DNA of 64,000 bases from Alphaproteobacteria bacterium. Its GTDB lineage: Bacteria; Pseudomonadota; Alphaproteobacteria; Acetobacterales; Acetobacteraceae. Positions 1 to 64,000 of this stretch are shown in pieces. The notes beneath the pieces are model-generated. The model did no database searches. It saw nothing but the letters and a program-made list of their open reading frames with translations, and was not told where the DNA came from. Each line of letters opens with the position of its first letter. The stretch's first letter is position 1. The stretch lies in NCBI GenBank assembly GCA_017307285.1, contig JAFKFI010000047.1:62001-126000 (forward strand), written 5' to 3'. A program made the position numbers and the translations under genes.

Positions 1-354
1 TGGCAGGCCGATCCGCCGGCGGACGACACGTTTCCTGGCTTCGGCCGCTGCGGCACCGACCAGAACGGCATGTTCCGTTTTGCCACGCTGAAGCCGGGAC
101 CGGTGCCCGGCCGCGGCAATGCCACACAGGCACCGCATATCGCCATCCAGGTGTTTGCGCGCGGCTTGCTGCGCGGCCTCGTCACACGGGCCTATTTCGA
201 GGGCGAGAGCCTGAACGAGACCGACCCCCTGCTCACCGCGATCGACAGCCCGGCACGTCGGAAAACCCTGATAGCCCGCCCGGCGGGCGAAGCCACTTGG
301 CGGCTCGACATTCGCCTGCAGGGCGGCGACGAGACCGTGTTCCTGGACGTGTGA
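1..354 (+). CDS. pcaG: Protocatechuate 3,4-dioxygenase alpha subunit, C-terminal part (cut by window edge)
   Basis: The reading frame is open from base 1 to a TGA at 352-354, giving the last 117 residues of an intradiol ring-cleavage dioxygenase alpha chain. Visible family features are the GFGRCGTD...GMFRFATLKPG stretch and the IAIQVFARGLL strand that is typical of PcaG. PcaG pairs with PcaH (which would lie to the left) to cleave protocatechuate to 3-carboxy-cis,cis-muconate in the beta-ketoadipate pathway. The alpha chain normally lacks the iron ligands, and none is visible here. The stop overlaps the next start as TGATG, so it is translationally coupled to pcaB, the next enzyme of the pathway. 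The start codon is outside the window. Confidence 0.9.
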   Translation, partial: WQADPPADDTFPGFGRCGTDQNGMFRFATLKPGPVPGRGNATQAPHIAIQVFARGLLRGLVTRAYFEGESLNETDPLLTAIDSPARRKTLIARPAGEATWRLDIRLQGGDETVFLDV

Positions 355-1706
355 TGCCGATCAATCCCGCTGACAGCCCGATCATGGGCACGCTGTACGG
401 CAGCGACGCGATGCGCGCGGTGTTCGACGAGCGGGCGTATTTCCAACGCATGTTGGACGTGGAGGCCGCACTGGCGCGGGTGCAAGGCCGGCTTGGCATC
501 ATTCCCGATGATGCAGCAGCCGCCATCGTCGCGGCGGCGCGCGTGGAGAATCTGCGCACGGACGAACTCGCGGCAAGCGCGCGCAACGTCGGCTATCCGG
601 TCGTGGGACTGGTGCAGGGCCTGTCGCGTGCGGCGGGCGAGCATGGCGGATGGACGCATTGGGGTGCGACCACGCAGGACATCATGGACACCGCGACGGT
701 GCTGCAGGTCCGCGCCGCACTCGCGCTGATCCGCGACGAGCTGGTCGGCATCATCCGCGCCTTGGCGGCGCAAGCCGAGCGGCACCGCGCGACGGTCATG
801 GCAGGGCGCACCCATTTGCAGCAGGCGCTGCCGTACACCTTCGGCCTCAAATGCGCGACCTGGCTGATGCCGCTGGTTGGCCACGTGACACGGCTCGACC
901 AGCTTCGACCTCGCGTCGAAGTGGTGGAGTTCGGCGGGGCCGCCGGGACGCTGGCCTCGCTGGGTGAGCAAGGGCTCCCGGTCATGGAGGGGCTCGCGGC
1001 CGAGCTCGGGCTCGCAGCACCGGCGGCTCCCTGGCATGTCTGCCGCGACGGGTTGGCCGAGGCGGTGAGCCTACTCGGCCTCGTCTGCGGCAGCCTCGCC
1101 AAGATCGCGACGGACGTGATCCTGCTCGCGCAGACCGAGGTGGCGGAGCTGGCGGAGCCCTACGTCGCCGGCCGCGGCAGCTCTTCGACCATGCCGCAAA
1201 AGCGCAACCCGATCGCTAGCGAGTACGTGCTCGCCGCCGCGCGCACGGTGCAGGCGTTGGTGCCGGTGATGCAGGGCGCGATGGCGCAGGATCACGAGCG
1301 CGCCACTGGTCCCTGGCAAGCGGAGCTGCTGACGCTGCCGCAAGCCTTCGTGCTGACTCACGGTGCGCTGCTGCACGCCCGCGCCATCGCCGAGGGTTTG
1401 GTGATCGACGCCGAGCGGATGCACCGCAACCTCGACGCGACCGGCGGCCTGATCGTCGCCGAGGCGGTGATGATGGGCTTGGCACCGCATCTCGGCCGCG
1501 GCGAGGCGCATCACGTCGTCAAGCACGCCTGCGACCGGGCGCTCGCCGAAAAAATCGGGCTTGCCGAGGCGCTGGCGCGGGAGAGCGAGGTCTCGGCCCA
1601 TCTGGACCGAGCGGGGATCGAGCGTCTGACAGATCCCGCCGCCTATCTTGGCAGCGCGGACCTATTCATCGACCGCATACTGGCGCACGCAAAACCGTTC
1701 GTCTGA
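354..1706 (+). CDS. pcaB: 3-carboxy-cis,cis-muconate cycloisomerase
   Basis: This 450-residue protein belongs to the fumarase/aspartase superfamily. Its signature loop GSSSTMPQKRNP lies in the C-terminal half and carries the catalytic serine loop. The N-terminal THWGATTQDIMDT motif is the second conserved block. PcaB cycloisomerises 3-carboxy-cis,cis-muconate to gamma-carboxymuconolactone in protocatechuate degradation. I chose the ATG at 354 because it overlaps the pcaG stop (TGATG) and gives a normal N-terminus; an in-frame ATG at 297 lies inside pcaG and is unlikely. The length matches the family (about 350-450). Downstream pca genes (pcaC, pcaD) do not follow, so the cluster ends here. 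Confidence 0.92.
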   Translation: MPINPADSPIMGTLYGSDAMRAVFDERAYFQRMLDVEAALARVQGRLGIIPDDAAAAIVAAARVENLRTDELAASARNVGYPVVGLVQGLSRAAGEHGGWTHWGATTQDIMDTATVLQVRAALALIRDELVGIIRALAAQAERHRATVMAGRTHLQQALPYTFGLKCATWLMPLVGHVTRLDQLRPRVEVVEFGGAAGTLASLGEQGLPVMEGLAAELGLAAPAAPWHVCRDGLAEAVSLLGLVCGSLAKIATDVILLAQTEVAELAEPYVAGRGSSSTMPQKRNPIASEYVLAAARTVQALVPVMQGAMAQDHERATGPWQAELLTLPQAFVLTHGALLHARAIAEGLVIDAERMHRNLDATGGLIVAEAVMMGLAPHLGRGEAHHVVKHACDRALAEKIGLAEALARESEVSAHLDRAGIERLTDPAAYLGSADLFIDRILAHAKPFV

Positions 1707-1942
1707 CCCGAATTCCGGTGAAATCCCGGCAAGATAGAGGGCGGTGCAAGAGCATCCGTTGCGTTCCGTCCCGAAATGCCCCTAACTATCTGCAAGCGTG
1801 ACCTGCAAAAAAGCAGGAACCGTCCATGTTGCATTTGACAGAGGCTGCCAGGTGGGGTGGCCTTGTCGACGCACCGGATCGGGGCAGACTTGGTTGCAGG
1901 GCAGACCGGCATAGACCGGCGGCGATAGGGAAACGTTTACGC

Positions 1943-3286
1943 ATGACACTCAAATCGGGCATTACGCGGCGCGGCGCGCTCAAGCTGGGCGCGGCGGCGA
2001 CCGCGCTGCCGCTGGTCCATATCCGCACTGCGGGCGCTGCGGGCAAGCTGACCATCGCCTTCTGGGATCACTGGGTCCCAGCCGGCAATGACGTGATGCG
2101 CAAGCAGGTACAAGCCTGGGCCGACAAGAACAAGGTCGACGTCCAGGCGGACTTCATCACCTCCAACGGCTTCAAGAATCTGGTCACGATCGCCGCCGAG
2201 GCGCAGGCCAAGCAGGGCCACGACATCCAGGCCCTGCCCGGCTGGGAGACGCAGAACCACCGCGAGTTGCTGGAGCCGATGGACGACGTGATGAAGCGGC
2301 TCATCTCGCAATACGGCGAACCGGACGAGACGGAGCAGTACCTCGCCAAGTGGAAGGGCCACTGGATGGCCGTGCCGACCAGCTCGGGCAACCAGAACAA
2401 GGGCCCCTGCGCGCGCATCAGCGTGCTCAAGGACAAGGCCGGGCTGGACGTGGTCAACATGTATCCGGCCAGGGACGTGCGCACCGACGCGGCGAAGGAC
2501 TGGACCTGGGAGGCCCACCTCAAGGCGGCTGAGGCCTGTCAGAAGGCGGGGATGCCGTTCGCCATCGGGCTCGGCGTCACCGCCGATTCGGTCGATACCG
2601 CCGGTTCGCTGTTCCACGCCTACGGCGCCGAGGTGGTCAATGCAAAGGGCGAGGTTACGGTCGATTCCGACCCGGTGCGCCAGGTGCTCGAATATGCCGA
2701 GAGACTGGTGAAGGTCCTGCCGGCCGACGCGGTGAGCTACGACGACGCCTCCAACAACCGGGCGCTGATCTCGGGCAAGGCGGCCATGATCTGGAACCCG
2801 CCCTCGGCTTACGCCGTCGCCAAGCGCGACGCGCCGCAGATCGCCGCGGATTGCTGGACCTTCCCAGCACCCGCCGGGCCGAAGGGGCGGTTCATGCCGC
2901 TCGGCGCGTTCATGTGGGGCGTGTGGAAATTCGCCGCCAACAAATCGGCGGCGAAGGAAATGATCGAATATCTGATGCAGCGCGACAACGTCGAGGCGCG
3001 CTGCAACGCGGTGGACGGTTACGATTTGCCGCCCTTCCCCAAGATGCTCGATTTCCCGGTGTGGGCGAATGTCGAGCCGCCGAAGGGCACGGTGTTCAAT
3101 TACCCGATGCGTCCTGTGCACGATTCGCAGCACAGCATCGCCTGCTCGCCCGCCCCGCCGGAGATCGCCGTGCAGATCTACAATCGCGGCACGCTGCCGA
3201 CGATGTTCGCCAAGCTGCGGAGCGGCCAGTCGATCAAGCAGACGATCGCCTGGGCACAAGAAGAGCTCGAGGGCTTCACGCGCTGA
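1943..3286 (+). CDS. CUT1-type ABC transporter, extracellular solute-binding protein
   Basis: This is a 447-residue family 1 solute-binding protein. The N-terminus TRRGALKLG followed by an alanine-rich stretch ending near AGA is a twin-arginine (Tat) signal, so it is exported folded to the periplasm. The start at 1943 is preferred because it places the twin arginine about nine residues in; an upstream in-frame ATG at 1826 would add 39 unrelated residues. The body has the usual CUT1 pattern (IAFWDHWVPAGND near the mature N-terminus, NPPSAYAVAKRD midway). It opens a four-gene importer operon. The 236-base gap upstream holds a perfect TTGACA at 1835-1840 without a convincing -10, and a small CCTGC/GCAGG hairpin at 1802-1817. 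The substrate cannot be read from the sequence; a sugar or polyol is the usual case. Confidence 0.88.
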   Translation: MTLKSGITRRGALKLGAAATALPLVHIRTAGAAGKLTIAFWDHWVPAGNDVMRKQVQAWADKNKVDVQADFITSNGFKNLVTIAAEAQAKQGHDIQALPGWETQNHRELLEPMDDVMKRLISQYGEPDETEQYLAKWKGHWMAVPTSSGNQNKGPCARISVLKDKAGLDVVNMYPARDVRTDAAKDWTWEAHLKAAEACQKAGMPFAIGLGVTADSVDTAGSLFHAYGAEVVNAKGEVTVDSDPVRQVLEYAERLVKVLPADAVSYDDASNNRALISGKAAMIWNPPSAYAVAKRDAPQIAADCWTFPAPAGPKGRFMPLGAFMWGVWKFAANKSAAKEMIEYLMQRDNVEARCNAVDGYDLPPFPKMLDFPVWANVEPPKGTVFNYPMRPVHDSQHSIACSPAPPEIAVQIYNRGTLPTMFAKLRSGQSIKQTIAWAQEELEGFTR

Positions 3287-3339
3287 TTGCCCGGAAGGAG
3301 ACAATGACGACCACGTGACCGCTTCCCCATGTCGACATT

Positions 3340-3364
3340 CCCCCGGCTCCCCTGGCGCCGGGGG
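3340..3364 (+). promoter_or_regulatory. Intra-operon stem-loop between binding-protein and permease genes
   Basis: CCCCCGGC at 3340-3347 pairs perfectly with GCCGGGGG at 3357-3364 around a 9-nt loop, followed by TTT. It sits in the 155-base gap between the binding-protein gene and the first permease gene. By analogy with other importer operons, such a hairpin can protect the upstream message or partly terminate, keeping the binding protein in excess. The short T-run makes it a weak terminator at best. Confidence 0.5.
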
Positions 3365-3441
3365 TTTGGTCGGCATCGGGGCACGTGGCGAGTTGGAAGG
3401 GTTCGCGCGCCAACATGCGGCGCGGGATTGGGAGACCGCCA

Positions 3442-4392
3442 ATGGCTGACGGCACCAGTGTTCCGATCGACGCCATCGCCACGCGTCGCGCTCCGGCAAG
3501 GCGGGCAAACGCGATGCAGCGATTCGCGCGACGACGATCGACGATCGCGCTGCTGCTGGCGTTGCCGCTGATTCTGCTGATCGCGGGGCTTGTGGTGTAT
3601 CCGGCGATCTACGCGATCTACCTGAGCATGTTGAACAAGCGCATGACCCACTTCGTGGGGCTCGGGAATTTCGCGTTCCTGCTGAAGCGCCACACGTTCC
3701 AGCTGGTGATCTTTCAGAGCTGCTTCTTCGCGGTCTCGGCGGTGATCCTGAAGGCGATCATCGGCTTCATTCTCGCCCATCTCATGCACAACATCCCGTC
3801 ACGCAATCAGCGCATCTGGCGCGGCCTTTTGCTGGTGCCTTGGGTGATCCCGCTGGCGATGTCGACGCTCGGCTGGTGGTGGCTGTTCGACCCGTCCTAC
3901 TCCGCGTTCAACTGGATTCTGAACGCGCTCGGCTTCCAGAGCGTCCCCTGGCTCGGCGAGACATGGATCGCGCGGCTCTGTGTCGTGGCGGTCAATGTCT
4001 GGTTCGGCACCCCGTTTTTCATGATCATGTATCTCGCGGCGCTGAAGTCGGTGCCCGACCAGCTCTATGAGGCCGCCGCCATCGACGGGGCCGGAGCCGT
4101 TCAGAAGCTGTTCTTCGTCACCCTGCCGATGATGCGCAACATCATCGCGATCACGGTGCTGTTCAGCCTCATCGTCACCTTCGCCGATTTCGACATCGTG
4201 CGGATTCTGACGGCGGGTGGGCCGCAGGACACGACGCATCTGTTCGCGACCTATGCCTTCGTCGTCGGCATCCAGTCGGGCGACATCCCGCTTGGTGCCT
4301 CGGTCAGCCTGTTCATGCTACCGATCCTGGCGATCGCGGCCTTCTTCGTCCTGCGCGGGGTCAATCGTCGCAGCAAGGAGATCGCGGCATGA
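3442..4392 (+). CDS. CUT1-type ABC transporter permease (MalF-like)
   Basis: This 316-residue inner-membrane permease has about six hydrophobic segments, the first being a strongly hydrophobic stretch near residues 35-55. The EAA loop that contacts the ATPase is visible as YEAAAIDGAGAVQKLFFVTL. The start at 3442 has a GGGAG ribosome site just upstream; an in-frame ATG at 3385 also exists. It overlaps the next permease by ATGA (4389-4392), so the two are translationally coupled. It forms the transmembrane pore together with the next product. The substrate is unknown. Confidence 0.88.
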   Translation: MADGTSVPIDAIATRRAPARRANAMQRFARRRSTIALLLALPLILLIAGLVVYPAIYAIYLSMLNKRMTHFVGLGNFAFLLKRHTFQLVIFQSCFFAVSAVILKAIIGFILAHLMHNIPSRNQRIWRGLLLVPWVIPLAMSTLGWWWLFDPSYSAFNWILNALGFQSVPWLGETWIARLCVVAVNVWFGTPFFMIMYLAALKSVPDQLYEAAAIDGAGAVQKLFFVTLPMMRNIIAITVLFSLIVTFADFDIVRILTAGGPQDTTHLFATYAFVVGIQSGDIPLGASVSLFMLPILAIAAFFVLRGVNRRSKEIAA

Positions 4393-5291
4393 GCAGCGCC
4401 ACCACCACGGCCAATGCCGTCGCGGCGACCCGCCGTCGCCACACCCGCAGCTTGGCGAGCCAACGTCGCTGGGCGCTCTACGGCAGCTACGCGGCGCTCG
4501 TCGTGTTCGTCATCATGTTCCTGATCCCGCCGTTCTATACGGTGATGACCAGCCTCAAGACGTCGGCCGAGATTTCGGCGCAGAGCGGCAATCCCTGGTT
4601 CGCGCATAATCCGACGCTGTCGAACTTCATCGAGCTCATAGAAATGCCGGATTTCCAGTATTTCTTCATGAACTCGGTGATGATCACCGTAGTCACCGTC
4701 GTCGTCTCGATGGTGATCTCGGTGATGGCCGCGTTCAGCTTGGCCCGGATGGGGTTCTGGGGCAGCTCGACGCTGGCGACCGGCGTGTTCCTCACCTACC
4801 TGGTGCCTGCCTCGCTGCTGTTCATCCCGCTGTTCCAGATCCTCGGATTTCTTGGGCTCATCAACAACGTGTGGTGTCTCGCGCTGGTCTACCCGACCTT
4901 GGCGGTGCCGTTCTGCACCTGGATCATGATCGGCTATTTCAGCTCGATCCCGAAGGAGCTCGACGAGGCGGCGCTGATCGACGGCGCGGGCTACGTGCAG
5001 ATGCTGCTCAAAATCTTCATTCCCGTCGCCATGCCGGGCATCATCGCCGCGACCATCTTCGCCTTCACGGTGAGCTGGGGCGCCTTCCTGTACCCGATGG
5101 CCTATCTTTATTCGATGGACCAGATGGTGCTGACCGTGGGCATCATCAGCGACCTGGTGCGCGGCGACGTGTTTCAGTGGGGCAAGATCATGGCCGCCTC
5201 GGTGCTGGCGGCGGCGCCCCCGGTCATCATCTACGCGTTCCTGATGGACTACTACATCGCCGGGCTCACGTCCGGCGCAACAAAGGGCTGA
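4389..5291 (+). CDS. CUT1-type ABC transporter permease (MalG-like)
   Basis: This 300-residue MalG-type permease has an N-terminal cytoplasmic Arg/Thr-rich tail followed by a first membrane helix near residue 35. The conserved EAA motif reads [20 protein letters not shown]. The product should pair with the preceding MalF-like protein to form the channel. The start ATG overlaps the stop of the previous gene by four bases. The end of the gene is followed after 17 bases by the ATPase gene, completing the transporter. Confidence 0.9.
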
Positions 5292-5308
5292 GGGAGACCG
5301 AACAACCA

Positions 5309-6409
<1,101 letters not shown>

Positions 6410-6430
6410 CTCACGCTCGAGGCAAGATGA

Positions 6431-6479
6431 CGGACTGACGTCCGCCCTACGCCGGTCCGGTAGGGCGGACTTCAGTCCG
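6431..6479. terminator. Long inverted repeat between convergent genes
   Basis: A 20-bp arm at 6431-6450 is the inverted copy of 6460-6479 with one mismatch, around a 9-nt loop. It lies between the end of the ABC operon (+) and the end of the small minus-strand gene at 6490, so it could terminate both. There is no clear T-run on either side. The core (tccgccctac) resembles a repetitive extragenic element family seen in many genomes, so it may be a REP-like repeat rather than a dedicated terminator. Confidence 0.55.
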
Positions 6480-6489
6480 CCACTCGCAG

Positions 6490-6702
6490 CTATCGCCCCG
6501 TCGGATTGACCTCGGCGATATACACCAGATCGCCGGTCGCCGTGTCCGGGCCGCCGGGCGGTGCGTCGAACGAGACGAAGTGGCCGTCCTCGCGCTTGGC
6601 GATCCAGCAAGGCTCCTCCGCCGCGGCTTCCTTGGCCTGCTCCACGACTTGGGAGGGAACCGACTTCCACAGATCGTCGTCGAGTACGGTGATACGCGCC
6701 AT
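6490..6702 (-). CDS. Small hypothetical protein (70 aa)
   Basis: This is a 70-residue acidic protein of unknown function. It has no signal peptide or membrane segment. The C-terminal half is rich in Gly/Pro/Asp (FDAPPGGPDTATGDLVYIAE) and looks like a beta-rich fold. The start ATG is preceded on the minus strand by GGAGAGCC, a usable ribosome site. It lies 52 bases downstream of the FAD oxidoreductase gene on the same strand and ends at the inverted repeat. I do not recognise the family. Codon use fits its neighbours, and the strong RBS supports a real gene. Confidence 0.55.
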   Translation of the reverse strand: MARITVLDDDLWKSVPSQVVEQAKEAAAEEPCWIAKREDGHFVSFDAPPGGPDTATGDLVYIAEVNPTGR

Positions 6703-6754
6703 TGCTGGCTCTCCTATCGCTGCTCCGGCGAAAGCGTCCGAGCGCGCAAGGAGT

Positions 6755-7867
6755 TCACGCGGCGAAGCGGCCGGGATCGACCGCGGGTAGGATGCGTCCT
6801 GCCTCCCCCGGATCGCGGCCTGCGATGATATCGGCGATCAGCCGGCCGGCGGCGGGCGAGGTCTGGATGCCGTAGCCGCCCTGCCCCGCACACCAGCAGA
6901 ACCCCTCCGCCCGCTTGTCCCAGCCGAATGCTAGGCTGCCGTCCGGCGTGAAGGTGCGCAGGCCCGCCCAGCTCCGCTCCACCCGACGCACCTCGATGCC
7001 GAGCCCCTGCTGCATCCGGTCGATAGCGATGGCGACGTCGAGTTCCTCCGGTTGCACGTCGTGCGGATGGGTGGGCGTCTGGTCGGCGGGCGACACCAGC
7101 AGCTTGGTGCGCGCCTCGGGCCGCACGTACCAGGTGTGAGCGACCTCGTTGACCATCGGCCAGTCCGCCACCTGCCAGGGGGCGGGGTCGATGATTGCGG
7201 CGGTGCGCCGGCAGGGCACCAGCCTTAGCCCCGGCAGGCCCGCTTGTCGCGCCACCTCGTCGGCCCAGGCGCCCGCCGCGTTCACGACGACGGGGGCCGC
7301 GAAGCGCGCGCCGGCGCTGGTTTCCACCTGCCACACGCCGTCTTGCCGCTCGATGCGGCCCGCGCGATGGCGCAAGGCCAAGACGCCGCCGTGGGTGCGC
7401 ACTTGCCGCAAATAGCCTTGCAGGATCGCGTCGACATCCATGTCGAACGCATCCTCCTCGATCGCAGCCGCGCGCACGTAGCCGGGGCGCAGCGCTGGGA
7501 CCAACTCCCAGGCCTTCGCCACATCGAGTTCGCGCAGCCCGATGCCCTCGGCCAGCAGCGTTTGGAGCTGCGCCTCTTGGCCCGCCGGCGCGACCAGCAG
7601 CATGGCGCGGCGGCGGGTGAGCGGGTGCTCTGTAAAGCCGGCGGGCGGGTGCTCGAAGAACTGGCGCGACAGGCCGGTCAGCGTGCGTACGTCGGGCGGC
7701 CCGTAGTTGAGAATCCAGAACGCGGCGGAGCGGCCGGTACTGTGATAGCCGGCCGCCTCCTCTGCCTCGACCAGCGCCACGCGGTGCGTGGGTGCCAATG
7801 CCGCAGCGCAGGTCGCGCCCGCGATGCCGGCGCCGATGACGATGACGTCGAAATTCCGCGTATCCAT
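6755..7867 (-). CDS. FAD-dependent amino acid/amine oxidase (DAO family)
   Basis: This 370-residue protein starts with a Rossmann dinucleotide motif, VIGAGIAGATC, at about residues 10-20, followed by the acidic VEAEE end of strand 2. The DAO-type RSAAFW segment lies near residue 48. Near the C-terminus GYGIQTSPAAGRLIADII is the second FAD-contact region. The family oxidises amino or secondary amino groups with FAD; the substrate is not identifiable. The start at 7867 puts the Rossmann fold at the correct distance. It is divergent from the hydantoinase-like gene, with only 82 bases between the starts, so the two probably share a control region. Confidence 0.85.
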   Translation of the reverse strand: MDTRNFDVIVIGAGIAGATCAAALAPTHRVALVEAEEAAGYHSTGRSAAFWILNYGPPDVRTLTGLSRQFFEHPPAGFTEHPLTRRRAMLLVAPAGQEAQLQTLLAEGIGLRELDVAKAWELVPALRPGYVRAAAIEEDAFDMDVDAILQGYLRQVRTHGGVLALRHRAGRIERQDGVWQVETSAGARFAAPVVVNAAGAWADEVARQAGLPGLRLVPCRRTAAIIDPAPWQVADWPMVNEVAHTWYVRPEARTKLLVSPADQTPTHPHDVQPEELDVAIAIDRMQQGLGIEVRRVERSWAGLRTFTPDGSLAFGWDKRAEGFCWCAGQGGYGIQTSPAAGRLIADIIAGRDPGEAGRILPAVDPGRFAA

Positions 7868-7949
7868 GCGACGGAGCCTACACCGGACGGGCTTGTGCGC
7901 GCGCCCCCCGCGCGTGACGATGACGTGGGATGAGCAAGGGGGAGCTGGC

Positions 7950-9377
7950 ATGGTCGATCTCGTGGTGCGCGGCGATTGCGTGGTCACGCCGCAGGACACC
8001 GGCGCCTATGACGTGGCCATCGAGGGAGAGCGGATCGTCGCCGTCTCGCCTGCCGGCAGCGGCGCGGTTCCCGAGGGCGCCAGGCTGATCGACGCCCGCG
8101 GAAAAGTCGTCATGCCCGGCGGGATCGACCCGCACGTGCACTGCAAATGGCCGTTGCCCAACCCGGACGGCACCTGGGGCAACACCGACCCGCCGGACGT
8201 GGTGAGCCGTGCGGCGCTGTTCGGCGGCACCACAACGATGATCGACTTCACCCGCACCTCGCAGGGCAGCTCGGTGCAGGATGCCATCGAGAAGCGCGAG
8301 CAGGATTGGAAGGGCCATTGCGCTTGTGACTACGCGCAGCACCTCATGGTCGAGGGCGAGCTGCCCCTCGAGCTGCCGGGTCAGCTCGCCGAGGCGCTGC
8401 AAGCCGGCTATCCCACGGTGAAGATCTTCACCACCGACATCACGCCCTCGCGCAAGGGGCGGATGGTGCATTTCGGCGACATCTCCGAGGTGTTCCGCGT
8501 GCTCGCCGCCAATCGCGGGCTCGGCGTGATCCACGCCGAGGACAACGACATCGTGATGCACATGTACGCCAAGCTCATCCGGGAGCAGCGAACCGGCTTC
8601 GAGAACATGGCGGAGGTGCACAATTCGCTGTCGGAGGATCTGTCGTTCCGCCGCGTCATCCGCCTGGCCGAAAGCATTCCCGGCACGGCGCTCTACATGA
8701 TGCATGTCAGCGCCGCGACCGGTGTGGCCGCGATCCGCGAGGCGCGAGCGCGCGGATTGCCGATCTATGGCGAGTCGCTGCACCAATACATGCTGTACAC
8801 CAGCGACGACTACCGCCGGCCGAACGGACAGATCTATCACACCTACCCGTCGCTGAAATCGCCCGAGGACCAAGCGGCGCTGTGGTCCGGCACCTTGGAC
8901 GGCTCGATCAACTGCGTTGCCACCGACGAGATTTGCTGTACGTTGCAACGGAAACTACAGGGCAAGCGGATCGACGACACCACCGGCGGCAATGCCGGCG
9001 TCGAGCCGCGTGTCGCGCTGATGTACACCGAGATGGTCGGCAAGCGCGCCTACTCGCTGCGCCGCTTCGTCGACCTGGTTTCGACCAACGCGGCACGCGT
9101 TATGGGCCTCTACCCGCGCAAAGGCGCGTTAGCGCCGGGGAGCGACGCCGATATTTGCGTGCTCGACCCGGCGTTGCGGCGGACGATCCGCGCGGCCGAT
9201 CTGCACGAGACCGATTACAGCCCGTGGGAAGGCCACCAGATGAACGCCTGGCCGAGCATGACGATCCTGCGGGGGAAAGTGGTGGTGGAGAACGGCGCCT
9301 ATTCCGGCGATCTGGCCGACGGACGCTGGCTCGAGCGGCGCGTCGACGATGCGATCATCGCCGGGCCGTCTCTGTAG
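7950..9377 (+). CDS. Dihydropyrimidinase/hydantoinase-family cyclic amidohydrolase
   Basis: This 475-residue amidohydrolase has the metal motif H62-V-H64 and a lysine at 158 (TVKIFTTD), where the family carries its metal-bridging carboxylated lysine. A downstream histidine lies in IHAEDND, and the catalytic aspartate is in CVATDEICCTL. Such enzymes open hydantoin or dihydropyrimidine rings. The Asp in ATDE and the Tyr/Ser-rich substrate loop fit the D-hydantoinase/dihydropyrimidinase clade better than allantoinase. The ATG follows an unusually strong AAGGGGGAG site. The divergent FAD oxidase and the following carrier suggest a cyclic-amide or pyrimidine scavenging role, which is inference. 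Confidence 0.87.
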   Translation: MVDLVVRGDCVVTPQDTGAYDVAIEGERIVAVSPAGSGAVPEGARLIDARGKVVMPGGIDPHVHCKWPLPNPDGTWGNTDPPDVVSRAALFGGTTTMIDFTRTSQGSSVQDAIEKREQDWKGHCACDYAQHLMVEGELPLELPGQLAEALQAGYPTVKIFTTDITPSRKGRMVHFGDISEVFRVLAANRGLGVIHAEDNDIVMHMYAKLIREQRTGFENMAEVHNSLSEDLSFRRVIRLAESIPGTALYMMHVSAATGVAAIREARARGLPIYGESLHQYMLYTSDDYRRPNGQIYHTYPSLKSPEDQAALWSGTLDGSINCVATDEICCTLQRKLQGKRIDDTTGGNAGVEPRVALMYTEMVGKRAYSLRRFVDLVSTNAARVMGLYPRKGALAPGSDADICVLDPALRRTIRAADLHETDYSPWEGHQMNAWPSMTILRGKVVVENGAYSGDLADGRWLERRVDDAIIAGPSL

Positions 9378-9379
9378 GC

Positions 9380-10654
9380 TCAGCGCTTCTCGGAAAAGGT
9401 TGGTCCGATGGGATCGGGCGACGTAGGCGCGTCGGAGAAGCCCGGATCGTGTGCGAGCGGTGCGGCCTGTGGTGCCAGGATCGCGAATGGCCGTTCGAGA
9501 TGCGCTGGAGGCGTCGTGGTCATGCTCCCGGCCGCGGCCACGACGGCCAAGAGGATCGCGGCGGCAGCCATGAAGTAGAACACTCCGTCGATGTCGAAGC
9601 GCGCCATGAGGCTTGTGCCGATCAGCGGACCGAGGACCGAGGCGAGCCCGCTCACCAGGATGAGCTGACCGCTGACCGCGACCACGCGGTCGGCCGGCAT
9701 CCGGTCGTGCGCGAGTGCGACGCAGACCGGGTAGAGCGTCGACATGAAGCCGCCCAGCAATGCCGCCGCAGTCAGGACCAGGGGCAGTGAGCGCGGCAGC
9801 AATACCAGGGCAACAGCAACGACCGCAAATCCGGCACCAAGTGCCGCCAACACGGCGCGTCGATCGAAGCGATCGGAAAGTCGGCCGACCGGCACCTGGA
9901 ACACGAGTCCACCCAGTACCGCGACAAGCATGAACAGCGCGATCGTCGCGCGTTCGATCCCCTCGCCCTGCATCCACGCGGGTACAAGTGCATAAAACGC
10001 GCTGGTGACGAACCCGCTGATCATACAACCGACCACCGAGATGGGCGCCCCGCGGACAAGTTGACCATACGGCATCTTTGCCACGGCCGCCATTTGGGGC
10101 GGCTCGGCCCTGGTCGTGCTCACCATGAAAAGGGCGACGGCGAATAAGGCGGCAATCGTGTTGAACGGCGTGGCCGCCTCGATCTCGGCACGGGCGATCA
10201 GAAGCTGTCCGACAGCGAGAGCCAGGAACGTGCCCACCATGTAGATCGAGAAGACCCGTCCCCGTTCGGACGGTCGGGCCTTGGCGTTGAGCCAGCTCTC
10301 GGTCGCGATGAAGATGCCCGAGCAGCCGAACCCGATGACCGCGCGCAGTACAAGCCACGGCCATGCCTCTGCCCAGAGCGGCATCGCGGCGGTCGCAGCG
10401 ACGACGAGACCGCCAAACGCGGCGTAAGCACGGATGTGCCCGATCCGTTCGATGATCCGCCCGCAGCGCAATGCGCCCAGCGCGAAACCGGCGAAGTAGC
10501 TGCTGAGCACCAGACCAGCCATTGTCGCGCCGAAGTCTTCGATTGCCACGCGCAATGAAATGAAAGTGCCGAAAAAGCCATTGGCAAGCTGGATGGCGCT
10601 CGTCGCGACAACCAGCGTCCCTATCTGGGCGCGCATCGAGTTGCTCGGCTGCAT
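9380..10654 (-). CDS. MFS transporter
   Basis: This roughly 424-residue membrane protein has about 12 hydrophobic segments and the MFS loop 2-3 motif (GRIIERIGHIRAY). The start at 10654 is favoured by a GGTGGAG ribosome site; an in-frame ATG at 10696 would add 14 residues. The pattern (two six-helix halves, short loops, a second loop motif VGRLSDRFDRR) fits the YcaD/UMF-type MFS group. It converges with the hydantoinase-like gene, the stops being two bases apart. The substrate is unknown. Confidence 0.83.
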   Translation of the reverse strand: MQPSNSMRAQIGTLVVATSAIQLANGFFGTFISLRVAIEDFGATMAGLVLSSYFAGFALGALRCGRIIERIGHIRAYAAFGGLVVAATAAMPLWAEAWPWLVLRAVIGFGCSGIFIATESWLNAKARPSERGRVFSIYMVGTFLALAVGQLLIARAEIEAATPFNTIAALFAVALFMVSTTRAEPPQMAAVAKMPYGQLVRGAPISVVGCMISGFVTSAFYALVPAWMQGEGIERATIALFMLVAVLGGLVFQVPVGRLSDRFDRRAVLAALGAGFAVVAVALVLLPRSLPLVLTAAALLGGFMSTLYPVCVALAHDRMPADRVVAVSGQLILVSGLASVLGPLIGTSLMARFDIDGVFYFMAAAAILLAVVAAAGSMTTTPPAHLERPFAILAPQAAPLAHDPGFSDAPTSPDPIGPTFSEKR

Positions 10655-10956
10655 CGCTCTCCACCGTTTTTCGGCCGACCAGTCCGATCGCGCCATCCGA
10701 CCTTGCGAGGTTCGCGCCCCAGGCCGGTCAGATCAACCGGCTGCGCGTGCCGCCACTCGCGTCCGTCGAGATCGTATCGTTCCGCTATCATCCGAAAATG
10801 CTCCACCGCAACGCGACTTTCGACAGCGTGGAGCTGCAAGATGGCGGTTCGCGATACAGCGACATTGGCACGATGACGCAGGGTTGTAGAGTCGTGCCGT
10901 TGCGTTCCATCCCGAACCGATAGAGTGTCGGAACGCTGAAGCCGAGCGAGAATGGC

Positions 10957-12045
10957 GTGAACCGCGAAACATCCATCTATCTCGACGGCGTGCGCTTCAC
11001 TGCGGCAGCGGTCGTGTTCCTCACCCATGTCTCGGGCCGGCGCCTCACGGGCGGTCTGTTCTGGCAGGTGGCGCCCTACGGGTCGGAGGCCGTGACCCTG
11101 TTCTTCGTGCTGTCCGGATTCGTGATCGGCTACACCACGCGGCGAAACCGCCCCGCCGAAACCTATATCGTCGCGCGCACCGCACGCATCTATTCGGTGG
11201 CGCTTCCAGCGCTCCTGCTTACGTTCGTTCTGGATTCGATCGGGCGCGGCCTCAATCCCGCGCTGTACACGGAATCGTGGGGCTATATCTGGGACGGGCG
11301 CGCCTGGCAGTTTCTGCGCGGCGCGCTGTTTCTCAACCAAATCTGGTATACTGATGTCAGCCCCGGATCGGACCTGCCCTACTGGTCGCTGGGATACGAG
11401 GTCTGGTACTACGCGATCTTCGGGGTCGCTGCGTTCTCCCGCTCGCACTGGCGCTGGCCCATCCTGCTCGGGCTGCTGGCGTTCGTCGGGCCGCGGATTG
11501 CCGGGATGTTCCCGCTATGGGCGCTCGGGTTCTTGGCGTATCGCGTCTGCTCACGCGTCACTCTCAGCCGTGGGACGGCTGTGGCGATGTGCCTCGGAGC
11601 CGTGCTCATTTGGGTTGCCTACGAGGCGCAGGCATGGATGGGCGGCACGCGGATGACGGGGGCAGCACCGGCCTTCCTCGGCCACCCCGAACTGGCACAA
11701 AGCTATCTCGTGGCCACCCTGTTCACCATCCACTTGATCGGCTTCCATTCCCTTGGACCGACGTTCGGCGTGGTGCTGAACCGCTTTGCCAGGCCGGTGC
11801 GCTGGATCGCCGGAGCCACTTTCTCGTTGTATCTTTTCCATGTACCGATCGCGCAATTCATCGCTGCGCTGATGCCCTGGTCTCCGAGTTCGGGCGCTGC
11901 GCGAGTCGCGGTCCTTATCGGCACGCCGTTGCTCGTTCTGGCGTTGGCGGAGGTCACGGAGCGGCGCAAGGAATCGTGGCGCCGGCTGGTCATCGCGCTC
12001 CTGCGCTATCCCTCATCCTTTTGGTCAGGCGCGCTGCCGCGATAG
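10957..12045 (+). CDS. Acyltransferase 3 family membrane protein (OafA/YrhL-like)
   Basis: This 362-residue integral membrane O-acyltransferase begins with the conserved YLDGVRFTAAAVVFLTH block containing the Asp-Gly-Arg motif. FFVLSGFVIGYTT near residue 55 and SLYLFHVPIAQF near residue 290 are the other family hallmarks. These enzymes O-acylate exported polysaccharides, lipids or glycosides. The start is GTG at 10957, because the nearby ATG at 10952 reads into an immediate stop. It converges with a glycosyltransferase gene (stops 16 bases apart), and the two may act on the same glycan, which is inference. Confidence 0.85.
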   Translation: MNRETSIYLDGVRFTAAAVVFLTHVSGRRLTGGLFWQVAPYGSEAVTLFFVLSGFVIGYTTRRNRPAETYIVARTARIYSVALPALLLTFVLDSIGRGLNPALYTESWGYIWDGRAWQFLRGALFLNQIWYTDVSPGSDLPYWSLGYEVWYYAIFGVAAFSRSHWRWPILLGLLAFVGPRIAGMFPLWALGFLAYRVCSRVTLSRGTAVAMCLGAVLIWVAYEAQAWMGGTRMTGAAPAFLGHPELAQSYLVATLFTIHLIGFHSLGPTFGVVLNRFARPVRWIAGATFSLYLFHVPIAQFIAALMPWSPSSGAARVAVLIGTPLLVLALAEVTERRKESWRRLVIALLRYPSSFWSGALPR

Positions 12046-12061
12046 GCGACTGCCGCTGCCA

Positions 12062-13288
12062 TCACTCGGGCCGGGCAGCGACCGGCCTGACCGGCTGTTC
12101 CAGCAGCTTCGGGAAGCCGAGCTCCACCGCCTCACGGTAGGCGGCCGCCAGCACCTCGGTCCGTCGCGCCTCCCGCGCGCGGCGTAGCGCGTCGATCTGG
12201 CGAGCGTATCGCTCGGGGTCGACCTCGGTCACCACCCTCTCGACTGCCGCCTCCATGCCGGCCTCGTCCTCGCAGAGAAAGCCGATCTCGCCGCTCTCGG
12301 CGAAGAACTGCTCGGACAACGGCACGCGCATGGTGATGACCGGCTTGAGCCATGTGACCGCATCGATCAGAGCGCCGCTCGCGGAGAAATCGTAGTAGCC
12401 GCGACGGAAAGGCAAAAACACGTAGTGCAGCGCAGCCAAGCGCCGCGCGAATTCAGCGCGCGGCAGATGCTCGTGCGCCGGCGGATCTTCCAGCACGTCG
12501 CAACCCGCGGTCTTGCCCGCCTGGACGACCCCGACATGCACGAAGGCGACGCGGTCGCCGTGCCGCGCCTTCACGCGAGCGGCAATGTCGAGGAACGTAG
12601 GAAATCCCTTGGCCTCCGAGCCCAGGCCGACAAAGCCGATGCGAATGGGCGGGAGTGGGACGGGTGGATCGCTCGTGGGAATTTCGGCCGCGTTGATCGG
12701 GTGCCGCACAATGTCGGTGCGCGCCGATGCCTCTGGCAATACAGATTGCAGAGCGGCCCGTATCGCAGGCTCCAGCACGAGGAAGCGCACGGGCACCTGG
12801 AACCGCCTCTCCAGTGCCGAGCGAGTATCGAACGCGCGAACCAGTGGGTTGCGCGGACGCCAGCCCGTGGCATCCGACAGATTGCCGTGCAGGCCGATCT
12901 GAACACCAACCCGTCGCCCCGAAAGCCGTGCGGCATAGGCCGCGGCAAATGTTCCGGTCGCGGTGGTGGAGGTCAGCAGCACGAGGCAGCCCGCCTTGTG
13001 CGGCACCTTACCGAGCGCCGTCCGGATGGTGCGGAACTCCTGCCAGAAGCGCGGGAAGGACACCATGTGCGTCCGGCCACGATATCGTTGCGAGACCTCG
13101 ATCGGCATGAACGCGATATTGGGCAGAGCGGCGAGCGCCGGATCGCGCTGCAGCTCCGTCAGGTGCGTCGGGTCGGCATGGACCCGTACCTGCTGTTCCG
13201 GCCAAGCACGCGCGACAAACTGGATGACGCCGCAATTCACCGGCGCGTGGACCGTCCCGGTCCATGTCATCTCGAAAATCAGGATCAT
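12062..13288 (-). CDS. Glycosyltransferase-like protein (GT-B type)
   Basis: This is a 408-residue protein. A C-terminal Rossmann-like half contains IRIGFVGLGSEAKGF, which starts the donor-binding domain, and LHYVFLPFRRGYYDFSASG, which resembles the Glu/Gly-rich donor loop of GT-B enzymes (here Ser-Ala-Ser-Gly rather than the usual E-x7-E). The N-terminus (MILIFEMTWTGTVHAPVN) fits an acceptor domain. The start at 13288 has a GGGGAAAG site; the ATG at 13321 lacks one. No signal peptide or membrane anchor is evident. The exact GT family cannot be assigned by eye. Confidence 0.65.
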   Translation of the reverse strand: MILIFEMTWTGTVHAPVNCGVIQFVARAWPEQQVRVHADPTHLTELQRDPALAALPNIAFMPIEVSQRYRGRTHMVSFPRFWQEFRTIRTALGKVPHKAGCLVLLTSTTATGTFAAAYAARLSGRRVGVQIGLHGNLSDATGWRPRNPLVRAFDTRSALERRFQVPVRFLVLEPAIRAALQSVLPEASARTDIVRHPINAAEIPTSDPPVPLPPIRIGFVGLGSEAKGFPTFLDIAARVKARHGDRVAFVHVGVVQAGKTAGCDVLEDPPAHEHLPRAEFARRLAALHYVFLPFRRGYYDFSASGALIDAVTWLKPVITMRVPLSEQFFAESGEIGFLCEDEAGMEAAVERVVTEVDPERYARQIDALRRAREARRTEVLAAAYREAVELGFPKLLEQPVRPVAARPE

Positions 13289-13521
13289 GCGCGTGCCGGC
13301 TTTCCCCGCGGTCGTCAGCACGGGCTCGGATGCGAAACTCGAAACCGTCGGCCGGTGTGATTGGCAAGAACCTGGAAGCTGGGCGACGCGGCAGCAAGAG
13401 CGAGTTTACGGGACTACGATGAAACTTGCGTCAGTCCGGCCCGACGCGCCATGCTCCCGAGCCAGTCCGGCTGTCCCGGAGTATTTGCCGATCAGCCCCA
13501 CCCGTGCAGGAGAACGCAAAC

Positions 13522-13692
13522 ATGGCCCGCATCCTGATCGCCACCCTGATTCTCGCGGCAGCGGCCGCGCCGGCCTTTGCGTGCGACTACAACAAGTCCG
13601 CCGCGGCGACCCCGCAGTCGAAGGCGGCCACAGCGCAGCCGGCCAATGGTCACGCGCCATCTGGCGCAATATCGAGCCAAAGGCCGTCCTAG
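13522..13692 (+). CDS. Small exported protein (56 aa)
   Basis: This is a 56-residue product with a clear Sec signal (MARILIATLILAAAAAPAFA, cleavage after residue 20). The mature part is only about 36 residues, starts with CDYNKSA and is Ala/Gln/Ser rich. The ATG follows a perfect AGGAGA ribosome site at 13508-13513. The cysteine right after the predicted cut could make it a small lipoprotein, though the lipobox (AFAC) is imperfect. It is unknown to me beyond this. It precedes the penicillin-acylase-family gene by 88 bases. Confidence 0.65.
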   Translation: MARILIATLILAAAAAPAFACDYNKSAAATPQSKAATAQPANGHAPSGAISSQRPS

Positions 13693-13780
13693 ACAGCATG
13701 ACCGGCCCCGGCACCGTAGGCCGGGGCGACAGGCGCTGTCGGCATAGCGCTCGTCCGTTGGTTGCCGGGCGATCGTCCTG

Positions 13781-16099
13781 GTGAGCCGTCCCCTCGCCGC
13801 GCTGCGCTGGCTGGTTGCCGGCGTTGGAGCAGTGGCTGTCTTGGTCGCGGCCATTGTCGGCGCGCTGCTCTGGTGGAGCCTGCCGGCCGCTGAGCAGGAG
13901 GTGCGGATTCCGGGCCTGTCCGCGCCGGCGACGATCAGCATGGACGCGGACGGCGTGGCGCGGATCCGCGCGGCGTCGGAGAGCGATGCAGCGGCTGCGC
14001 TCGGCTTCGTCCATGCGCGAGACCGGATGTTCCAGCTCGACATGATGCGCCGTGCGGCCTCGGGCCGCTTGGCGGAACTGGTCGGTGCCCGTGCATTGCC
14101 GTTCGATCGCGAGATGCGGGTGCTCGGGTTGCGTTATCGCGCGGAAGCCGATTACGCGGTGCTGCCATCCGTCGATCGGGTAGTACTCGAAGCCTACGCC
14201 CGCGGAGTGAACGCCTGGATTGCCGCGCGCGGCCGGTTCAGTGCGCCCGAATTCATCGCGCTCGGCGCGCCGGAGCCCTGGACGCCCACCGATAGTCTGC
14301 TCTGGGCCCGGACAATGGGGCTCTATCTCTCGGGCAACTGGCAGCGCGAATTGGCACGACTTGCATTGGCCAAGCACCTGCCGGTGCGGCGGATCGCCGA
14401 GCTTTGGCCGGGTCGCGAAGAGAGCGTTGCCGCCCTCGATCCGGCTTCCGCCGACGCGGCCCAACATGTGCTGGATGCCCTGCCGCAGATGCCCGAGGGC
14501 GGCTCCAACGCCTGGGCGGTGAGCGGCGCCTCGAGCGCCACCGGGCGGCCGCTGCTCGCCGGCGACCCGCACCTGCTCTATATGCTGCCCGGCATCTGGT
14601 ATCTCGCGCGCATCGAGCGGCCGGACGGCGTGTGGGCGGGAGCCACGGCGCCCGGGGTGCCAGGCGTGGTGATGGGCCGCAACAGCGACATCGCCTGGGC
14701 TTTCACCACGACCGGCGCCGACACCCAGGACGTCTTCATCGAGACGCCGGTTGGGGACGATCAATACGCGACGCCCGACGGACCACGTCCATTCGTCGTG
14801 CGCGAGGAACGGATCCGCGTCCGTGGGCAGGAAGATGTCATCCTGACGGTGCGCGAGACCCGGCACGGTCCGGTGATCAGCGACATCGCGCCACGGCCGG
14901 ACGACAAGCTGCTCGCGGTGGCGATGGCCAGCCTGGCGCCGGGCGAGACGGCGGCTTCCGGCTTTCTTGCGCTCAATCGGGCACACAGCGTCGCCGAGGC
15001 GGGATCGGCCGCCGCGCTGATCACGTCGCCGGTACAGAACATGATGGTCGCGGACCGCGAACGGATCGGACTGTTCGTAACCGGCCGCGTGCCATTGCGT
15101 CGCGCCGGCGACGGTTTCGCTCCAGTTGCTGGAGCGGACGGCGCACATGACTGGCTCGGCTTCGCCGCCGGCGCCCGCCTGCCTGTCACGGTCGATCCCG
15201 CGGACGGTCAGCTGGTGAACGCCAACGAGCCGGTGGCGCCCCTGGGCTTCCCGGTCTTCCTCGGCCGCGACGCCGAGGGGCCGTGGCGCGCGGAGCGGAT
15301 TCGCGCGCTGTTGGCCGGATCGCGGAAGCACACGGTCGACGGGTTCGCGGGGATGCAGGCCGACGCGGGTAGCGAATACGCCCGCCAACTCCTGCCGGTG
15401 CTGCGCGGTGTCGCCGTACCGAAGGGCACGGCCCGCAAGGCGGCCGCTCTGCTCGACGGGTGGGATGGAACGATGGCGCTCGACGGCGCGGCGCCGTTGA
15501 TCTTCAACGCCTGGCTGGCCCGGTTCCGCGACGACGTGCTGCGGCGGGCCGGCGTTCCCGAGCGCAGCCCCGCCGTCTCGCGCCTCGGCTTCGTCGCCTG
15601 GCTGCTCGGCCCAAGTGACGCGGACGCCCGCGCGGCTTGGTGCGGCGGTTCGTGCGAGCCGGTGCTCGCGCAGGCACTGGAAAACGCGACCGCCGAGTTG
15701 GCGTCCCACCTGGGCCCCGATCCAACGACCTGGCGCTGGGGCGCCGTACACGACGCGGTGTTCAGCCATCCTGTGTTCCGCTTCGTACCGCTGTTGGGCC
15801 GACTCACCGAGGCCCGGATCCCGGTGGCTGGCGACACCAGCACAATCAATCGGCAGGAGGCGCTGTTCGGCGGCTTCGACAGCGTCCACGGCCCGGCCTA
15901 TCGCGGGGTCTATGATCTCGCCGACCTCGACCGCAGCCGTTTCATGGCCGTGCCCGGCCAGTCCGGCAATCCGTTCCGCGGCACATCGCGCGGCTTCGTC
16001 CGCCGTTGGGCCGAGGGCCGGACGATCACGCTTGGTCCCGAGAGCGGCACGGGGGAGGTGACCGCTCGCATCCGCCTCCTGCCGACGGCGGCACCGTAA
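13781..16099 (+). CDS. Penicillin acylase family protein (S45 Ntn-hydrolase)
   Basis: This 772-residue protein begins with a hydrophobic anchor/signal (residues about 5-32). It carries the S45 hallmark GGSNAWAVSG, with Ser242 as the residue that becomes the N-terminal nucleophile after autocatalytic removal of a spacer peptide. The alpha chain (about 35-230) includes the YARGVNAWI block. The beta chain includes the GDPH, GVPGVVMGRN and FTTTGADTQD blocks conserved in the family. The family cleaves penicillins, cephalosporins, acyl-homoserine lactones or aculeacin-like amides; which of these applies here is not readable. The start is GTG at 13781. It probably acts in the periplasm. Confidence 0.88.
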   Translation: MSRPLAALRWLVAGVGAVAVLVAAIVGALLWWSLPAAEQEVRIPGLSAPATISMDADGVARIRAASESDAAAALGFVHARDRMFQLDMMRRAASGRLAELVGARALPFDREMRVLGLRYRAEADYAVLPSVDRVVLEAYARGVNAWIAARGRFSAPEFIALGAPEPWTPTDSLLWARTMGLYLSGNWQRELARLALAKHLPVRRIAELWPGREESVAALDPASADAAQHVLDALPQMPEGGSNAWAVSGASSATGRPLLAGDPHLLYMLPGIWYLARIERPDGVWAGATAPGVPGVVMGRNSDIAWAFTTTGADTQDVFIETPVGDDQYATPDGPRPFVVREERIRVRGQEDVILTVRETRHGPVISDIAPRPDDKLLAVAMASLAPGETAASGFLALNRAHSVAEAGSAAALITSPVQNMMVADRERIGLFVTGRVPLRRAGDGFAPVAGADGAHDWLGFAAGARLPVTVDPADGQLVNANEPVAPLGFPVFLGRDAEGPWRAERIRALLAGSRKHTVDGFAGMQADAGSEYARQLLPVLRGVAVPKGTARKAAALLDGWDGTMALDGAAPLIFNAWLARFRDDVLRRAGVPERSPAVSRLGFVAWLLGPSDADARAAWCGGSCEPVLAQALENATAELASHLGPDPTTWRWGAVHDAVFSHPVFRFVPLLGRLTEARIPVAGDTSTINRQEALFGGFDSVHGPAYRGVYDLADLDRSRFMAVPGQSGNPFRGTSRGFVRRWAEGRTITLGPESGTGEVTARIRLLPTAAP

Positions 16100-16427
16100 T
16101 CCGTTTCGCCCTGGTTCTCCGGTACGCCACCGGCATTGGACCGGGTTAGCACGGGCCTTCAACGGGTACGATGTCGGCGCGAACCCAGCCCATCGCATAC
16201 GGTGTTTCGCGCGAACAGGGCTACAAAGATTAGCCACAAATTGCGCATGTTTAACAAGCACAATGCGCATCGCGCGCATATATAGCGGCCCCCGAGGTCA
16301 TGAAGCTCGTCTGAGGTCGTCAGCGTTGAGGGATAGTCCGATCGATCGTCTCGACGTCCGCAGCGAGTTCAATCCGCATTCGGCCTATCGCCCCACTCCC
16401 ATCGCCATCACATGAAAGAAAGCGACT
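16100..16427. other. Intergenic region, locally AT-rich
   Basis: These 328 bases have no supported gene. From about 16218 to 16290 the base composition drops markedly, and two near-identical nonamers (attgcgcat, aatgcgcat) flank a TTTAACAAG stretch. Because GCGC is palindromic they also form a loose inverted repeat. A TATATA at about 16279 could serve as a -10 for the two small genes that follow, but no matching -35 is convincing. Confidence 0.4.
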
Positions 16428-16742
16428 ATGACCAAGCCAACCAGCGCCCCGGCGCTGGCGACACCGGCTGCGAGCGGCGAAGCTTCGCAGCCGACCGAAC
16501 AAGCCACGTTCGCCGTCTATCTATGGCTCTCCGAGGACGAAGAGATGCGTTTCGCAGCCGCCTCGATCGTCAACGCCTCCGGTGACGACCAGGAAGCCGG
16601 GCTGCTGCTGCGGGACTGCGCGGAACGCGCTATCGGGCACCGTCCGGTGCTTCTCAGCGCCCGCATCCAGACCGCCCTCATGCAGGACGTGGACTGGTCG
16701 GTGATCGCCCAGTCGTTCCGTGCCAACAATGCAACCGAATGA
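16428..16742 (+). CDS. Hypothetical protein (104 aa)
   Basis: This 104-residue soluble protein has a Thr/Ala/Pro-rich disordered N-terminus (about 25 residues) followed by a compact alpha-helical region, with FAVYLWLSEDEEMRFAAA as the most structured part. It has no cysteines beyond one, no signal peptide and no recognised domain. The ATG at 16428 is preceded by a weak GAAAG site. The next small gene starts 16 bases after its stop in the same direction, so the two look like a small operon. The sequence resembles no family I can name. Confidence 0.5.
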   Translation: MTKPTSAPALATPAASGEASQPTEQATFAVYLWLSEDEEMRFAAASIVNASGDDQEAGLLLRDCAERAIGHRPVLLSARIQTALMQDVDWSVIAQSFRANNATE

Positions 16743-16757
16743 CGTGATGGTGTGCCG

Positions 16758-16982
16758 ATGAGCGCCATGAGCACAGCCACATCCGACGAGTTGGTCCTCG
16801 AGCCGAAGGACGTCGGCGCGGTGTTCTCGTTCAGGCCGAAACCTGCCGACCAGCGCCGCCTCTTGCTGGTGATGGACGCGCTCAGAAATCGCTACGGCAT
16901 AGCGGAGCCGTCCCGACTGGACGCGGTCCGCCTGTCGCTCAGGCTCACCGCCGCCCAATTCGCCAAGTCTGACGCAAGATAG
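16758..16982 (+). CDS. Hypothetical protein (74 aa)
   Basis: This is a 74-residue charged soluble protein, probably mostly helical (LLLVMDALRNRYGIAEPSR, then a Leu/Arg amphipathic helix). A GTG at 16752 would add two residues; the ATG at 16758 was chosen, though no strong ribosome site precedes either, so coupling to the preceding gene is likely. I do not recognise it. The gene ends close to the carbonic anhydrase stop on the other strand (17042). Confidence 0.45.
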   Translation: MSAMSTATSDELVLEPKDVGAVFSFRPKPADQRRLLLVMDALRNRYGIAEPSRLDAVRLSLRLTAAQFAKSDAR

Positions 16983-17041
16983 TTCCGGCTGCTCCTAGCG
17001 CGTCTGCTTCGCCGTGCCCTGCCGCCCGTAGTTCCCAGCCT

Positions 17042-17746
17042 TCACACGAGGCTGATTTTTCCGGTTGCCAAATCATGCACCCCGCCGACCACCCGAAGCT
17101 GATGCTTGGATACCATGTCGGCCAGGATCGGCTTCGCCTGCTGCAGGCGTTGCACGTTGAAGCGCACATTTGCGACGACGGCCCGATGTTCCAGATCACC
17201 GCCGGTCTGCTGCAATGCCGGCTCGATCCCAGGTTTCATCGCCCGGACGAGGTCGGCGATGTGGCCGGGCAGATCGTTATGGGTCTGCAGGGCCTTTACC
17301 GTGGCGTCGACGGCCCCGCATTTCGTATGCCCAAGCACCATGATCACCTTGGTGCCGAGCACGGCGGCGCCGAACTCCAGACTGCCCAGCCCTTCCTCCG
17401 TGACGAAATTGCCCGCGACGCGGACCACGAACAGGTCTCCTGGCCCTTGGTCGAAGACGATCTCGGGCGCGGCGCGCGAGTCCGCGCAGGCGAGGATCGC
17501 GGCAAACGGCGCCTGGCCAAGAGCGCGGCTGGCGCGCCCAGCGGAAAAATCCCGCTCGTGGGGTTTGTTGGCAACGTATCGCGCATTGCCATCGACCAGC
17601 AGCTTCAGCGCAGCATCCGGGGTTTCGGCGGCGCGGCTCGGTTGGGCCTTCGCGGCGCCAATCGGCAAGGCGGCGGCCACCAAGCCGGCACCTGCCAACA
17701 TCAGCCGGCGGCGGCCTAGGCCGGAATCCGCACAAACGTCACACAT
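17042..17746 (-). CDS. Exported beta-class carbonic anhydrase
   Basis: This is a 234-residue beta-carbonic anhydrase. The zinc ligands are visible as the Cys and Asp of ACADSRAAPE and the His and Cys of GHTKCGAV, with the ADSR dyad intact. It therefore interconverts CO2 and bicarbonate. Unusually it carries an N-terminal twin-arginine leader (GRRRLMLAGAGLVAAALP) preceded by a short Cys-containing n-region, so it is exported to the periplasm. The start at 17746 has an AGGAG site eight bases upstream. It is transcribed away from an unassigned 197-base region. Confidence 0.88.
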   Translation of the reverse strand: MCDVCADSGLGRRRLMLAGAGLVAAALPIGAAKAQPSRAAETPDAALKLLVDGNARYVANKPHERDFSAGRASRALGQAPFAAILACADSRAAPEIVFDQGPGDLFVVRVAGNFVTEEGLGSLEFGAAVLGTKVIMVLGHTKCGAVDATVKALQTHNDLPGHIADLVRAMKPGIEPALQQTGGDLEHRAVVANVRFNVQRLQQAKPILADMVSKHQLRVVGGVHDLATGKISLV

Positions 17747-17943
17747 GTAACCATTCTCCTGGTGCGAAATCCGACGTTGCGAGCCATGCCGGTGCGTTGC
17801 CTCACTGTTCGGCTGTAGTTCGGTAATGGTCAAGTCTGAAACGGCGCATGAAGGACCCGCCTCTCCGATTGGGACGGTAGGTATCGCGAGGGCAAAAATC
17901 CCGGAACCTGCCACTGCAGGCCGAAACTCACCCGCGACGCCAA

Positions 17944-18222
17944 TTATGCCACGGCCTTTGCCACGATGTCCGGATGTTGGCCGATCACCCGCACATAGGC
18001 GATGGCGAAATCCGGTGCGGTTGCCCTGGCCTGCTCCCAGTCGCGCAGCGTACCGACCGGAACCCGGAAGCGCTTAGCGAACTCGGACTGCGACAAACCA
18101 AGCCCGGTCCTCGTCTTGCGGATCAGACGGGCGCGCTGGCCCCGGTCCAGCGCTTCAATCGTCACGTCGAAATCCTCGGAGTCGGCTGGATCAGCAGGCA
18201 GCGCGATATGCTCGTTCTTCAC
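17944..18222 (-). CDS. HTH (XRE-type) antitoxin/repressor of a BrnT-type module
   Basis: This is a 92-residue protein. Residues about 25-80 form an XRE-type helix-turn-helix: LIRKTRTGLGLSQSEFAKRF, then VPVGTLRDWEQAR as the recognition region. It overlaps the upstream toxin gene by 32 bases on the same strand, the usual toxin-first, antitoxin-second order of brn and hig loci. It presumably neutralises the toxin and represses the shared promoter at 18475-18503. Classical BrnA antitoxins are not of this plain XRE form, so the partner type is worth noting. Confidence 0.75.
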   Translation of the reverse strand: MKNEHIALPADPADSEDFDVTIEALDRGQRARLIRKTRTGLGLSQSEFAKRFRVPVGTLRDWEQARATAPDFAIAYVRVIGQHPDIVAKAVA

Positions 18223-18466
18223 CTCTGTTGCTCCTTCTCACCGAGATAAAGCGCGGTAAGTCGCCCCGCCAAACGAAAGCACCGGTGAACAGCTTCTCCC
18301 CGACGGTCCCGACCACCTTGAACCGTTCCTCGCCATCGATCTCGCGAATGGAGGGAATGATCGGGTGGTTGTCGTCGTCAAGAATCCGGTCGCCAAAGGC
18401 CAGCGGCAGCTGATGCTTCTCGCGGTTGGCCACATCCTTGGCGGGATCGAACCTGTCTTGCGGCAT
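18191..18466 (-). CDS. brnT: BrnT-family toxin (RelE-like ribonuclease fold)
   Basis: This 91-residue protein has the BrnT pattern: FDPAKDVANREKH at the N-terminus (the FDxxKxxxNxxKH signature), ILDDDNHP in the middle, EERFKVVG, and the C-terminal FISVRRSNRGEERAY that carries the basic catalytic residues. BrnT is a sequence-independent mRNA-cleaving toxin in studied systems. The ATG at 18466 lies only eight bases below a perfect TATAAT (-10), with no ribosome site, so translation is probably leaderless. The antitoxin gene overlaps its 3' end. Confidence 0.8.
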   Translation of the reverse strand: MPQDRFDPAKDVANREKHQLPLAFGDRILDDDNHPIIPSIREIDGEERFKVVGTVGEKLFTGAFVWRGDLPRFISVRRSNRGEERAYRAAC

Positions 18467-18474
18467 GGGACATA

Positions 18475-18503
18475 ATTATACGGGATTTCCGTATAGGCCA
18501 CAA
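18475..18503 (-). promoter_or_regulatory. Promoter with overlapping palindromic operator for the BrnT module
   Basis: On the minus strand a TTGTGG (-35, 18503-18498) is followed by exactly 17 bases and a consensus TATAAT (-10, 18480-18475). Inside it lies a perfect inverted repeat TATACGG-5-CCGTATA (18477-18495), which overlaps both the spacer and the -10. This is the expected layout for autorepression by a toxin-antitoxin complex. The initiation point would fall at or within about two bases of the toxin ATG. Confidence 0.65.
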
Positions 18504-18590
18504 ATCCATATTCACCCGTGAGCTGGCCCGTGACTTGGGTGGTCGGGAGCGCATCCTTGACCACCTCCGAAGCGAACTCATCTAATCCCG

Positions 18591-18641
18591 CGGCGGGGAC
18601 GACCCCGCTGTTCCCAATCCCACGATGAGGACGACCTCATC
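18591..18641 (+). promoter_or_regulatory. Guanidine-II (mini-ykkC) riboswitch
   Basis: Two GC-rich hairpins lie in tandem, both capped by an ACGA tetraloop: an 8-bp stem 18591-18598/18603-18610 with loop 18599-18602, and a perfect 7-bp stem 18624-18630/18635-18641 with loop 18631-18634. The spacer is 13 bases. This is the defining structure of the guanidine-II class, whose two ACGR loops kiss when guanidinium binds. The GGAG ribosome site of the following SMR gene begins ten bases after P2, so translational control is likely. The downstream gene is the classic target of this class. Confidence 0.93.
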
Positions 18642-18661
18642 ACCAGCAATGGAGATGAGCG

Positions 18662-18979
18662 ATGGCTTGGCTCGTCCTGATCGTCGCCGGCCTGTTCGAG
18701 ATCGGCTGGGCCATTGGCCTGAAATACACCGAGGGCTTTACCCGGCTGTGGCCATCGCTGGGGACGGCGGCGGCGATGGTGCTCAGCGTCGTACTGCTAG
18801 GCCTCGCCCTGCGCTCGCTGCCGCTCGGGACCGCCTATGCCGTGTGGACCGGCATCGGCACCGTCGGGACGGCGCTGCTCGGCATTGCGCTGTTCCATGA
18901 ATCGGCCGACCCGCTGCGCCTCGCCTGCATCGGCCTGATCGTCATTGGCATCGCCGGGCTCAAGCTCGCCACGCACTGA
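18662..18979 (+). CDS. sugE: SMR-family guanidinium exporter (SugE/Gdx)
   Basis: This 105-residue protein has four hydrophobic helices, as in the small multidrug resistance family. The N-terminal [20 protein letters not shown] contains the essential membrane glutamate, and the [16 protein letters not shown] block in helix 3 is the SMR signature. The SugE/Gdx subclass exports guanidinium in exchange for protons as an antiparallel dimer. The guanidine-II riboswitch directly upstream makes this assignment much stronger than homology alone. The ATG has a GGAG site seven bases away. Confidence 0.93.
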
Positions 18980-18992
18980 GCGAGCCCACTGA

Positions 18993-21344
18993 TCAGTCGC
19001 TCCGGCCGGGGACGCTCGCCGCACCGCTGGCGATGGAGGCCGGCTCGCCCAGCAGCCACGGAAAGATCGGCCGCAGTTTGATGATGAAATCCCAGGCCAT
19101 CAGCAGGGCCGCGACCGCGAACACCACGTCGCCGGGGAGCCGCATCCACTGCCAGAACAGCGTCTTGTCGTAGAACTCCTGGCTGCGCGCGTAGGCCAGA
19201 CCATTCTCGAACACCGCGTCGAGCTGCGCCCAGCCAATCGGGAAGAAGTTGAGCAGAATCCACAGCACCAGCCCGCCATTGTACAGCCAGAACGCCCAGA
19301 CGCCCGCGCGATCGCCGAACGGCACGCGGTCCGCGGCGACGTAGCGCAGGCAGAAATACATCAGCCCGATGGCCAGCAACCCGAACGCACCGAACAGCGC
19401 CGTATGGGCATGATTGAGCGTCAGGAATGTGCCGTGCTCGTAGTAGTTGACCAGCGGCGCGTTCAACGTCCCGCCGCCGAACACGCCAGCGCCGACGAAA
19501 TTCCAGAACGCCGCGCCGATGATGTACAGGTAAGCGACCCGATAATGGAACATCGCCTGCGCATGGATCAGACGGTAGTTCTGGATCGCCTCGATAATCA
19601 GCAATACGAGCGGCAGCACCTCGATAAACGAGAACATGCTGCCCATCGGTACCCACAGGCTTGGCCCGCCGGCCCAGTATAGGTGATGCCCAGTACCGAT
19701 CACGCCGCCGAGGAAGATCAGGATCAGCTCGAAATAAACGGCACGCTCGGCGAGTCTGCGCGACACAAGCCCGACCGCCATCAGCAGATAGGCGCTCATG
19801 CTCGCCGCGAAGAACTCGAAGGACTGCTCGACCCAGAGATGGACCACCCACCAACGCCAGAAATCCGTAATTGTGAACGACTTCTCGATACCGGTGAGCG
19901 GGATCATGCCGAACACGTAGAGAATTGCGATGTTGATGGTACCCGCCCAGATGAGATGCTCCAGACGGATGCGGCCCCACCAGAATTGCCGAGTCGCCTG
20001 CCATAGCATCGTCGCGGTCGGCCACATCGCGCGGAACACCAGCACGCTCCAGATCAGCAGACCGAGGAAGAAGCCGATCTGCCAGAACCGCCCGAGTTGG
20101 AGATAGGACAGGCCCTGATTGCCGAACCAGAACCACGGGCCGCCCACCGCGCCGCCGAGATAGCCCATGATGCCGAGCCAGTTGCCGATCAGCGCGCCGG
20201 CGACGATCACGACCGTCGCCCAGAACAGCAGATCGACCAGGAATCCCTGACCACGCGCCTCCCGCCCACCGGCGATCGCGGGTGCCAGGAACAGCCCGGC
20301 CCCAATCCACGATACGCCGATCCAGATGATCGGCGCCTGGATGTGCACGTCGCGCAGGAAGTTGAAGGGCAGGATGTTCTGCAGCTCGACGCCGTAGAAG
20401 CTGCGCCGATCGTAATAGGCATGCGCCATGATCGTGCCGGCGGCGATCTGCAACAGCAGCACCGCCGCGACCACCAGGAAATACTTGCCCACCTTGCGCT
20501 GGCTCGGCGTCAATGGCCGGAAGCCCGCCAACACGGGGTCCATCGGCGCGTCATCCGGGCCGCTGAGCCAGAACTCGTAGATGAACAGCACCAAGCCGAA
20601 TGCGAAGAAGGTGAAGCAGAAACTGATCCAGGTCCAACGGAAGGTGTTGGTAGTCGGCGCATTGCCGACCACCGGCTCATAGGGCCAGTTCTCGGTCCAC
20701 GACCACGGGACGTTGGGGCGGCGGGCAACCGTGGTCAGCGCGCAGTAGATCAGGAAGTCGGCGGTTGCGGACCGCGCCCGCTCGTCGAGGCTGTGGGCCG
20801 GAGTCCAGCCGGTGACGGGATCGACGGTGCCGAGACTTTTGGCGATTTCGTCGCGCAAGCTGACCATCGCCCGTGCCAGCGCATCGGGGATCGTTACCTG
20901 CGTCAACGTCAGGTCGACGCGTTGCAGCATCTCTTGCATCGCCCTCCGCACCGACGCCTGCTGTTGGCTGTCCAATTCGCCGAATGGCTTGCCGAAGCGT
21001 GTCCCGGCCAGCCCGTCCTCGGTGAGACTGGCGAGGCGTAGCAACGTCCACGCGGTGTAGTCCTGGCCGAAATACGAACCCATTCCGTACAGGCTGCCGT
21101 AATCCATCAAATCGGCTCGCTGAAACCCAGCTTTGCCTTCCAAGATGTCGTTGCTGGTGATCAGCACGTCGCCCTTCTCGCTCACGAACCGATCGGGCTG
21201 CGGCGGTGCTGTGATGTAGGTTACGACCGTTGCCCAGGCCATCAACGCGAAGGTGAGGATCGCGACGGCGAGCAGCACCCATTTGAGGACATTGCTGACC
21301 GGGTCCTGGTTGAGCCGATCGTCGATCGTCGAGGTTGCCGACAT
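18993..21344 (-). CDS. norZ: Quinol-dependent nitric oxide reductase (qNOR)
   Basis: This 783-residue protein is a haem-copper oxidase superfamily NO reductase. Its N-terminal extension (residues about 1-220, one helix then a periplasmic domain) replaces the cytochrome c subunit, marking the single-subunit quinol-fed form. Metal-ligand histidines appear in VVHLWVEQSFEFF, in GTGHHLYWAG, and in LNHAHTALFGAFG. It reduces NO to N2O at the inner membrane and here is more likely detoxification than full denitrification, since no norC, nirK or nosZ lies nearby. The start at 21344 has a GGGGGTG site. An AAGATGTA at 21382-21375 (minus strand) resembles one half of an NsrR site, but the second half is poor. 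Confidence 0.93.
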   Translation of the reverse strand: MSATSTIDDRLNQDPVSNVLKWVLLAVAILTFALMAWATVVTYITAPPQPDRFVSEKGDVLITSNDILEGKAGFQRADLMDYGSLYGMGSYFGQDYTAWTLLRLASLTEDGLAGTRFGKPFGELDSQQQASVRRAMQEMLQRVDLTLTQVTIPDALARAMVSLRDEIAKSLGTVDPVTGWTPAHSLDERARSATADFLIYCALTTVARRPNVPWSWTENWPYEPVVGNAPTTNTFRWTWISFCFTFFAFGLVLFIYEFWLSGPDDAPMDPVLAGFRPLTPSQRKVGKYFLVVAAVLLLQIAAGTIMAHAYYDRRSFYGVELQNILPFNFLRDVHIQAPIIWIGVSWIGAGLFLAPAIAGGREARGQGFLVDLLFWATVVIVAGALIGNWLGIMGYLGGAVGGPWFWFGNQGLSYLQLGRFWQIGFFLGLLIWSVLVFRAMWPTATMLWQATRQFWWGRIRLEHLIWAGTINIAILYVFGMIPLTGIEKSFTITDFWRWWVVHLWVEQSFEFFAASMSAYLLMAVGLVSRRLAERAVYFELILIFLGGVIGTGHHLYWAGGPSLWVPMGSMFSFIEVLPLVLLIIEAIQNYRLIHAQAMFHYRVAYLYIIGAAFWNFVGAGVFGGGTLNAPLVNYYEHGTFLTLNHAHTALFGAFGLLAIGLMYFCLRYVAADRVPFGDRAGVWAFWLYNGGLVLWILLNFFPIGWAQLDAVFENGLAYARSQEFYDKTLFWQWMRLPGDVVFAVAALLMAWDFIIKLRPIFPWLLGEPASIASGAASVPGRSD

Positions 21345-21518
21345 CGCGCACCCCCAGAAATCAAGTACTGGCGCTACATCTTACACGCCAAAGCGATAGC
21401 GAATGCAACAACTGGTTTTCTCGTTCGTGGCATGACTGTATGGCAACGGTCGACCGCGCGCCTAGCGAGTGGCAGGATCGCTCGCCTCCGTGGGAGCCAC
21501 CAGGACGGGAGAAGCAAC

Positions 21519-21803
21519 ATGGACCTCGCTGGATTCCGGGCGACGACGGGCGACGCGGAACCGCCTGCCGAACTCAGCCTCGCGCTGCAGACGCTGTGGT
21601 GGGATGCCAAGGGCGACTGGGAACGCGCCCATAAATGCGCGATGGCGGATGACAGTACGGACGGCTCGGCGGTGCATGCCTATCTGCATCGCAAGGAGGG
21701 TGATCTGCGCAACGCGGGCTATTGGTACACGCGGGCGGGGAAAACGCCGGCGGAAGGGTCGCTCGACGCCGAATGGGAATCGCTCGCTCGCGCCTTGCTG
21801 TGA
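21519..21803 (+). CDS. Conserved hypothetical protein (94 aa)
   Basis: This is a 94-residue soluble helical protein. The blocks LQTLWWDAKGDWERAHKCA, VHAYLHRKEGD and AGYWYTRAGK give it the look of a single TPR-like unit, and I have seen this pattern in short uncharacterised proteobacterial proteins. The ATG follows a GGGAGAAG site; an in-frame opening at 21432 has none. Its TGA is overlapped by the GTG of the next gene (GTGA, 21800-21803), so the two are coupled. Function unknown. Confidence 0.7.
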   Translation: MDLAGFRATTGDAEPPAELSLALQTLWWDAKGDWERAHKCAMADDSTDGSAVHAYLHRKEGDLRNAGYWYTRAGKTPAEGSLDAEWESLARALL

Positions 21804-22204
21804 GGCGCTGGCTGGCGCTCGCGGCGGTGGCGCCGCTGGTCGCGTGCACGGCACCCGATCCGTGCCGGGATGTGGGCGCGCACCAGGCTCTCGTCGCGAC
21901 GCTGCTGTTCGGGCTCGACGTGCCGGGGCGTCGGCCGGTGACGAACGACGAGTGGGCCGCCTTCATGCGCGACGTGGTGACGCCGCGCTTCCCCGAGGGC
22001 CTCACGGTGCTCGACGGCAACGGCCAGTGGCGCGACCCCGCGACGGGGCGGATCAATGCCGCGCCATCCCGCGTGGTGATCATCGCGACCGACGATGCGC
22101 GGTCCGCGCCGGGCAAGCTCGCCCAGGTCGCGGACGCCTACAAGGCGCGCTTCGACCAGAAATCGGTCGGCATCCTGATCAGCCCGAGCTGCGCCGCGTT
22201 CTGA
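21800..22204 (+). CDS. DUF3574 lipoprotein
   Basis: This 134-residue product begins with a lipoprotein signal (VRRWLALAAVAPLVACTAP, with the lipobox cysteine at about residue 17). The body matches the DUF3574 pattern: LFGLDVPGRRPVTNDEWAAF, then VVTPRFPEGLTVLDGNGQW, then PSRVVIIATDD. The function of this family is unknown. The GTG start overlaps the preceding stop. It converges with the DUF192 gene with no spacer (TGA then TCA). Confidence 0.78.
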   Translation: MRRWLALAAVAPLVACTAPDPCRDVGAHQALVATLLFGLDVPGRRPVTNDEWAAFMRDVVTPRFPEGLTVLDGNGQWRDPATGRINAAPSRVVIIATDDARSAPGKLAQVADAYKARFDQKSVGILISPSCAAF

Positions 22205-22708
22205 TCAGCGCGCGTTGCCGAAGATGCGCTGGCGCACCGTGTCGCCGGCGCGAATGCCGTCTCGCGCGACGGTGCCGGCGGCCAGTTCGAGGGTTGCGCG
22301 CACCGGCCCCTTGCTAGCAACGGTGTCGAGGCTGAAGGGCACCGCGTTTTCGGCGATCGAATCGATCGTGCCGTCCGGCTTGATGAACACCATGTCGAGC
22401 GAGGCCACGGTGTTGCACATCCAGAACCGCGCTTGCTCGGGCGGGTTGCCCAAGTCGAACAGCATCCCGCCATCGGATGGCACGGATTTCCGCGCCATCA
22501 GGCCGATCTCCTGCTGCTCCGGCGTGAGCGCCATCTCGACGTGAAAGACGTGCTCTTTGCCGTTCCGGCCGACGATGACCAGTGCTTCCTTCGGCAGCAC
22601 CGGCTGGGGCGCATGATAGGCCTCCGGGCCGGGGCATCGCTGCGCCACGGCTGGCGCCGCTCGGAACGCGAGGATCGCGAAGGCGGCGAGCAGCATCAGG
22701 CTTCTCAT
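22205..22708 (-). CDS. DUF192 exported protein
   Basis: This 167-residue protein has an N-terminal Sec signal (MRSLMLLAAFAILAFRAAPAVA). The mature part is a DUF192 domain: VEMALTPEQQEIGLM, then FWMCNTVASLDMVFIKPDG, where archetypal members have FWMKNT, so the lysine is replaced by cysteine here. It ends in the ATLELAAGTVARDGI beta-strand block. The family has no established activity. It is followed on the same strand by nothing and preceded by the cyclic-nucleotide-binding gene. Confidence 0.82.
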   Translation of the reverse strand: MRSLMLLAAFAILAFRAAPAVAQRCPGPEAYHAPQPVLPKEALVIVGRNGKEHVFHVEMALTPEQQEIGLMARKSVPSDGGMLFDLGNPPEQARFWMCNTVASLDMVFIKPDGTIDSIAENAVPFSLDTVASKGPVRATLELAAGTVARDGIRAGDTVRQRIFGNAR

Positions 22709-22738
22709 GGCGAAATGTCCCTCGGTCCGGGCGGCGGG

Positions 22739-23380
22739 TCAGGTAAACACGGATTTCGATTCGGGCCGGGATAGCGCCGCCAGACGCCGCTCCATGCTTT
22801 CGAGATTGGTGAACAGGCGACCGGCGACGAGGCGGAGGAAATAGAAGCCGAATTCAGGGTTCTGATAGTAGAGTTCCTTGACCTGCGCGTAGCTGATGAC
22901 CAGCAGGTCGCCGTCCTCGACGCATTCCACCGTTTGCGTGCGAAGATGCTCGGGCGCCAGCAGGCCCAGCTCGCCGAACACCTCGCCTTGCGCGAGGTCG
23001 ACCCCGAGCGCTGTCACCCGATAGCGGCCGCTCACCGCGAAGAACATCTCCTTCGCGATGTCGCCCTTGGCGAACAGCACGTCGCCTCGCCGATAGCGGC
23101 GGCGCCGCATAAAGGGCTTGAGCCAGCTCATCGTGTCGCCGCGCGAGGCCTGCGAGACGCGGCGGGTGAGCTGGATCATCTCGCGCAGCCGGTAGCCGTT
23201 GATTGGCAGCAGCAGCACCTGGAGCAGGCAGCTCGGATAGAGCGCGTGCATGTAGAAATATCCCGCGAAGGCGAGGTTGGCGGCGATCGCCAGGGCACGC
23301 AGCGGGATCATCGTTTTCATCAAGTTCGTGGCGACGACCAGGACCACGCCGACATAGCCCAGCGCCTCGACCATGCTCAT
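22739..23380 (-). CDS. Membrane-anchored cyclic-nucleotide-binding domain protein
   Basis: This is a 213-residue protein. The first about 70 residues contain two or three membrane helices (VGVVLVVATNLM, ALAIAANLAFAGYFYM). Residues about 90-190 form a cNMP-binding domain with the MFFAVSGRYRV and GEVFGELGLLAPEHLRTQT phosphate-binding blocks; the usual Arg-Thr-Ala of cAMP receptors is RTQT here. There is no DNA-binding domain. The topology (short membrane bundle plus cytosolic cNMP domain) is reminiscent of Popeye-like proteins. It may sense cyclic nucleotide at the inner membrane, but the output is unknown. Confidence 0.75.
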   Translation of the reverse strand: MSMVEALGYVGVVLVVATNLMKTMIPLRALAIAANLAFAGYFYMHALYPSCLLQVLLLPINGYRLREMIQLTRRVSQASRGDTMSWLKPFMRRRRYRRGDVLFAKGDIAKEMFFAVSGRYRVTALGVDLAQGEVFGELGLLAPEHLRTQTVECVEDGDLLVISYAQVKELYYQNPEFGFYFLRLVAGRLFTNLESMERRLAALSRPESKSVFT

Positions 23381-23600
23381 GCTTGGTCATCCCTCGATCT
23401 GGCCATCGCGCGCCGCCTTGCACCTCAGGCGCCGCGCCCGACGGTTCGCCACGCGAGCCGGCAATCATTGATGAGAGGATGTCATAGCAATATTCACTAT
23501 GCGATACAAAGGCCGTGTGCCAATATGGGGGCCCGGGGAAGGGCCGAAAACAGGCTCGGACGATCGCTGCCGACACGTCTCATCACCAGGGAGAAAACCC

Positions 23601-23876
23601 GTGAATGCGAGACTCCTGACGATCGGATTGGCCTTGGGGGCCATCCTGTCGATGCCGGCCGTGGCACAGACCCAAGCAGGATGCGCCAAGACCGCACAAG
23701 CCGAGGCCCCGCGCCCACAGATGGCGCAAGCGGAGGCGCCACGTCCGCATATGGCGCAGGCCGAAGCTCCACGTCCGCAGATGGCACAAGCCGAGGCTCC
23801 GCGGCCGCAGATGGCGCAGGCCGAAGCGCACGGGGCGCCGCACCAGGTCGCCGGTATCGCGGATCCGTGCAAATAG
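23601..23876 (+). CDS. Small exported repeat protein
   Basis: This 91-residue product begins at GTG 23601, behind an AGGGAGA ribosome site. A Sec signal (ARLLTIGLALGAILSMPAVA) is followed by five 10-residue units of the form MAQAEAPRP[QH] spanning residues 31-80, the last one degenerate. The tail ends in DPCK, and a second Cys lies before the repeats, so an intramolecular disulfide is possible. It has no recognised family and looks like a periplasmic extended, proline-rich peptide. It stands directly upstream of the htrA-like gene. Confidence 0.7.
   Translation: MNARLLTIGLALGAILSMPAVAQTQAGCAKTAQAEAPRPQMAQAEAPRPHMAQAEAPRPQMAQAEAPRPQMAQAEAHGAPHQVAGIADPCK
23691..23840 (+). repeat. Five in-frame 30-bp tandem repeats
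   Basis: Five consecutive 30-bp units encode the decapeptide MAQAEAPRPQ with small changes (first unit begins with Thr, second ends in His, last diverges to HGAP). The DNA copies differ mainly at third codon positions, so the protein repeat is being kept while the DNA drifts. Such a block is a candidate for copy-number variation between strains. Confidence 0.85.
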
Positions 23877-23984
23877 CCGTCTCCGGCTCCGCCGAGGCAA
23901 ACGGTACGACGTGACGGGACAAGACAGCGACCGGTCGGCCTGGTCAGGAGGCCGGCCGCCTGCCGTGCGCGCGGAAGCTGCCTC

Positions 23985-25400
23985 ATGCGCCTGACCGTTG
24001 GCCGCGCCCTGCTGTTGTGCGCCCTGCTCCTCGCTTCGCTGGTCGGTGGTGCCGATGTCGCGCGCGCGGAACGCCTGCGCGATCTCGTGCCGTTCGGCCG
24101 CACCCATCGGCTCAGCCGCGTGCTGCCGACCGTGGTCAACATCTCGATGACCAAGATGAAGACCGACGCGCCGGCACCGGGCCAGACTGCCCCGCCCGAG
24201 CCGCGCCTCACGCAGTTCTACGGCTCCGGCTTCATCGTCGATGCTTCGGGGATCATCGTCACCAATCGCCATGTGGTCGATGGCGCACTGCAGGTCGCTG
24301 TCACCTTGCCAAGCGGGTCGACACTGCCGGCCCGTATCATCGGGGTCGCGACCAGCATCGACATCGCGCTCATCAAGATCGACGCCGACAAGCCGCTGCC
24401 GACCGTCCGCTGGGGCGACAGCGACCGGGTACGCGTGGGCGACGAGGTGTTCGCGATCGGCAACCCGCTCGGCGTCGGAGAGACCGTCACCTCCGGGATC
24501 GTCAGCGCGCTGAACCGCGATATCCTGATCTCGCCCTACGACGACTTCATCCAGACCGACGCGGCGATCAACCACGGAAATTCGGGCGGCCCGCTGTTCG
24601 ATTCGCGCGGCGAGGTGATCGGGGTCAACACGGCGATCTTCTCGCCCACCGAGACCGGCGGCTCCATCGGCATCGGCTTTGCGATCCCTGCCCGCGATGT
24701 GCAGTTCGCCATCGACCGGCTGCGCCGCTTTGGCCAGCTGCGCCCGGGCTGGATCGGCGTCCGCACGCAAGACGTCACCGCGGAGATCGCGGAGGCCATC
24801 GGGCTGGCACCGGTGCGCGGCGTCATCGTCGCGGGCACAGAGCCCGAAAGCCCCGCCGCGAAGGCGGGCCTCGCGGAGGGCGACGTCGTGCTGCGCTTCG
24901 AGGGCCAGGTGCCGAAGGACAATCGCGCCTTGGCGCGGATGATCGCCGAGGCGCCGACCGGCAAGCCGGCCTCGCTCTCCGTCTGGCGGGACGGGCAAGA
25001 GCGAACCGTATCGGTGACTGTGCGGGAGTGGCCGCAGGAGCCGGCGGCAACCACCAAGGGCGCGGCGGTCGCCACGGCGCCCTCGGGCAGCACCGATCCG
25101 ATGACGCTCGGCCTGCGCTTGGGTCCGATCAGCCAGGAGGCGCGGACCAAATACAAGCTCGCGGCGAGCGTGTCCGGTGTACTGGTCGAGGAGGTCACCC
25201 CGAACAGCGTGAGCGCGGGGCGCGGACTCTCGGCCGGAAACGTCATCCTCAAGATCCGCGATATTCCGGTCGCCACGGCCGACCAGGTGACGAAAGCGCT
25301 CGTCGCCGCCAGTGCGGCCGGCCACCGCAACGCATTGCTGCTGGTTCAAAAGAAGGACGGCCAGCATTGGGTAACAGTCCCGCTGGGAACAGGACGCTAG
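23985..25400 (+). CDS. HtrA/DegP-type periplasmic serine protease
   Basis: This 471-residue protein has a Sec signal (residues 1-28), a trypsin-like domain with the triad His96 (NRHVV), Asp126 (SIDIALIK) and Ser200 (GNSGGPL), and two C-terminal PDZ domains (about 250-335 and 365-465). It degrades or refolds damaged envelope proteins. The second PDZ is more divergent, as in DegQ/MucD-like forms. The last 81 bases (25320-25400) are repeated almost exactly at 26290-26371, evidence of a former second copy. The small repeat protein upstream is in the same direction, 108 bases away. Confidence 0.9.
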   Translation: MRLTVGRALLLCALLLASLVGGADVARAERLRDLVPFGRTHRLSRVLPTVVNISMTKMKTDAPAPGQTAPPEPRLTQFYGSGFIVDASGIIVTNRHVVDGALQVAVTLPSGSTLPARIIGVATSIDIALIKIDADKPLPTVRWGDSDRVRVGDEVFAIGNPLGVGETVTSGIVSALNRDILISPYDDFIQTDAAINHGNSGGPLFDSRGEVIGVNTAIFSPTETGGSIGIGFAIPARDVQFAIDRLRRFGQLRPGWIGVRTQDVTAEIAEAIGLAPVRGVIVAGTEPESPAAKAGLAEGDVVLRFEGQVPKDNRALARMIAEAPTGKPASLSVWRDGQERTVSVTVREWPQEPAATTKGAAVATAPSGSTDPMTLGLRLGPISQEARTKYKLAASVSGVLVEEVTPNSVSAGRGLSAGNVILKIRDIPVATADQVTKALVAASAAGHRNALLLVQKKDGQHWVTVPLGTGR

Positions 25401-25420
25401 TTCTGGATCGCCGGCAGGGA

Positions 25421-25831
25421 TCACTCCATCCGCGCCAAGGCCTGTTCCAGGTTTGCAAAGAAGCGCTGCCACCCGTGCTGGGCACCCTGGTAGGCCTGCT
25501 GCTGATCCGGCCTGAAGCCCGACTGCTCCATGCGCAGATGGGTCCCCGTGCCCGTGGGGCTTAGAGTCCACGTGACGACACTCTCGAGACCATAGGCCGC
25601 CCACGTGTAAGACAGCGTCCTGTTCGGCTCGACCGCCGTCACCTGACAGTCGACAGCGCCCCAGTCCGCGCGAAGACTGAAACGATGGTCCACGACGGGC
25701 TTGAAGTCGTTCTTCATGAGCCACTCCTCGATGAGGTGTGGCTGCGTGAGGGCGCGCCAGATCTTTTCCGGCGGAAAGGGCATCTCCCGTTCGACAACGA
25801 CGGAGCGCGTCTCGGCCACGGTATCGGTCAT
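25421..25831 (-). CDS. SRPBCC/AHSA1-family protein
   Basis: This 136-residue START-like fold protein has the AHSA1 pattern: EREMPFPPEKIWRALTQPHL at the N-terminus, then LSYTWAAYGLESVVTWTLSP and GWQRFFANLEQAL at the end. Such proteins bind hydrophobic ligands and are commonly paired with an ArsR-type regulator. The start ATG at 25831 overlaps the regulator stop by four bases, so the two are co-translated. Longer in-frame openings upstream lie wholly in the regulator gene. The ligand is unknown. Confidence 0.87.
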   Translation of the reverse strand: MTDTVAETRSVVVEREMPFPPEKIWRALTQPHLIEEWLMKNDFKPVVDHRFSLRADWGAVDCQVTAVEPNRTLSYTWAAYGLESVVTWTLSPTGTGTHLRMEQSGFRPDQQQAYQGAQHGWQRFFANLEQALARME

Positions 25832-26151
25832 TGGTCCATCCTTTTGAGCAGATTTTCGAGTTGGTCGAATCGGCTTTGCCAGAAGCCGGCCATTTGGCTG
25901 GTCCAGTCGATCAGCGGGGCAAGCGCACCGAGCTGCGCGCTGTAGTGCGTTTGGCGACCTTCGTGGCGGTCGCGCACCAGCCCAGCCTGCTTCAGGACCC
26001 CAAGATGCTTTGAGACCGCCGGCTGCGAGACCCCGGCCCGAGCCGTCAAAGCCCCGACCGTCTGCTCTCCCTTGCGGCACAATCCTTCAAAGAGAGCCCG
26101 CCGAGTCGGATCGGCCAGTGCCCTGAACAGAACGTCATGGAGGTCGGGCAT
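25828..26151 (-). CDS. ArsR-family transcriptional regulator
   Basis: This 107-residue winged-helix regulator carries LADPTRRALFEGL at the N-terminus and the recognition helix in VSQPAVSKHLGVLKQAG. It lacks the ELCVC-type metal-binding cysteines, so it is not a classical arsenic sensor. It belongs to the subgroup that pairs with SRPBCC proteins, and the next gene is exactly that partner, overlapping by ATGA. ATG 26151 was chosen; a TTG at 26160 could add three residues. Confidence 0.9.
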   Translation of the reverse strand: MPDLHDVLFRALADPTRRALFEGLCRKGEQTVGALTARAGVSQPAVSKHLGVLKQAGLVRDRHEGRQTHYSAQLGALAPLIDWTSQMAGFWQSRFDQLENLLKRMDQ

Positions 26152-26289
26152 CGCGACCAATAACCCCTCAGTATTGAAATCTGGGCTGGTATGCGATCAT
26201 AGCGGCGCTCTCGATATCTAACTGATAACCGATTGGCTATTTATTCGAGGTATAATCATTGGGTTGTGCGAGTCAAGCGAGAACCCACT

Positions 26290-26406
26290 GGCCACCGCGA
26301 CGCATTGCTGCTGGTGCAGAGAATGGATGGCCGGCACTGGGTAACAGTCCCGCTGGTAACGGGACGCTGGAGCGGCCGCCAGCGATTGCCTCTGCCGGAA
26401 GCCTGA
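26290..26406 (+). pseudogene. Remnant of an htrA-like 3' end
   Basis: The first about 80 bases of this stretch are nearly identical to the last 81 bases of the htrA-like gene (25320-25400). In frame it reads GHRDALLLVQRMDGRHWV and then continues past the original stop to a TGA at 26404-26406. No start or protease part accompanies it. It is therefore a leftover of a duplicated htrA gene whose 5' part is gone, with the ArsR/SRPBCC pair now sitting between the two copies. Confidence 0.75.
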
Positions 26407-26450
26407 CCGATCCTGCACGCGCAAGTAGTCGAGGATCGGGAGGAAACCGG

Positions 26451-27758
26451 ATGGACCGAACCCACGCGCCAAATCGCGTCAGGCGCGCGCAGCGCTCCGC
26501 CCTGACCATGCTGGTAGTCGCCGGTACGCTGAACTATCTCGACCGCTCCACCCTCTCGATCGCCAACCCGCTCATCCGCGAGGAGCTTGGACTATCGATC
26601 GCGGACATGGGCCTGCTGTTGTCGGCCTTCCTGTGGGCCTACGCCTTCGCGCAGCTGCCGGGCGGCGCGCTGGTGGACCGGGTGGGGCCGCACCGGCTGC
26701 TCAGCGCCGGGCTTGCCCTATGGTCGGTTGCCCAGGCGGTGGCCGGTTTCGTCACCAGTTTTTGGCAGTTCTCCGTCGCGCGCGTGTTCCTTGGCTTGGG
26801 CGAGGCGCCGATGTTCTCGTCGGCCGTGCGGGTGGTGCGGGACTGGTACAACGTGCGCGACCGGGGGCTGCCGACCGGCATCTGGAACTGCACCTCCTCG
26901 CTCGGCCCGGCGATCGCCCCGCCGATCCTGACCGGCCTGATGCTCGCCCTTGGCTGGCGCTGGATGTTCATTGCGATGGGCATTGTCGGCCTCGTGGTCG
27001 CGCTGATCTGGTTCCTGGTCTACCGCGACGCCGCCGAGACGAGGTTCACCGAGGAGGAGCGGCTGTACCTGACGGAGAGCGAGGAAGCGCCGGTCGCGCA
27101 TCGCATCACTTTCCGGGAATGGGGCGGGCTGTTCCGCTTCCGCACGACCTGGGGGCTGGTGCTCGGGTTCTTCGGCATCGTCTACATGGGCTGGCTCTAC
27201 CTCGCCTGGCTGCCCGGCTATCTCGAAATCCAGCGGCATATGTCGATCCCGAAGACCGGGCTCGTCGCGGCGATCCCGTTCGCCTTCGGCGTGATCGGCA
27301 GCGTCGGCGGCGGCTGGATCGCCGACCGGCTGATGCGCGCCGGCTTCTCGCCGGTGAACAGCCGCAAGCTGCCGGTGATCGTCGGGCTGCTCGGCATGGC
27401 GGGGTTCACCGTGGTCGCGGCAGAAGCGGCGAGCGACATGGTTGCCGTCGCCGCGATCTCGGCGGCGCTGATGTTCGGCTCCTGCGCGAGCGGCATGTCC
27501 TGGGCGCTGGCGAGCATCGCGGCTCCCTCGAACTGCACCGCCTCGCTCGGCTCGATCCAGAATTTCGGCGGCTATCTCGGCGGCGCGTTGGCCCCGACCA
27601 TTACGGGATTCATTGTCCAGGCAACCGGCAGCTTCGTGCCGGCGCTGCTGGTGAGTGCTGCCATCGGGCTGGTCTCGGCGCTGATCTATCTGGTGCTGAT
27701 CCGCCAGCAGCCGATCACCTCCGCCGAGCTCGGGGCCGTGTTGCAGCCGGCGGAGTAG
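26451..27758 (+). CDS. MFS transporter, anion:cation symporter type
   Basis: This 435-residue carrier has 12 predicted helices. NYLDRSTLSIANPLIREELG near the N-terminus is the hallmark of the ACS subfamily (hexuronate, glucarate, phthalate and related organic anions), and GGALVDRVGPHR is the loop 2-3 motif. The start at 26451 has a perfect GGGAGGAAAC site; in-frame codons upstream run into the htrA remnant. A sugar acid or aromatic acid is the probable substrate, which is inference from the subfamily. Confidence 0.87.
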   Translation: MDRTHAPNRVRRAQRSALTMLVVAGTLNYLDRSTLSIANPLIREELGLSIADMGLLLSAFLWAYAFAQLPGGALVDRVGPHRLLSAGLALWSVAQAVAGFVTSFWQFSVARVFLGLGEAPMFSSAVRVVRDWYNVRDRGLPTGIWNCTSSLGPAIAPPILTGLMLALGWRWMFIAMGIVGLVVALIWFLVYRDAAETRFTEEERLYLTESEEAPVAHRITFREWGGLFRFRTTWGLVLGFFGIVYMGWLYLAWLPGYLEIQRHMSIPKTGLVAAIPFAFGVIGSVGGGWIADRLMRAGFSPVNSRKLPVIVGLLGMAGFTVVAAEAASDMVAVAAISAALMFGSCASGMSWALASIAAPSNCTASLGSIQNFGGYLGGALAPTITGFIVQATGSFVPALLVSAAIGLVSALIYLVLIRQQPITSAELGAVLQPAE

Positions 27759-27829
27759 CGGGCCGCCAGGCGGACACTCTCGCGCTGGTTGTTCCAGGAC
27801 TTGCGCCTGCTACCGGATAGTTTCTAAAG

Positions 27830-27865
27830 TTTTGGTTGAACGCTGGCCATACAGCGCAACCAAAA
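27830..27865 (+). promoter_or_regulatory. Strong hairpin in the leader of the RTX-type gene
   Basis: TTTTGGTTG (27830-27838) pairs with CAACCAAAA (27857-27865). After an AA bulge, CGCTG (27841-27845) pairs with CAGCG (27852-27856) around a six-base loop. The element ends five bases before the GGAG ribosome site (27871) of the RTX-type gene. There is no T-run after it on the plus strand, so it is more likely a regulatory leader hairpin or operator than a terminator of the MFS gene. Confidence 0.55.
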
Positions 27866-27882
27866 ACGTTGGAGCATTCGGA

Positions 27883-30800
27883 ATGGCGACGAGGACCTGG
27901 ACGCCGGGCACCACGGGCGACTGGTACGTGGCCGGCAACTGGACGACGCTGCCGCCCGAGCCAAACGATTTCCCGCAGGCCGGCGATCAGGTGGTCGTGC
28001 TCGATGGCGCACCGATCATCACGGCAGCCGACAGCCTCTCCTTCGGCCCGATCGTCAACGAGAAGATCCGGCTGGGGTCAGCCACCGGCAACACAACGGT
28101 GGTGCTGCAAGCAACCGGCGAGACCTTCGGCCTCCGGACCGAGATCACCGCCGTCGGCTCGCAAACCCCGGCCGTCAATCTCGACCTCTATGGCACCACC
28201 GCGCTGCAAGGCAGCATCGTCGTACAGGGCCAGGACCGCACCTTCACGATCCGCAGCCAAAGCGACGGCACCACCGACGATTTCATCATCGCGGATGCGG
28301 GCAGCAATCCCGGTCCCGGCCTGATCGCGGTGAGCCAGGGGAGCGTTCTCGAGCTCGCCGGCGATCAGATCACCAATAACGGCACGGTGCAGACCGACGG
28401 CACTCTGCATCTCGCCAGCGGGTTGCAGTTCGGTGGCTTTGGCGATGTCGAGATCGAGGCGGAAGGCGTCGTCAGCGTGGACGGCAGCGTCGGCAGCGCG
28501 CAGCAGATCGACTTCCTCGACAATGGCGGACGCCTGGTTCTGACCAACCCGGCGGCGTTTCTCGGGTTGGTCGGCATGTTCGGCCCCGGCGACAGGATCG
28601 AACTGCCCAATACGCAGGCGCACTCCTTCACCTACCAGACGGGCAACTTCAGCATCGGCACGCTGACGCTCTATGCGGGCGCGACGCCCGGCGGCACGCC
28701 GCTCGCCACCCTGAACGTCAGCGACCCGGCGGCCAACGGCACGCAGGACTTTACTCTCACGACGGACAGCCAGGGCGGCACGCGCATCACCTATCAGCCG
28801 CAGGGTCTGACGACGCTGCAGGAATCGCTGCCGTTCGCCGCGGTCGGCACCACGGGCCAGCTGATTTCGTTTCAGGATTTACTGACCCAGGCGTTCGGGA
28901 CGATTCCGACCGGCTACGCCAGCTACACGCTGTCCGGGCCGTTCCGGCAGATGCCGACCGAGTCCTATTGGCAGCAAGGGCCGAACGGGCCGCCAGAGAA
29001 CTCCTACTGGCTGGTCGGCGGCGTGCCCGTCACCGGTCCGACCACCGTGAGCGCGAACGACATCGGCAACGTCTCGTTCTACGAGGGCAACAGCATCGTC
29101 CGCACCGCGGCATTCACCGTGACGAACGCGGCCAACCAGAACATCGACTACAACATCTGGACGGTCGATCCGTCGGTCCTTGCGCCCCAGACGGGCGATG
29201 CTACCCCGATCGCGGGCGTGCCGGGCTCGGGCACGCGATTCGGCCGGCCGGACCCCGCCGACATGGTTTCCTCCGCGTATCGCTACAACATGGTCTATGC
29301 GGGCGTGCTGAACACCAACAACTGCAACTGGATCGCCGATAACGTCGCGGCGGGCGCCGGCGCCGTCATGCCGTTCGACGACGCCAGCACGGACCCCGCC
29401 GACAACGTCTCGGGTGGCTTCTGGCGCATCGTCTATCGCGGCTCCGACCCGAACCCGGTGCAGGACTGGGGTGCGATCGTGCAGCCAGGCGATGTCGTGC
29501 GCCTACAATGGCTGGCGAGCGGCGGGCCACACACCACGACGATCGTGGGCACCGGCAACCCGGACGGCACCGTCACGGTCTACGACAACGTCGCTTTCAA
29601 CAGCGCGGGCGTCGAGATCATCGGCGTGCACACGGCGGCGTACTGGAAATCCGCCGATCCGCTCAGCACCACGATCTATCGCCTCGACCCGCTGCACCAA
29701 TACCTGATCAATGGCACCGCCGAGAGCGAGTTCCTGCAAGGCAGCGTGTTCAACAACCTGATCCAGACCGGCGGCGGCGCGGACACCATCACGGCGGGAG
29801 CGGGCAGCAACGAGATCCAGGGCACGGCGGCGCAGCTCGACGGTATCACCGTGAGCGACGTCCATTTCGCCGACACGCTCGATTTTACCGATCTCGACCC
29901 GACACGGACGCGCGCGACGCTCGACCGCAATTCCGGTGTGTTGACGGTGCGGCAAGACGGCGCTTTGGTTGCCTCGGTGAACGTGTCCGGCGGCTTCGCG
30001 GGCGCTGATTTCTTCGCTGCGTCGGACGGCAATGGCGGCACCATCCTAGCTCTCGCGCCGGTGGACCTCGGCGGCTACGGCGAGGCCACGCGGGCGGTTC
30101 TCGAGAAGGTCTTCGCCCCGCTGGCCGCCAGCGGCCGCACCACCAACGTCGTCACATCGTCGGACGGCAGCTTCGCCGCGCCCTTCTCCGGCCAATACAA
30201 TCTCGCGGTGTTCGACAACCCGCCGGCCGGCGGCAGGATCACCGTGCCGGAGGGCTACACCGGCGCGCCGGCCCAGCCGCAATATCAGGCGGCCATCGCG
30301 CAGGGCAGCAACGATATCGTCTTCACTGGCCCGCAGGATGGCCACGCGCTGCTCGTCGGCAATGGCGGCAACAGCCTGCTCGACGCGCACGGCACCGCCG
30401 ACACCGTGGTTGCGGGCGGCGGCAACGCGACGCTGTTCGGCGGCGGCGACGAGACCTTGCTGGTGGGCGGCGCCGGAGCCGACACGCTGGTCGCCGGCGG
30501 CGGGGCGGTGACGCTCGCCGGCGGCAGCGGGGGCTCGCTGAGCTTCGCGGGCAGCGGCGAAGGCACCGCTCTCGCCGGCACCGGCCACGATACCATCGTG
30601 AGCGGGGCCGGCGCGGTGACGGTGTGGGCCGGCGACGGCGAGCCCCTGGTGTTCGGCGGCAGCGGCGGGCTCACCTTCATTGGCGGTTCTGGCAACGCCA
30701 CCGTGGTTGCCGGCAACGGCAACGCGACGGTCACAGCGGGGTCGGGCGCGGATGCGGTGTGGGGCGGTGCGGGAAGCGACGTGCTGCAGGCGGGCAGCGG

Positions 30801-31056
30801 CAACGCGACGCTGGCGGGCGGCGCTGGTGCCGATCTGTTCGGCTTCACCGCGGGCCGCGCGGGCGGCAGCGACGTGATCGTCGACTTTCTCTCCGGCACC
30901 GACCACGTGCAGCTGCAAGGCTATGGCGGCAACGCGGTGGCGAGCGCGCTCGCCGGCGCTACCACCGCCAATGGCAACACCCTTATCACCCTGGGGGATG
31001 GCACACAGGTCGCGTTCCTCAACGTCACCGGCCTCACGGCGGCGGATTTCGTCTGA
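27883..31056 (+). CDS. Large RTX-type secreted protein with candidate Cys/His peptidase domain
   Basis: This is a 1057-residue protein without a Sec signal. Residues about 1-300 are beta-rich, with the TWTPGTTGDWYVAGNWTT block common in secreted adhesin-like proteins. Residues about 470-590 contain NNCNWIADNV with Cys481, then QPGDVVRLQW and His550 in GGPHTTTIVG. The order and spacing resemble CHAP or NlpC/P60 cysteine peptidases. Residues about 815-1000 carry Gly/Asp-rich RTX-like repeats (GGAGADTLVAGGG, GGAGADLFGF). The C-terminus (SDVIVDFLSGTDHVQL, then about 45 residues) resembles serralysin-type type I secretion signals. ATG 27883 follows GGAG; an ATG at 27832 in frame lies within the leader hairpin. 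No secretion ABC genes are adjacent. Confidence 0.75.
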   Translation: MATRTWTPGTTGDWYVAGNWTTLPPEPNDFPQAGDQVVVLDGAPIITAADSLSFGPIVNEKIRLGSATGNTTVVLQATGETFGLRTEITAVGSQTPAVNLDLYGTTALQGSIVVQGQDRTFTIRSQSDGTTDDFIIADAGSNPGPGLIAVSQGSVLELAGDQITNNGTVQTDGTLHLASGLQFGGFGDVEIEAEGVVSVDGSVGSAQQIDFLDNGGRLVLTNPAAFLGLVGMFGPGDRIELPNTQAHSFTYQTGNFSIGTLTLYAGATPGGTPLATLNVSDPAANGTQDFTLTTDSQGGTRITYQPQGLTTLQESLPFAAVGTTGQLISFQDLLTQAFGTIPTGYASYTLSGPFRQMPTESYWQQGPNGPPENSYWLVGGVPVTGPTTVSANDIGNVSFYEGNSIVRTAAFTVTNAANQNIDYNIWTVDPSVLAPQTGDATPIAGVPGSGTRFGRPDPADMVSSAYRYNMVYAGVLNTNNCNWIADNVAAGAGAVMPFDDASTDPADNVSGGFWRIVYRGSDPNPVQDWGAIVQPGDVVRLQWLASGGPHTTTIVGTGNPDGTVTVYDNVAFNSAGVEIIGVHTAAYWKSADPLSTTIYRLDPLHQYLINGTAESEFLQGSVFNNLIQTGGGADTITAGAGSNEIQGTAAQLDGITVSDVHFADTLDFTDLDPTRTRATLDRNSGVLTVRQDGALVASVNVSGGFAGADFFAASDGNGGTILALAPVDLGGYGEATRAVLEKVFAPLAASGRTTNVVTSSDGSFAAPFSGQYNLAVFDNPPAGGRITVPEGYTGAPAQPQYQAAIAQGSNDIVFTGPQDGHALLVGNGGNSLLDAHGTADTVVAGGGNATLFGGGDETLLVGGAGADTLVAGGGAVTLAGGSGGSLSFAGSGEGTALAGTGHDTIVSGAGAVTVWAGDGEPLVFGGSGGLTFIGGSGNATVVAGNGNATVTAGSGADAVWGGAGSDVLQAGSGNATLAGGAGADLFGFTAGRAGGSDVIVDFLSGTDHVQLQGYGGNAVASALAGATTANGNTLITLGDGTQVAFLNVTGLTAADFV

Positions 31057-32457
31057 TCACGCCGGCAGCTGCACCGTCGCCCGCGCGCCGCCGCGCGGCT
31101 TGTTGGCCAAGGTCACGTCCCCGCCATGCGCCCGCAGGATGTTGCGCGCGATTGGCAAGCCGAGACCCACGCCGCCAGTCTCGCGGTTGCGGCTGCTCTC
31201 GACGCGATGGAACGGCTCGAACACGCGGTCGAGCTCCTCCGACGGGATGCCGGGGCCGTCATCCTCGACCTCGACGATGACGAAGCCGCGCGTCGGCGGC
31301 GCCAAGCGGATGCGGGCGCTGCCGCCGTAGTTCAGCGCGTTGGCCACAAGATTGGCCAGAGCGCGCTTGAGCGCCAGCGGACGGGCGCGGACGGTCAGGC
31401 GCGGCGGCCCGTCATAACAGAGCGTCGTTGGATCGCCCGGCCACGCATCGGCGGCTTCGTCGAGCACCGTGCGCAGCAATTCGGGCAGATCGAGCGCCGT
31501 CACCGGTTCGGCGCTCGTCGCGTCGCGGCCGAAGGCAAGGGTTGCCGTGACCATTGCCTCCATCTCCTCGAGATCGGCCAGCATCTTCCGGCGCTGCTCG
31601 TCGTCCTCCATGAACTCGGCGCGCAGCTTCATGCGCGTGATCGGGGTGCGCAGATCGTGGCCGATCGCCGTCATCATCTCGGTGCGGTCATGCACGAAAC
31701 GGCGGATACGGCCGGCCATCGTGTTGAACGCCGCAGCGGCGGTGGCGATCTCGGTCGGCCCATCCTCCGGCAGCGGCGGGGCGTTGACATCGCGCCCCAG
31801 CGCCTCGGCGGCGGCGGCGAGGGTCCGCACCGGAGAGGTGAGCCGGCGCACCGCCCAGATCGTCAGTCCGGCGGCGGCCAGCGTCATCAGCACGAACGCG
31901 ATCAGGAACGCGCGGGAATGCCACGGCCGGGGCGGCGGTACTGAGGAGGCGACGTCCAGCCAGCCACCTTCCGGCAGCGGCATCCCGATCACCATGTGCT
32001 CCTCCGCCGGGCCGCCGTAGAAGACGAACTCCTCGAGGCGCGCCGTCCCCGGCAGACCGACCAGGTTCATGTTGGCGTCCAGCAGATGCTGCCATCGTGG
32101 CGGCGACGGTTTGAGCCGGCCCGGCAGCGGCGGCGTCTCCGACAGGCTCGCCCGCATTCCCGGCGTTGGCGTGAGTTCCTTCAGCACCGTCGCTCGGTCC
32201 TCGGGCGGCGTCATGGCGATGACGCGATACAGGTTGATAGTGCGCACGCCGATATCGCGCGCCAGCCCAAGCCGCTGCAAACCGATGCGGTCGAGCGCGT
32301 GGATTGTCAGCCCGGCGACCTGCACTGCCGTCAGGCTGAGCAGCAGGACGAGCGCGGTGCGCGCCGCGAGGCTGCGAGGCCAAAAGCGAGCGGGCCACAA
32401 GCGGGGAGGCCAGAAGCGAGCGGGCCAGAAGCGGGGGGAGCTCCGCCGAGGCGTCAC
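31057..32457 (-). CDS. Sensor histidine kinase (EnvZ-like)
   Basis: This 466-residue kinase has a first membrane helix after residue 30, a periplasmic sensor (about 55-170), a second helix (about 180-200) and a HAMP linker. The H-box is AIGHDLRTPITRMKLR, the N-box NLVANALNYGGSARI, and the G-boxes EDDGPGIP and GVGLGLPIARNI. The GTG start overlaps the regulator stop as GTGA (32454-32457). Its N-terminus is odd: four R-[FL]-W-P units encoded by a duplicated 30-bp segment precede the first helix. Stimulus unknown. Confidence 0.92.
   Translation of the reverse strand: MTPRRSSPRFWPARFWPPRLWPARFWPRSLAARTALVLLLSLTAVQVAGLTIHALDRIGLQRLGLARDIGVRTINLYRVIAMTPPEDRATVLKELTPTPGMRASLSETPPLPGRLKPSPPRWQHLLDANMNLVGLPGTARLEEFVFYGGPAEEHMVIGMPLPEGGWLDVASSVPPPRPWHSRAFLIAFVLMTLAAAGLTIWAVRRLTSPVRTLAAAAEALGRDVNAPPLPEDGPTEIATAAAAFNTMAGRIRRFVHDRTEMMTAIGHDLRTPITRMKLRAEFMEDDEQRRKMLADLEEMEAMVTATLAFGRDATSAEPVTALDLPELLRTVLDEAADAWPGDPTTLCYDGPPRLTVRARPLALKRALANLVANALNYGGSARIRLAPPTRGFVIVEVEDDGPGIPSEELDRVFEPFHRVESSRNRETGGVGLGLPIARNILRAHGGDVTLANKPRGGARATVQLPA
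32377..32436 (-). repeat. 30-bp tandem duplication in the kinase N-terminus
   Basis: Bases 32377-32406 and 32407-32436 are the same 30-bp unit with three or so substitutions. On the minus strand they encode RFWPARFWPP and RLWPARFWPR, so each unit holds two five-residue repeats. They sit just before the first membrane helix of the histidine kinase, an in-frame expansion of the cytoplasmic N-tail. Confidence 0.8.
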
Positions 32458-33173
32458 GCGCGCTCCACGGTGGCGGCGAGCACGTAGCCGCCGCCGCGCA
32501 CCGTCTTGATGAGCTGAGCACGGCGTCCGTCGTCCTCCAGCTTGCGCCGCAAGCGGCTGATCGCGACGTCGATCGCTCGATCGAACGGGCCGGCCTGCCG
32601 GCCGCGCAGCAGGTCCAGCAGCATGTCGCGAGTCAGCACCCGGTTGGCACGCTCCACCAGCGCGGCGAGCAGGTCGTATTCACCGCCGGTGAGCGCGACC
32701 TCAACGCCCTCCGGGTTCAGCAGGCGGCGGCGCGCGGGCTCCAGGGTCCAGCCGCCGAACAGCATCGGGCGCGCACCGCGTTCGACGCGCTGCTCAACCG
32801 GGTCTCCCGCGCGGCGCAGCACCGCGCGGATGCGCGCCAGCAGCTCGCGCGGGTTGAACGGCTTCGCGACATAGTCGTCGGCTCCCAATTCGAGCCCGAT
32901 GATCCGGTCGGTCTCGTCGCCCATCGCGGTGAGCATCACGATCGGAATATCGGACTGGCCGCGCATCCAGCGTGCGAGATCGAGACCGCTCTCGCCCGGC
33001 AGCATGAGGTCGAGCACCACGAGGTGGTAGTGCCCATTGGGCCAGAGCCGCCGCGTCTCGCGGCCGTCACGCGCGCTGGTTACGCGCATCCGGTGGCGTT
33101 CGAGGAACCGCGCCAGCAGATCGCGGATCTCGCGGTCGTCGTCCACGACGAGAATATGAGGCACCTGCTCCAT
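32454..33173 (-). CDS. OmpR-family response regulator
   Basis: This is a 239-residue regulator. The receiver domain shows the acidic DDD pocket near residue 10, the phospho-acceptor Asp in LVVLDLMLPGESG, and the Lys in YVAKPFNPREL. The C-terminal winged helix includes VALTGGEYDLLAALVERAN, VLTRDMLLDLLRG and RLRRKLEDDGRRAQLIKTVRGGGYV. ATG 33173 was chosen because it gives a normal receiver start; longer in-frame openings lack one. It is the first gene of the two-component operon. Confidence 0.93.
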   Translation of the reverse strand: MEQVPHILVVDDDREIRDLLARFLERHRMRVTSARDGRETRRLWPNGHYHLVVLDLMLPGESGLDLARWMRGQSDIPIVMLTAMGDETDRIIGLELGADDYVAKPFNPRELLARIRAVLRRAGDPVEQRVERGARPMLFGGWTLEPARRRLLNPEGVEVALTGGEYDLLAALVERANRVLTRDMLLDLLRGRQAGPFDRAIDVAISRLRRKLEDDGRRAQLIKTVRGGGYVLAATVERA

Positions 33174-33407
33174 GCTGGAACCATAAGCAATCACGGGGGA
33201 CTGCGGCAGAGCGTGTTGCACTCCGTTGCATATTTCCCCGGGGTGCGGCTTGCGTTGCAAGGCGGGTGTGAGCCGCCCCTACCCGCCCCCGGCTGCCGAT
33301 GCTGCCGCGGCGATGCCGGACATCTGAAATCGTTTATGAGACGGCGCCGAACGATCGGTTTACGTTTCCATTGTACGATGCGGCGTCACTGCGATGGCTG
33401 CTTCGCT

Positions 33408-34526
33408 ATGTCGGTCCTCAATATGCCGCTCGTCCAGTCGTACCACCCGACGACGTTCTTGGAACGCGGGGTGGCGGTGCCGTTCACCACGCCCTTGCTG
33501 GGCGGCGCGCGTGCCCGCCCGGCCGAGCGGGGCGGACCGGAACTGATCGTGCCGAGCCCGTCGGGCGGGCGCGGGGTCTATATCCTGGCCTGGTCCGGGG
33601 TGCGCGAGCTGTGCAAGCCGACGGTGCATGACAGTCGGCTGAACCATAAGGTCAACGCCCTGGCCAGCGTTACGCCATACTCGATCAGGAAGGCGGCCCG
33701 CGAGGTCGCCGCGGAAGGGCTCGCCGGGCGGGAGGCTCTCGCCGCGGCGCAGGCAGGGCGGGACAACGAGCAGGAAGAGATCCTGCTGACCAACTTCCTG
33801 CTGCTGCTAGCGCTGGTGGAGCAGGTCGAGCCTGGCGAGACGGCGAACGGCGGCGCCCTCCGGCCGCAGGAGAAGGCGCTGCTGGAGGCACGCGCCAAGC
33901 GCGCCATCGCCCGCATTTCGCCGCGCGTCGGCCGCAGCCCCGAGGCCATCGCCTCGATGCTCGAGGACATGGCACCGGTCTTCGCTGCGATCGGCGTCGG
34001 CCGGCAGACCGGGCACGCGCGCTGCACCCGCGCGCTGGAGGCGCTGCGCCGGCTGCACGCCGAAACCACTGCCTGGAGCCAGAGCTACCGGGACGAGAGC
34101 GGCGCGCAAGCCGACATGATCGCGCGCGTCGCCGAGCTGACCATCTCCTGCACCGAGACCACGCTCGACGAGGCCCATGCCCTGACGGCGAACATGCCCG
34201 GCATACTCACCCGATGGTCGAGCGAGGCGGCCGCCATCCGCAAGCTGACGGTTCGCCCTGAATGGCTGCTGGACGGCTGGGAGCAGGTGTGCCTGCTCTG
34301 GGGCAGCAGTGGAACCGACGCGGCGCGGCGGGCGGTGCTGGCGGAGATGGCGCTGCTCGTCCCGATCATCCCGCGCGAGGCGTCGGACTGGGTGGGAATG
34401 CCGATCGACATGGATGGGGCGATGCGCTTCCGCCGCACCGTGAGCCTCAACGAGGATTGGCGGACCGGCAGCGCGGTGTTCGAGCTGATCGCGCGCAACG
34501 AGCAGCTGCGCGCTCTCGCGGCTTGA
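33408..34526 (+). CDS. Uncharacterised protein, first of an unknown pair (372 aa)
   Basis: This is a 372-residue soluble protein. Its N-terminal part contains ERGVAVPFTTPLLGGARARP and PSGGRGVYILAW, a compact beta-rich region of about 110 residues. The remainder is Ala/Arg/Glu-rich and helical with possible coiled coil. No catalytic motif, signal or membrane segment is visible. I do not recognise a named family. It starts at ATG 33408 (alternative 33423), divergent from the two-component operon. The next gene starts 19 bases after its stop with a GGGGAG site, so the two form an operon. Confidence 0.7.
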   Translation: MSVLNMPLVQSYHPTTFLERGVAVPFTTPLLGGARARPAERGGPELIVPSPSGGRGVYILAWSGVRELCKPTVHDSRLNHKVNALASVTPYSIRKAAREVAAEGLAGREALAAAQAGRDNEQEEILLTNFLLLLALVEQVEPGETANGGALRPQEKALLEARAKRAIARISPRVGRSPEAIASMLEDMAPVFAAIGVGRQTGHARCTRALEALRRLHAETTAWSQSYRDESGAQADMIARVAELTISCTETTLDEAHALTANMPGILTRWSSEAAAIRKLTVRPEWLLDGWEQVCLLWGSSGTDAARRAVLAEMALLVPIIPREASDWVGMPIDMDGAMRFRRTVSLNEDWRTGSAVFELIARNEQLRALAA

Positions 34527-34545
34527 CCCAGGGGAGCGATCGGAC

Positions 34546-35796
34546 ATGTCGGATCGTGGCGCCGTACGCCCCGGCCTCAAGCAGACGCGGGAGGTGCAGC
34601 GCAACCTGATCGCGGCGCGCGACGAGCAGATCGCGCGCGTGGTGGCGATGGTCGACGGGCTCGCCGATCGCAGCGCGGCGGATGCACTGATCGCGCCGCT
34701 ACGGCCTCGGCTGATGCAGCTGCGCCCGCCCCGCCCGATCCGCTTGGCGCGGCTGCTGTTTCTGCCGCTCGACCCGCTGATCGTGCCGGCGCCGCGCTGG
34801 CGTCCGGGCGATCCGACCGTGCCGCGCACCGCTCTGGCGCCGCTCGCCGATGTCGTGAAGGAAGCGGGCAGCGCCGTCGTGGCGCGGGTGGAAGCCTCGA
34901 TCGGCGGCCTCACTTGCAGCGAATCGCAGGCCGTCGCCGATGCCGGGGCCCTGCTCTGGCCGGCCGCCGCCCTCGCGTTGGCAGACGCAGCGCCGCCGCG
35001 AAGCTGGCCCGAGAGCGGCCTGAAGCCGGCGGAATTCGCGCCCATCACGCGCGGTGTGGCGGGGGCGTTGGAAAATGCGCCCGCCGTCCAGCGCGCCGTG
35101 GCGGAAGCGCGTCGAGGTCTCGCGATTGGCCCGGAGGTTCTCGACAGGGTGCTCGAAGCGGCGGCCAGGCGCGGGGCGGAAGCGTGGAGCCTGACCTACG
35201 CCATGCTGCTGGCCCGACTGCCGGACGCCGCCCCGCTGCTACAGCGGGTTGCGGCCCAGGCGGCGAGCGGCAAGGACCCGGCCAGCCGGGCGCGAGCGGA
35301 TCGCGTCGCGGAAGCCGTGCTGAGCGGCCTCGAACAACATGGAGCCGGCGGGCCGGTCGGCGACGCCGAGCTGGCGGCGGTCGGGGCGGAGGTGCGACGG
35401 ATCGCCGCGTTGCTCGACGCCATCGACGGGCCTGGCGCCACGGCGCAGCGGCGCCGCCGCATCCAGGATCTCCGCCAGGCCCTCGACGCCAGCAGCCGAA
35501 CCCGGTTCCAGGACGGCATGGCCTCGGAGTTCGCAGGGCCGCTGCGCGAGCAGCTCGCAGCGGCAGGACCGATCGACGTCGACGGCCTCGAGGAAGCGGC
35601 GCGCCGCCTGCGCCAGATCGAGATGGCCGGCCGGCGCATCGGCAGCGCCAAGGCCTACGACACGCTGCTGCAGAGCACCGCGCAAGACGTGATGCGCCTC
35701 GACGAGCGCCCCGGCCTCAGCCTTGCCGACAAGGTCCGCATGGTCGAGGTCCTCGCCGGGCCCGACCAGGCGCTGGCGATGCTTGGAGCTTGCTAA
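34546..35796 (+). CDS. Uncharacterised protein, second of an unknown pair (416 aa)
   Basis: This is a 416-residue, strongly helical, Ala/Arg/Leu-rich protein without signal or membrane segments. The most distinctive part is IRLARLLFLPLDPLIVPAPRWRPGDPTVPR near residue 65-95, a Pro-rich hinge between helical blocks. It has no enzymatic motif. The preceding gene is its probable partner (short spacer, same strand). Length and composition suggest a structural or scaffold role, which is speculative. Downstream lies a repeat-containing gap. Confidence 0.65.
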   Translation: MSDRGAVRPGLKQTREVQRNLIAARDEQIARVVAMVDGLADRSAADALIAPLRPRLMQLRPPRPIRLARLLFLPLDPLIVPAPRWRPGDPTVPRTALAPLADVVKEAGSAVVARVEASIGGLTCSESQAVADAGALLWPAAALALADAAPPRSWPESGLKPAEFAPITRGVAGALENAPAVQRAVAEARRGLAIGPEVLDRVLEAAARRGAEAWSLTYAMLLARLPDAAPLLQRVAAQAASGKDPASRARADRVAEAVLSGLEQHGAGGPVGDAELAAVGAEVRRIAALLDAIDGPGATAQRRRRIQDLRQALDASSRTRFQDGMASEFAGPLREQLAAAGPIDVDGLEEAARRLRQIEMAGRRIGSAKAYDTLLQSTAQDVMRLDERPGLSLADKVRMVEVLAGPDQALAMLGAC

Positions 35797-36181
35797 GGTC
35801 CGCGGCGACCCCAATGCTGGATGGCGATTGCGGGGCGCTTGGGGCGCAGCGCTTGGTATCCGGATTAGCCGCAAATCGATTCCGGATTGGCTGCAATTTG
35901 AGTGCCGTGCTGACCAAGCACGTGTCCCGGTCGGCGGAGGCCGACCATCCACGATTTTGCTTGCTCGCCCGGATAGTCGTGGATGACCGGCCTGCGCCGG
36001 TCATGACGGTAGGGAATGAAAACGTCGTGCCTGAAATCGCCGGAATGCCAATTCGGTGATCGATGGCGCCATGTAGGGCGTTGCCCGTGCTGCCTCACGC
36101 CCATTAGATCCACCGCCTCGCCAATAAGATCCTCGCCGGCCTCCGGTAACGACAGGACACGCCGGTTGCCATCCTCACCGC
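35797..36181. other. Intergenic region holding a paired repeat
   Basis: These 385 bases have no supported gene. Bases 35860-35876 and 35882-35898 are a 17-bp imperfect direct repeat (starting ccggatt). From 35921 to 36008 lies a paired inverted repeat that recurs at 47783-47867. The stretch 36009-36181 shows nothing I can name. The genes on both sides point into the gap, so it needs no promoter. Confidence 0.5.
35921..36008. repeat. Paired extragenic palindrome, copy 1
   Basis: The right half, 35976-36008, begins gtcgtggatg and ends ggtcatgacg, and is itself a hairpin (ACCGGC/GCCGGT around ctgc). The left half, 35921-35953, is an inverted, more diverged copy. The same two-half arrangement occurs at 47783-47867. 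It resembles the RIME/REP-like extragenic palindromes of alphaproteobacteria. Confidence 0.7.
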
Positions 36182-37063
36182 TCAGACCGGCGTGTCGCCG
36201 CGGATGGTGATTCGGTGCATCAGGCGGGTGCCGGCGGGATAGTCGTTGATCGCGAAATGCTGGGTGCAGCGGTTGTCCCAGAATGCCAGCGAGCCCGTGC
36301 GCCAGGCGAAGCGGCAGGTGAACTCCGGCCGCGTCGAGTGCCGCGTCAGGAAGTCGAGCAGCGGCTGGCTCTCCTCCTCGGTCATGCCCTCGAAATATTG
36401 CACGTGGCTGCCGAGGTAGAGCGACTTGCGGCCGGTCTCGGGGTGCGTGCGCACCAGCGGATGCGCGGAGGTGGTCTGCAGATCACCGGTGTCGCGCACC
36501 TTCACCGTGGTGAGGCGGTCGGCGTAGAACTCGCGGCGCGACTTGCCGCCGTATTTCTTGCCGCCCTCGCCGACGCTCACCGTCTTGAGCGGCTCGAGCA
36601 TCCGCCGCATCCCGTCGGACAAGGTCTCGTAGGCGAGGTACTGGTTGGAGAACATCGTGTCCCCGCCGGCCTCGGGCACTTGCCGCGCGTACAGCATGGT
36701 GCCCATCGCCGGTTGCGGCGCGAACATCTGGTCGGAGTGCCAAGTGCCGCCGAAATTGCGCTTGTCGGTCTCCGCCTTCCTGATCTCGATGATCTCGGGA
36801 TGCTCAGGCAGCCCCTCGATGAACGGGTGAAGATGGATCTCGCCCCAGCGCCGCGCGAAGGCGAGCTGCCGGTCGGGCGTCAGCTCCTGATCGCGGAAGA
36901 AGATCACCAGATTCTCGTGCAACGCGGCGCGGATTTCCTGCAGCACCTCGTCGTCGATGTCGCGCGCCAGATCGACCCCGGCGATCTCGGCGCCGAGCGC
37001 CCCGGCGATCCGATGCGCCTCTATGTGCTGAAAACGGGCGTTGCGCGATCCGTCCACGGCCAA
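36182..37063 (-). CDS. TauD/TfdA-family Fe(II)/2-oxoglutarate dioxygenase
   Basis: This 293-residue protein has the facial triad His-Asp in TWHSDQMF and a distal His in NRCTQHFAINDY, followed by the 2-oxoglutarate-binding Arg in LMHRITIRGD. The family hydroxylates substrates such as taurine, 2,4-D or alkyl sulfates. GGDTMFSNQYLAYETLS is the conserved TauD central block. The substrate cannot be read off; no sulfonate genes flank it, though a phosphonate locus lies 2 kb away. It ends downstream of the paired repeat region. Confidence 0.9.
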   Translation of the reverse strand: MAVDGSRNARFQHIEAHRIAGALGAEIAGVDLARDIDDEVLQEIRAALHENLVIFFRDQELTPDRQLAFARRWGEIHLHPFIEGLPEHPEIIEIRKAETDKRNFGGTWHSDQMFAPQPAMGTMLYARQVPEAGGDTMFSNQYLAYETLSDGMRRMLEPLKTVSVGEGGKKYGGKSRREFYADRLTTVKVRDTGDLQTTSAHPLVRTHPETGRKSLYLGSHVQYFEGMTEEESQPLLDFLTRHSTRPEFTCRFAWRTGSLAFWDNRCTQHFAINDYPAGTRLMHRITIRGDTPV

Positions 37064-37149
37064 CCTCCCCAGGCATCCGGCGAGCGAGAACGATCATGGG
37101 GCAGAACGGATGGCGGGGAAAGCGCTTCCGCCGGGCCGCATGGCGGCGA

Positions 37150-39078
37150 TCAGGAGGCCATCCGCGCCGGCGCGGGCGGCGCGGCGGCGATGTACGTCGC
37201 TGTGTGAGCGACATGCACCTCCAGAGTGATGGCACCGCCCGTCGATTGTCCGATCGGCAGTTCGGCGTTGCCGTCGGTCCACCGCCACATCCTGCCGCCC
37301 TCGCGCTCCACCACGTGCCAACCACGGGTGAGCGAAGGATGATCGACCGGGATCACCACCTCGCCCTCGGCCGAGCGCAGCACGATCCGACGAATCGCTA
37401 CGCCGAGAGACCGGAAATCGTCGAGCCACGGAACGACATCGGACGGGACCACCGCGCGAGAGACGAGGCGCACCGACGGCGCGACGGGCAGCACGAAGAC
37501 ATACCGGCCGCGATCCGTGGAAACTGGGCGAATGCCGCGTCCGGCCACCAGCAGGCAAAGATCGGGATCGTCGGTCGTCGCTTGCAAGGACGGCGCATGA
37601 CCGAGCTGCCTCGCACGCTCCGCCACCCTTCGCCAGACCGGTTCGATGGCGGCGGGGCTCACCGCGAGCGGCGCGCAAGCGTCCTCCGCCCAGCATTTCA
37701 GGCCGGCGTTCACGTGGAACTCCGGGTGCAGCACCAAGGCGAGGCCCGCATTGGCGAAGAACGCGCGGTTGCCGGTGTCGAGATAGCTCTCCACCGGCAG
37801 GCCCTCGGCGACCAGCACGGCGTGGCGCTCCAATTCGACGTGATAATAATGCACGCCCCGCGCTGCCAGTTCCTGCACGACGGTCATGCCGTTCACCAGC
37901 AGCTTCGCCGGGATCAGCTTCCCGTCAATGAACAGGCAGTGGTCCGGTGACAGCAGCAAATCGCGCTTCGGCATGTCCCGCGCGATGGCGCCGCGCCGAA
38001 TTCTGATCGGTGCGACCGCCGCCGGTCGCGGATGAGCCGCAATGTCGATCCGCCGTTGGCCGAGCCATTTCACCGGCTTGAGCACAGGCTGCCCATTCGA
38101 CACGGTGACGACCAGATCGCCCTCCGACAGTCGTTCGACAGGGACCTCGCCACGAGAGGTCAGGATATGCGTCCCGCTCGCGAAACAGACGGAGAAGACC
38201 CCGTTGCCGATCGGTGCAGCGGTGGCGGCGTTGTTCGGTCCGGTCAGGCCATACGACGCGAGGATCGTGCTGAGCAGATTGTAATGATTGTAGGCAGTGG
38301 CGTAGGTGCCTGGATTGACATGAGCGCCGTCCAGGATGGTTGCCACGCGGTTGCCGGAGCTCCCGTCATTTTCGTCCCAGGTGACGACGAGCAGCGAGTT
38401 GTTCGCCTTTGCCCACGTCGCGTAGGCGCCGAGGTTGGCCTGCAGCCACGCATCGCCCTGCGCGATCGTGCCGGTGTGCATGTCGTGGTCGACGCTCGGG
38501 ATGACGAACGACACGGTGGGTAGCAGGTTGAAGTTCGTGGTCGGGAACGCGCTGAAGTCCTGCTCGACGGAGAAACCCTCGGGAAACGATTCCCAGGGGT
38601 TGTGATCGTAGGACGAGTTTGGCGTGTCTACATATCCGACGAAGGTTCGGCCGGCGCCTTGCAGGACCGTCGCCAGCGACGGGTCCGGCACCGTGTGCGG
38701 GTTGTCATCAGTGACGCCGAAGGTGCTGCCGGCATAGAGCGCGTAGTAGTTCGGCTGGCTCGGATGCGAGATCGCCGTGTAGTTGGTCAGCAGCGCATTC
38801 GCCGCGGCGAGGGCATTGATGTACGGCGCATCGACAGTGTTACCGATGATCTGGCTGTAGTCGTGATTCTCCTCCACCACGACGACGATGTGCGAATAGC
38901 TGGGCACGCCCGACGACGCGAGCGCCAGCGGCGCGAAGGACAACGGAGGATTGCTCGGCACGGCCGGCGACAGCGCGCCATCGTCGTCAAGCGTCGTGGT
39001 GCCGGCGACGTCGGCCGGAACGGAGACGTTGTGGATCGAACGAGACGCATAGATCGCGTTGGCGCCACGAATGTGCAT
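37150..39078 (-). CDS. Phosphoesterase (AcpA/PLC family) fused to a Hint domain
   Basis: This is a 642-residue fusion. Residues about 55-290 are a phosphoesterase domain of the phospholipase C/acid phosphatase type: VVEENHDYSQIIG near residue 66, HPSQPNYYALYAG, PSVDHDMHTG and VVTWDENDG supply the metal-ligand blocks. At Cys298 a Hint domain begins (VCFASGTHILTSRGEVPV) and runs to about 440, with DLLLSPDHCLFIDGKLIPA as its second conserved block. About 200 residues of beta-rich sequence follow. There is no Sec signal, so non-classical or type I export is possible. The start at 39078 has a GGAGGGG site; an upstream ATG at 39135 has none. Confidence 0.85.
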   Translation of the reverse strand: MHIRGANAIYASRSIHNVSVPADVAGTTTLDDDGALSPAVPSNPPLSFAPLALASSGVPSYSHIVVVVEENHDYSQIIGNTVDAPYINALAAANALLTNYTAISHPSQPNYYALYAGSTFGVTDDNPHTVPDPSLATVLQGAGRTFVGYVDTPNSSYDHNPWESFPEGFSVEQDFSAFPTTNFNLLPTVSFVIPSVDHDMHTGTIAQGDAWLQANLGAYATWAKANNSLLVVTWDENDGSSGNRVATILDGAHVNPGTYATAYNHYNLLSTILASYGLTGPNNAATAAPIGNGVFSVCFASGTHILTSRGEVPVERLSEGDLVVTVSNGQPVLKPVKWLGQRRIDIAAHPRPAAVAPIRIRRGAIARDMPKRDLLLSPDHCLFIDGKLIPAKLLVNGMTVVQELAARGVHYYHVELERHAVLVAEGLPVESYLDTGNRAFFANAGLALVLHPEFHVNAGLKCWAEDACAPLAVSPAAIEPVWRRVAERARQLGHAPSLQATTDDPDLCLLVAGRGIRPVSTDRGRYVFVLPVAPSVRLVSRAVVPSDVVPWLDDFRSLGVAIRRIVLRSAEGEVVIPVDHPSLTRGWHVVEREGGRMWRWTDGNAELPIGQSTGGAITLEVHVAHTATYIAAAPPAPARMAS

Positions 39079-39371
39079 GTTGCCCCTCCATGACCCGATG
39101 GCGACCCAGTTCTTACAAGCGAAGGTCCGCATCACCCAATCCGGCGAACCAGTCGTTTTGCAACCGATTGCGCGCGTGTGGGCTCGGCTTTACTCGGTAG
39201 CGTGGAACGCTGATGTGTGCGTCCACTCGAACGTAGTCGAATGGCGAATCCACTATCGCGTCGGGCGAAACGTGGAGGCAGAAAAGGCAGAGGCCGAAGA
39301 CTATTGCATTCGCTCACGAATCAATTCGTTACACTTTTTCTTTCATCTGCATTGGGATGACGCAACGAGAA
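39079..39371. other. Intergenic region upstream of the phosphoesterase-Hint gene
   Basis: These 293 bases carry the promoter region of the leftward phosphoesterase-Hint gene and the end of the leftward phnM-like gene. ACGAAT (39316-39321) and ATTCGT (39324-39329) form a palindrome with a two-base centre in the AT-richest part, and a TTTTTCTTTC stretch follows. The palindrome could be an operator; no clear -10/-35 pair was found. Confidence 0.35.
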
Positions 39372-40514
39372 TCAGACGAGGCGCGCCGCGCCCTCCCGTC
39401 CGAGATAGGCGACGCGCCCGTCGACCAGCGTGGCGACGACGCGGGTGTCCTGGGGGTCGACCAGGACGAGATCCCCGCGCAGGCCGGGCGCGATCCGGCC
39501 TCGGTCGGCAAGGCCGGCCGCGCCGGCGGGGTTGGCCGAGATCAGGTTCCACGCTCGCGGCAGGTCGAGCACGCCGCGCCCGGCGAGGGTAAGCGCGGCC
39601 CGCAGCATCGCGGGGTAGAAGTAGTCGCTGCACAGCACGGTGCAGATCCCCGCCTCCGCCATGCGGGCAGCCGAAGCCCAGCCGAGATGCGAGCGGCCGC
39701 GCACCACGTTGGGGCTGCCCATCACCACCCAGTCACCGGCCTCGCGTGCCGCGATGGCGACCTCCTCTGCCACGGGAAACTCGCAGATCGTGGCACCCCG
39801 GGCGCGATGCTCGTCGCGCATGGCGATGCTCTCGTCGTCATGGCTCGCCATCGCCAGGCCCGCCGCGCGGGCTGCCGCGCCGATTTGGTCGAGTGCCAGC
39901 GGCACGTCGTCGGCCTGCGCGCCGATGCGTTCGGCGAGGGCGCGAAACTCCGCGACATTCATGGCGGCGCGATCGCTGTACTTGGCGGCCGTCACTGGAT
40001 CGGCGACGCGGCGCAGGATCGCCGGGGTGTGATCGTTGAAGGCGAGCAGATGTACGCGCCCCGCCGCGATGTCAGCCAGCGCGGTGTCGAGGGCGGCGAG
40101 GTTGAACGCCTCCCAGCGCAGATGCACCCGCATGTCGCAGACGAAGCGCTCCGCCTGCATCGCATCGACCAGCGCGCGCCACGCCTCCAAGCTGCGCAGC
40201 CCCGGTTCCCAGGAGAGCGTGATGCCGTGAAACGCCGTGGTGATGCCGTTGGCGAGCAGCTGCGCCTCGGTGTCGCGCAAGGCGATGTCGGGCGCGAAAT
40301 CGACACCGGGCCGCGGCTGCACCTGCCGCTCGAAGGCGTCGCCGTGGATGTCGACGATGCCGGGCAGCACCAAAAGACCGCGGGCGTCGAGGGTTCGGCG
40401 GGCGGATGCCGCGCCGATCGCGGCGATGCGTCCGTCTTCGAGCAATAGATCGACGAATTCCAGGCCGGTCTCGGGCAGCAGGGCTTGCCCGCCGACGATG
40501 CGCAACTGGCTCAA
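39372..40514 (-). CDS. Second PhnM-like amidohydrolase of the phosphonate locus
   Basis: This 380-residue amidohydrolase resembles PhnM (alpha-D-ribose 1-methylphosphonate 5-triphosphate diphosphatase). It has the metal-binding GIVDIHGDAFERQVQP block, where PhnM reads VDxHTDNLE, then FNDHTP, ASHDDESI, and GSPNVVRGRSHLG. It is clearly a paralogue of the PhnM at 45894, being diverged at the substrate side (HGDAFE rather than HTDNLE). The start is probably TTG 40514, with a GGAAG site and 13 bases after the phnF stop. It is cotranscribed with the regulator phnF, opposite to the main operon. It may act on a related phosphonate intermediate. Confidence 0.8.
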   Translation of the reverse strand: MSQLRIVGGQALLPETGLEFVDLLLEDGRIAAIGAASARRTLDARGLLVLPGIVDIHGDAFERQVQPRPGVDFAPDIALRDTEAQLLANGITTAFHGITLSWEPGLRSLEAWRALVDAMQAERFVCDMRVHLRWEAFNLAALDTALADIAAGRVHLLAFNDHTPAILRRVADPVTAAKYSDRAAMNVAEFRALAERIGAQADDVPLALDQIGAAARAAGLAMASHDDESIAMRDEHRARGATICEFPVAEEVAIAAREAGDWVVMGSPNVVRGRSHLGWASAARMAEAGICTVLCSDYFYPAMLRAALTLAGRGVLDLPRAWNLISANPAGAAGLADRGRIAPGLRGDLVLVDPQDTRVVATLVDGRVAYLGREGAARLV

Positions 40515-40527
40515 ACCGGGGCTTCCT

Positions 40528-41286
40528 TCAGGGTTCAAAGACGATCTGCACGCGCGGCGTCGCGTAGACGCCGATGGCGAACTCGACGATGGCGCCGCCG
40601 CCCTCGACGTTGACATTTTCCGCCAACAGCACGGGGCGGCTTCGCGGGGTGCGCAGCAACTCCGCCTCGTCGGCGTTCGGCATCCGCGCCGTCACCCGCG
40701 TCACCTGCCGGCGATAGTCGGGGACGCCGACTTGCTTCAGCGCCTCGGTGATGCTCGGCGAGTGCCGAAGCAGGTCGAGCAGGGGGCGGAAGCGCGGGGC
40801 GGCGAAATAATGTCGGGTGATACTGATGGGCCGATCGTCGGCGAGGCCGAGCCGCTCGAACAGGATCGCGCGCGACCCTGCCCGCACCCCGAGCCCAGCG
40901 GCGATCTGCGCGTCTGCCGCCACCTCCTTGAGCTGCAGGACGCGGCCCGATGGCTCCTTGTTCTGCCGGCGAATCCACTCCGAGAACCGGGTGCGCGGCT
41001 CGACGGTGTAGTCGATCACATCCTCGGCGACGAACGAGCCGCGGCCCTGCTCCACCCGCACCAGCCCGGCGCGGGACAATTCCTCGAGCGCGCGGCGCAC
41101 GGTGTGGCGATTGACGCCGAACCGCGCCGAGAGCTGCGCCTCGGTGGGCAGGCGGGAGGCCGGCGGATAGGTGCCCTCGCCGATATCGCGTTGCAGGCTG
41201 GCGGCGATCTGCCGCCACAGCGCCACACCCTCCTGTCGGGAGGCCAGGCGCTCTCCCGCGTCACGGGTCATGGGAATTTCATTCAT
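40528..41286 (-). CDS. phnF: GntR-family regulator of phosphonate metabolism
   Basis: This regulator of about 252 residues has an N-terminal GntR winged helix (LPTEAQLSARFGVNRHTVRRALEELSRAGLVR in consecutive blocks) and a C-terminal UTRA ligand-binding domain. It is divergent from phnG, which identifies it as PhnF. It would repress the operon until phosphonate is present. Three in-frame ATGs (41303, 41286, 41271) are possible; none has a clear ribosome site, so the start is uncertain. The direct repeat between it and phnG is a candidate operator. Confidence 0.87.
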   Translation of the reverse strand: MNEIPMTRDAGERLASRQEGVALWRQIAASLQRDIGEGTYPPASRLPTEAQLSARFGVNRHTVRRALEELSRAGLVRVEQGRGSFVAEDVIDYTVEPRTRFSEWIRRQNKEPSGRVLQLKEVAADAQIAAGLGVRAGSRAILFERLGLADDRPISITRHYFAAPRFRPLLDLLRHSPSITEALKQVGVPDYRRQVTRVTARMPNADEAELLRTPRSRPVLLAENVNVEGGGAIVEFAIGVYATPRVQIVFEP

Positions 41287-41314
41287 GGAATTAGATTGCT
41301 CATGCGAGACCGGC

Positions 41315-41358
41315 TTGACGATAGGCCGATATACGTCTAGCTGTCTAGATGTCTGAAT
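41315..41358 (+). promoter_or_regulatory. Divergent phnF/phnG control region with three GTCT octamers
   Basis: Three consecutive 8-bp units, GTCTAGCT, GTCTAGAT and GTCTGAAT, occupy 41335-41358, just before phnG. The first two overlap a TCTAG-centred inverted repeat. A TTGACG at 41315-41320 would be a -35 for phnG, with the -10 falling inside the octamers. The layout suits PhnF binding and repression of both directions. Confidence 0.55.
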
Positions 41359-41373
41359 GAGAGCAGGCCAGCC

Positions 41374-41838
41374 ATGCCGGACCCCTCCCCGCCCGCCTCC
41401 GAAGATCCCCGCCGACGCTGGATGGCCGTGCTGGCGCGTGCGGCGGCGCCGGAGATCGAGGCTCGGCTGCGGGCGTGCGGCGAGCGGCCGGATTATCGGC
41501 GGCTGCGCGGCCCGGAAACCGGGCTGGTGATGGTGCGCGGCCGGATGGGCGGTGGCGGCGCCGGGTTCAATGTCGGCGAGATGTCGGTGACGCGCTGCAC
41601 GGTGCGGACGAGATGCGGCCGCGTCGGGCACGCCTATGTCGCGGGGCGCGACGAACGCCAGGCAGAGTTGGCAGCGCTGGTGGACGCGATGATGCAGGAC
41701 CCCGCCCGGCAAGCCGTGCTGCGGGAGGCAGTCGTCGAGCCGCTGGCCACGGCGCAGGAGGCGAGGCGCGCGGAGACGGCGGCCAAGGCGGCGGCCACGC
41801 GGGTCGAGTTCTTCACCATGACGAACATGCGCGCATGA
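41374..41838 (+). CDS. phnG: C-P lyase complex subunit PhnG
   Basis: This is a 154-residue PhnG. Characteristic blocks are PETGLVMVRGRMGGGGAGFNVGEM and VTRCTVRT, followed by GHAYVAGRDERQAELAALVDAM. PhnG is part of the PhnGHIJ core that binds ribose 1-phosphonate chemistry; with PhnI it displaces the adenine of ATP with phosphonate. It opens the operon and overlaps phnH by ATGA. Confidence 0.95.
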   Translation: MPDPSPPASEDPRRRWMAVLARAAAPEIEARLRACGERPDYRRLRGPETGLVMVRGRMGGGGAGFNVGEMSVTRCTVRTRCGRVGHAYVAGRDERQAELAALVDAMMQDPARQAVLREAVVEPLATAQEARRAETAAKAAATRVEFFTMTNMRA

Positions 41839-42413
41839 GCGGCGTCGATCTTCCCGGCTTCGCCGACCCGGTGCTGGACGCGCAATCCTGCTTCCGCGCC
41901 GTGCTCGACGCGATGGCGCGGCCGGGCCGGCTGCACCAGGCCGGCAGCGGGCTCACGCCGCCCGCGCCGTTGCATCCAGCGACAGCCGCGATGCTGTTGA
42001 CGTTGGCGGATGGCGACGCACCGGTCTGGCTGGACCCAGCCGCCTCGGCGGCGCGCGAGTGGGTGCTGTTCCATTCCGGGGCGCCGATCGCGAGCGAGGC
42101 ACGGGATGCGGCGTTCGCGGTCGCACTCTCGTTCCCCGATCTCGCTTCGCTGTCGCCTGGCAGCCATGAGGCGCCAGAGGAAGCCACGACATTGATCCTG
42201 CAAGTCGCGGCGCTCGGCAGCGGACGGCAGTATCGGCTGTCCGGTCCCGGCCTGCGCGCGCCCGGCGTGCTCGCGGTGGACGGATTGCCTTCCGGGTTCA
42301 TCGATGCCTGGGCGAGCAACCGCGCGGGATTCCCCTGCGGCATCGACCTCGTGCTGTGCGCGGGAACCACGTTGACGGCGCTGCCGCGCACCGTCGCCAT
42401 CGAGGAGGCGTGA
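41835..42413 (+). CDS. phnH: C-P lyase complex subunit PhnH
   Basis: This is a 192-residue PhnH. The family pattern includes DPVLDAQSCFRAVLDAMARPG at the N-terminus and FPCGIDLVLCAGTTLTALPRT at the C-terminus. It forms the dimeric core component of the C-P lyase complex. The start overlaps phnG, and phnI follows after one base. It has no catalytic residues of its own that are known. Confidence 0.95.
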   Translation: MSGVDLPGFADPVLDAQSCFRAVLDAMARPGRLHQAGSGLTPPAPLHPATAAMLLTLADGDAPVWLDPAASAAREWVLFHSGAPIASEARDAAFAVALSFPDLASLSPGSHEAPEEATTLILQVAALGSGRQYRLSGPGLRAPGVLAVDGLPSGFIDAWASNRAGFPCGIDLVLCAGTTLTALPRTVAIEEA

Positions 42414-42414
42414 G

Positions 42415-43590
42415 ATGGCCTATGTCGCGGTCAAGGGTGGCGAGCGGGCCATCGACAACGCCCACAAATGGATGGCCGAGGAGCGGCGCGGGGATGCGGC
42501 GACGACCGAGCTCGGTCTCGACCAGATCGCCGGGCAGCTCGGCCGGGCGGTCGATCGGGCGATGGCCGAGGGCTCGCTCTACGACCGGGAGCTGGCGGCG
42601 CTGGCGATCAAGCAGGCGCAGGGCGATCTGATCGAGGCGGCGTTCCTGCTGCGCGCATATCGCACCACCCTGCCCCGCTTCGGCCACTCCGAGCCGGTCG
42701 CGACCGACCGGATGCAGCTGCGCCGGCGGGTCTCGGCGATCTTCAAGGACTTGCCCGGCGGCCAGGTGCTCGGCCCGACCTATGACTACACCCATCGGCT
42801 GCTGGATTTTTCCCTTGCGGCGGCCGGCGAGGCACCGGAGCCCGCCGCGCGGGCAGAAGCTGTCAATGAGAGCGTGCCGCGCGCGTCGGACATTCTCGGC
42901 CACGAGGCGCTGATCGAGAGCGACGGTACGGCCGAGGAAGAGCCTGGCGACCTGACGCGCGAGCCGCTTGCCTTTCCGGCTGGGCGCGATCTGCGCTTGC
43001 AGGCGCTGGCGCGGGGCGACGAGGGATTTCTTCTCGCGCTCGGCTACTCGACGCAGCGCGGCTGGGGCGGGACGCATCCCTTTGTCGGCGAAATCCGGGT
43101 GGGCGAGGTCGCGGTGGAGATCGTGCCGCCCGAGCTCGGCTTTGCCATCGACATCGGCGACATCACCGTCACCGAGTGCCAGATGGTCAACCAGTTCAAG
43201 GGCTCGAAGACGGTTCCGCCGCAATTTACCCGCGGCTATGGGCTCGCCTTCGGGCACGCCGAGCGCAAGGCGATGGGGATGGCGCTGGTGGACCGGGCGA
43301 TGCGGGCGGAAGAATTCGGCGAGGAGGTGACGGCGCCGGCACAGCGTGTGGAGTTCGTGCTGTCGCATTGCGACAACATCGAGGCGACCGGGTTTGTCGA
43401 GCATTTGAAATTACCGCACTACGTGGATTTTCAGAGCGAACTCGAAGCGGTGCGGCGGATGCGCGCAGCAACCCCTCACCCCGGCCCTCTCCCGCAAAGG
43501 GAGAGGGAGAAGAAAGCCCCCTCCCCTTGTGGGAGGGGGTTGGGGGAGGGGTCGAGCGCACAGGCGGAAACGAGCGAGGCTGCCGAATGA
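42415..43590 (+). CDS. phnI: C-P lyase nucleosidase subunit PhnI, with repeat-derived C-terminus
   Basis: This 391-residue PhnI starts right after phnH behind GAGGAGG. The N-terminal MAYVAVKGGERAIDNAHKW and the central GYSTQRGWGGTHPFVGEIR block identify it. PhnI is the nucleosidase that, with GHL, transfers phosphonate onto the ribose of ATP. Its last about 35 residues are atypical: after RRMRAATPH the sequence is encoded by a known type of extragenic repeat (43471-43551), in frame. The normal core is about 355 residues, so the enzyme is probably functional with an added tail. It overlaps phnJ by ATGA. Confidence 0.92.
   Translation: MAYVAVKGGERAIDNAHKWMAEERRGDAATTELGLDQIAGQLGRAVDRAMAEGSLYDRELAALAIKQAQGDLIEAAFLLRAYRTTLPRFGHSEPVATDRMQLRRRVSAIFKDLPGGQVLGPTYDYTHRLLDFSLAAAGEAPEPAARAEAVNESVPRASDILGHEALIESDGTAEEEPGDLTREPLAFPAGRDLRLQALARGDEGFLLALGYSTQRGWGGTHPFVGEIRVGEVAVEIVPPELGFAIDIGDITVTECQMVNQFKGSKTVPPQFTRGYGLAFGHAERKAMGMALVDRAMRAEEFGEEVTAPAQRVEFVLSHCDNIEATGFVEHLKLPHYVDFQSELEAVRRMRAATPHPGPLPQREREKKAPSPCGRGLGEGSSAQAETSEAAE
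43471..43551 (+). repeat. Repeat element inserted in frame at the 3' end of phnI
   Basis: The segment contains two perfect 9-bp hairpins, 43485-43493/43499-43507 and 43517-43525/43531-43539, separated by a short A-rich link, and it encodes PHPGPLPQ and then PSPCGRGLGEG. Sequence of this type is a common dispersed extragenic repeat in high-GC genomes. Here it lies inside coding sequence, between the end of the ordinary PhnI and the ATGA overlap with phnJ. Confidence 0.8.
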
Positions 43591-44432
43591 AAGGCTACAA
43601 TTTCGGCTATCTCGACGAGCAAACCAAGCGGATGATCCGCCGCGCCATCCTCAAGGCGGTGGCGATCCCTGGGCACCAGGTGCCGTTCGGCTCGCGCGAG
43701 ATGCCGCTTCCCTATGGCTGGGGCACTGGCGGCATCCAGGTCACGGCATCCGTGCTTGGGCCGGGCGACACGTTGAAGGTGATCGACCAGGGGGCCGACG
43801 ACACGACCAACGCGGTCTCGATCCGCCGCTTCTTCGCCCGCACCGCCGGCGTGCGAACGACGACGCATACCGAGGAGGCGAGCGTGATCCAGACGCGCCA
43901 CCGCATCCCGGAGCGGCAGCTGCGCGAGGACCAGATTCTTGTGTATCAGGTGCCGCAGCCGGAGCCGCTGTCGCGCCTGGAGCCGAGCCAGGCGGAGACA
44001 AAGCGCCTGCACGCGCTGGCGGATTACGGATTGATGCAGGTGAAACTGTACGAGGACATCGCGCGGCTCGGCCAGGTGTCGATCAGCTATGACTATCCGG
44101 TGATGGTGAACCATCGCTACCTCATGTCGCCGAGCCCGATCCCGGCCTTCGACAATCCGAAGATGCACGGAATGCCGGCCTTGCAGCTGTTCGGCGCCGG
44201 GCGCGAGAAACGCATCTACGCCATCCCGCCCTACACCGACGTGCGCTCGCTGGATTTCGACGACCACCCATTCCGCGCCACCCGCGCGCCGCACGCCTGC
44301 GGGCTATGCGGGGCGACTGACAGTTATCTCGATGAGGTTGTCACAGACGATCGGGGTGGGCGGCTGTTCGTCTGCTCCGACACCGATTACTGCGCGTCGC
44401 GCCGCGAGACGACGCAGGCGGCGGCCCAATGA
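43587..44432 (+). CDS. phnJ: C-P lyase catalytic subunit PhnJ (radical SAM)
   Basis: This 281-residue protein breaks the carbon-phosphorus bond. It carries the PhnJ cysteines that hold the 4Fe-4S cluster: Cys238 and Cys241 in HACGLCGATDSYLD, Cys263 in FVCSDTDYC and Cys269 at the end of that block. The N-terminal YNFGYLDEQTKRMIRRAILK is highly conserved. It overlaps phnI and phnK by four bases each. All expected core residues are present. Confidence 0.96.
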   Translation: MKGYNFGYLDEQTKRMIRRAILKAVAIPGHQVPFGSREMPLPYGWGTGGIQVTASVLGPGDTLKVIDQGADDTTNAVSIRRFFARTAGVRTTTHTEEASVIQTRHRIPERQLREDQILVYQVPQPEPLSRLEPSQAETKRLHALADYGLMQVKLYEDIARLGQVSISYDYPVMVNHRYLMSPSPIPAFDNPKMHGMPALQLFGAGREKRIYAIPPYTDVRSLDFDDHPFRATRAPHACGLCGATDSYLDEVVTDDRGGRLFVCSDTDYCASRRETTQAAAQ

Positions 44433-45205
44433 ACGAACCCACCTTGGTATCCGCGCGCGGCGTGTCCCTCGCCTTCGGCGCCATCCGCGCGCTGCGGGAC
44501 GTCGAACTAGACCTGTGGCCCGGCGAGGTGCTGGCGATCGTTGGCGAATCCGGCTCGGGCAAGACGACCTTGCTCAACGTCGTCTCCGGCCGGTTGCGAC
44601 CGGATGATGGGGCCGTGTGGTATCGCGATCCGCAAGGCGTGCTGCACGATGTGCACGCGATGCCCGATCCGGCGTTGCGTCGGCTGCATCGCTCGGATTG
44701 GGGTTTCGTGCACCAGAACCCGCGCGAGAATTTGCGCATGGGCGTTACCGCCGGGGGCAATGTCGGCGAGCGGCTGATGGCGCAAGGGGCGCGGCACTAC
44801 GGCGATATCCGCGCCGCCGCGATCGATTGGCTGGAGCAGGTGGAGATCGACCCCGCGCGCATCGACGATTTCCCGCGCACCTTCAGCGGCGGGATGCTGC
44901 AACGCTTGCAGATCGCGCGAACCTTGGTGACGCATCCGCGCCTCGTGTTCATGGACGAGCCGACCGGCGGGCTCGACGTCTCGGTGCAGGCGCGGCTGCT
45001 CGATCTCATCCGCACGTTGGTCGCGCGGCTGCGGATTGCCGTGATGCTTGTCACGCACGATATCGCGGTGGCGCGGTTGCTGGCGCACCGCATCGTGGTG
45101 ATGCAGGGCGGCCGGGTGGTGGAGACGGGGCTTACCGATCAGGTGCTCGACGACCCGCAGCACGCCTACACGCAGCTCCTCGTCAGCTCGGTGCTGCAGG
45201 CATGA
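44429..45205 (+). CDS. phnK: C-P lyase ABC-type ATPase PhnK
   Basis: This 258-residue ATPase has Walker A GESGSGKTT, the signature FSGGMLQRLQIARTL and Walker B LVFMDEPTGGLDVSVQA, with the switch His in VTHDIAVARLL. PhnK docks on the PhnGHIJ core and is not a transporter. The wording of the FAFGAIRALRDVELDLWPGE region is typical. It is coupled to its neighbours on both sides by ATGA overlaps. Confidence 0.94.
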   Translation: MNEPTLVSARGVSLAFGAIRALRDVELDLWPGEVLAIVGESGSGKTTLLNVVSGRLRPDDGAVWYRDPQGVLHDVHAMPDPALRRLHRSDWGFVHQNPRENLRMGVTAGGNVGERLMAQGARHYGDIRAAAIDWLEQVEIDPARIDDFPRTFSGGMLQRLQIARTLVTHPRLVFMDEPTGGLDVSVQARLLDLIRTLVARLRIAVMLVTHDIAVARLLAHRIVVMQGGRVVETGLTDQVLDDPQHAYTQLLVSSVLQA

Positions 45206-45897
45206 TCATGCTGCGGGCGGAGCAGCTGTCCAAGGGCTTCACCCTGCATTTGCAGGGCGGCGTTCATATCCCGGTGCTAGCCGGGCTCGATCTCGAACTG
45301 AGGGCCGGCGAATGCGTAGCGCTCAGCGGGCCGTCGGGGGCGGGCAAGTCGACGCTGATGCGCAGCCTGTATGGCAATTACCGCGCGGGCGCGGGCCGCA
45401 TCCTGGTGCGTCATCGCGGCGCGATGGTCGATCTCGCTGCCGCCGATCCGCGCACCATCCTGGCGGTACGGGAGGAGACGCTCGGCTATGTCAGCCAGTT
45501 CCTGCGGGTGATGCCGCGCGTGCCGGCGGTGGATCTGGTGGCCGACATCCTCATCGGGCGCGGCATCGAAGCCGACGAGGCGCGCCGGGTCGCGGCCGGG
45601 TTGCTGCTACGGCTCAACATCCCGCCCCGGCTGCACGGGCTGCCGCCGGCGACCTTCTCGGGCGGCGAGCAGCAGCGGGTCAATCTCGCGCGGGGCTTCA
45701 TCGGCGGCCATCCCATCCTGCTGCTCGACGAGCCGACCGCCTCGCTGGATGCCGGCAACCGCGCCGTCGTGATAGAGATGATCCGCGAGGCCAAGGCGCG
45801 CGGCACGGCGATCATCGGCATCTTCCACGATGCCGAGGTGCGCGACCGTGTCGCCGATCGGCTGTTCGAAGTGACGCCATTGCAGGAAGCCGCATGA
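45202..45897 (+). CDS. phnL: C-P lyase ABC-type ATPase PhnL
   Basis: This 231-residue protein has Walker A GPSGAGKST, the signature FSGGEQQRVNLARGF and Walker B PILLLDEPTASLD, with a closing IIGIFHDAEVRD. The VSQFLRVMPRVPAVDLVAD block is specific to PhnL. It acts with PhnGHI in attaching phosphonate to ribose. ATG 45202 overlaps phnK; an ATG at 45208 would remove two residues. The stop overlaps phnM. Confidence 0.94.
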   Translation: MIMLRAEQLSKGFTLHLQGGVHIPVLAGLDLELRAGECVALSGPSGAGKSTLMRSLYGNYRAGAGRILVRHRGAMVDLAAADPRTILAVREETLGYVSQFLRVMPRVPAVDLVADILIGRGIEADEARRVAAGLLLRLNIPPRLHGLPPATFSGGEQQRVNLARGFIGGHPILLLDEPTASLDAGNRAVVIEMIREAKARGTAIIGIFHDAEVRDRVADRLFEVTPLQEAA

Positions 45898-47033
45898 TCC
45901 AGGAAGTCGTTCTGACCAATGCCCGCATGGTGCTGCCCAACGCGGTCATCACCGGTGCGGTGGTGCTGCGCGGCGGGGTGATCGGGGCAATCGGCGCCTG
46001 TCGCTCGTCCGATGCCTCGGCGCTCGACATGGAGGGCGACTATCTCATTCCCGGCGTGGTGGACGTGCATACCGACAATCTGGAGCGCCAGGTGCAGCCG
46101 CGCAGCAACGCGCGCTGGCCGTCCCGCTCGGCGCTCGTCTCGCACGACGCGCAATGCGCCGCCGCCGGAGTGACGACGGTGCTGGACGCGCTCTGCCTCG
46201 GCGATCTCGGGCTCGAGAAGGACCGGATGCGGACCTTTCGCGAGGGTGTGGCGGACCTCGACGCACTGGGCGACACGGGATTGCTCAAGGCCGAGCATTT
46301 TCTCCATCTGCGTTGCGAGCTGCCGGCCTCCGACATGCTCGACCTACTGGACCCGGTGGCCGACCATCCGCGCGTGCGGATGATCAGCCTGATGGATCAC
46401 AGTCCCGGCGTCGGGCAATACGCCAACCTCGATTTCTGGCGCGCGCTGAAGCTGAAGGACGGCGCCTCGCCGGAGGTCGTCGAACGCCTCCTCGTCGACA
46501 TGCAGGAACAGCGCGAGCGGCTGCGCGGGCCGAACCGGCGGGCGCTGCTGGCGCGGGTCGCCGGGCTCGACGTTGCGCTGGCGAGCCACGACGACCGCAC
46601 CGAGGAGGAAATCACGGAGAACCACGCGGACGGCATCCGGCTCAGCGAGTTCCCCGTGACCATGCTCGCCGCTCGCACAGCGAAGGCGGTGGGAATGGAG
46701 GTGATCGCCGGCGCGCCCAATATCGTGCGCGGCGGCTCGCATTCCGGCAATGTCTCGGCGGCCGAGCTGGTCCGCGCCGAGGCGGTGGATGCCTTTGCCT
46801 CGGACTACGTGCCGGCGAGCCTGGTGGAAGCGGCGTTTCAGTGCGCGAGCGAGACCGGGATCACCCTGCCGCAAGCCGTCGCGCTGGTGACGGACCGCCC
46901 GGCGCGGATGGCGCGGCTCGGCGACCGGGGGCGGATCGAGGAAGGGATGCGCGCCGATCTGGTGCGCGTGCGGGTGCATGAAGGGCTGCCCATCGTGCGG
47001 CAGGTCTGGCGCGCCGGGGAGCGGGTCGCCTGA
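45894..47033 (+). CDS. phnM: Alpha-D-ribose 1-methylphosphonate 5-triphosphate diphosphatase PhnM
   Basis: This 379-residue amidohydrolase has the canonical metal block GVVDVHTDNLERQVQPR, then MDHSPGVGQY, LASHDDRTEEE, and AGAPNIVRGGSHSGN. It removes pyrophosphate from ribose 1-phosphonate 5-triphosphate, feeding PhnJ. It is the orthologue proper, being located in the operon, whereas the copy at 39372 is diverged. Its start overlaps phnL by ATGA. The 2H-phosphoesterase gene follows after two bases. Confidence 0.95.
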   Translation: MIQEVVLTNARMVLPNAVITGAVVLRGGVIGAIGACRSSDASALDMEGDYLIPGVVDVHTDNLERQVQPRSNARWPSRSALVSHDAQCAAAGVTTVLDALCLGDLGLEKDRMRTFREGVADLDALGDTGLLKAEHFLHLRCELPASDMLDLLDPVADHPRVRMISLMDHSPGVGQYANLDFWRALKLKDGASPEVVERLLVDMQEQRERLRGPNRRALLARVAGLDVALASHDDRTEEEITENHADGIRLSEFPVTMLAARTAKAVGMEVIAGAPNIVRGGSHSGNVSAAELVRAEAVDAFASDYVPASLVEAAFQCASETGITLPQAVALVTDRPARMARLGDRGRIEEGMRADLVRVRVHEGLPIVRQVWRAGERVA

Positions 47034-47035
47034 TC

Positions 47036-47719
47036 GTGGGGCCGGATTCCCGCGTCGCAGTTTACTACTCACCCGACCCGGACGACGCGCTGTTCGCCGC
47101 CGGGGCGACCTGGCTCGGCCGCGACCCGGAGAGCACCGCGCCCGCGCCGCAACCGAACCTTCCCGGCATTGAGGCGATCACCGCCGAGGCGCGCGTCTAC
47201 GGCTTCCATGCCACGTTGAAGCCGCCGATGCGCTTGGCGGCGGGACGCTCTCGGTCCGAGTTGGTGAGCGCGGCGACGGCGCTGGCGGACCGGATCGCGC
47301 CGTTCGATCTGCCCGCGCTTGCCGTTGCCGACATTCACGGCTTCCTCGCGCTGCGCGAGACCGTGCCCTGCCCGGCGCTGCAAGCCTTCGCGGATGCCTG
47401 CGTGGAACAACTCGACGCGTTCCGCGCGCCGCCCTCCGACGCCGAGCTGGCCCGCCGCCGCAACGGTCGGCTGAGCGCCGTCGAGGACGCGATGCTGGCG
47501 CGTTGGGGGTATCCGTACGTGTTCGAGACGTGGTTCTTTCACATGACAATAACCCGTCGGCTGGGCGAGGCGGAGAAATCCGTTTGGCGCCCCGCGGCCG
47601 AGGCGCATTTCGCCCCTGCCCTGTCGATGCGGCGCCGCGTGACCGATCTCTGCCTGTTCGTTCAGGCCGCGCCGGGCGAGGATTTCGTCATCGCGGAGCG
47701 GGTGCCGTTGCGCGGCTAG
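47036..47719 (+). CDS. Phosphonate-operon 2H phosphoesterase-like protein (DUF1045)
   Basis: This 227-residue protein has two H-x-T/S signatures, FHATLK near residue 58 and FHMTIT near residue 168, the marks of the 2H phosphoesterase superfamily. It belongs to the DUF1045 group found in phn operons. A likely role is opening a cyclic phosphate such as the ribose 1,2-cyclic phosphate 5-phosphate product of PhnJ, which PhnP does elsewhere; this is inference. The GTG start sits two bases after the phnM stop. Confidence 0.88.
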   Translation: MGPDSRVAVYYSPDPDDALFAAGATWLGRDPESTAPAPQPNLPGIEAITAEARVYGFHATLKPPMRLAAGRSRSELVSAATALADRIAPFDLPALAVADIHGFLALRETVPCPALQAFADACVEQLDAFRAPPSDAELARRRNGRLSAVEDAMLARWGYPYVFETWFFHMTITRRLGEAEKSVWRPAAEAHFAPALSMRRRVTDLCLFVQAAPGEDFVIAERVPLRG

Positions 47720-47782
47720 AGCAGCGCCGGGTAGGCCGGGTTGGCTTCTCTCGACGCTTCACCAGCGTTTCCGATCCCGTAT

Positions 47783-47867
47783 CGTCATGACCGGCGCAGG
47801 CCGATCATCCACGACTTTACCGCTCGTAGGCAAAGTCGTGGATGGTCGGCCTTCGCCGACCATGACG
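47783..47867. repeat. Paired extragenic palindrome, copy 2
   Basis: The left half (47783-47813, cgtcatgacc... to ...tccacgac) and the right half (47835-47867, gtcgtggatg... to ...accatgacg) are inverted copies of each other with about 21 bases between. Each half is itself a hairpin (GTCGGC/GCCGAC around cttc in the right half). It is the same element as at 35921-36008. Here it lies between the ends of the phn operon and phnN, where it might also act as a bidirectional terminator. Confidence 0.78.
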
Positions 47868-47891
47868 TAATGGGAACGAGATGGGATTGCG

Positions 47892-48428
47892 TCATCCTGA
47901 GACTGCCCTGATCGCATCGAGCAGGCGCGCCGTGCCTTGCTCGATGCTGCCGTCATTCATCACTCGCACCGCTTCCACTCCCTCGGGCAGCTCGACTTGT
48001 CGCGACAGACGCTGGCTGATCCCGCTCGCGTCCTCGCGCCCCCGCTGGGCGAGCCGGCCCGCCAGAACGGCCTTGGGTGCCGTGATCTCGACCACGCGCA
48101 CGGCATAGCGGCTCGCCGCTTGCGCGATGACGGAGCGTGAGACGCTGGCGATCACCACATGGCCTGCTGCGAGGTCGCGCTCGATGTCGGCCGGGATGCC
48201 GTAGAACAAGCCATGCGCGCGCCACCACAGAGCGAACTCGCCGGCCGCGCGCCGCGCCTCGAACGTCGCCTCGCTGAGTGCCTCGTGCGCCTCGCCGCCG
48301 GCGTCGGCCGGGCGGGTGATGCAGCGGCGGGCGAACACGAAGCGCGGGTCGTCGGCCAGCGCCGCTCGCACCGCGTCCAGCAGCGTATCCTTGCCTGCCC
48401 CCGATGGCCCGACGATCAGCACCAGCAT
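47892..48428 (-). CDS. phnN: Ribose 1,5-bisphosphate phosphokinase PhnN
   Basis: This 178-residue P-loop kinase has GPSGAGKDTLLDAVR at residues about 7-21, then FARRCITRPADAGGEAHEAL and a guanylate-kinase-like WWRAHGLFYGIP block. PhnN converts ribose 1,5-bisphosphate to PRPP, returning phosphonate-derived ribose to metabolism. It is transcribed toward the operon, unlike its usual place within it. Start ATG 48428 has a poor ribosome site; the next gene upstream is the divergent gamma-glutamyltransferase. Confidence 0.93.
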   Translation of the reverse strand: MLVLIVGPSGAGKDTLLDAVRAALADDPRFVFARRCITRPADAGGEAHEALSEATFEARRAAGEFALWWRAHGLFYGIPADIERDLAAGHVVIASVSRSVIAQAASRYAVRVVEITAPKAVLAGRLAQRGREDASGISQRLSRQVELPEGVEAVRVMNDGSIEQGTARLLDAIRAVSG

Positions 48429-48498
48429 TCTTGGTCCCGCGATTGACGGGGCGGACCTTGGCGCTAGCCTCGCTGGCGCGCAACGCCGGAGGAGAAAG

Positions 48499-50277
48499 AT
48501 GTTCACCACCCGTCCGGAGATCGCCGGCACGTTCGGCGTGGTCGGCAGCACGCACTGGCTGGCGAGCCAGGTCGGCATGGCGGTGCTGGAGCGCGGCGGC
48601 AATGCGTTCGATGCCGCCGCCGCGGCGGGGTTTACGTTGCACGTCGCCGAGCCGCATCTCAACGGGCCGGGCGGCGACGCGCCGATCATCGTGCACAGCG
48701 CGCGCACCGGCACGCAGCACGTGATCTGCGGACAGGGCGTGGCACCGGCGAGCGCGACCTTGGATAAATTCGCCTCGCTCGGCATCGACTTCATCCCGGC
48801 CACCGGCCTGCTGCCGGCGATGGTGCCCGGTGCGTTCGACGCCTGGTGCCTGATGCTGCGCGATTGGGGGACTTGGGAGTTCCCCGAAGTGATCGCCTTC
48901 GCCATCGGCTACGCGCGGGACGGCGTGCATCTGGTGCCGCGCGCGAGTGCCACGATCGAGACCGTGCGCCCGCTGTTCGAGACGGAATGGAAGACCAGCG
49001 CCGCCGTGTTCCTGCCCGGCGGCAAAGTCCCCGCTCCCGGCCGCCTGTTCGCCCGCCCGGCGCTGGCGGAGACCTATGAGCGTCTGTGCCGGGCGGCAAC
49101 GGGACCGTCGCGCGAAGCGCGCATCGACGCGGTGCGGGCCGCCTGGTATCGCGGCTTCGTCGCCGAGGCGGTGGAGAAATTCTGCCGCGAGACGGAGGCG
49201 CTGGACGTCACCGGCCGACGCCATCATGGCCTGCTCGCCGCCGATGATTTCGCCCGCTGGTCGGCGACGGTCGACGATCCCGTCGCCTATGATTATCACG
49301 GATACACGGTGCTGAAATGCGGGCCGTGGAGCCAGGGGCCGGTGTTCCTGCAACAGCTCGCCCTGCTGCGTGGCTTCGATATCGGCGCGATGGACCCGCT
49401 CGGCGCCGATTTCGTCCATACCGTGACCGAGTGCGCCAAGCTCGCCTATGCCGACCGCGAGGCGTTCTATGGCGATCCCGCGTTTGTCGGCGTGCCGCTC
49501 GCGACGTTGCTTTCCGACGCTTACAACGATGAGCGGCGGCGGCTGGTGGGCGACAGCGCCTCGCTCGCGCTGCGGCCGGGGACGGTGGACGGGCGCACGC
49601 CCTGGGTGGATCACGATGCCGCCGCGCGGGCGTCGATGGCATCGCGCGAGGCAGGCACGGGCGAGCCGACGGTCTCGCGGCTTGGCGCGACCGGCGGGGA
49701 CACCTGCCATGTCGACGTGATCGACCGCTGGGGCAACATGGTGAGCGCGACGCCCTCGGGCGGCTGGCTGCAATCCTCGCCGGTGATCCCGGAGCTCGGC
49801 TTCTGCCTCGGCACGCGGGGCCAGATGTTCTGGCTGCGGCCGGACCTGCCGAACAGCCTGGAGCCCGGCAAGCGGCCGCGCACCACGCTGTCGCCGAGCT
49901 TCGCGCTGCGCGGGGGAAAACCGTGGATGGTGTTTGGCACGCCGGGTGGGGAGCAGCAGGACCAGTGGTCGCTGATCTTCTTCCTTCGCATGGTGCATCA
50001 CGGCCTCAACATCCAGCAGGCGATCGACGCGCCGAGCTTTCATGGCGAGCACTGGCCGAGCAGCTTCTGGCCGCGCCTCGCCAGACCCGGCAGGCTCGTG
50101 CTGGAGGGCCGCTTCGACGATACCGTGCTCGCCGAGCTGACGCGGCGCGGCCATCGCGCGGAGAAGGGCGAGGACTGGTCGGAGGGCCGGCTCTCGGCGG
50201 CGCGCCTCGACGATGACGGCCAGATCTACGCCGGCGCCAATGCGCGCGGGATGCAGGGCTACGCGGTCGGCCGCTGA
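48499..50277 (+). CDS. Gamma-glutamyltransferase family protein, copy 1
   Basis: This 592-residue Ntn hydrolase has Thr402 as the predicted nucleophile after self-cleavage (GGDTCHVDVIDRWGN), then SATPSGGW and the C-terminal EPGKRPRTTLSP block with the GGEQQDQWSLIFFLR pair. Family members transfer or hydrolyse gamma-glutamyl amides; some act on other acyl amides. No Sec signal is seen, so it may be cytosolic. The ATG has GGAGGAGAAAG upstream. The next gene (two PPC domains) overlaps it as TGATG. Confidence 0.88.
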   Translation: MFTTRPEIAGTFGVVGSTHWLASQVGMAVLERGGNAFDAAAAAGFTLHVAEPHLNGPGGDAPIIVHSARTGTQHVICGQGVAPASATLDKFASLGIDFIPATGLLPAMVPGAFDAWCLMLRDWGTWEFPEVIAFAIGYARDGVHLVPRASATIETVRPLFETEWKTSAAVFLPGGKVPAPGRLFARPALAETYERLCRAATGPSREARIDAVRAAWYRGFVAEAVEKFCRETEALDVTGRRHHGLLAADDFARWSATVDDPVAYDYHGYTVLKCGPWSQGPVFLQQLALLRGFDIGAMDPLGADFVHTVTECAKLAYADREAFYGDPAFVGVPLATLLSDAYNDERRRLVGDSASLALRPGTVDGRTPWVDHDAAARASMASREAGTGEPTVSRLGATGGDTCHVDVIDRWGNMVSATPSGGWLQSSPVIPELGFCLGTRGQMFWLRPDLPNSLEPGKRPRTTLSPSFALRGGKPWMVFGTPGGEQQDQWSLIFFLRMVHHGLNIQQAIDAPSFHGEHWPSSFWPRLARPGRLVLEGRFDDTVLAELTRRGHRAEKGEDWSEGRLSAARLDDDGQIYAGANARGMQGYAVGR

Positions 50278-51128
50278 TGCGCTCGCTGCGACAGCCTGGG
50301 CCGGCGGAGGGCGAGCGGATCGAGGCCCATGACGGCGATTGCGTCGCGCTGGAGATCGCGCTCAACGCGGGGCTGAGCTTGAACGAGGCGCTGACCCGCG
50401 AGCTGGTGGCGTCGGGCTTCTCCTCGGGAACCCTGGTGTTCGCCGACGCGGTGCTCGGGCCGTTCACCTATGTGGTGCCGCATCCCGCGCCCGATGCCTC
50501 GCACGTCGCCTATTTCAGCCCGCCGCGCACGCCGCCCGGCGAGACGCATGTGGAGATCGCCAACGTGACGTTCGGCTGGCGCGACGGGGCGCCGTTCGTG
50601 CATTGCCACGGCGTCTGGACCGAGGCGGACGGCAGCCGGCGCGGCGGCCATATGATGCCGGATGAAACCGTTCTCGCGCGATCCGGCGTCGCGCGCGCCT
50701 GGGCGTTCCGGGATGTGACGATCCGGGTCGAGCCGGACGCCGAGACGAATTTTTCGCTATTCCGCCCGACGCCGCTTGCCAAGCCGGCGCCGGGGCGGCG
50801 CGCCATCGTCGCGCGCATCCGGCCGAACGAGGATCTCTGCACCGCCATCGAGGCGATCTGCGCTGCTCGCGGGATCAGGAAGGCGACCATTCGCGGCAGC
50901 CTCGGCAGCCTGATCGGCGCGGTGTTCGAGAACGGCGACACGGTGCCGGATATCGCCACCGAGGTGTTGGTGCTGACGGGCAGCGTGTCGCTGGATGGGG
51001 CCGGCTCGCCGCGCGCGCGGATCGACATGGCGGTGGTCGATATGCACGGCGAGGTGCATCGGGGAATCCTCGCACGGGGGGAAAACCCGGTGTGCATCAC
51101 CTTCGAGCTGGTACTCGAGCAGACGTGA
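50277..51128 (+). CDS. Protein with two tandem PPC/DUF296 domains
   Basis: This 283-residue protein consists of two PPC (DUF296) domains, about 25-145 and 155-275. The first has HCHGVWTEADGSRRGGHMMP, the conserved His-x-His and Gly-Gly-His block of PPC domains. The second is more diverged (TIRGSLGSLIGAVFENG; IDMAVVDMHGEVHRG). Single-domain forms occur widely, and in plants PPC domains bind partner proteins. The tandem arrangement and the overlap with the glutamyltransferase gene (TGATG) suggest a joint function, but none is known to me. Confidence 0.82.
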   Translation: MRSLRQPGPAEGERIEAHDGDCVALEIALNAGLSLNEALTRELVASGFSSGTLVFADAVLGPFTYVVPHPAPDASHVAYFSPPRTPPGETHVEIANVTFGWRDGAPFVHCHGVWTEADGSRRGGHMMPDETVLARSGVARAWAFRDVTIRVEPDAETNFSLFRPTPLAKPAPGRRAIVARIRPNEDLCTAIEAICAARGIRKATIRGSLGSLIGAVFENGDTVPDIATEVLVLTGSVSLDGAGSPRARIDMAVVDMHGEVHRGILARGENPVCITFELVLEQT

Positions 51129-51175
51129 TCCGGCTCCGCGCGTCTCGGGGCGATCCAGCCTGGTCGCGATATCAC

Positions 51176-51204
51176 TTGATATTATATCTAACTAATCCTA
51201 TCCT
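51176..51204 (+). promoter_or_regulatory. Candidate promoter of the frameshifted gene
   Basis: TTGATA (51176-51181), 17 bases, then TATCCT (51199-51204), in a distinctly AT-rich spot between GC-rich genes. The following ATG at 51214 begins only nine bases after the -10 and has no ribosome site, so an mRNA starting here would have a leader of one to three bases. Confidence 0.5.
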
Positions 51205-51213
51205 CTCCCGGTC

Positions 51214-52022
51214 ATGAGCCCCCCTCTGTCCCCCTCACCCCCCGCCGGCCTGATGCCGCGCCTGGCGGGGTTCTTCGAGGCGCTGCGGCAGGTGGTGATG
51301 ACCCAGTGCGGGCGGTGGCAGCTGATGACCCCGCTCATTCCGCTTGGGCCGCTGGTCGGCGCGATGCTGAGCTATATCGGAGAGACCGGGCGGCGGCTCG
51401 CCGCCCTGCACGCCCGCTTCGCCGCGGGCAAGCTGCCCGCGGCACCCCGCCGCGGCCCGACGCCCTGCCCGGCGGACGCCGGAGCGGCGCAGGCGGGCGC
51501 GGAGCAGGCGGGAGCGAGCGCGGCGCGGCGCGGCGGGGGCCGGGCATCCCGCCGGGGCCGCCGGGTCTGGTGTTCCGCGAATACGGTTTTGGGGTCTATG
51601 CCGAGACGCTGCGGGGCTTGCTCGACGATCCCGAGATGCGGGCCTTGCTCGCCGCCTCGCCGCAAGCCGGGCGGCTGCTCCGGCCGCTCTGGCAGCGGCT
51701 CACCACGGAAGAACTGCCCGAGGTGCTGCGCCCGCCGCCGCGGCCACGCAAGCCACGTCAGCCGCGGGCCAGCTGGGCGCCCGCGTCCGGCCCGCCGGGG
51801 CTGCGCCGGGTGCGCTTGCCCGACGGCACCAGGGCGTGGGAGCCGATCCCCTGCTACCCGGCGGGCGAGCCGCCCTCGCGCCGCGCCCGCGCCCGGCCGA
51901 GGCTGCCGCCCGAGCCCGCGCCACCACGCGCCGCCCGGCCGCCGCCCAAGGCGCCGCGCCCGCCCAACCCGGAGCGCCGGCTCAGCGACTACAACTGGAT
52001 CGGCCGGCTTTTCATGCGATAG
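51214..52022 (+). pseudogene. Frameshifted hypothetical gene
   Basis: Two overlapping plus-strand frames each hold part of one conserved-looking protein. The N-terminal part in the first frame (from ATG 51214) reads LAGFFEALRQVVMTQ and AMLSYIGETGRRLAALHARF. The C-terminal part reads, one frame back, PPGLVFREYGFGVYAETLRG and LAASPQAGRLLRPLWQRLTT and ends at 52022. A single missing base near the G-run 51535-51539 would join them. It is therefore either a recent pseudogene or a sequencing error. I associate this family with Acetobacteraceae; its function is unknown. Confidence 0.7.
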
Positions 52023-52078
52023 CGCGGGCGCCTGCCTTGGCACGTCTATGTCGTTGCTGATACGTAACTACATTCAGC

Positions 52079-52360
52079 CTAACGGACCTCGACATCCTCC
52101 AAGAAGCCGAAGCGCCCCTCGACCTGCTTCATCGACGGGCGCGGCGCTTCGTAGGACCAGGCGGCGCGGGGATGGCGGGTGCCGTCCGTCACCACGTCGT
52201 AAAACTGGACGCCGTGCGGGCAGGCGCGATCCGATTCCGTCTTCTCCGCCTTTTCCAGCCACTCGCTGCGCACCGAGGAAGCCGGGAAATACTGGTAGCC
52301 GCCGCACTCGACGATGTCGTCGCTGTCGGCGACCACTTTGTCCTTCAGCATGGCCTTCAT
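52079..52360 (-). CDS. DUF427 domain protein
   Basis: This 93-residue protein fits DUF427: DKVVADSDDIVECGGYQYFP, then CPHGVQFYDVVTDG, a compact beta-rich fold. The function is unknown. The start at 52360 has AAGGAG upstream; a longer opening at 52519 lies inside the TPP enzyme gene. It starts 13 bases after that gene stops on the same strand, so it is probably cotranscribed. Confidence 0.82.
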   Translation of the reverse strand: MKAMLKDKVVADSDDIVECGGYQYFPASSVRSEWLEKAEKTESDRACPHGVQFYDVVTDGTRHPRAAWSYEAPRPSMKQVEGRFGFLEDVEVR

Positions 52361-52373
52361 GTCGGGCTCCTTC

Positions 52374-54131
52374 TCACCGCTTCTTCGGTTTGCCGCTGGT
52401 CCGCGCTGCTGGCTTGGCGCGTCGCACTGGCGCGCGCTTCGGCTTCGCCGCTCCACCGGCACGCAGATCGGCGATCGTCGCGCGAGAGGTGATCTGGTCG
52501 GGATTGGTGCGCAGTTCAATCACCGCCGGCTTGCCGCTCTCGACCGCACGGCGGAAGGCGGGGGCGAACTCTTCCGTGGTGCTCACCACCTCGCCGTGGC
52601 CGCCGAACGCCTCGATGTATTTGGCGAAGTCGGGGTTGGTGAGCGCGGTGCCGGAGACGCGGCCGGGATAGGTGCGCTCCTGATACATGCGGATCGTCCC
52701 GTACATCTGGTTGTTGAACACCAGCACGATCGGCGCGACGCCGTGGTGAATCGCCGTCGCGATCTCCTGCCCGGTCATCATGAAGCCGCCGTCCCCGACG
52801 AAGCTGACCACCATGCGCTCGGGGAAGGCGATGTTGGCGCCGACGGCGGCGGGCACGCTGTAGCCCATCGCGCCGTTGGTCGGGCCGATATAGCGCTGGT
52901 CCTCGGAAAAATTCATGAAGCGCGAGGGCCAGCCGGCGAAGTTTCCGGCATCCGTGGTCAGGATGGCGTCGGGTGCGAGCAATCCCTCGAGCTCGCGCAT
53001 CGCCTCGGCGACGTTGAGCGGCCCTTCCTGCTCGGGCACCTCGCGCTGCTTCTCGCGCAAGCGGCGGAGCTCGTCGGTCCAGCCGTTCCAGCTCGCGCTC
53101 AGCGGCTCCTTTGCCGCGACCGCCGTCGCGAAGGCATTGAGGTCGGCGGCGATGCCGAGCGCGGGACGGAACACGCGGCCGATTTCTTCCGCTTGCGGGT
53201 AGACATGCACGATGGGCACGCCGCCGGCCATGTCGAACAAGGTGTAGCCTTGCGTCACCGGCTCGCCGAGGCGCGTGCCGATGGCGAGGATCAGATCGGC
53301 CTCGCGCGCCTTGGCGACCAGCGCGGGATCGGAGCCGACGCCGAGATCGCCGGCGAAATTCGGCAAGGTGCCGTCGTAGAGCGCCTGGCGGCGGAAGCCG
53401 ACCGTGACGGGCAGATGATTGCCGAGCAGGAACTCGCGGATCGCCGCCCGCCCCTCGGGTGTCCAGGAGGAGCCGCCGAGGATCGCCAGGGGCCGGCGCG
53501 CGCGGGCCAGCATCCCGAGCATCCGTTCCACGGCGGCGGGATCGGGATGCGGTGTCGCCACCGGCACGCGCGCCAGGTCCGGCACCTCCGCGACATGCTT
53601 CTGCATCTCCTCGGACAGCGCGATCACCACCGGGCCCGGGCGGCCGGAGGTGGCGACGTCGACAGCGTGCGCGACGGTCTCGGGGATGCGCTTGGCGTCG
53701 TCGATCTGTGTCACCCATTTGGCGATGGGCGAGAACATCCGGCGATAGTCGATCTCCTGGAAGCTCTCGCGGTCGGTCTCGGCGAACGGGATCTGGCCGA
53801 CAAACAACAGCAACGGCGTGCTGTCCTGCATGGCGACATGCACGCCGATGGAGCCGTGGCACGCACCGGGGCCGCGCGTGACGAACGCCGCCGCCGGCCG
53901 GCCGGTGAGCTTGCCGTGTGCCTCGGCCATGTGCACCGCCCCCGCCTCGAAGCGGCAGGTGACAAGCTTGAGTTTTTGCCGAACCGCGTAGAGCCCGTCG
54001 AGCGTATCGAGAAAGCTTTCGCCCGGAACGGAAAAGACGTGGTCGATGCCCTGCGCCACGAGCGCGTCGGCCAGGATGCGCCCTCCCGGCCGCGCCACGA
54101 TGCGGGCCTTGCGTGCTTGTCCGAGCTCCAT
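52374..54131 (-). CDS. Acetolactate-synthase-like TPP enzyme with basic C-terminal tail
   Basis: This is a 585-residue thiamine-diphosphate enzyme. The catalytic Glu is in VFSVPGESFLDTLDGL; the middle domain begins about residue 190; the TPP-Mg motif is SFVGDGGFMMTGQE followed 26 residues on by VFNNQMYGTIRMYQ. Its substrate range cannot be fixed by eye, and acetolactate synthase small subunit is absent. The last about 27 residues are Lys/Arg/Pro/Ala-rich (AAKPKRAPVRRAKPAARTSG), unlike typical members. ATG 54131 has GGGAGACCAGG. Confidence 0.85.
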   Translation of the reverse strand: MELGQARKARIVARPGGRILADALVAQGIDHVFSVPGESFLDTLDGLYAVRQKLKLVTCRFEAGAVHMAEAHGKLTGRPAAAFVTRGPGACHGSIGVHVAMQDSTPLLLFVGQIPFAETDRESFQEIDYRRMFSPIAKWVTQIDDAKRIPETVAHAVDVATSGRPGPVVIALSEEMQKHVAEVPDLARVPVATPHPDPAAVERMLGMLARARRPLAILGGSSWTPEGRAAIREFLLGNHLPVTVGFRRQALYDGTLPNFAGDLGVGSDPALVAKAREADLILAIGTRLGEPVTQGYTLFDMAGGVPIVHVYPQAEEIGRVFRPALGIAADLNAFATAVAAKEPLSASWNGWTDELRRLREKQREVPEQEGPLNVAEAMRELEGLLAPDAILTTDAGNFAGWPSRFMNFSEDQRYIGPTNGAMGYSVPAAVGANIAFPERMVVSFVGDGGFMMTGQEIATAIHHGVAPIVLVFNNQMYGTIRMYQERTYPGRVSGTALTNPDFAKYIEAFGGHGEVVSTTEEFAPAFRRAVESGKPAVIELRTNPDQITSRATIADLRAGGAAKPKRAPVRRAKPAARTSGKPKKR

Positions 54132-54246
54132 CCTGGTCTCCCGTCTCATTGCGCGAACCATACGGGGTCGACACTCGCTCGTCACCTTGCGTATGCAAGC
54201 AGGATGGGGGCATGCGATGCTGGCGGATCAGCCGGAGGGACCCCGA

Positions 54247-54501
54247 ATGCGCGCGATCTTCGTGATGATCAAATGCGAGATGGGCATGGCCTACACGGTC
54301 GCACAGGAAGCGGCCGATCAGATCGAGCAGATGTCGGAGATGTACTCCACCTCCGGCCAATACGACCTGCTGGGCAAGTTTTACCTCGACGCGGAGCAGG
54401 ACATCGGGCGGTTCATCACGGAGAAGGTGCAGACGTTGCGTGGCGTCAAGGACACCTACACGCTCATCACCTTCAACGCTTTCACCGGCGGACGCGCTTA
54501 G
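54247..54501 (+). CDS. Stand-alone AsnC/Lrp ligand-binding domain protein
   Basis: This 84-residue protein contains only the RAM (ligand-binding) domain of Lrp/AsnC proteins: IFVMIKCEMGMAYTVAQEA, GQYDLLGKFYL and VKDTYTLITFNAF. It lacks the N-terminal DNA-binding helix-turn-helix. The ATG has GGAGGG eight bases upstream. Such small proteins form effector-binding multimers; here it lies divergent from the TPP enzyme. Its stop overlaps the stop of the convergent second gamma-glutamyltransferase by four bases. Confidence 0.85.
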   Translation: MRAIFVMIKCEMGMAYTVAQEAADQIEQMSEMYSTSGQYDLLGKFYLDAEQDIGRFITEKVQTLRGVKDTYTLITFNAFTGGRA

Positions 54502-56096
54502 TAACCAAGCGCCATGCCGTCCTTGCGTGGGTCGGAGCCACCGATGAGGCAGCCGCGCGCGTGATCGATCCAGATGGCCTGGCCGCCGCCATGCGGCTTG
54601 TCGATGCCCTCGATCTCGTGGCCGAGACGCGCCAGCCGGTCGAGCACGTCGAGCGGGATGCCGCGCTCCACCTGGAGTTTTCCGCGATAGGGAAACAGGC
54701 GGGGCAGATCGAGGGCTTCCTGGATGTCGAGCCCGTATTCGAGGAGGTTGGCGAGGAACAACGTCTGGCCCATCGGCTGGAAATGGCCGCCCATGACGCC
54801 GAACGGCATCACCGCCTGGCCGTCCTTCATCAGCATTCCGGGAATGATCGTGTGCATCGGGCGCTTGCCGGGGGCGATGCAGTTGGGATGGCCGCGTTCG
54901 ACACGGAAGCCGTAGCCGCGATTTTGCAGCATGACGCCGCTGCGCTCGGCGAGGATACCGGAGCCGAAGCTCTCGAACAGCGAGTTGATGAAGCTGCAGG
55001 CGTTGCCGTCGCGATCGACGACGCAGAGATACACCGTGTCGCGATGCGGTGGCAGCAGCGCCTCGCCGGGCGCGGGCACGTGGCGCATGGCGCGTGCGTC
55101 GTCGATCAGCGCGCGCAGGCCGCCGAGATAGCCGGGGCTGGTGAGGTGCGCGACCGGCACGTCCGACTGTGAGGGGTCGGCGAGGAAGGCATCGCGGTCG
55201 CGATAGGCGAGCCGCGCTGCCTCGATGTGGCGATGCAGGCGGGTCGCGCCGAGCGGGCCGTCTGGGGCGGTGTCGAGGCCGCCGAGGATGCCGAGCATCA
55301 TCAGCACGAAGAGGCCGGAGCCGTTGGGCGGGCATTGGTAAACCTCGTGGCCGCGCCAGCTGATGCGGATAGGCTCGACGAACTCGGCGGCGGTCAGCCC
55401 GGCGGCGAAGTCCGCCTCGGTCTGCAGCCCTCCCCTCGCCCGCAAGGCGGCCACCATGTCGGCGGCGATCGGGCCCTCGTAGAAGGCGCGGGCGCCCTTG
55501 GCTGCGATGGCGCGTAGGGTGTCAGCGAGTGGGGGATTGGCGAAACGGTCGCCCTCGCGGGGCGCCTTGCCGTGCGGCAGGAATGCAGCGGCGCCGGTGC
55601 GGCGCAGCTTGTCGGCGGCAACCGCCCAGTCCCAGGCGACGCGGTGGTGCACCGGCCAGCCATCGGCGGCGAAGGCGATGGCCGGGCGCAGCAGTTCGTC
55701 GAGTCCCTTGGTGCCGTGCGCCGCGAGCAAGGTCTCCCAGGCGGAGATGGCACCGGGGATGGTGACGGTGTGCGGCGAGGTGTTGTCGAGGGCAGAGATG
55801 CCGTGCTGCTCGAACCAGTCGATCGTGCTCGCCGCGGCGGCGCGGCCCGAGCCGTTCAGCGCGACCACGCGCCCGTTCCCAGCCTGGGCGTAGAGGCAAA
55901 AACAGTCGCCGCCGATGCCGGTCGATTGCGGCTCGATCACCGCCAGCACGGCGGCTGCCGCCACCGCCGCGTCGAGCGCGTTGCCGCCGGCACGCAGCAC
56001 GTCGAGCGCGGTCAGGGTCGCGGCGGGCATCGAGGTCGCGGCCATACCGTGGGTGGCGAAGGCCGGGCTGCGGCCTGCCAGGTGAAAGTCGCGCAT
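54498..56096 (-). CDS. Gamma-glutamyltransferase family protein, copy 2
   Basis: This 532-residue Ntn hydrolase of the same family as copy 1 has Thr354 (HRDTVYLCVVDRDGN) in the nucleophile position, the SLFESFGSGI block and PGKRPMHTIIPG. GGDCFCLYAQAGNG near the N-terminus matches the family. It has no signal peptide. The start ATG 56096 follows AAGGAGCGGCGG; in-frame upstream codons lie in the csaA promoter region. It is only distantly related to copy 1. Confidence 0.88.
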   Translation of the reverse strand: MRDFHLAGRSPAFATHGMAATSMPAATLTALDVLRAGGNALDAAVAAAAVLAVIEPQSTGIGGDCFCLYAQAGNGRVVALNGSGRAAAASTIDWFEQHGISALDNTSPHTVTIPGAISAWETLLAAHGTKGLDELLRPAIAFAADGWPVHHRVAWDWAVAADKLRRTGAAAFLPHGKAPREGDRFANPPLADTLRAIAAKGARAFYEGPIAADMVAALRARGGLQTEADFAAGLTAAEFVEPIRISWRGHEVYQCPPNGSGLFVLMMLGILGGLDTAPDGPLGATRLHRHIEAARLAYRDRDAFLADPSQSDVPVAHLTSPGYLGGLRALIDDARAMRHVPAPGEALLPPHRDTVYLCVVDRDGNACSFINSLFESFGSGILAERSGVMLQNRGYGFRVERGHPNCIAPGKRPMHTIIPGMLMKDGQAVMPFGVMGGHFQPMGQTLFLANLLEYGLDIQEALDLPRLFPYRGKLQVERGIPLDVLDRLARLGHEIEGIDKPHGGGQAIWIDHARGCLIGGSDPRKDGMALGY

Positions 56097-56209
56097 TCCG
56101 CCGCTCCTTGCTGCCTCGGTGCGTCTTTGCATGGGGTCCGCGGGTTGGCAACCAGCGCGCGCATGGCCATCATCGGGGCGCGGACCAGAGCGCTTGGGAG
56201 GGCACGCGG

Positions 56210-56551
56210 ATGGCAGAGACGATCGCTTTCGCGGATTTCGAGCGGGTCGATATCCGGGTCGGCACCATCGTCGAGGCAACCGCCTTTCCCGAGGCGCGCA
56301 AGCCCTCGATCAAGCTCAAGATCGATTTCGGCGACGAGATCGGGGTGAAGCGCTCGGCGGCGCAGATCACGGTACACTACAAGACGGATCAGCTCATCGG
56401 CCGCCAGGTCTGCGCGGTGGTGAATTTCCCCCCGCGCCAGATCGGCCCCTTCATGAGCGAGGTGCTGACGCTCGGGATGCCCGACGAGGACGGCGCCGTG
56501 GTGCTGATAAAGCCCGACTTCAAGGTGCCCGACGGCGGCCGCCTGTTCTGA
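56210..56551 (+). CDS. csaA: tRNA-binding/export chaperone CsaA
   Basis: This 113-residue OB-fold protein has FERVDIRVGTIVEATAFPEA at the N-terminus and SAAQITVHYKTDQLIGRQVC in the middle, followed by the VNFPPRQIGPFMSEVLTLG block conserved in CsaA. The protein is a dimeric chaperone with secretion-related activity in Bacillus and binds tRNA-like surfaces. The ATG has a GGGAGGG site. It overlaps gpt as TGATG. Confidence 0.92.
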   Translation: MAETIAFADFERVDIRVGTIVEATAFPEARKPSIKLKIDFGDEIGVKRSAAQITVHYKTDQLIGRQVCAVVNFPPRQIGPFMSEVLTLGMPDEDGAVVLIKPDFKVPDGGRLF

Positions 56552-57024
56552 TGGCGACCCATTACTACACGGTGACGTGGGACCAGCTGCACCGCGACGC
56601 CCGCGCGCTGGCCTGGCGGCTGATCGAGCGCGGGCCGTTCACCGGCATCGTCGCGGTGACACGCGGCGGGCTGATCCCGGCGGCGATCATCGCCCGCGAA
56701 CTGGAGTGCCGGCTGATCGAAAGTGTCTCCGTGCTCACCTACGACGAGGAGGCGCGCGGCACGCCTGTCGTCGTCAAGCACCCGGCGGTGGCCGGCGACG
56801 GGACCGGGTATCTCATCGTCGACGATCTGGTGGACACCGGCGCCACCGCCCGCGTGGTGCGCGCCCTGCTGCCGCGCGCGCATTTCGCTGCCGTCTACGC
56901 CAAGCCCGCTGGGCGGCCGATGGTGGACAGCTTCATCACCGAGGTGTCGCAGGATACCTGGATTCTGTTTCCCTGGGACACCGAGCCGCAATTCGTGCCG
57001 CCATTGGCGCGGCGCGGGGCCTAG
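56551..57024 (+). CDS. gpt: Xanthine-guanine phosphoribosyltransferase
   Basis: This 157-residue purine phosphoribosyltransferase has YLIVDDLVDTGATARVVR as its PRPP-binding motif and the early GIVAVTRGGLIPAAIIARE. The C-terminal WILFPWDTEPQFVPPLA is typical of Gpt. It converts xanthine and guanine to nucleotides using PRPP. It overlaps csaA by TGATG and converges with the next gene, 6 bases between stops. Confidence 0.92.
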   Translation: MATHYYTVTWDQLHRDARALAWRLIERGPFTGIVAVTRGGLIPAAIIARELECRLIESVSVLTYDEEARGTPVVVKHPAVAGDGTGYLIVDDLVDTGATARVVRALLPRAHFAAVYAKPAGRPMVDSFITEVSQDTWILFPWDTEPQFVPPLARRGA

Positions 57025-57030
57025 CGCCGG

Positions 57031-57345
57031 CTACGGCTGCTTTCCGTCGACCCGCAGGATCTCCACCTCGGGCGGACGGGTGAGGATTTCGCTAAACGCG
57101 TGCATCCAGTTGCCCGTCGGCTGGCCCGAACCTGCCGAGCTCTGGCGGAACTGCTCGAGCTGGTCGAGGTCGGTGAGCTCGATCTCGAATTGCAGCGCCG
57201 CCCCGCCTGGGCCGCGGGTCAGCGGCACCAGCATTCGGGCGTTGAGGCCGCGCTTGCCGGCGGCGTCGGCCTCGCCGCGGATGAAGTCGATCGCGCGCTG
57301 GCGGTTGATCGGCAGCACGTCGTACGAGAACCGGGCAAGATACAT
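57031..57345 (-). CDS. Hypothetical protein (104 aa)
   Basis: This is a 104-residue soluble protein with YLARFSYDVLPINRQRAIDF at the start and alternating beta-strand and helix (LQFEIELTDLDQLEQFRQ), suggestive of a small alpha/beta barrel fold. The start ATG has a CAGGAGACTGGCC leader, a good site. It follows DUF2237 on the same strand by 23 bases. I do not recognise a family. Confidence 0.65.
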   Translation of the reverse strand: MYLARFSYDVLPINRQRAIDFIRGEADAAGKRGLNARMLVPLTRGPGGAALQFEIELTDLDQLEQFRQSSAGSGQPTGNWMHAFSEILTRPPEVEILRVDGKQP

Positions 57346-57368
57346 GGCCAGTCTCCTGATCGGGATTG

Positions 57369-57773
57369 CTACGAGAGGTCCACAGCGTATCGCTTGAGGT
57401 CCGCCAAGGCGCAGAACGCCAGCGCCTCCTCATGCGTTGCCCGGAGCGCCACCCGCGGCGCGCTCCCCGCCTCCAATGCCTCCTGCCAGCGCGGCGCGCA
57501 GAGGCACCAGCGGTCGCCCGGCTTGAGCCCGGCGAAGCCGAATTCCGGTCGCGGCGTCGAGAGATCGTTGCCCTGGGCGCGGCTGAACGCCAGGAACTCC
57601 GCCGTCATCACCGCACAGACCGTATGACTGCCGAGGTCTTCCGGCCCGGTATTGCAGCAGCCGTCGCGGAAGAACCCGGTCATGGGCGTGATCGAGCAGG
57701 ATTCCAGCAGGCCGCCGAGCACGTTGCGGGCCCGGCCGGCTCCGCCACCTCCGCCTGGGGGATCGAACGGCAT
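57369..57773 (-). CDS. DUF2237 domain protein
   Basis: This 134-residue protein has the DUF2237 features PMTGFFRDGCCNTGPEDLGSH, TAEFLAFSRAQGNDLSTPRP and GDRWCLCAPRW. The family is uncharacterised. Conserved cysteines (CC, CLC) could bind a metal, which is inference. ATG 57773 has AAGGAGG upstream; a longer opening at 57833 does not. Confidence 0.87.
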   Translation of the reverse strand: MPFDPPGGGGGAGRARNVLGGLLESCSITPMTGFFRDGCCNTGPEDLGSHTVCAVMTAEFLAFSRAQGNDLSTPRPEFGFAGLKPGDRWCLCAPRWQEALEAGSAPRVALRATHEEALAFCALADLKRYAVDLS

Positions 57774-57847
57774 CCCTTGCCTCCTTGCGGTTGTTCGCCC
57801 CTCGATTAGGTGGGAACTCTTCCTGCTGTCCAATCAGGGGTCATTCA

Positions 57848-58828
57848 TCACGGCCCCGGCAACGGGACCGCATAGGCGCGGAACGGCAGTTTCGGCGCTC
57901 CGCCCTGCTTGCGATCCAGCAAGTAGTGCAGCTGTCCCTCCAGGACCCAGGCGGTGTTGTCGACCCGCGTCACCGCCACGGGACCGTCATAGCCTTCCTT
58001 GATCGTGTCGATCCGCGCGTTGTCGCCCTCCACCGTGACAAGGTCAAACCGACCCGCGCCCTCCACCAGCAGCAGCTTGTTGTTGTAGGGGCGCATCCCG
58101 TCCGGCAGTTGGAGGGTGCGGGATGTCTGAAGCTGCGTGATCTTGCCGGCGGCGCCGCCGGCAGAGACTTCGATGCGAAACAGACCATTGCCGTTGAAAG
58201 TATCGACATAGGCGTTGCCGTCGGCGCCGAACGCGATGCCGTCGAGACCAGCGCCGTTCTTGACCGCGAAGCGCGGATCGGTCGCCCAGACCTCGAGCTG
58301 ATGGCTGCCGGGCTTGAGACGGAGGACATGCGGGTTGAACGAGTCGGTCGCGTAAGCCGAGCCATCGGGGCCGATCGCAATGTCATTGCACAACGTGCGA
58401 TCGCCGGGGAACGCGGCGCTTCCCTTCGGCGCGCCGGTCTTGAGATCGAAGGATTTCAGCGCGCTGCCCTTGGCGGTGCCGGGCGTGGTGACGCCAATGC
58501 GGGAGAGATCGTTGGAGCACACCCAGAGCGTTCCCGACCGGTCATCGGCAAGCACGCCCAGCGTGGAGCGGCTGTCGTTCGCGCCGGGCTTGATCCACGG
58601 CTCCGCCTGCGCCGCGCCCGGCTGTGCGCGGAAGATGCCGCCCTGGGCGAAGCTGCCGATGAAGATGGTCCCGTCGGACGAGGAGGAGAGGCTCTCGGGA
58701 AAGGCTCGGGCGCCGGGGATCGTGATCTCGGAGGGACCAGCGGCGGCGCAAGCCAGGGCCACGCCTCCGGCGATCGCGACCCGGCGCCAAAAAGCGAATT
58801 TGCCGAGCAATGCGAACGGATGAATCAT
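57848..58828 (-). CDS. SMP-30/gluconolactonase-like beta-propeller protein
   Basis: This 326-residue protein has an N-terminal signal (FWRRVAIAGGVALACAAAG) followed by a beta-propeller: SSSSDGTIFIGSFAQGGIF, RTLCNDIAIGPDGSAYATDS, GLDGIAFGADGNAYVDTFNG. The Asn-Asp and Asp-Gly pairs resemble the metal site of SMP-30-type lactonases. It is divergent from the PQQ-type dehydrogenase gene, with 132 bases between. A periplasmic lactone-hydrolysing partner for the dehydrogenase would fit, but is not shown. Confidence 0.8.
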   Translation of the reverse strand: MIHPFALLGKFAFWRRVAIAGGVALACAAAGPSEITIPGARAFPESLSSSSDGTIFIGSFAQGGIFRAQPGAAQAEPWIKPGANDSRSTLGVLADDRSGTLWVCSNDLSRIGVTTPGTAKGSALKSFDLKTGAPKGSAAFPGDRTLCNDIAIGPDGSAYATDSFNPHVLRLKPGSHQLEVWATDPRFAVKNGAGLDGIAFGADGNAYVDTFNGNGLFRIEVSAGGAAGKITQLQTSRTLQLPDGMRPYNNKLLLVEGAGRFDLVTVEGDNARIDTIKEGYDGPVAVTRVDNTAWVLEGQLHYLLDRKQGGAPKLPFRAYAVPLPGP

Positions 58829-58960
58829 GATTTCCCTCCGGTTCGGCCGCCTCCTACATACACCCGTCTGGCGCCGCGCGCGCGAATTTGCTGCGACGAA
58901 GCGCCAGTCCGGTGCCACGCTGGCTCCGGCAGCGACAACGACCCCGGAAGGAGTTGCGGG

Positions 58961-60757
58961 ATGAGCTCTCGTCCGAACAGCGGAAAGATGATGGTGGTTG
59001 GCGCGGCAACCCTGTTGCTCGGAGGATTGCCGCTCGCTGGCGCCACCCCCTCCCTCGCGCAAGGCACTCAGGCCGCGCCATCGGCCTGTCCGGGAGACAA
59101 TGGCGGGATCACCCTGCCTCCTGGCTTTTGCGCGACTGTCTTCGCCGACAAGCTCGGCCACGCCCGCCACCTCGCGGTAGCCCCGAACGGCACCGTGTAT
59201 GTCAACACGTGGAGCGGCCGCTACTACCACAACGACAAGCCGCCGCCGGGCGGGTTCCTCATCGCGTTGCGGGATACTCACGGCAGCGGCCACGCGGACT
59301 CGGTGGTCCGCTTCGGCCCATCCGCCGCCGAGGGCAACGCGGGTGGCACCGGCATCGCGCTGTATGGCAACCACGTTTACGCCGAGACGAACGACCGCAT
59401 CGTGCGCTACGCGCTGCCGGCGGACGGAGCGGCGCCGAGTGGCAAGCCAGAGACCGTGATATCGGGCCTGCCGTTGACCGGCGACCACCCGATGCACCCG
59501 TTCCAGATCGACGCGCGGGGCGATCTCTATGTCGATCTCGGATCGGCAACCAATTCCTGCCAGAGCCAGAATCGGATGCCGAACGTACCGGGGAACAAGC
59601 CCTGCGAGGAGCTGAAGACGCGAGCCGGGATCTGGCGCTATGACGCCAATCGGCTGAACCAACGCTTCTCGCCGGCCGAGCGGTTCGCGACGGGCCTGCG
59701 CAACGGCGAGGGCATCGCGTTCGATGCGGCCGGCCGGATCTTCGCCACCCAGCATGGACGAGACCAGCTCTCGCAGAACTGGCCGCACCTCTACACTGCG
59801 AAACAAGGAGAGGACGAGCCGGGCGAGGAACTCGTCCTGCTGCATCAGGACAGCGATTTCGGCTGGCCGGAATGCTATTACGATTTGAGCCAGAAGAAGC
59901 TCGTCCTCGCCCCCGAGTACGGCGGCGACGGCGGGAAGACGGTGGGCGTGTGCGCGGAGAAGCAGCCCCCGGTCACGGCGTTCCCCGCCCATTGGGCGCC
60001 GAACGACCTGCTGATCTACGAAGGGGATGCGTTTCCGTCCGCCTATAAGGGCGGCGCGTTTATCGCGTTCCACGGCTCCTGGAACCGCGCGCCGGCGCCC
60101 CAGGGCGGCTACAATATCGTGTTCCAGCCCTTGGCGGACGGCAAGGCGTCGGGGCCGTTCGTGGTATTCGCCGATGGCTTCGCGGGCGCGGTCAAGGAGC
60201 CCGGACAGGCGGCGCATCGTCCGAGCGGTGTGGCCGCCGGCCCCGATGGCGCGCTCTACATTGCCGACGACCAGAATGGCCGAGTCTGGCGCGTTACCTA
60301 CCAGGGCGGCGAAAAGAATGCCGCGGTCGAGGCCGCGGCATCACCGGCTGCCACCGGGCAGGCGACCCAATCGAGCATCGCCCAGCCTCCGGAGGGCATC
60401 CATCCAGAGGCGGGCGGCAAGCCGCTGCCGGTGCCCCCCGGCTCGTCGCCGGACCAGGTGGCGCGCGGCTCCCAGATCTTTCACGGCAAGATCGATGGCG
60501 GGACATGCTCGGGCTGCCACGGCGCCGATGGCAAGGGCTCAGCGGTCGGCTCCGATCTCACGAGCGGCAACTGGCTCTGGGGCGATGGCAGCGTGCAGTC
60601 GATCGAGCGGATCATCGCGCAGGGTGTGCCAAAGCCGAAGAACCACACCGGCGCGATGCCGCCCTATGGCGGCACATCGCTCTCGAAGGCTGATCTCGCC
60701 GCGGTGGCCGACTACGTGTGGGCGCTCGGACATGCGGGCCGGGCCGAGGGGCAGTAG
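58961..60757 (+). CDS. PQQ-type sugar dehydrogenase fused to cytochrome c
   Basis: This 598-residue exported protein has a signal of about 34 residues and a six-bladed propeller (about 45-465) of the soluble glucose/sorbosone dehydrogenase type, including HARHLAVAPNGTVYVNTWSG, GLRNGEGIAFDAAGRIFAT and RPSGVAAGPDGALYIADDQ. A C-terminal class I cytochrome c domain (about 500-595) contains Cys516, Cys519 and His520 in the CSGCH haem site and a distal Met in GAMPPYGG. It should pass electrons from sugar oxidation to the chain without a separate cytochrome. ATG 58961 follows GGAAGGAG. Confidence 0.88.
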   Translation: MSSRPNSGKMMVVGAATLLLGGLPLAGATPSLAQGTQAAPSACPGDNGGITLPPGFCATVFADKLGHARHLAVAPNGTVYVNTWSGRYYHNDKPPPGGFLIALRDTHGSGHADSVVRFGPSAAEGNAGGTGIALYGNHVYAETNDRIVRYALPADGAAPSGKPETVISGLPLTGDHPMHPFQIDARGDLYVDLGSATNSCQSQNRMPNVPGNKPCEELKTRAGIWRYDANRLNQRFSPAERFATGLRNGEGIAFDAAGRIFATQHGRDQLSQNWPHLYTAKQGEDEPGEELVLLHQDSDFGWPECYYDLSQKKLVLAPEYGGDGGKTVGVCAEKQPPVTAFPAHWAPNDLLIYEGDAFPSAYKGGAFIAFHGSWNRAPAPQGGYNIVFQPLADGKASGPFVVFADGFAGAVKEPGQAAHRPSGVAAGPDGALYIADDQNGRVWRVTYQGGEKNAAVEAAASPAATGQATQSSIAQPPEGIHPEAGGKPLPVPPGSSPDQVARGSQIFHGKIDGGTCSGCHGADGKGSAVGSDLTSGNWLWGDGSVQSIERIIAQGVPKPKNHTGAMPPYGGTSLSKADLAAVADYVWALGHAGRAEGQ

Positions 60758-60813
60758 GGTCGGAAGCTCGGGCACGCCGCGCGGTTCAGAAAGGATAGGT
60801 CGCTAGGCCCGGA

Positions 60814-61218
60814 TCATCCGACCCGTGCGGCATCGGCTGACGGGCGGTGCACTCTGCTGGTCGCGTACGGCTGGATCAATACGTCAGCCGGAATGTCGAG
60901 CAGACGACTGAGGGCACGTATCATGGGCAGCGTCAGCGCGCGACGGCGGTTCAACACCTCGGCGACCCGCGCCCGGCTACCAATCGCTGGCTCCAGTTCG
61001 CGCCGGCTGAGCTGCTTTTGCTCCATCATGAACAGAATCGCCTCGATCGGGTCCGGCGGCGCGATTGGTGTCTGTTCCGCTTCGTAGGCTTCGACAAGTG
61101 TCGCCAGGATGTCGAGCCGATCGCCCTCGGGCGTGCCTGTAGCCGCGTTCATCAAGGTTGTGATCTCGGCCAGTGCAGCCCGGTGATCAGCCTCCGTCCG
61201 AATCGGTCGTAGCTCCAC
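60814..61218 (-). CDS. higA: HigA-type antitoxin
   Basis: This 134-residue protein begins at GTG 61218 with AGGAGGAC upstream. It has a helical N-terminus and a C-terminal XRE helix-turn-helix (MMEQKQLSRRELEPAIGSRA, then VAEVLNRRRALTLPMIRALS). It follows the toxin gene by 10 bases, the normal hig order, and neutralises it while repressing the promoter. The C-terminal tail of about 25 residues is variable. Confidence 0.87.
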   Translation of the reverse strand: MELRPIRTEADHRAALAEITTLMNAATGTPEGDRLDILATLVEAYEAEQTPIAPPDPIEAILFMMEQKQLSRRELEPAIGSRARVAEVLNRRRALTLPMIRALSRLLDIPADVLIQPYATSRVHRPSADAARVG

Positions 61219-61228
61219 GATGTCCTCC

Positions 61229-61528
61229 TCAGATGCTCTGGGCATCGATCCCGTCGTAGTCGCGATGGGTGCCGACGAAGCGGACATAGACAACGCCGTG
61301 TTGGTAGTTCACCCAAGCGACGAGGCGGTACTTGTTCCCGCCGATATCGAACACGACGCGGCCGTCACGGAGAATATCGGCACTGCCAAACATCCGCTTG
61401 ACCGCCGGCGGGTCCCTCCATCGCGCGGCCTTGACCACGCTCACCCATGCCCGCAGCGGTTGCTCAGCATCGCGATGGGCAGGCTGTCCCCAGAACGCCT
61501 TTAGCGTGCCCACCGAGATGATGCGCAT
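61229..61528 (-). CDS. higB: HigB-type toxin
   Basis: This 99-residue RelE-superfamily protein has VSVVKAARWRDPPAVKRMF and then GNKYRLVAWVNYQHGVVYVR, ending in FVGTHRDYDGIDA, where the conserved His and Tyr/Asp contribute to mRNA cleavage on the ribosome in studied HigBs. The ATG 61528 lies only five bases below a TATAGT -10 and has no ribosome site, so translation is probably leaderless. Confidence 0.87.
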   Translation of the reverse strand: MRIISVGTLKAFWGQPAHRDAEQPLRAWVSVVKAARWRDPPAVKRMFGSADILRDGRVVFDIGGNKYRLVAWVNYQHGVVYVRFVGTHRDYDGIDAQSI

Positions 61529-61533
61529 GGGTG

Positions 61534-61561
61534 ACTATAGACGCTCCCAAGATGGGAGCAA
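61534..61561 (-). promoter_or_regulatory. higBA promoter with palindromic operator
   Basis: On the minus strand TTGCTC (61561-61556, weak -35) is followed by 16 bases and TATAGT (61539-61534, -10). Between them a perfect inverted repeat GCTCCC-5-GGGAGC covers 61543-61559. Transcription would start at or beside the toxin ATG. The layout parallels that of the BrnT module at 18475-18503. Confidence 0.6.
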
Positions 61562-61616
61562 ATCGCTTTCTGCGGGATTGCTTGGGATCCATCTTGCGTT
61601 CGCCGTGCAAGTGCCG

Positions 61617-62414
61617 TCAGGCGCCAAGTGAGACACTTACAGCATCGCGCGTCGGAAGAACGGAGGATTGGGATGTCAGGCGGTATATCCCCGTCGATCC
61701 GCCGTCCGGCGCAACCTTGTTTGCGATGCGCTCGATTTGCCCCGTTCCGCGATTGTGCCTGCTGAGATCAACCAACGCCCAGGCAACGTGGTTGCGCCAA
61801 GCCGGACAGCCGTTACGAAGCATGGCAGCCTGCATCGGAAGGGTTATCCCGAACCGGTCCGAAAGCGCGGCCTCCAGTGAACGCGACGATTGTGGCCCGT
61901 CGCCGAGCAGCTCCAGGATCGCCGCCCGAGTGTCCGCACGGGGCGGAAATGGGAGCACCCCAAGATCCGTCTCGACCAATTCCGTGTCGATTACCGCCAC
62001 GTTCTCGAGGTCACTGTCTGAAGGGGCCTTCTTCGCCAGCAGCGGCCGATCTCCATGTTTCCTATGCAGAGCAGAGGCCATTTGGAGGACCGGTTCGTCA
62101 CCCCAGGCGTTCATGGCGAAGTTCGCAACAGCGACAACGAGACGCACGTTGTCTTTCTGATACGGTTTGTGTCGGTCGATACGATCGAGACTTGGTGCAA
62201 ACGGGCGTTTGGCTTGCCCGTCACCAACCAGCTGAAGGTTGAACGGCAATCCCGAGAAGGCGCAGCGGCCGCCACAAGCCTCCCAAGCCGCCGCGAGGTC
62301 AGCCATCGAAAAGATTTCTGAAGACCCCCGCGCGCGGTTCCGTGAATTGGCTGCATTGACGAGCGCCTGTGTCCATTTCGGGGGTCGGTTCTGGTCCGGT
62401 GGATCGATCGACAT
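61617..62414 (-). CDS. HNH nuclease fused to an Mrr N-terminal-type winged helix
   Basis: This is a 265-residue fusion. Residues about 45-105 are an HNH-type nuclease: GGRCAFSGLPF, then SLDRIDRHKPYQKDNVRLV and NFAMNAWG, a pattern frequent in phage and mobile nucleases, with Asp-Arg-Ile-Asp and the late Asn as the active core. Residues about 158-255 look like the Mrr_N winged helix: RAAILELLGDGPQSSRSLEA, then PAWRNHVAWALVDLSRHNRG and GIYRLTSQS. In Mrr enzymes that domain reads modified DNA. No methyltransferase is nearby. A type IV restriction or DNA-targeting nuclease is possible. It starts at ATG 62414. Confidence 0.75.
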   Translation of the reverse strand: MSIDPPDQNRPPKWTQALVNAANSRNRARGSSEIFSMADLAAAWEACGGRCAFSGLPFNLQLVGDGQAKRPFAPSLDRIDRHKPYQKDNVRLVVAVANFAMNAWGDEPVLQMASALHRKHGDRPLLAKKAPSDSDLENVAVIDTELVETDLGVLPFPPRADTRAAILELLGDGPQSSRSLEAALSDRFGITLPMQAAMLRNGCPAWRNHVAWALVDLSRHNRGTGQIERIANKVAPDGGSTGIYRLTSQSSVLPTRDAVSVSLGA

Positions 62415-62508
62415 GGATGACTGCTCACACTCCGCAGGCAGTTGGAGTCAGCCCGGCACAACTTGGCACAGCAAAGCCGGTTGACCGAGTCAGGATGTGA
62501 ACTGGGTT

Positions 62509-62526
62509 CTCTGCCTCCGCAGAGAT
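62509..62526. terminator. Short hairpin after the transglutaminase-like gene
   Basis: TCTCTGC (62509-62515) pairs perfectly with GCAGAGA (62520-62526) around a four-base loop, 56 bases past the stop of the leftward transglutaminase-like gene. There is no T-run, so it is at most a weak terminator or a 3' stabilising structure. Confidence 0.35.
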
Positions 62527-62581
62527 GTCGTCCAAGTTCCGCTTCTCCGCTGCGGCCCCTGAAGCCGCAGGAGGGCTCTGC

Positions 62582-64000
62582 CTAGTTCCGCGCCTCCATT
62601 CGCGACACAACGAAAACCCCCCGCACATCATCCAACGCCGTGAAGAACAGCCGCTGCAAGCTGTCATACTCCCCCGGTTGGTAGACATCCCGGTCCACCC
62701 GAAGCATCCGCGCAACGTGGATCTCCGACCCCGCGCGCTCATACCGAGCCGTATACCGCCCGGTGTCGTTGGAAAAACTGACCTCCTTGGGCAGCCGCAC
62801 GATGGCGTAGCCCTGGGGCAGATGCAGCGTGTAATGCCACTCCAGTTCCATCGCGCCGATCTGCACGGCATGCCGGCGTGGCTCGCCGTTCGAGAGGTAG
62901 GGGCGTAGCAGCGCGGAAGGCTGCTCGAAATCGACGCCGGTGGGGGTGCTGAAATAGGCCTCGCCGTCCTGGAAGGCGACGCCGTGCGGGCTTGACCAGC
63001 TGGCCTGCACCGAGAACGGATGGGCGAGGTCCTTGGGATCGCTGGCGTCGAGCTCACCGTAGCCGCCTTCGGGGGTGGCGGCCAGCATCCGCTCCGCGAG
63101 CTCCCTGGTGGACGAGGCGGCGGCGACGTCCTCGCGGGCGCCGGTCTCGATGTTGGCGTCCATTGTGAAGCGGCTTTCGCCATCGATCCGACCATCGGCG
63201 TTGAGGGTGACGTCGGCGTCGAGCCGGTAGCGGTTGGCCTCGGGGCGCGAGGCTGGGGTGTGCGCGATCTCGCCGTGCTCGGTCGCGAGCACCACCAGCT
63301 TGCCAGAGAGCCGCCGGTCGAGCGTGCCCAAGCGGGCGTAGGGGTTGGTCGGGTTGGCGAACAGGCCGAAATCGGGCAGCCACGCGATCACGTGGTTGAA
63401 CTCCTGCGGCACGCCGAGCGGGTATGGCTGGTAGCGCGAGCCCCAATCGACCAGCGCCGCCTCGGCGCGGATGCCGCGCGCGGCGAGCAGCGCCTCGAGC
63501 AGCACCACGTGGTCCTTGCAGTCGCCATAGCCGTTGGCCAGCACCCCCGAGGCGCGGTGCGGCACCCAGCCGTCATTGGGGTCGAGATAGACCGCGACGT
63601 AGCGGATGTTGGTCGCGATCCAGTCATGGATCGCCCGCGCCGCGTCGAGCCCGGTGCGGTCGCCGGCGATCTTTGCGGCCAAGGCGGCGATCTCGGGCGT
63701 CACCTCGGCACGGTCGGCGGCCTGGCGGTGATAGATCGCGCCCAATTCTTCGGTCGAAGGCAGCGTCGTGGCGGCGAACATGGGCAGGAAGTCGCTCGGC
63801 GAGACCATGTCGCGCTCGCTCTCCTGGCCCGGCACGTTGTCGAGCGTCGCGACGATCTCGCGGCGGCCGTCGCTCACGGTGTCGGTCACGGCGAACCCGC
63901 CCCGCTGCTTCCAGCGCAGCGCGAGGTCGGGCGGCGCCTCGATCCGGACCGACATGTGCCGCGTCGGCCATTCCAGCAGCGGGCGGATGGCGAGGTTGAA
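62582..64000 (-). CDS. DUF3857/transglutaminase-like protein, C-terminal part (cut by window edge)
   Basis: The frame is open to the right edge, so the N-terminus is missing; 472 residues are visible. The transglutaminase core has the catalytic Cys in YGDCKDHVVLLEALLAARG and the His in FNHVIAWLPDFG. The third position, usually Asp in a DPT motif, reads FANPTNPYARLG, Asn in place of Asp. IRYVAVYLDPNDGWVPH precedes the core and a long beta-rich domain follows (about 230-455). Related proteins are periplasmic and often have unknown substrates. Loss of the Asp may weaken peptidase activity. Confidence 0.83.
   Translation of the reverse strand, partial: FNLAIRPLLEWPTRHMSVRIEAPPDLALRWKQRGGFAVTDTVSDGRREIVATLDNVPGQESERDMVSPSDFLPMFAATTLPSTEELGAIYHRQAADRAEVTPEIAALAAKIAGDRTGLDAARAIHDWIATNIRYVAVYLDPNDGWVPHRASGVLANGYGDCKDHVVLLEALLAARGIRAEAALVDWGSRYQPYPLGVPQEFNHVIAWLPDFGLFANPTNPYARLGTLDRRLSGKLVVLATEHGEIAHTPASRPEANRYRLDADVTLNADGRIDGESRFTMDANIETGAREDVAAASSTRELAERMLAATPEGGYGELDASDPKDLAHPFSVQASWSSPHGVAFQDGEAYFSTPTGVDFEQPSALLRPYLSNGEPRRHAVQIGAMELEWHYTLHLPQGYAIVRLPKEVSFSNDTGRYTARYERAGSEIHVARMLRVDRDVYQPGEYDSLQRLFFTALDDVRGVFVVSRMEARN

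Follow-up and report, generated by a model that had tools for sequence, protein, structure and literature searches.

Among the systems closest to the protein reported here, type B BIL domains cut without splicing, as the accessible parts of three papers describe (PMC4031507, PMC7765530 and PMC5874633). In hedgehog proteins, a sterol recognition region follows the Hint domain, according to an extract of PMC9163320. The FrpC-type module is presented in passages of PMC7078468 and PMC5233953 as an autocatalytic module inside type I-secreted RTX exoproteins that clips and links, and an excerpt of PMC7846742 has it cutting an Asp-Pro bond with Ca2+ by an anhydride route. MafB of Neisseria likewise carries a Hint domain in a secreted bacterial protein (excerpt of PMC7738311). 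An extract of PMC2362128 mentions another group of bacterial Hint proteins, little characterised and in part with signal peptides, which we do not equate with Hint_2. For Hint_2 itself, neither a study of its function nor a report of cleavage for any of its proteins was found in the literature among the matches listed; in the portions available of PMC12487129 and PMC11999647, the family is listed in one, while the other mentions a Hint protein without an assigned function.

The window, the whole stretch of 64,000 nucleotides that was analysed, contains a gene on the minus strand (37150..39078) that encodes 642 amino acids from an ATG at 39078 to a stop codon at 37150, and all features of the gene given below are on this strand. 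Residue numbers refer to the 642-aa form. An alternative in-frame start, GTG 39135, would give 661 aa (Pfam positions obtained with this form are shifted by 19), and the relatives P0002 (81%) and P0003 (81%) align with the 642-aa protein over its full length. The protein opens with a low-confidence stretch without a hydrophobic signal core (residues 1-56, 38911..39078), in which the predicted structure has a pLDDT below 50 at residues 1-37 and 39-57. There follow an AcpA/PLC-type phosphoesterase domain (residues about 57-295, 38194..38910), a Hint_2 domain (residues 298-434, 37777..38187), a linker that contains Cys468 (residues 435-495, 37594..37776), a C-terminal beta domain of a glycosyltransferase-associated type (residues about 496-630, 37189..37593) and a C-terminal tail (residues 631-642, 37153..37188), which in relatives frequently finishes L-A-A. 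One relative that is 85% identical to the 642-aa protein, P0004, is labelled Acidimicrobiales and probably comes from a mis-binned contig.

The initial annotation had proposed that a phosphoesterase ends where a Hint domain begins, at Cys298, and had named a search with both profiles as a check. This two-domain observation is confirmed, and the Hint domain is real. The Pfam Phosphoesterase profile (PF04185) matches about residues 83-278 (2.2e-27, 96.6 bits against a cut-off of 23), and Hint_2 (PF13403) matches about residues 297-435 (1.3e-45, 155.8 bits against a cut-off of 28.4) over positions 1-146 of its 147, a whole-profile match. Cys298 opens the motif CFASGTHILT directly after V297, and the junction is exact at the level of sequence or model. 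Both Pfam domains are present in 21 of 119 other proteins among the relatives listed, which come from several sources, and chance or chimeric assembly is therefore unlikely. The stretch behind the Hint, put at a further 200 residues, is indeed present, but it is mostly a separate domain common to glycosyltransferases: the 344 residues after Cys298 comprise the remainder of a ~137-residue Hint, then the linker, then the beta domain. That the pairing is undescribed is uncontradicted in the literature among the matches listed, although the database record P0016 ('Hint domain-containing protein/phosphoesterase family protein') names both domains.

The assignment of the enzyme part to PF04185 combines a score above the cut-off with residues of the catalytic motifs, placed by motif and not by structure: E70, N71, S107 and H201 are nearly invariant, and D235 and E236 are invariant in a 20-row alignment. 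By motif, E70-N71-H72 (38863..38871), in nearly invariant columns, corresponds to NPC4 E23-N24, the presumed nucleophile Ser107 in P-S-Q-P-N-Y (38758..38760) would correspond to NPC4 T158, and D235-E236 in TWDEND (38371..38376) corresponds to NPC4 D299-E300. Compared with AcpA and non-specific phospholipase C, the enzyme part is shorter, and it scores far below the NCBIfam cut-offs of both enzymes (15.4 of 362.75 and 9.7 of 580.25 bits). The genome encodes two further, Hint-less phosphoesterases (70% and 60% identical), one of which runs into beta repeats and has no Cys in 770 residues, while the second is truncated where its contig ends.

Cys298 aligns with residue 1 of inteins and with hedgehog residue 258 in the structure match, and this match, together with the kept residues, supports the proposed Hint fold and places it in the Hint superfamily: the fold is in register with residue 1, residue 1 is a Cys, and the block B motif S/T-x-x-H is followed by two further His. 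Residues were counted in 119 of the 120 best relatives, leaving out P0018, which is without a Hint, and a second survey took 40 regions from better-scoring Hint_2 places among the matches listed, which gave 43 Hint ORFs. Cys1, next to the predicted scissile bond Val297-Cys298 (38185..38190), is kept in 119/119 and 43/43. In block B, S377-P-D-H380 (37939..37950), the usual Thr is replaced by Ser at residue 377 (Ser in 118, Thr in one), and His380 is found in all 119. Two more His, assigned by motif to block F, namely His413 at the place of its residue 4 (37840..37842) and His419 (37822..37824), are likewise kept in 119/119. In searches against PDB sequences, single-protein phmmer gave no match, and the best match of a profile search was a short Hint stretch, BIL 2lwy.

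The far end of the Hint differs from that of a class 1 intein. Its VESYLDTGN segment has no His-Asn, and residue 431 is Ser or Thr in 119/119. By motif, E430-S431 (37786..37791; Glu in 118 and Asp in one, Ser in 113 and Thr in six) sits where inteins end in His-Asn, and splicing is thus not expected. No similarity to intein block G was seen around residues 420-440, the property by which the accessible part of PMC4031507 defines type B BIL domains, and the Hint residue profile equals the one that reviews, in the parts available, give for type B. In the protein sets examined, in contrast, the Hint lies near the C-terminus, with a conserved glycosyltransferase-type domain or a shorter tail behind it, and we do not equate Hint_2 with type B. 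The FrpC module differs in that the junction here is Val297-Cys298 instead of Asp-Pro and the fold is that of Hint. In hedgehog, the Pfam Hint module is PF01079, which is not listed for the 642-aa protein at E values up to 1 and is below the cut-off in the relatives P0008 and L034; moreover, the passengers vary here, and the proteins are bacterial and without a visible signal peptide.

On balance, we lean towards the explanation that the Hint_2 domain serves to release the phosphoesterase. Cys298 would form a thioester with Val297, and the thioester would then break and split the enzyme from the module, probably during or after type I export. Cleavage would be confined to the N-terminal side of the Hint, and the C-terminal domain may decide the place or the target of thioester release. 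The enzyme would be complete after a cut at Val297-Cys298, because some stand-alone relatives end near the position of Cys298. The match to P0139 (290 residues, with a signal-like N-terminus) reaches residue 296, and this protein stops seven residues later; the stand-alone relatives P0136 and P0176 end in FGGFI and FGGFV, and P0196 in FAVFQP. Other relatives of the enzyme continue past the junction into Ig-like, RTX or other repeats, and the many Hint-less ones that do so count against self-release. The linker residue Cys468 (37675-37677), kept in 110/119 relatives, could act as an additional acceptor or pair with Cys298 in a disulfide.

The residue before Cys1 also weighs against fast cleavage. 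It is Val in 73, Pro in 17 and Ile in 10 of the 119 relatives, and Pro in 15, Ala in six, Thr in six, Leu in four, Ile in three and Val in two of 40 surveyed modules. Pro is a poor choice at this position. Judging by the title of one paper, hydrophobic and beta-branched residues at the site before Cys weaken an intein. Val, Ile and Pro are probably not what a fast cleaver would have. Moreover, L055 (MTQLP-C) and L114 (MAVGF-C) are nearly stand-alone modules with about five residues before Cys1; a cut in them would free nothing useful, which counts against the self-release model. One alternative is that the Hint fold has been kept for another job, for example in export or folding, with slow cleavage or none. 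Besides the unfavourable residues before Cys1 and the near-stand-alone modules, a Hint_2 module that has lost Cys1 (L054) and the common end around L-A-A, which suggests that the far end itself is read, speak for it. We consider it unlikely nonetheless, since the strict conservation of Cys1, of the block B Ser/Thr and His and of two further His across very different passengers is hard to explain without chemistry.

The C-terminal domain offers another view of the reaction. Residues 508-626 form beta strands in the predicted structure, in a block with pLDDT mostly above 80, and no Pfam family matches residues about 496-630. A profile built from 13 such domains gave six matches in the genome, all within Hint_2 genes, and 60 matches in 12 genomes of the family; seven more of these matches were read individually. 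Three of the seven are Hint modules (L051, L054 and L055) and L053 is unclear. The other three are not Hint proteins: L052 (G006 C37) is a family-4 glycosyltransferase that contains the domain in full (E 1.0e-9), L049 is glycosyltransferase-like (6.2e-6) and L050 is sulfotransferase-like (7.5e-5), the Pfam matches of the latter two being below cut-off. Five more glycosyltransferases share the domain, and a pairwise hhalign comparison, as distinct from a database search, aligned the Hint-side and glycosyltransferase profiles over their whole length, including RWTDG, with an E value of 2.3e-17 and a probability of 98.9. In the family-4 glycosyltransferases L052 and P0233-P0238, the unnamed beta domain is inserted near the N-terminus.

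These observations raise the possibility of a hedgehog-like ligation, in which an acceptor, probably a glycan of the surface, is bound by the C-terminal domain and receives the thioester at Val297, so that the phosphoesterase becomes fixed to the cell surface. The domain matches one inside family-4 glycosyltransferases and stands where hedgehog has its sterol recognition region; the second point makes a glycan acceptor the boldest reading. A thioester of a beta-branched residue or Pro would be expected to resist water and await an acceptor, and passengers of the 'choice-of-anchor' and M10/RTX kinds suggest surface sorting. We nevertheless regard ligation as quite unlikely. The domain has no known ligand or acceptor, and a counterpart of the hedgehog general base D303 was not located in the 642-aa protein. 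Foldseek was queried with the module, and apart from Hint matches the best 50 comprised only low-probability glycoside-hydrolase rows. The structure matches covered mainly module residues 1-137, and the match to the hedgehog structure 1at0 was to the Hint only, with no sterol region recognised, an outcome that has little bearing on the fold of the C-terminal domain. Modules shorter than 230 residues from Cys to end have no room for the domain; they make up 2 of 8 in the genome and 14 of 40 surveyed, so not every Hint needs it. A pretoxin arrangement, in which the Hint frees a C-terminal effector as proposed for some MafB proteins, would suit a protein that is probably exported and has a domain downstream of its Hint, but is highly improbable: MafB, in the excerpt available, has a signal sequence and a Hint that precedes a C-terminal toxic domain, whereas the variable part here is N-terminal, the C-terminal part is conserved and resembles a glycosyltransferase-associated domain, and the Hint lacks the C-terminal Asn that a cut at its far end would need.

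The absence of a Sec signal, already noted from the sequence, holds by a crude measure that does not amount to signal-peptide prediction: within the first 35 residues, the highest hydrophobicity over 10 residues is 0.92, whereas 15 hand-picked, apparently signal-bearing relatives give 2.06-3.40. By the same crude measure, one of 93 Hint proteins with an initial M reaches 2.0, through the first strand of its own enzyme. The passengers have no visible signal core at the level of sequence or model. RTX repeats are absent from the 642-aa protein (no PF00353 match). Six surveyed ORFs have a GGxGxD-like motif, and among five that were scanned, four have RTX repeats over the Pfam cut-off and one has a serralysin C-terminal domain before the Hint. 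Since the type I pathway exports RTX proteins by means of a signal at their C-terminus (stated in an extract of PMC3034196), the company of RTX and serralysin passengers makes type I export of Hint_2 passengers likely in our analysis; no clear gene linkage was seen. If so, Hint_2 and its tail would be a widespread C-terminal module, borne by diverse exoproteins instead of the usual type I tail. The company of Hint and RTX is probably not new, as BIL domains beside RTX repeats were reportedly described by Amitai in 2003.

A single type I HlyD of the genome scores over the cut-off and lies beside an ABC exporter; the PrtD exporter model has no match above its cut-off. No type I genes were seen by eye beside the genome's Hint_2 genes, except near the Hint_2 gene in L032, where an ABC-exporter-like gene lies ~2 kb away and is below the PrtD cut-off. 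HlyD is present in 58 of 60 genomes of the family, so its presence is uninformative with regard to that of Hint_2; G004 has four Hint_2 matches and no HlyD. HlyD within ~10 kb of Hint_2 was found by eye in two family genomes among the matches listed (G051 C106 and G056 C34), and as a rough chance estimate gives one or two genomes, no linkage is claimed. The C-terminal ends of 120 relatives read LAA in 58, IAA in seven and MAA in four, with Ala as the last residue in 106 and Arg at -4 in 86; the 642-aa protein ends in RMAS. The L-A-A end resembles that of ssrA, and a C-terminal degron was considered as one reading of it. The window also encodes, at 27832-31056 on the plus strand, a Hint-less beta-repeat protein of 1074 residues with RTX repeats (PF00353, 1.5e-13), which is likely to be a type I substrate. 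The motif DG-x-GGT at passenger ends was considered as a type I signal and dropped, because this RTX protein has the motif inside and ends in LTAADFV instead.

The pairing had been taken as an unusual single case, a view that does not survive the genome, which has eight Hint_2 genes with differing passengers. Besides the phosphoesterase, one consists of five Calx-beta stretches, one is a matrixin peptidase and one has a choice-of-anchor E domain (202 bits, cut-off 23.8). Another shows ELWxxDGT repeats at 53.3 bits, which does not reach the cut-off of 65, and for the remaining three no family scores above its cut-off. Hint_2 occurs in 47 of 60 Acetobacteraceae genera sampled, in 1 to 22 copies. 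In a class-wide draw of 115 genomes, three have Hint_2 over the cut-off, namely the source genome, another Acetobacteraceae and G081 of another family, which has 17 matches, 16 of them over the cut-off, and among its Hint_2 proteins one with long RTX-like runs (L056). Clusters of Hint_2 genes were seen at L098 (three; G023 C35) and in G081 (four; C4 217214-227024).

The passengers of 99 proteins contain 2 Cys in 31,767 residues, compared with 454 in 32,923 for the modules that follow them and 194 in 16,011 for a selection of other ORFs in the window. Of the 43 passengers surveyed, 33 are free of Cys and ten contain 1-4; as these were counted from the earliest start available, upstream letters may be included; six of the seven other passengers of the genome have none, and L036 has two. 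Cys-poverty is neither strict nor special to Hint proteins, the latter because the Hint-less paralogue has no Cys in its 770 residues. Hint_2 is a large family, and the almost Cys-free passenger and the glycosyltransferase-type domain behind the Hint are the module's two unexplained traits. What is new here is not so much the pairing as the module, which joins a passenger that is nearly devoid of Cys and probably exported to a Hint that has the residues for cleavage and to a domain of glycosyltransferase type. These traits raise the question of what the thioester would react with. If it is water, the module would be a self-releasing exoenzyme system; if it is a glycan, it would parallel hedgehog lipidation in bacteria and might serve as a tool to ligate sugars to protein C-termini. 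It is tempting to speculate, as a distinct long shot, that acetic-acid bacteria and their relatives covalently coat their surface with enzymes and adhesins in the manner of a 'bacterial hedgehog', the module of Hint_2 and a glycosyltransferase-type glycan-recognition domain exporting a Cys-free passenger and handing its last-residue thioester to a sugar of the cell's own polysaccharide coat, with one chemistry serving up to 22 proteins per genome.

The gene is flanked on one side by C-P lyase genes (39372-43590), which encode PhnG, PhnH, PhnI, a GntR/UTRA regulator and an amidohydrolase, possibly PhnM. A Pho box was sought because of this neighbourhood and none was seen; as the best upstream score against the consensus, 8/14, is no better than in shuffled sequence, no Pho regulation is claimed. 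On the other side of the gene lies a TauD-type dioxygenase (36182-37063).
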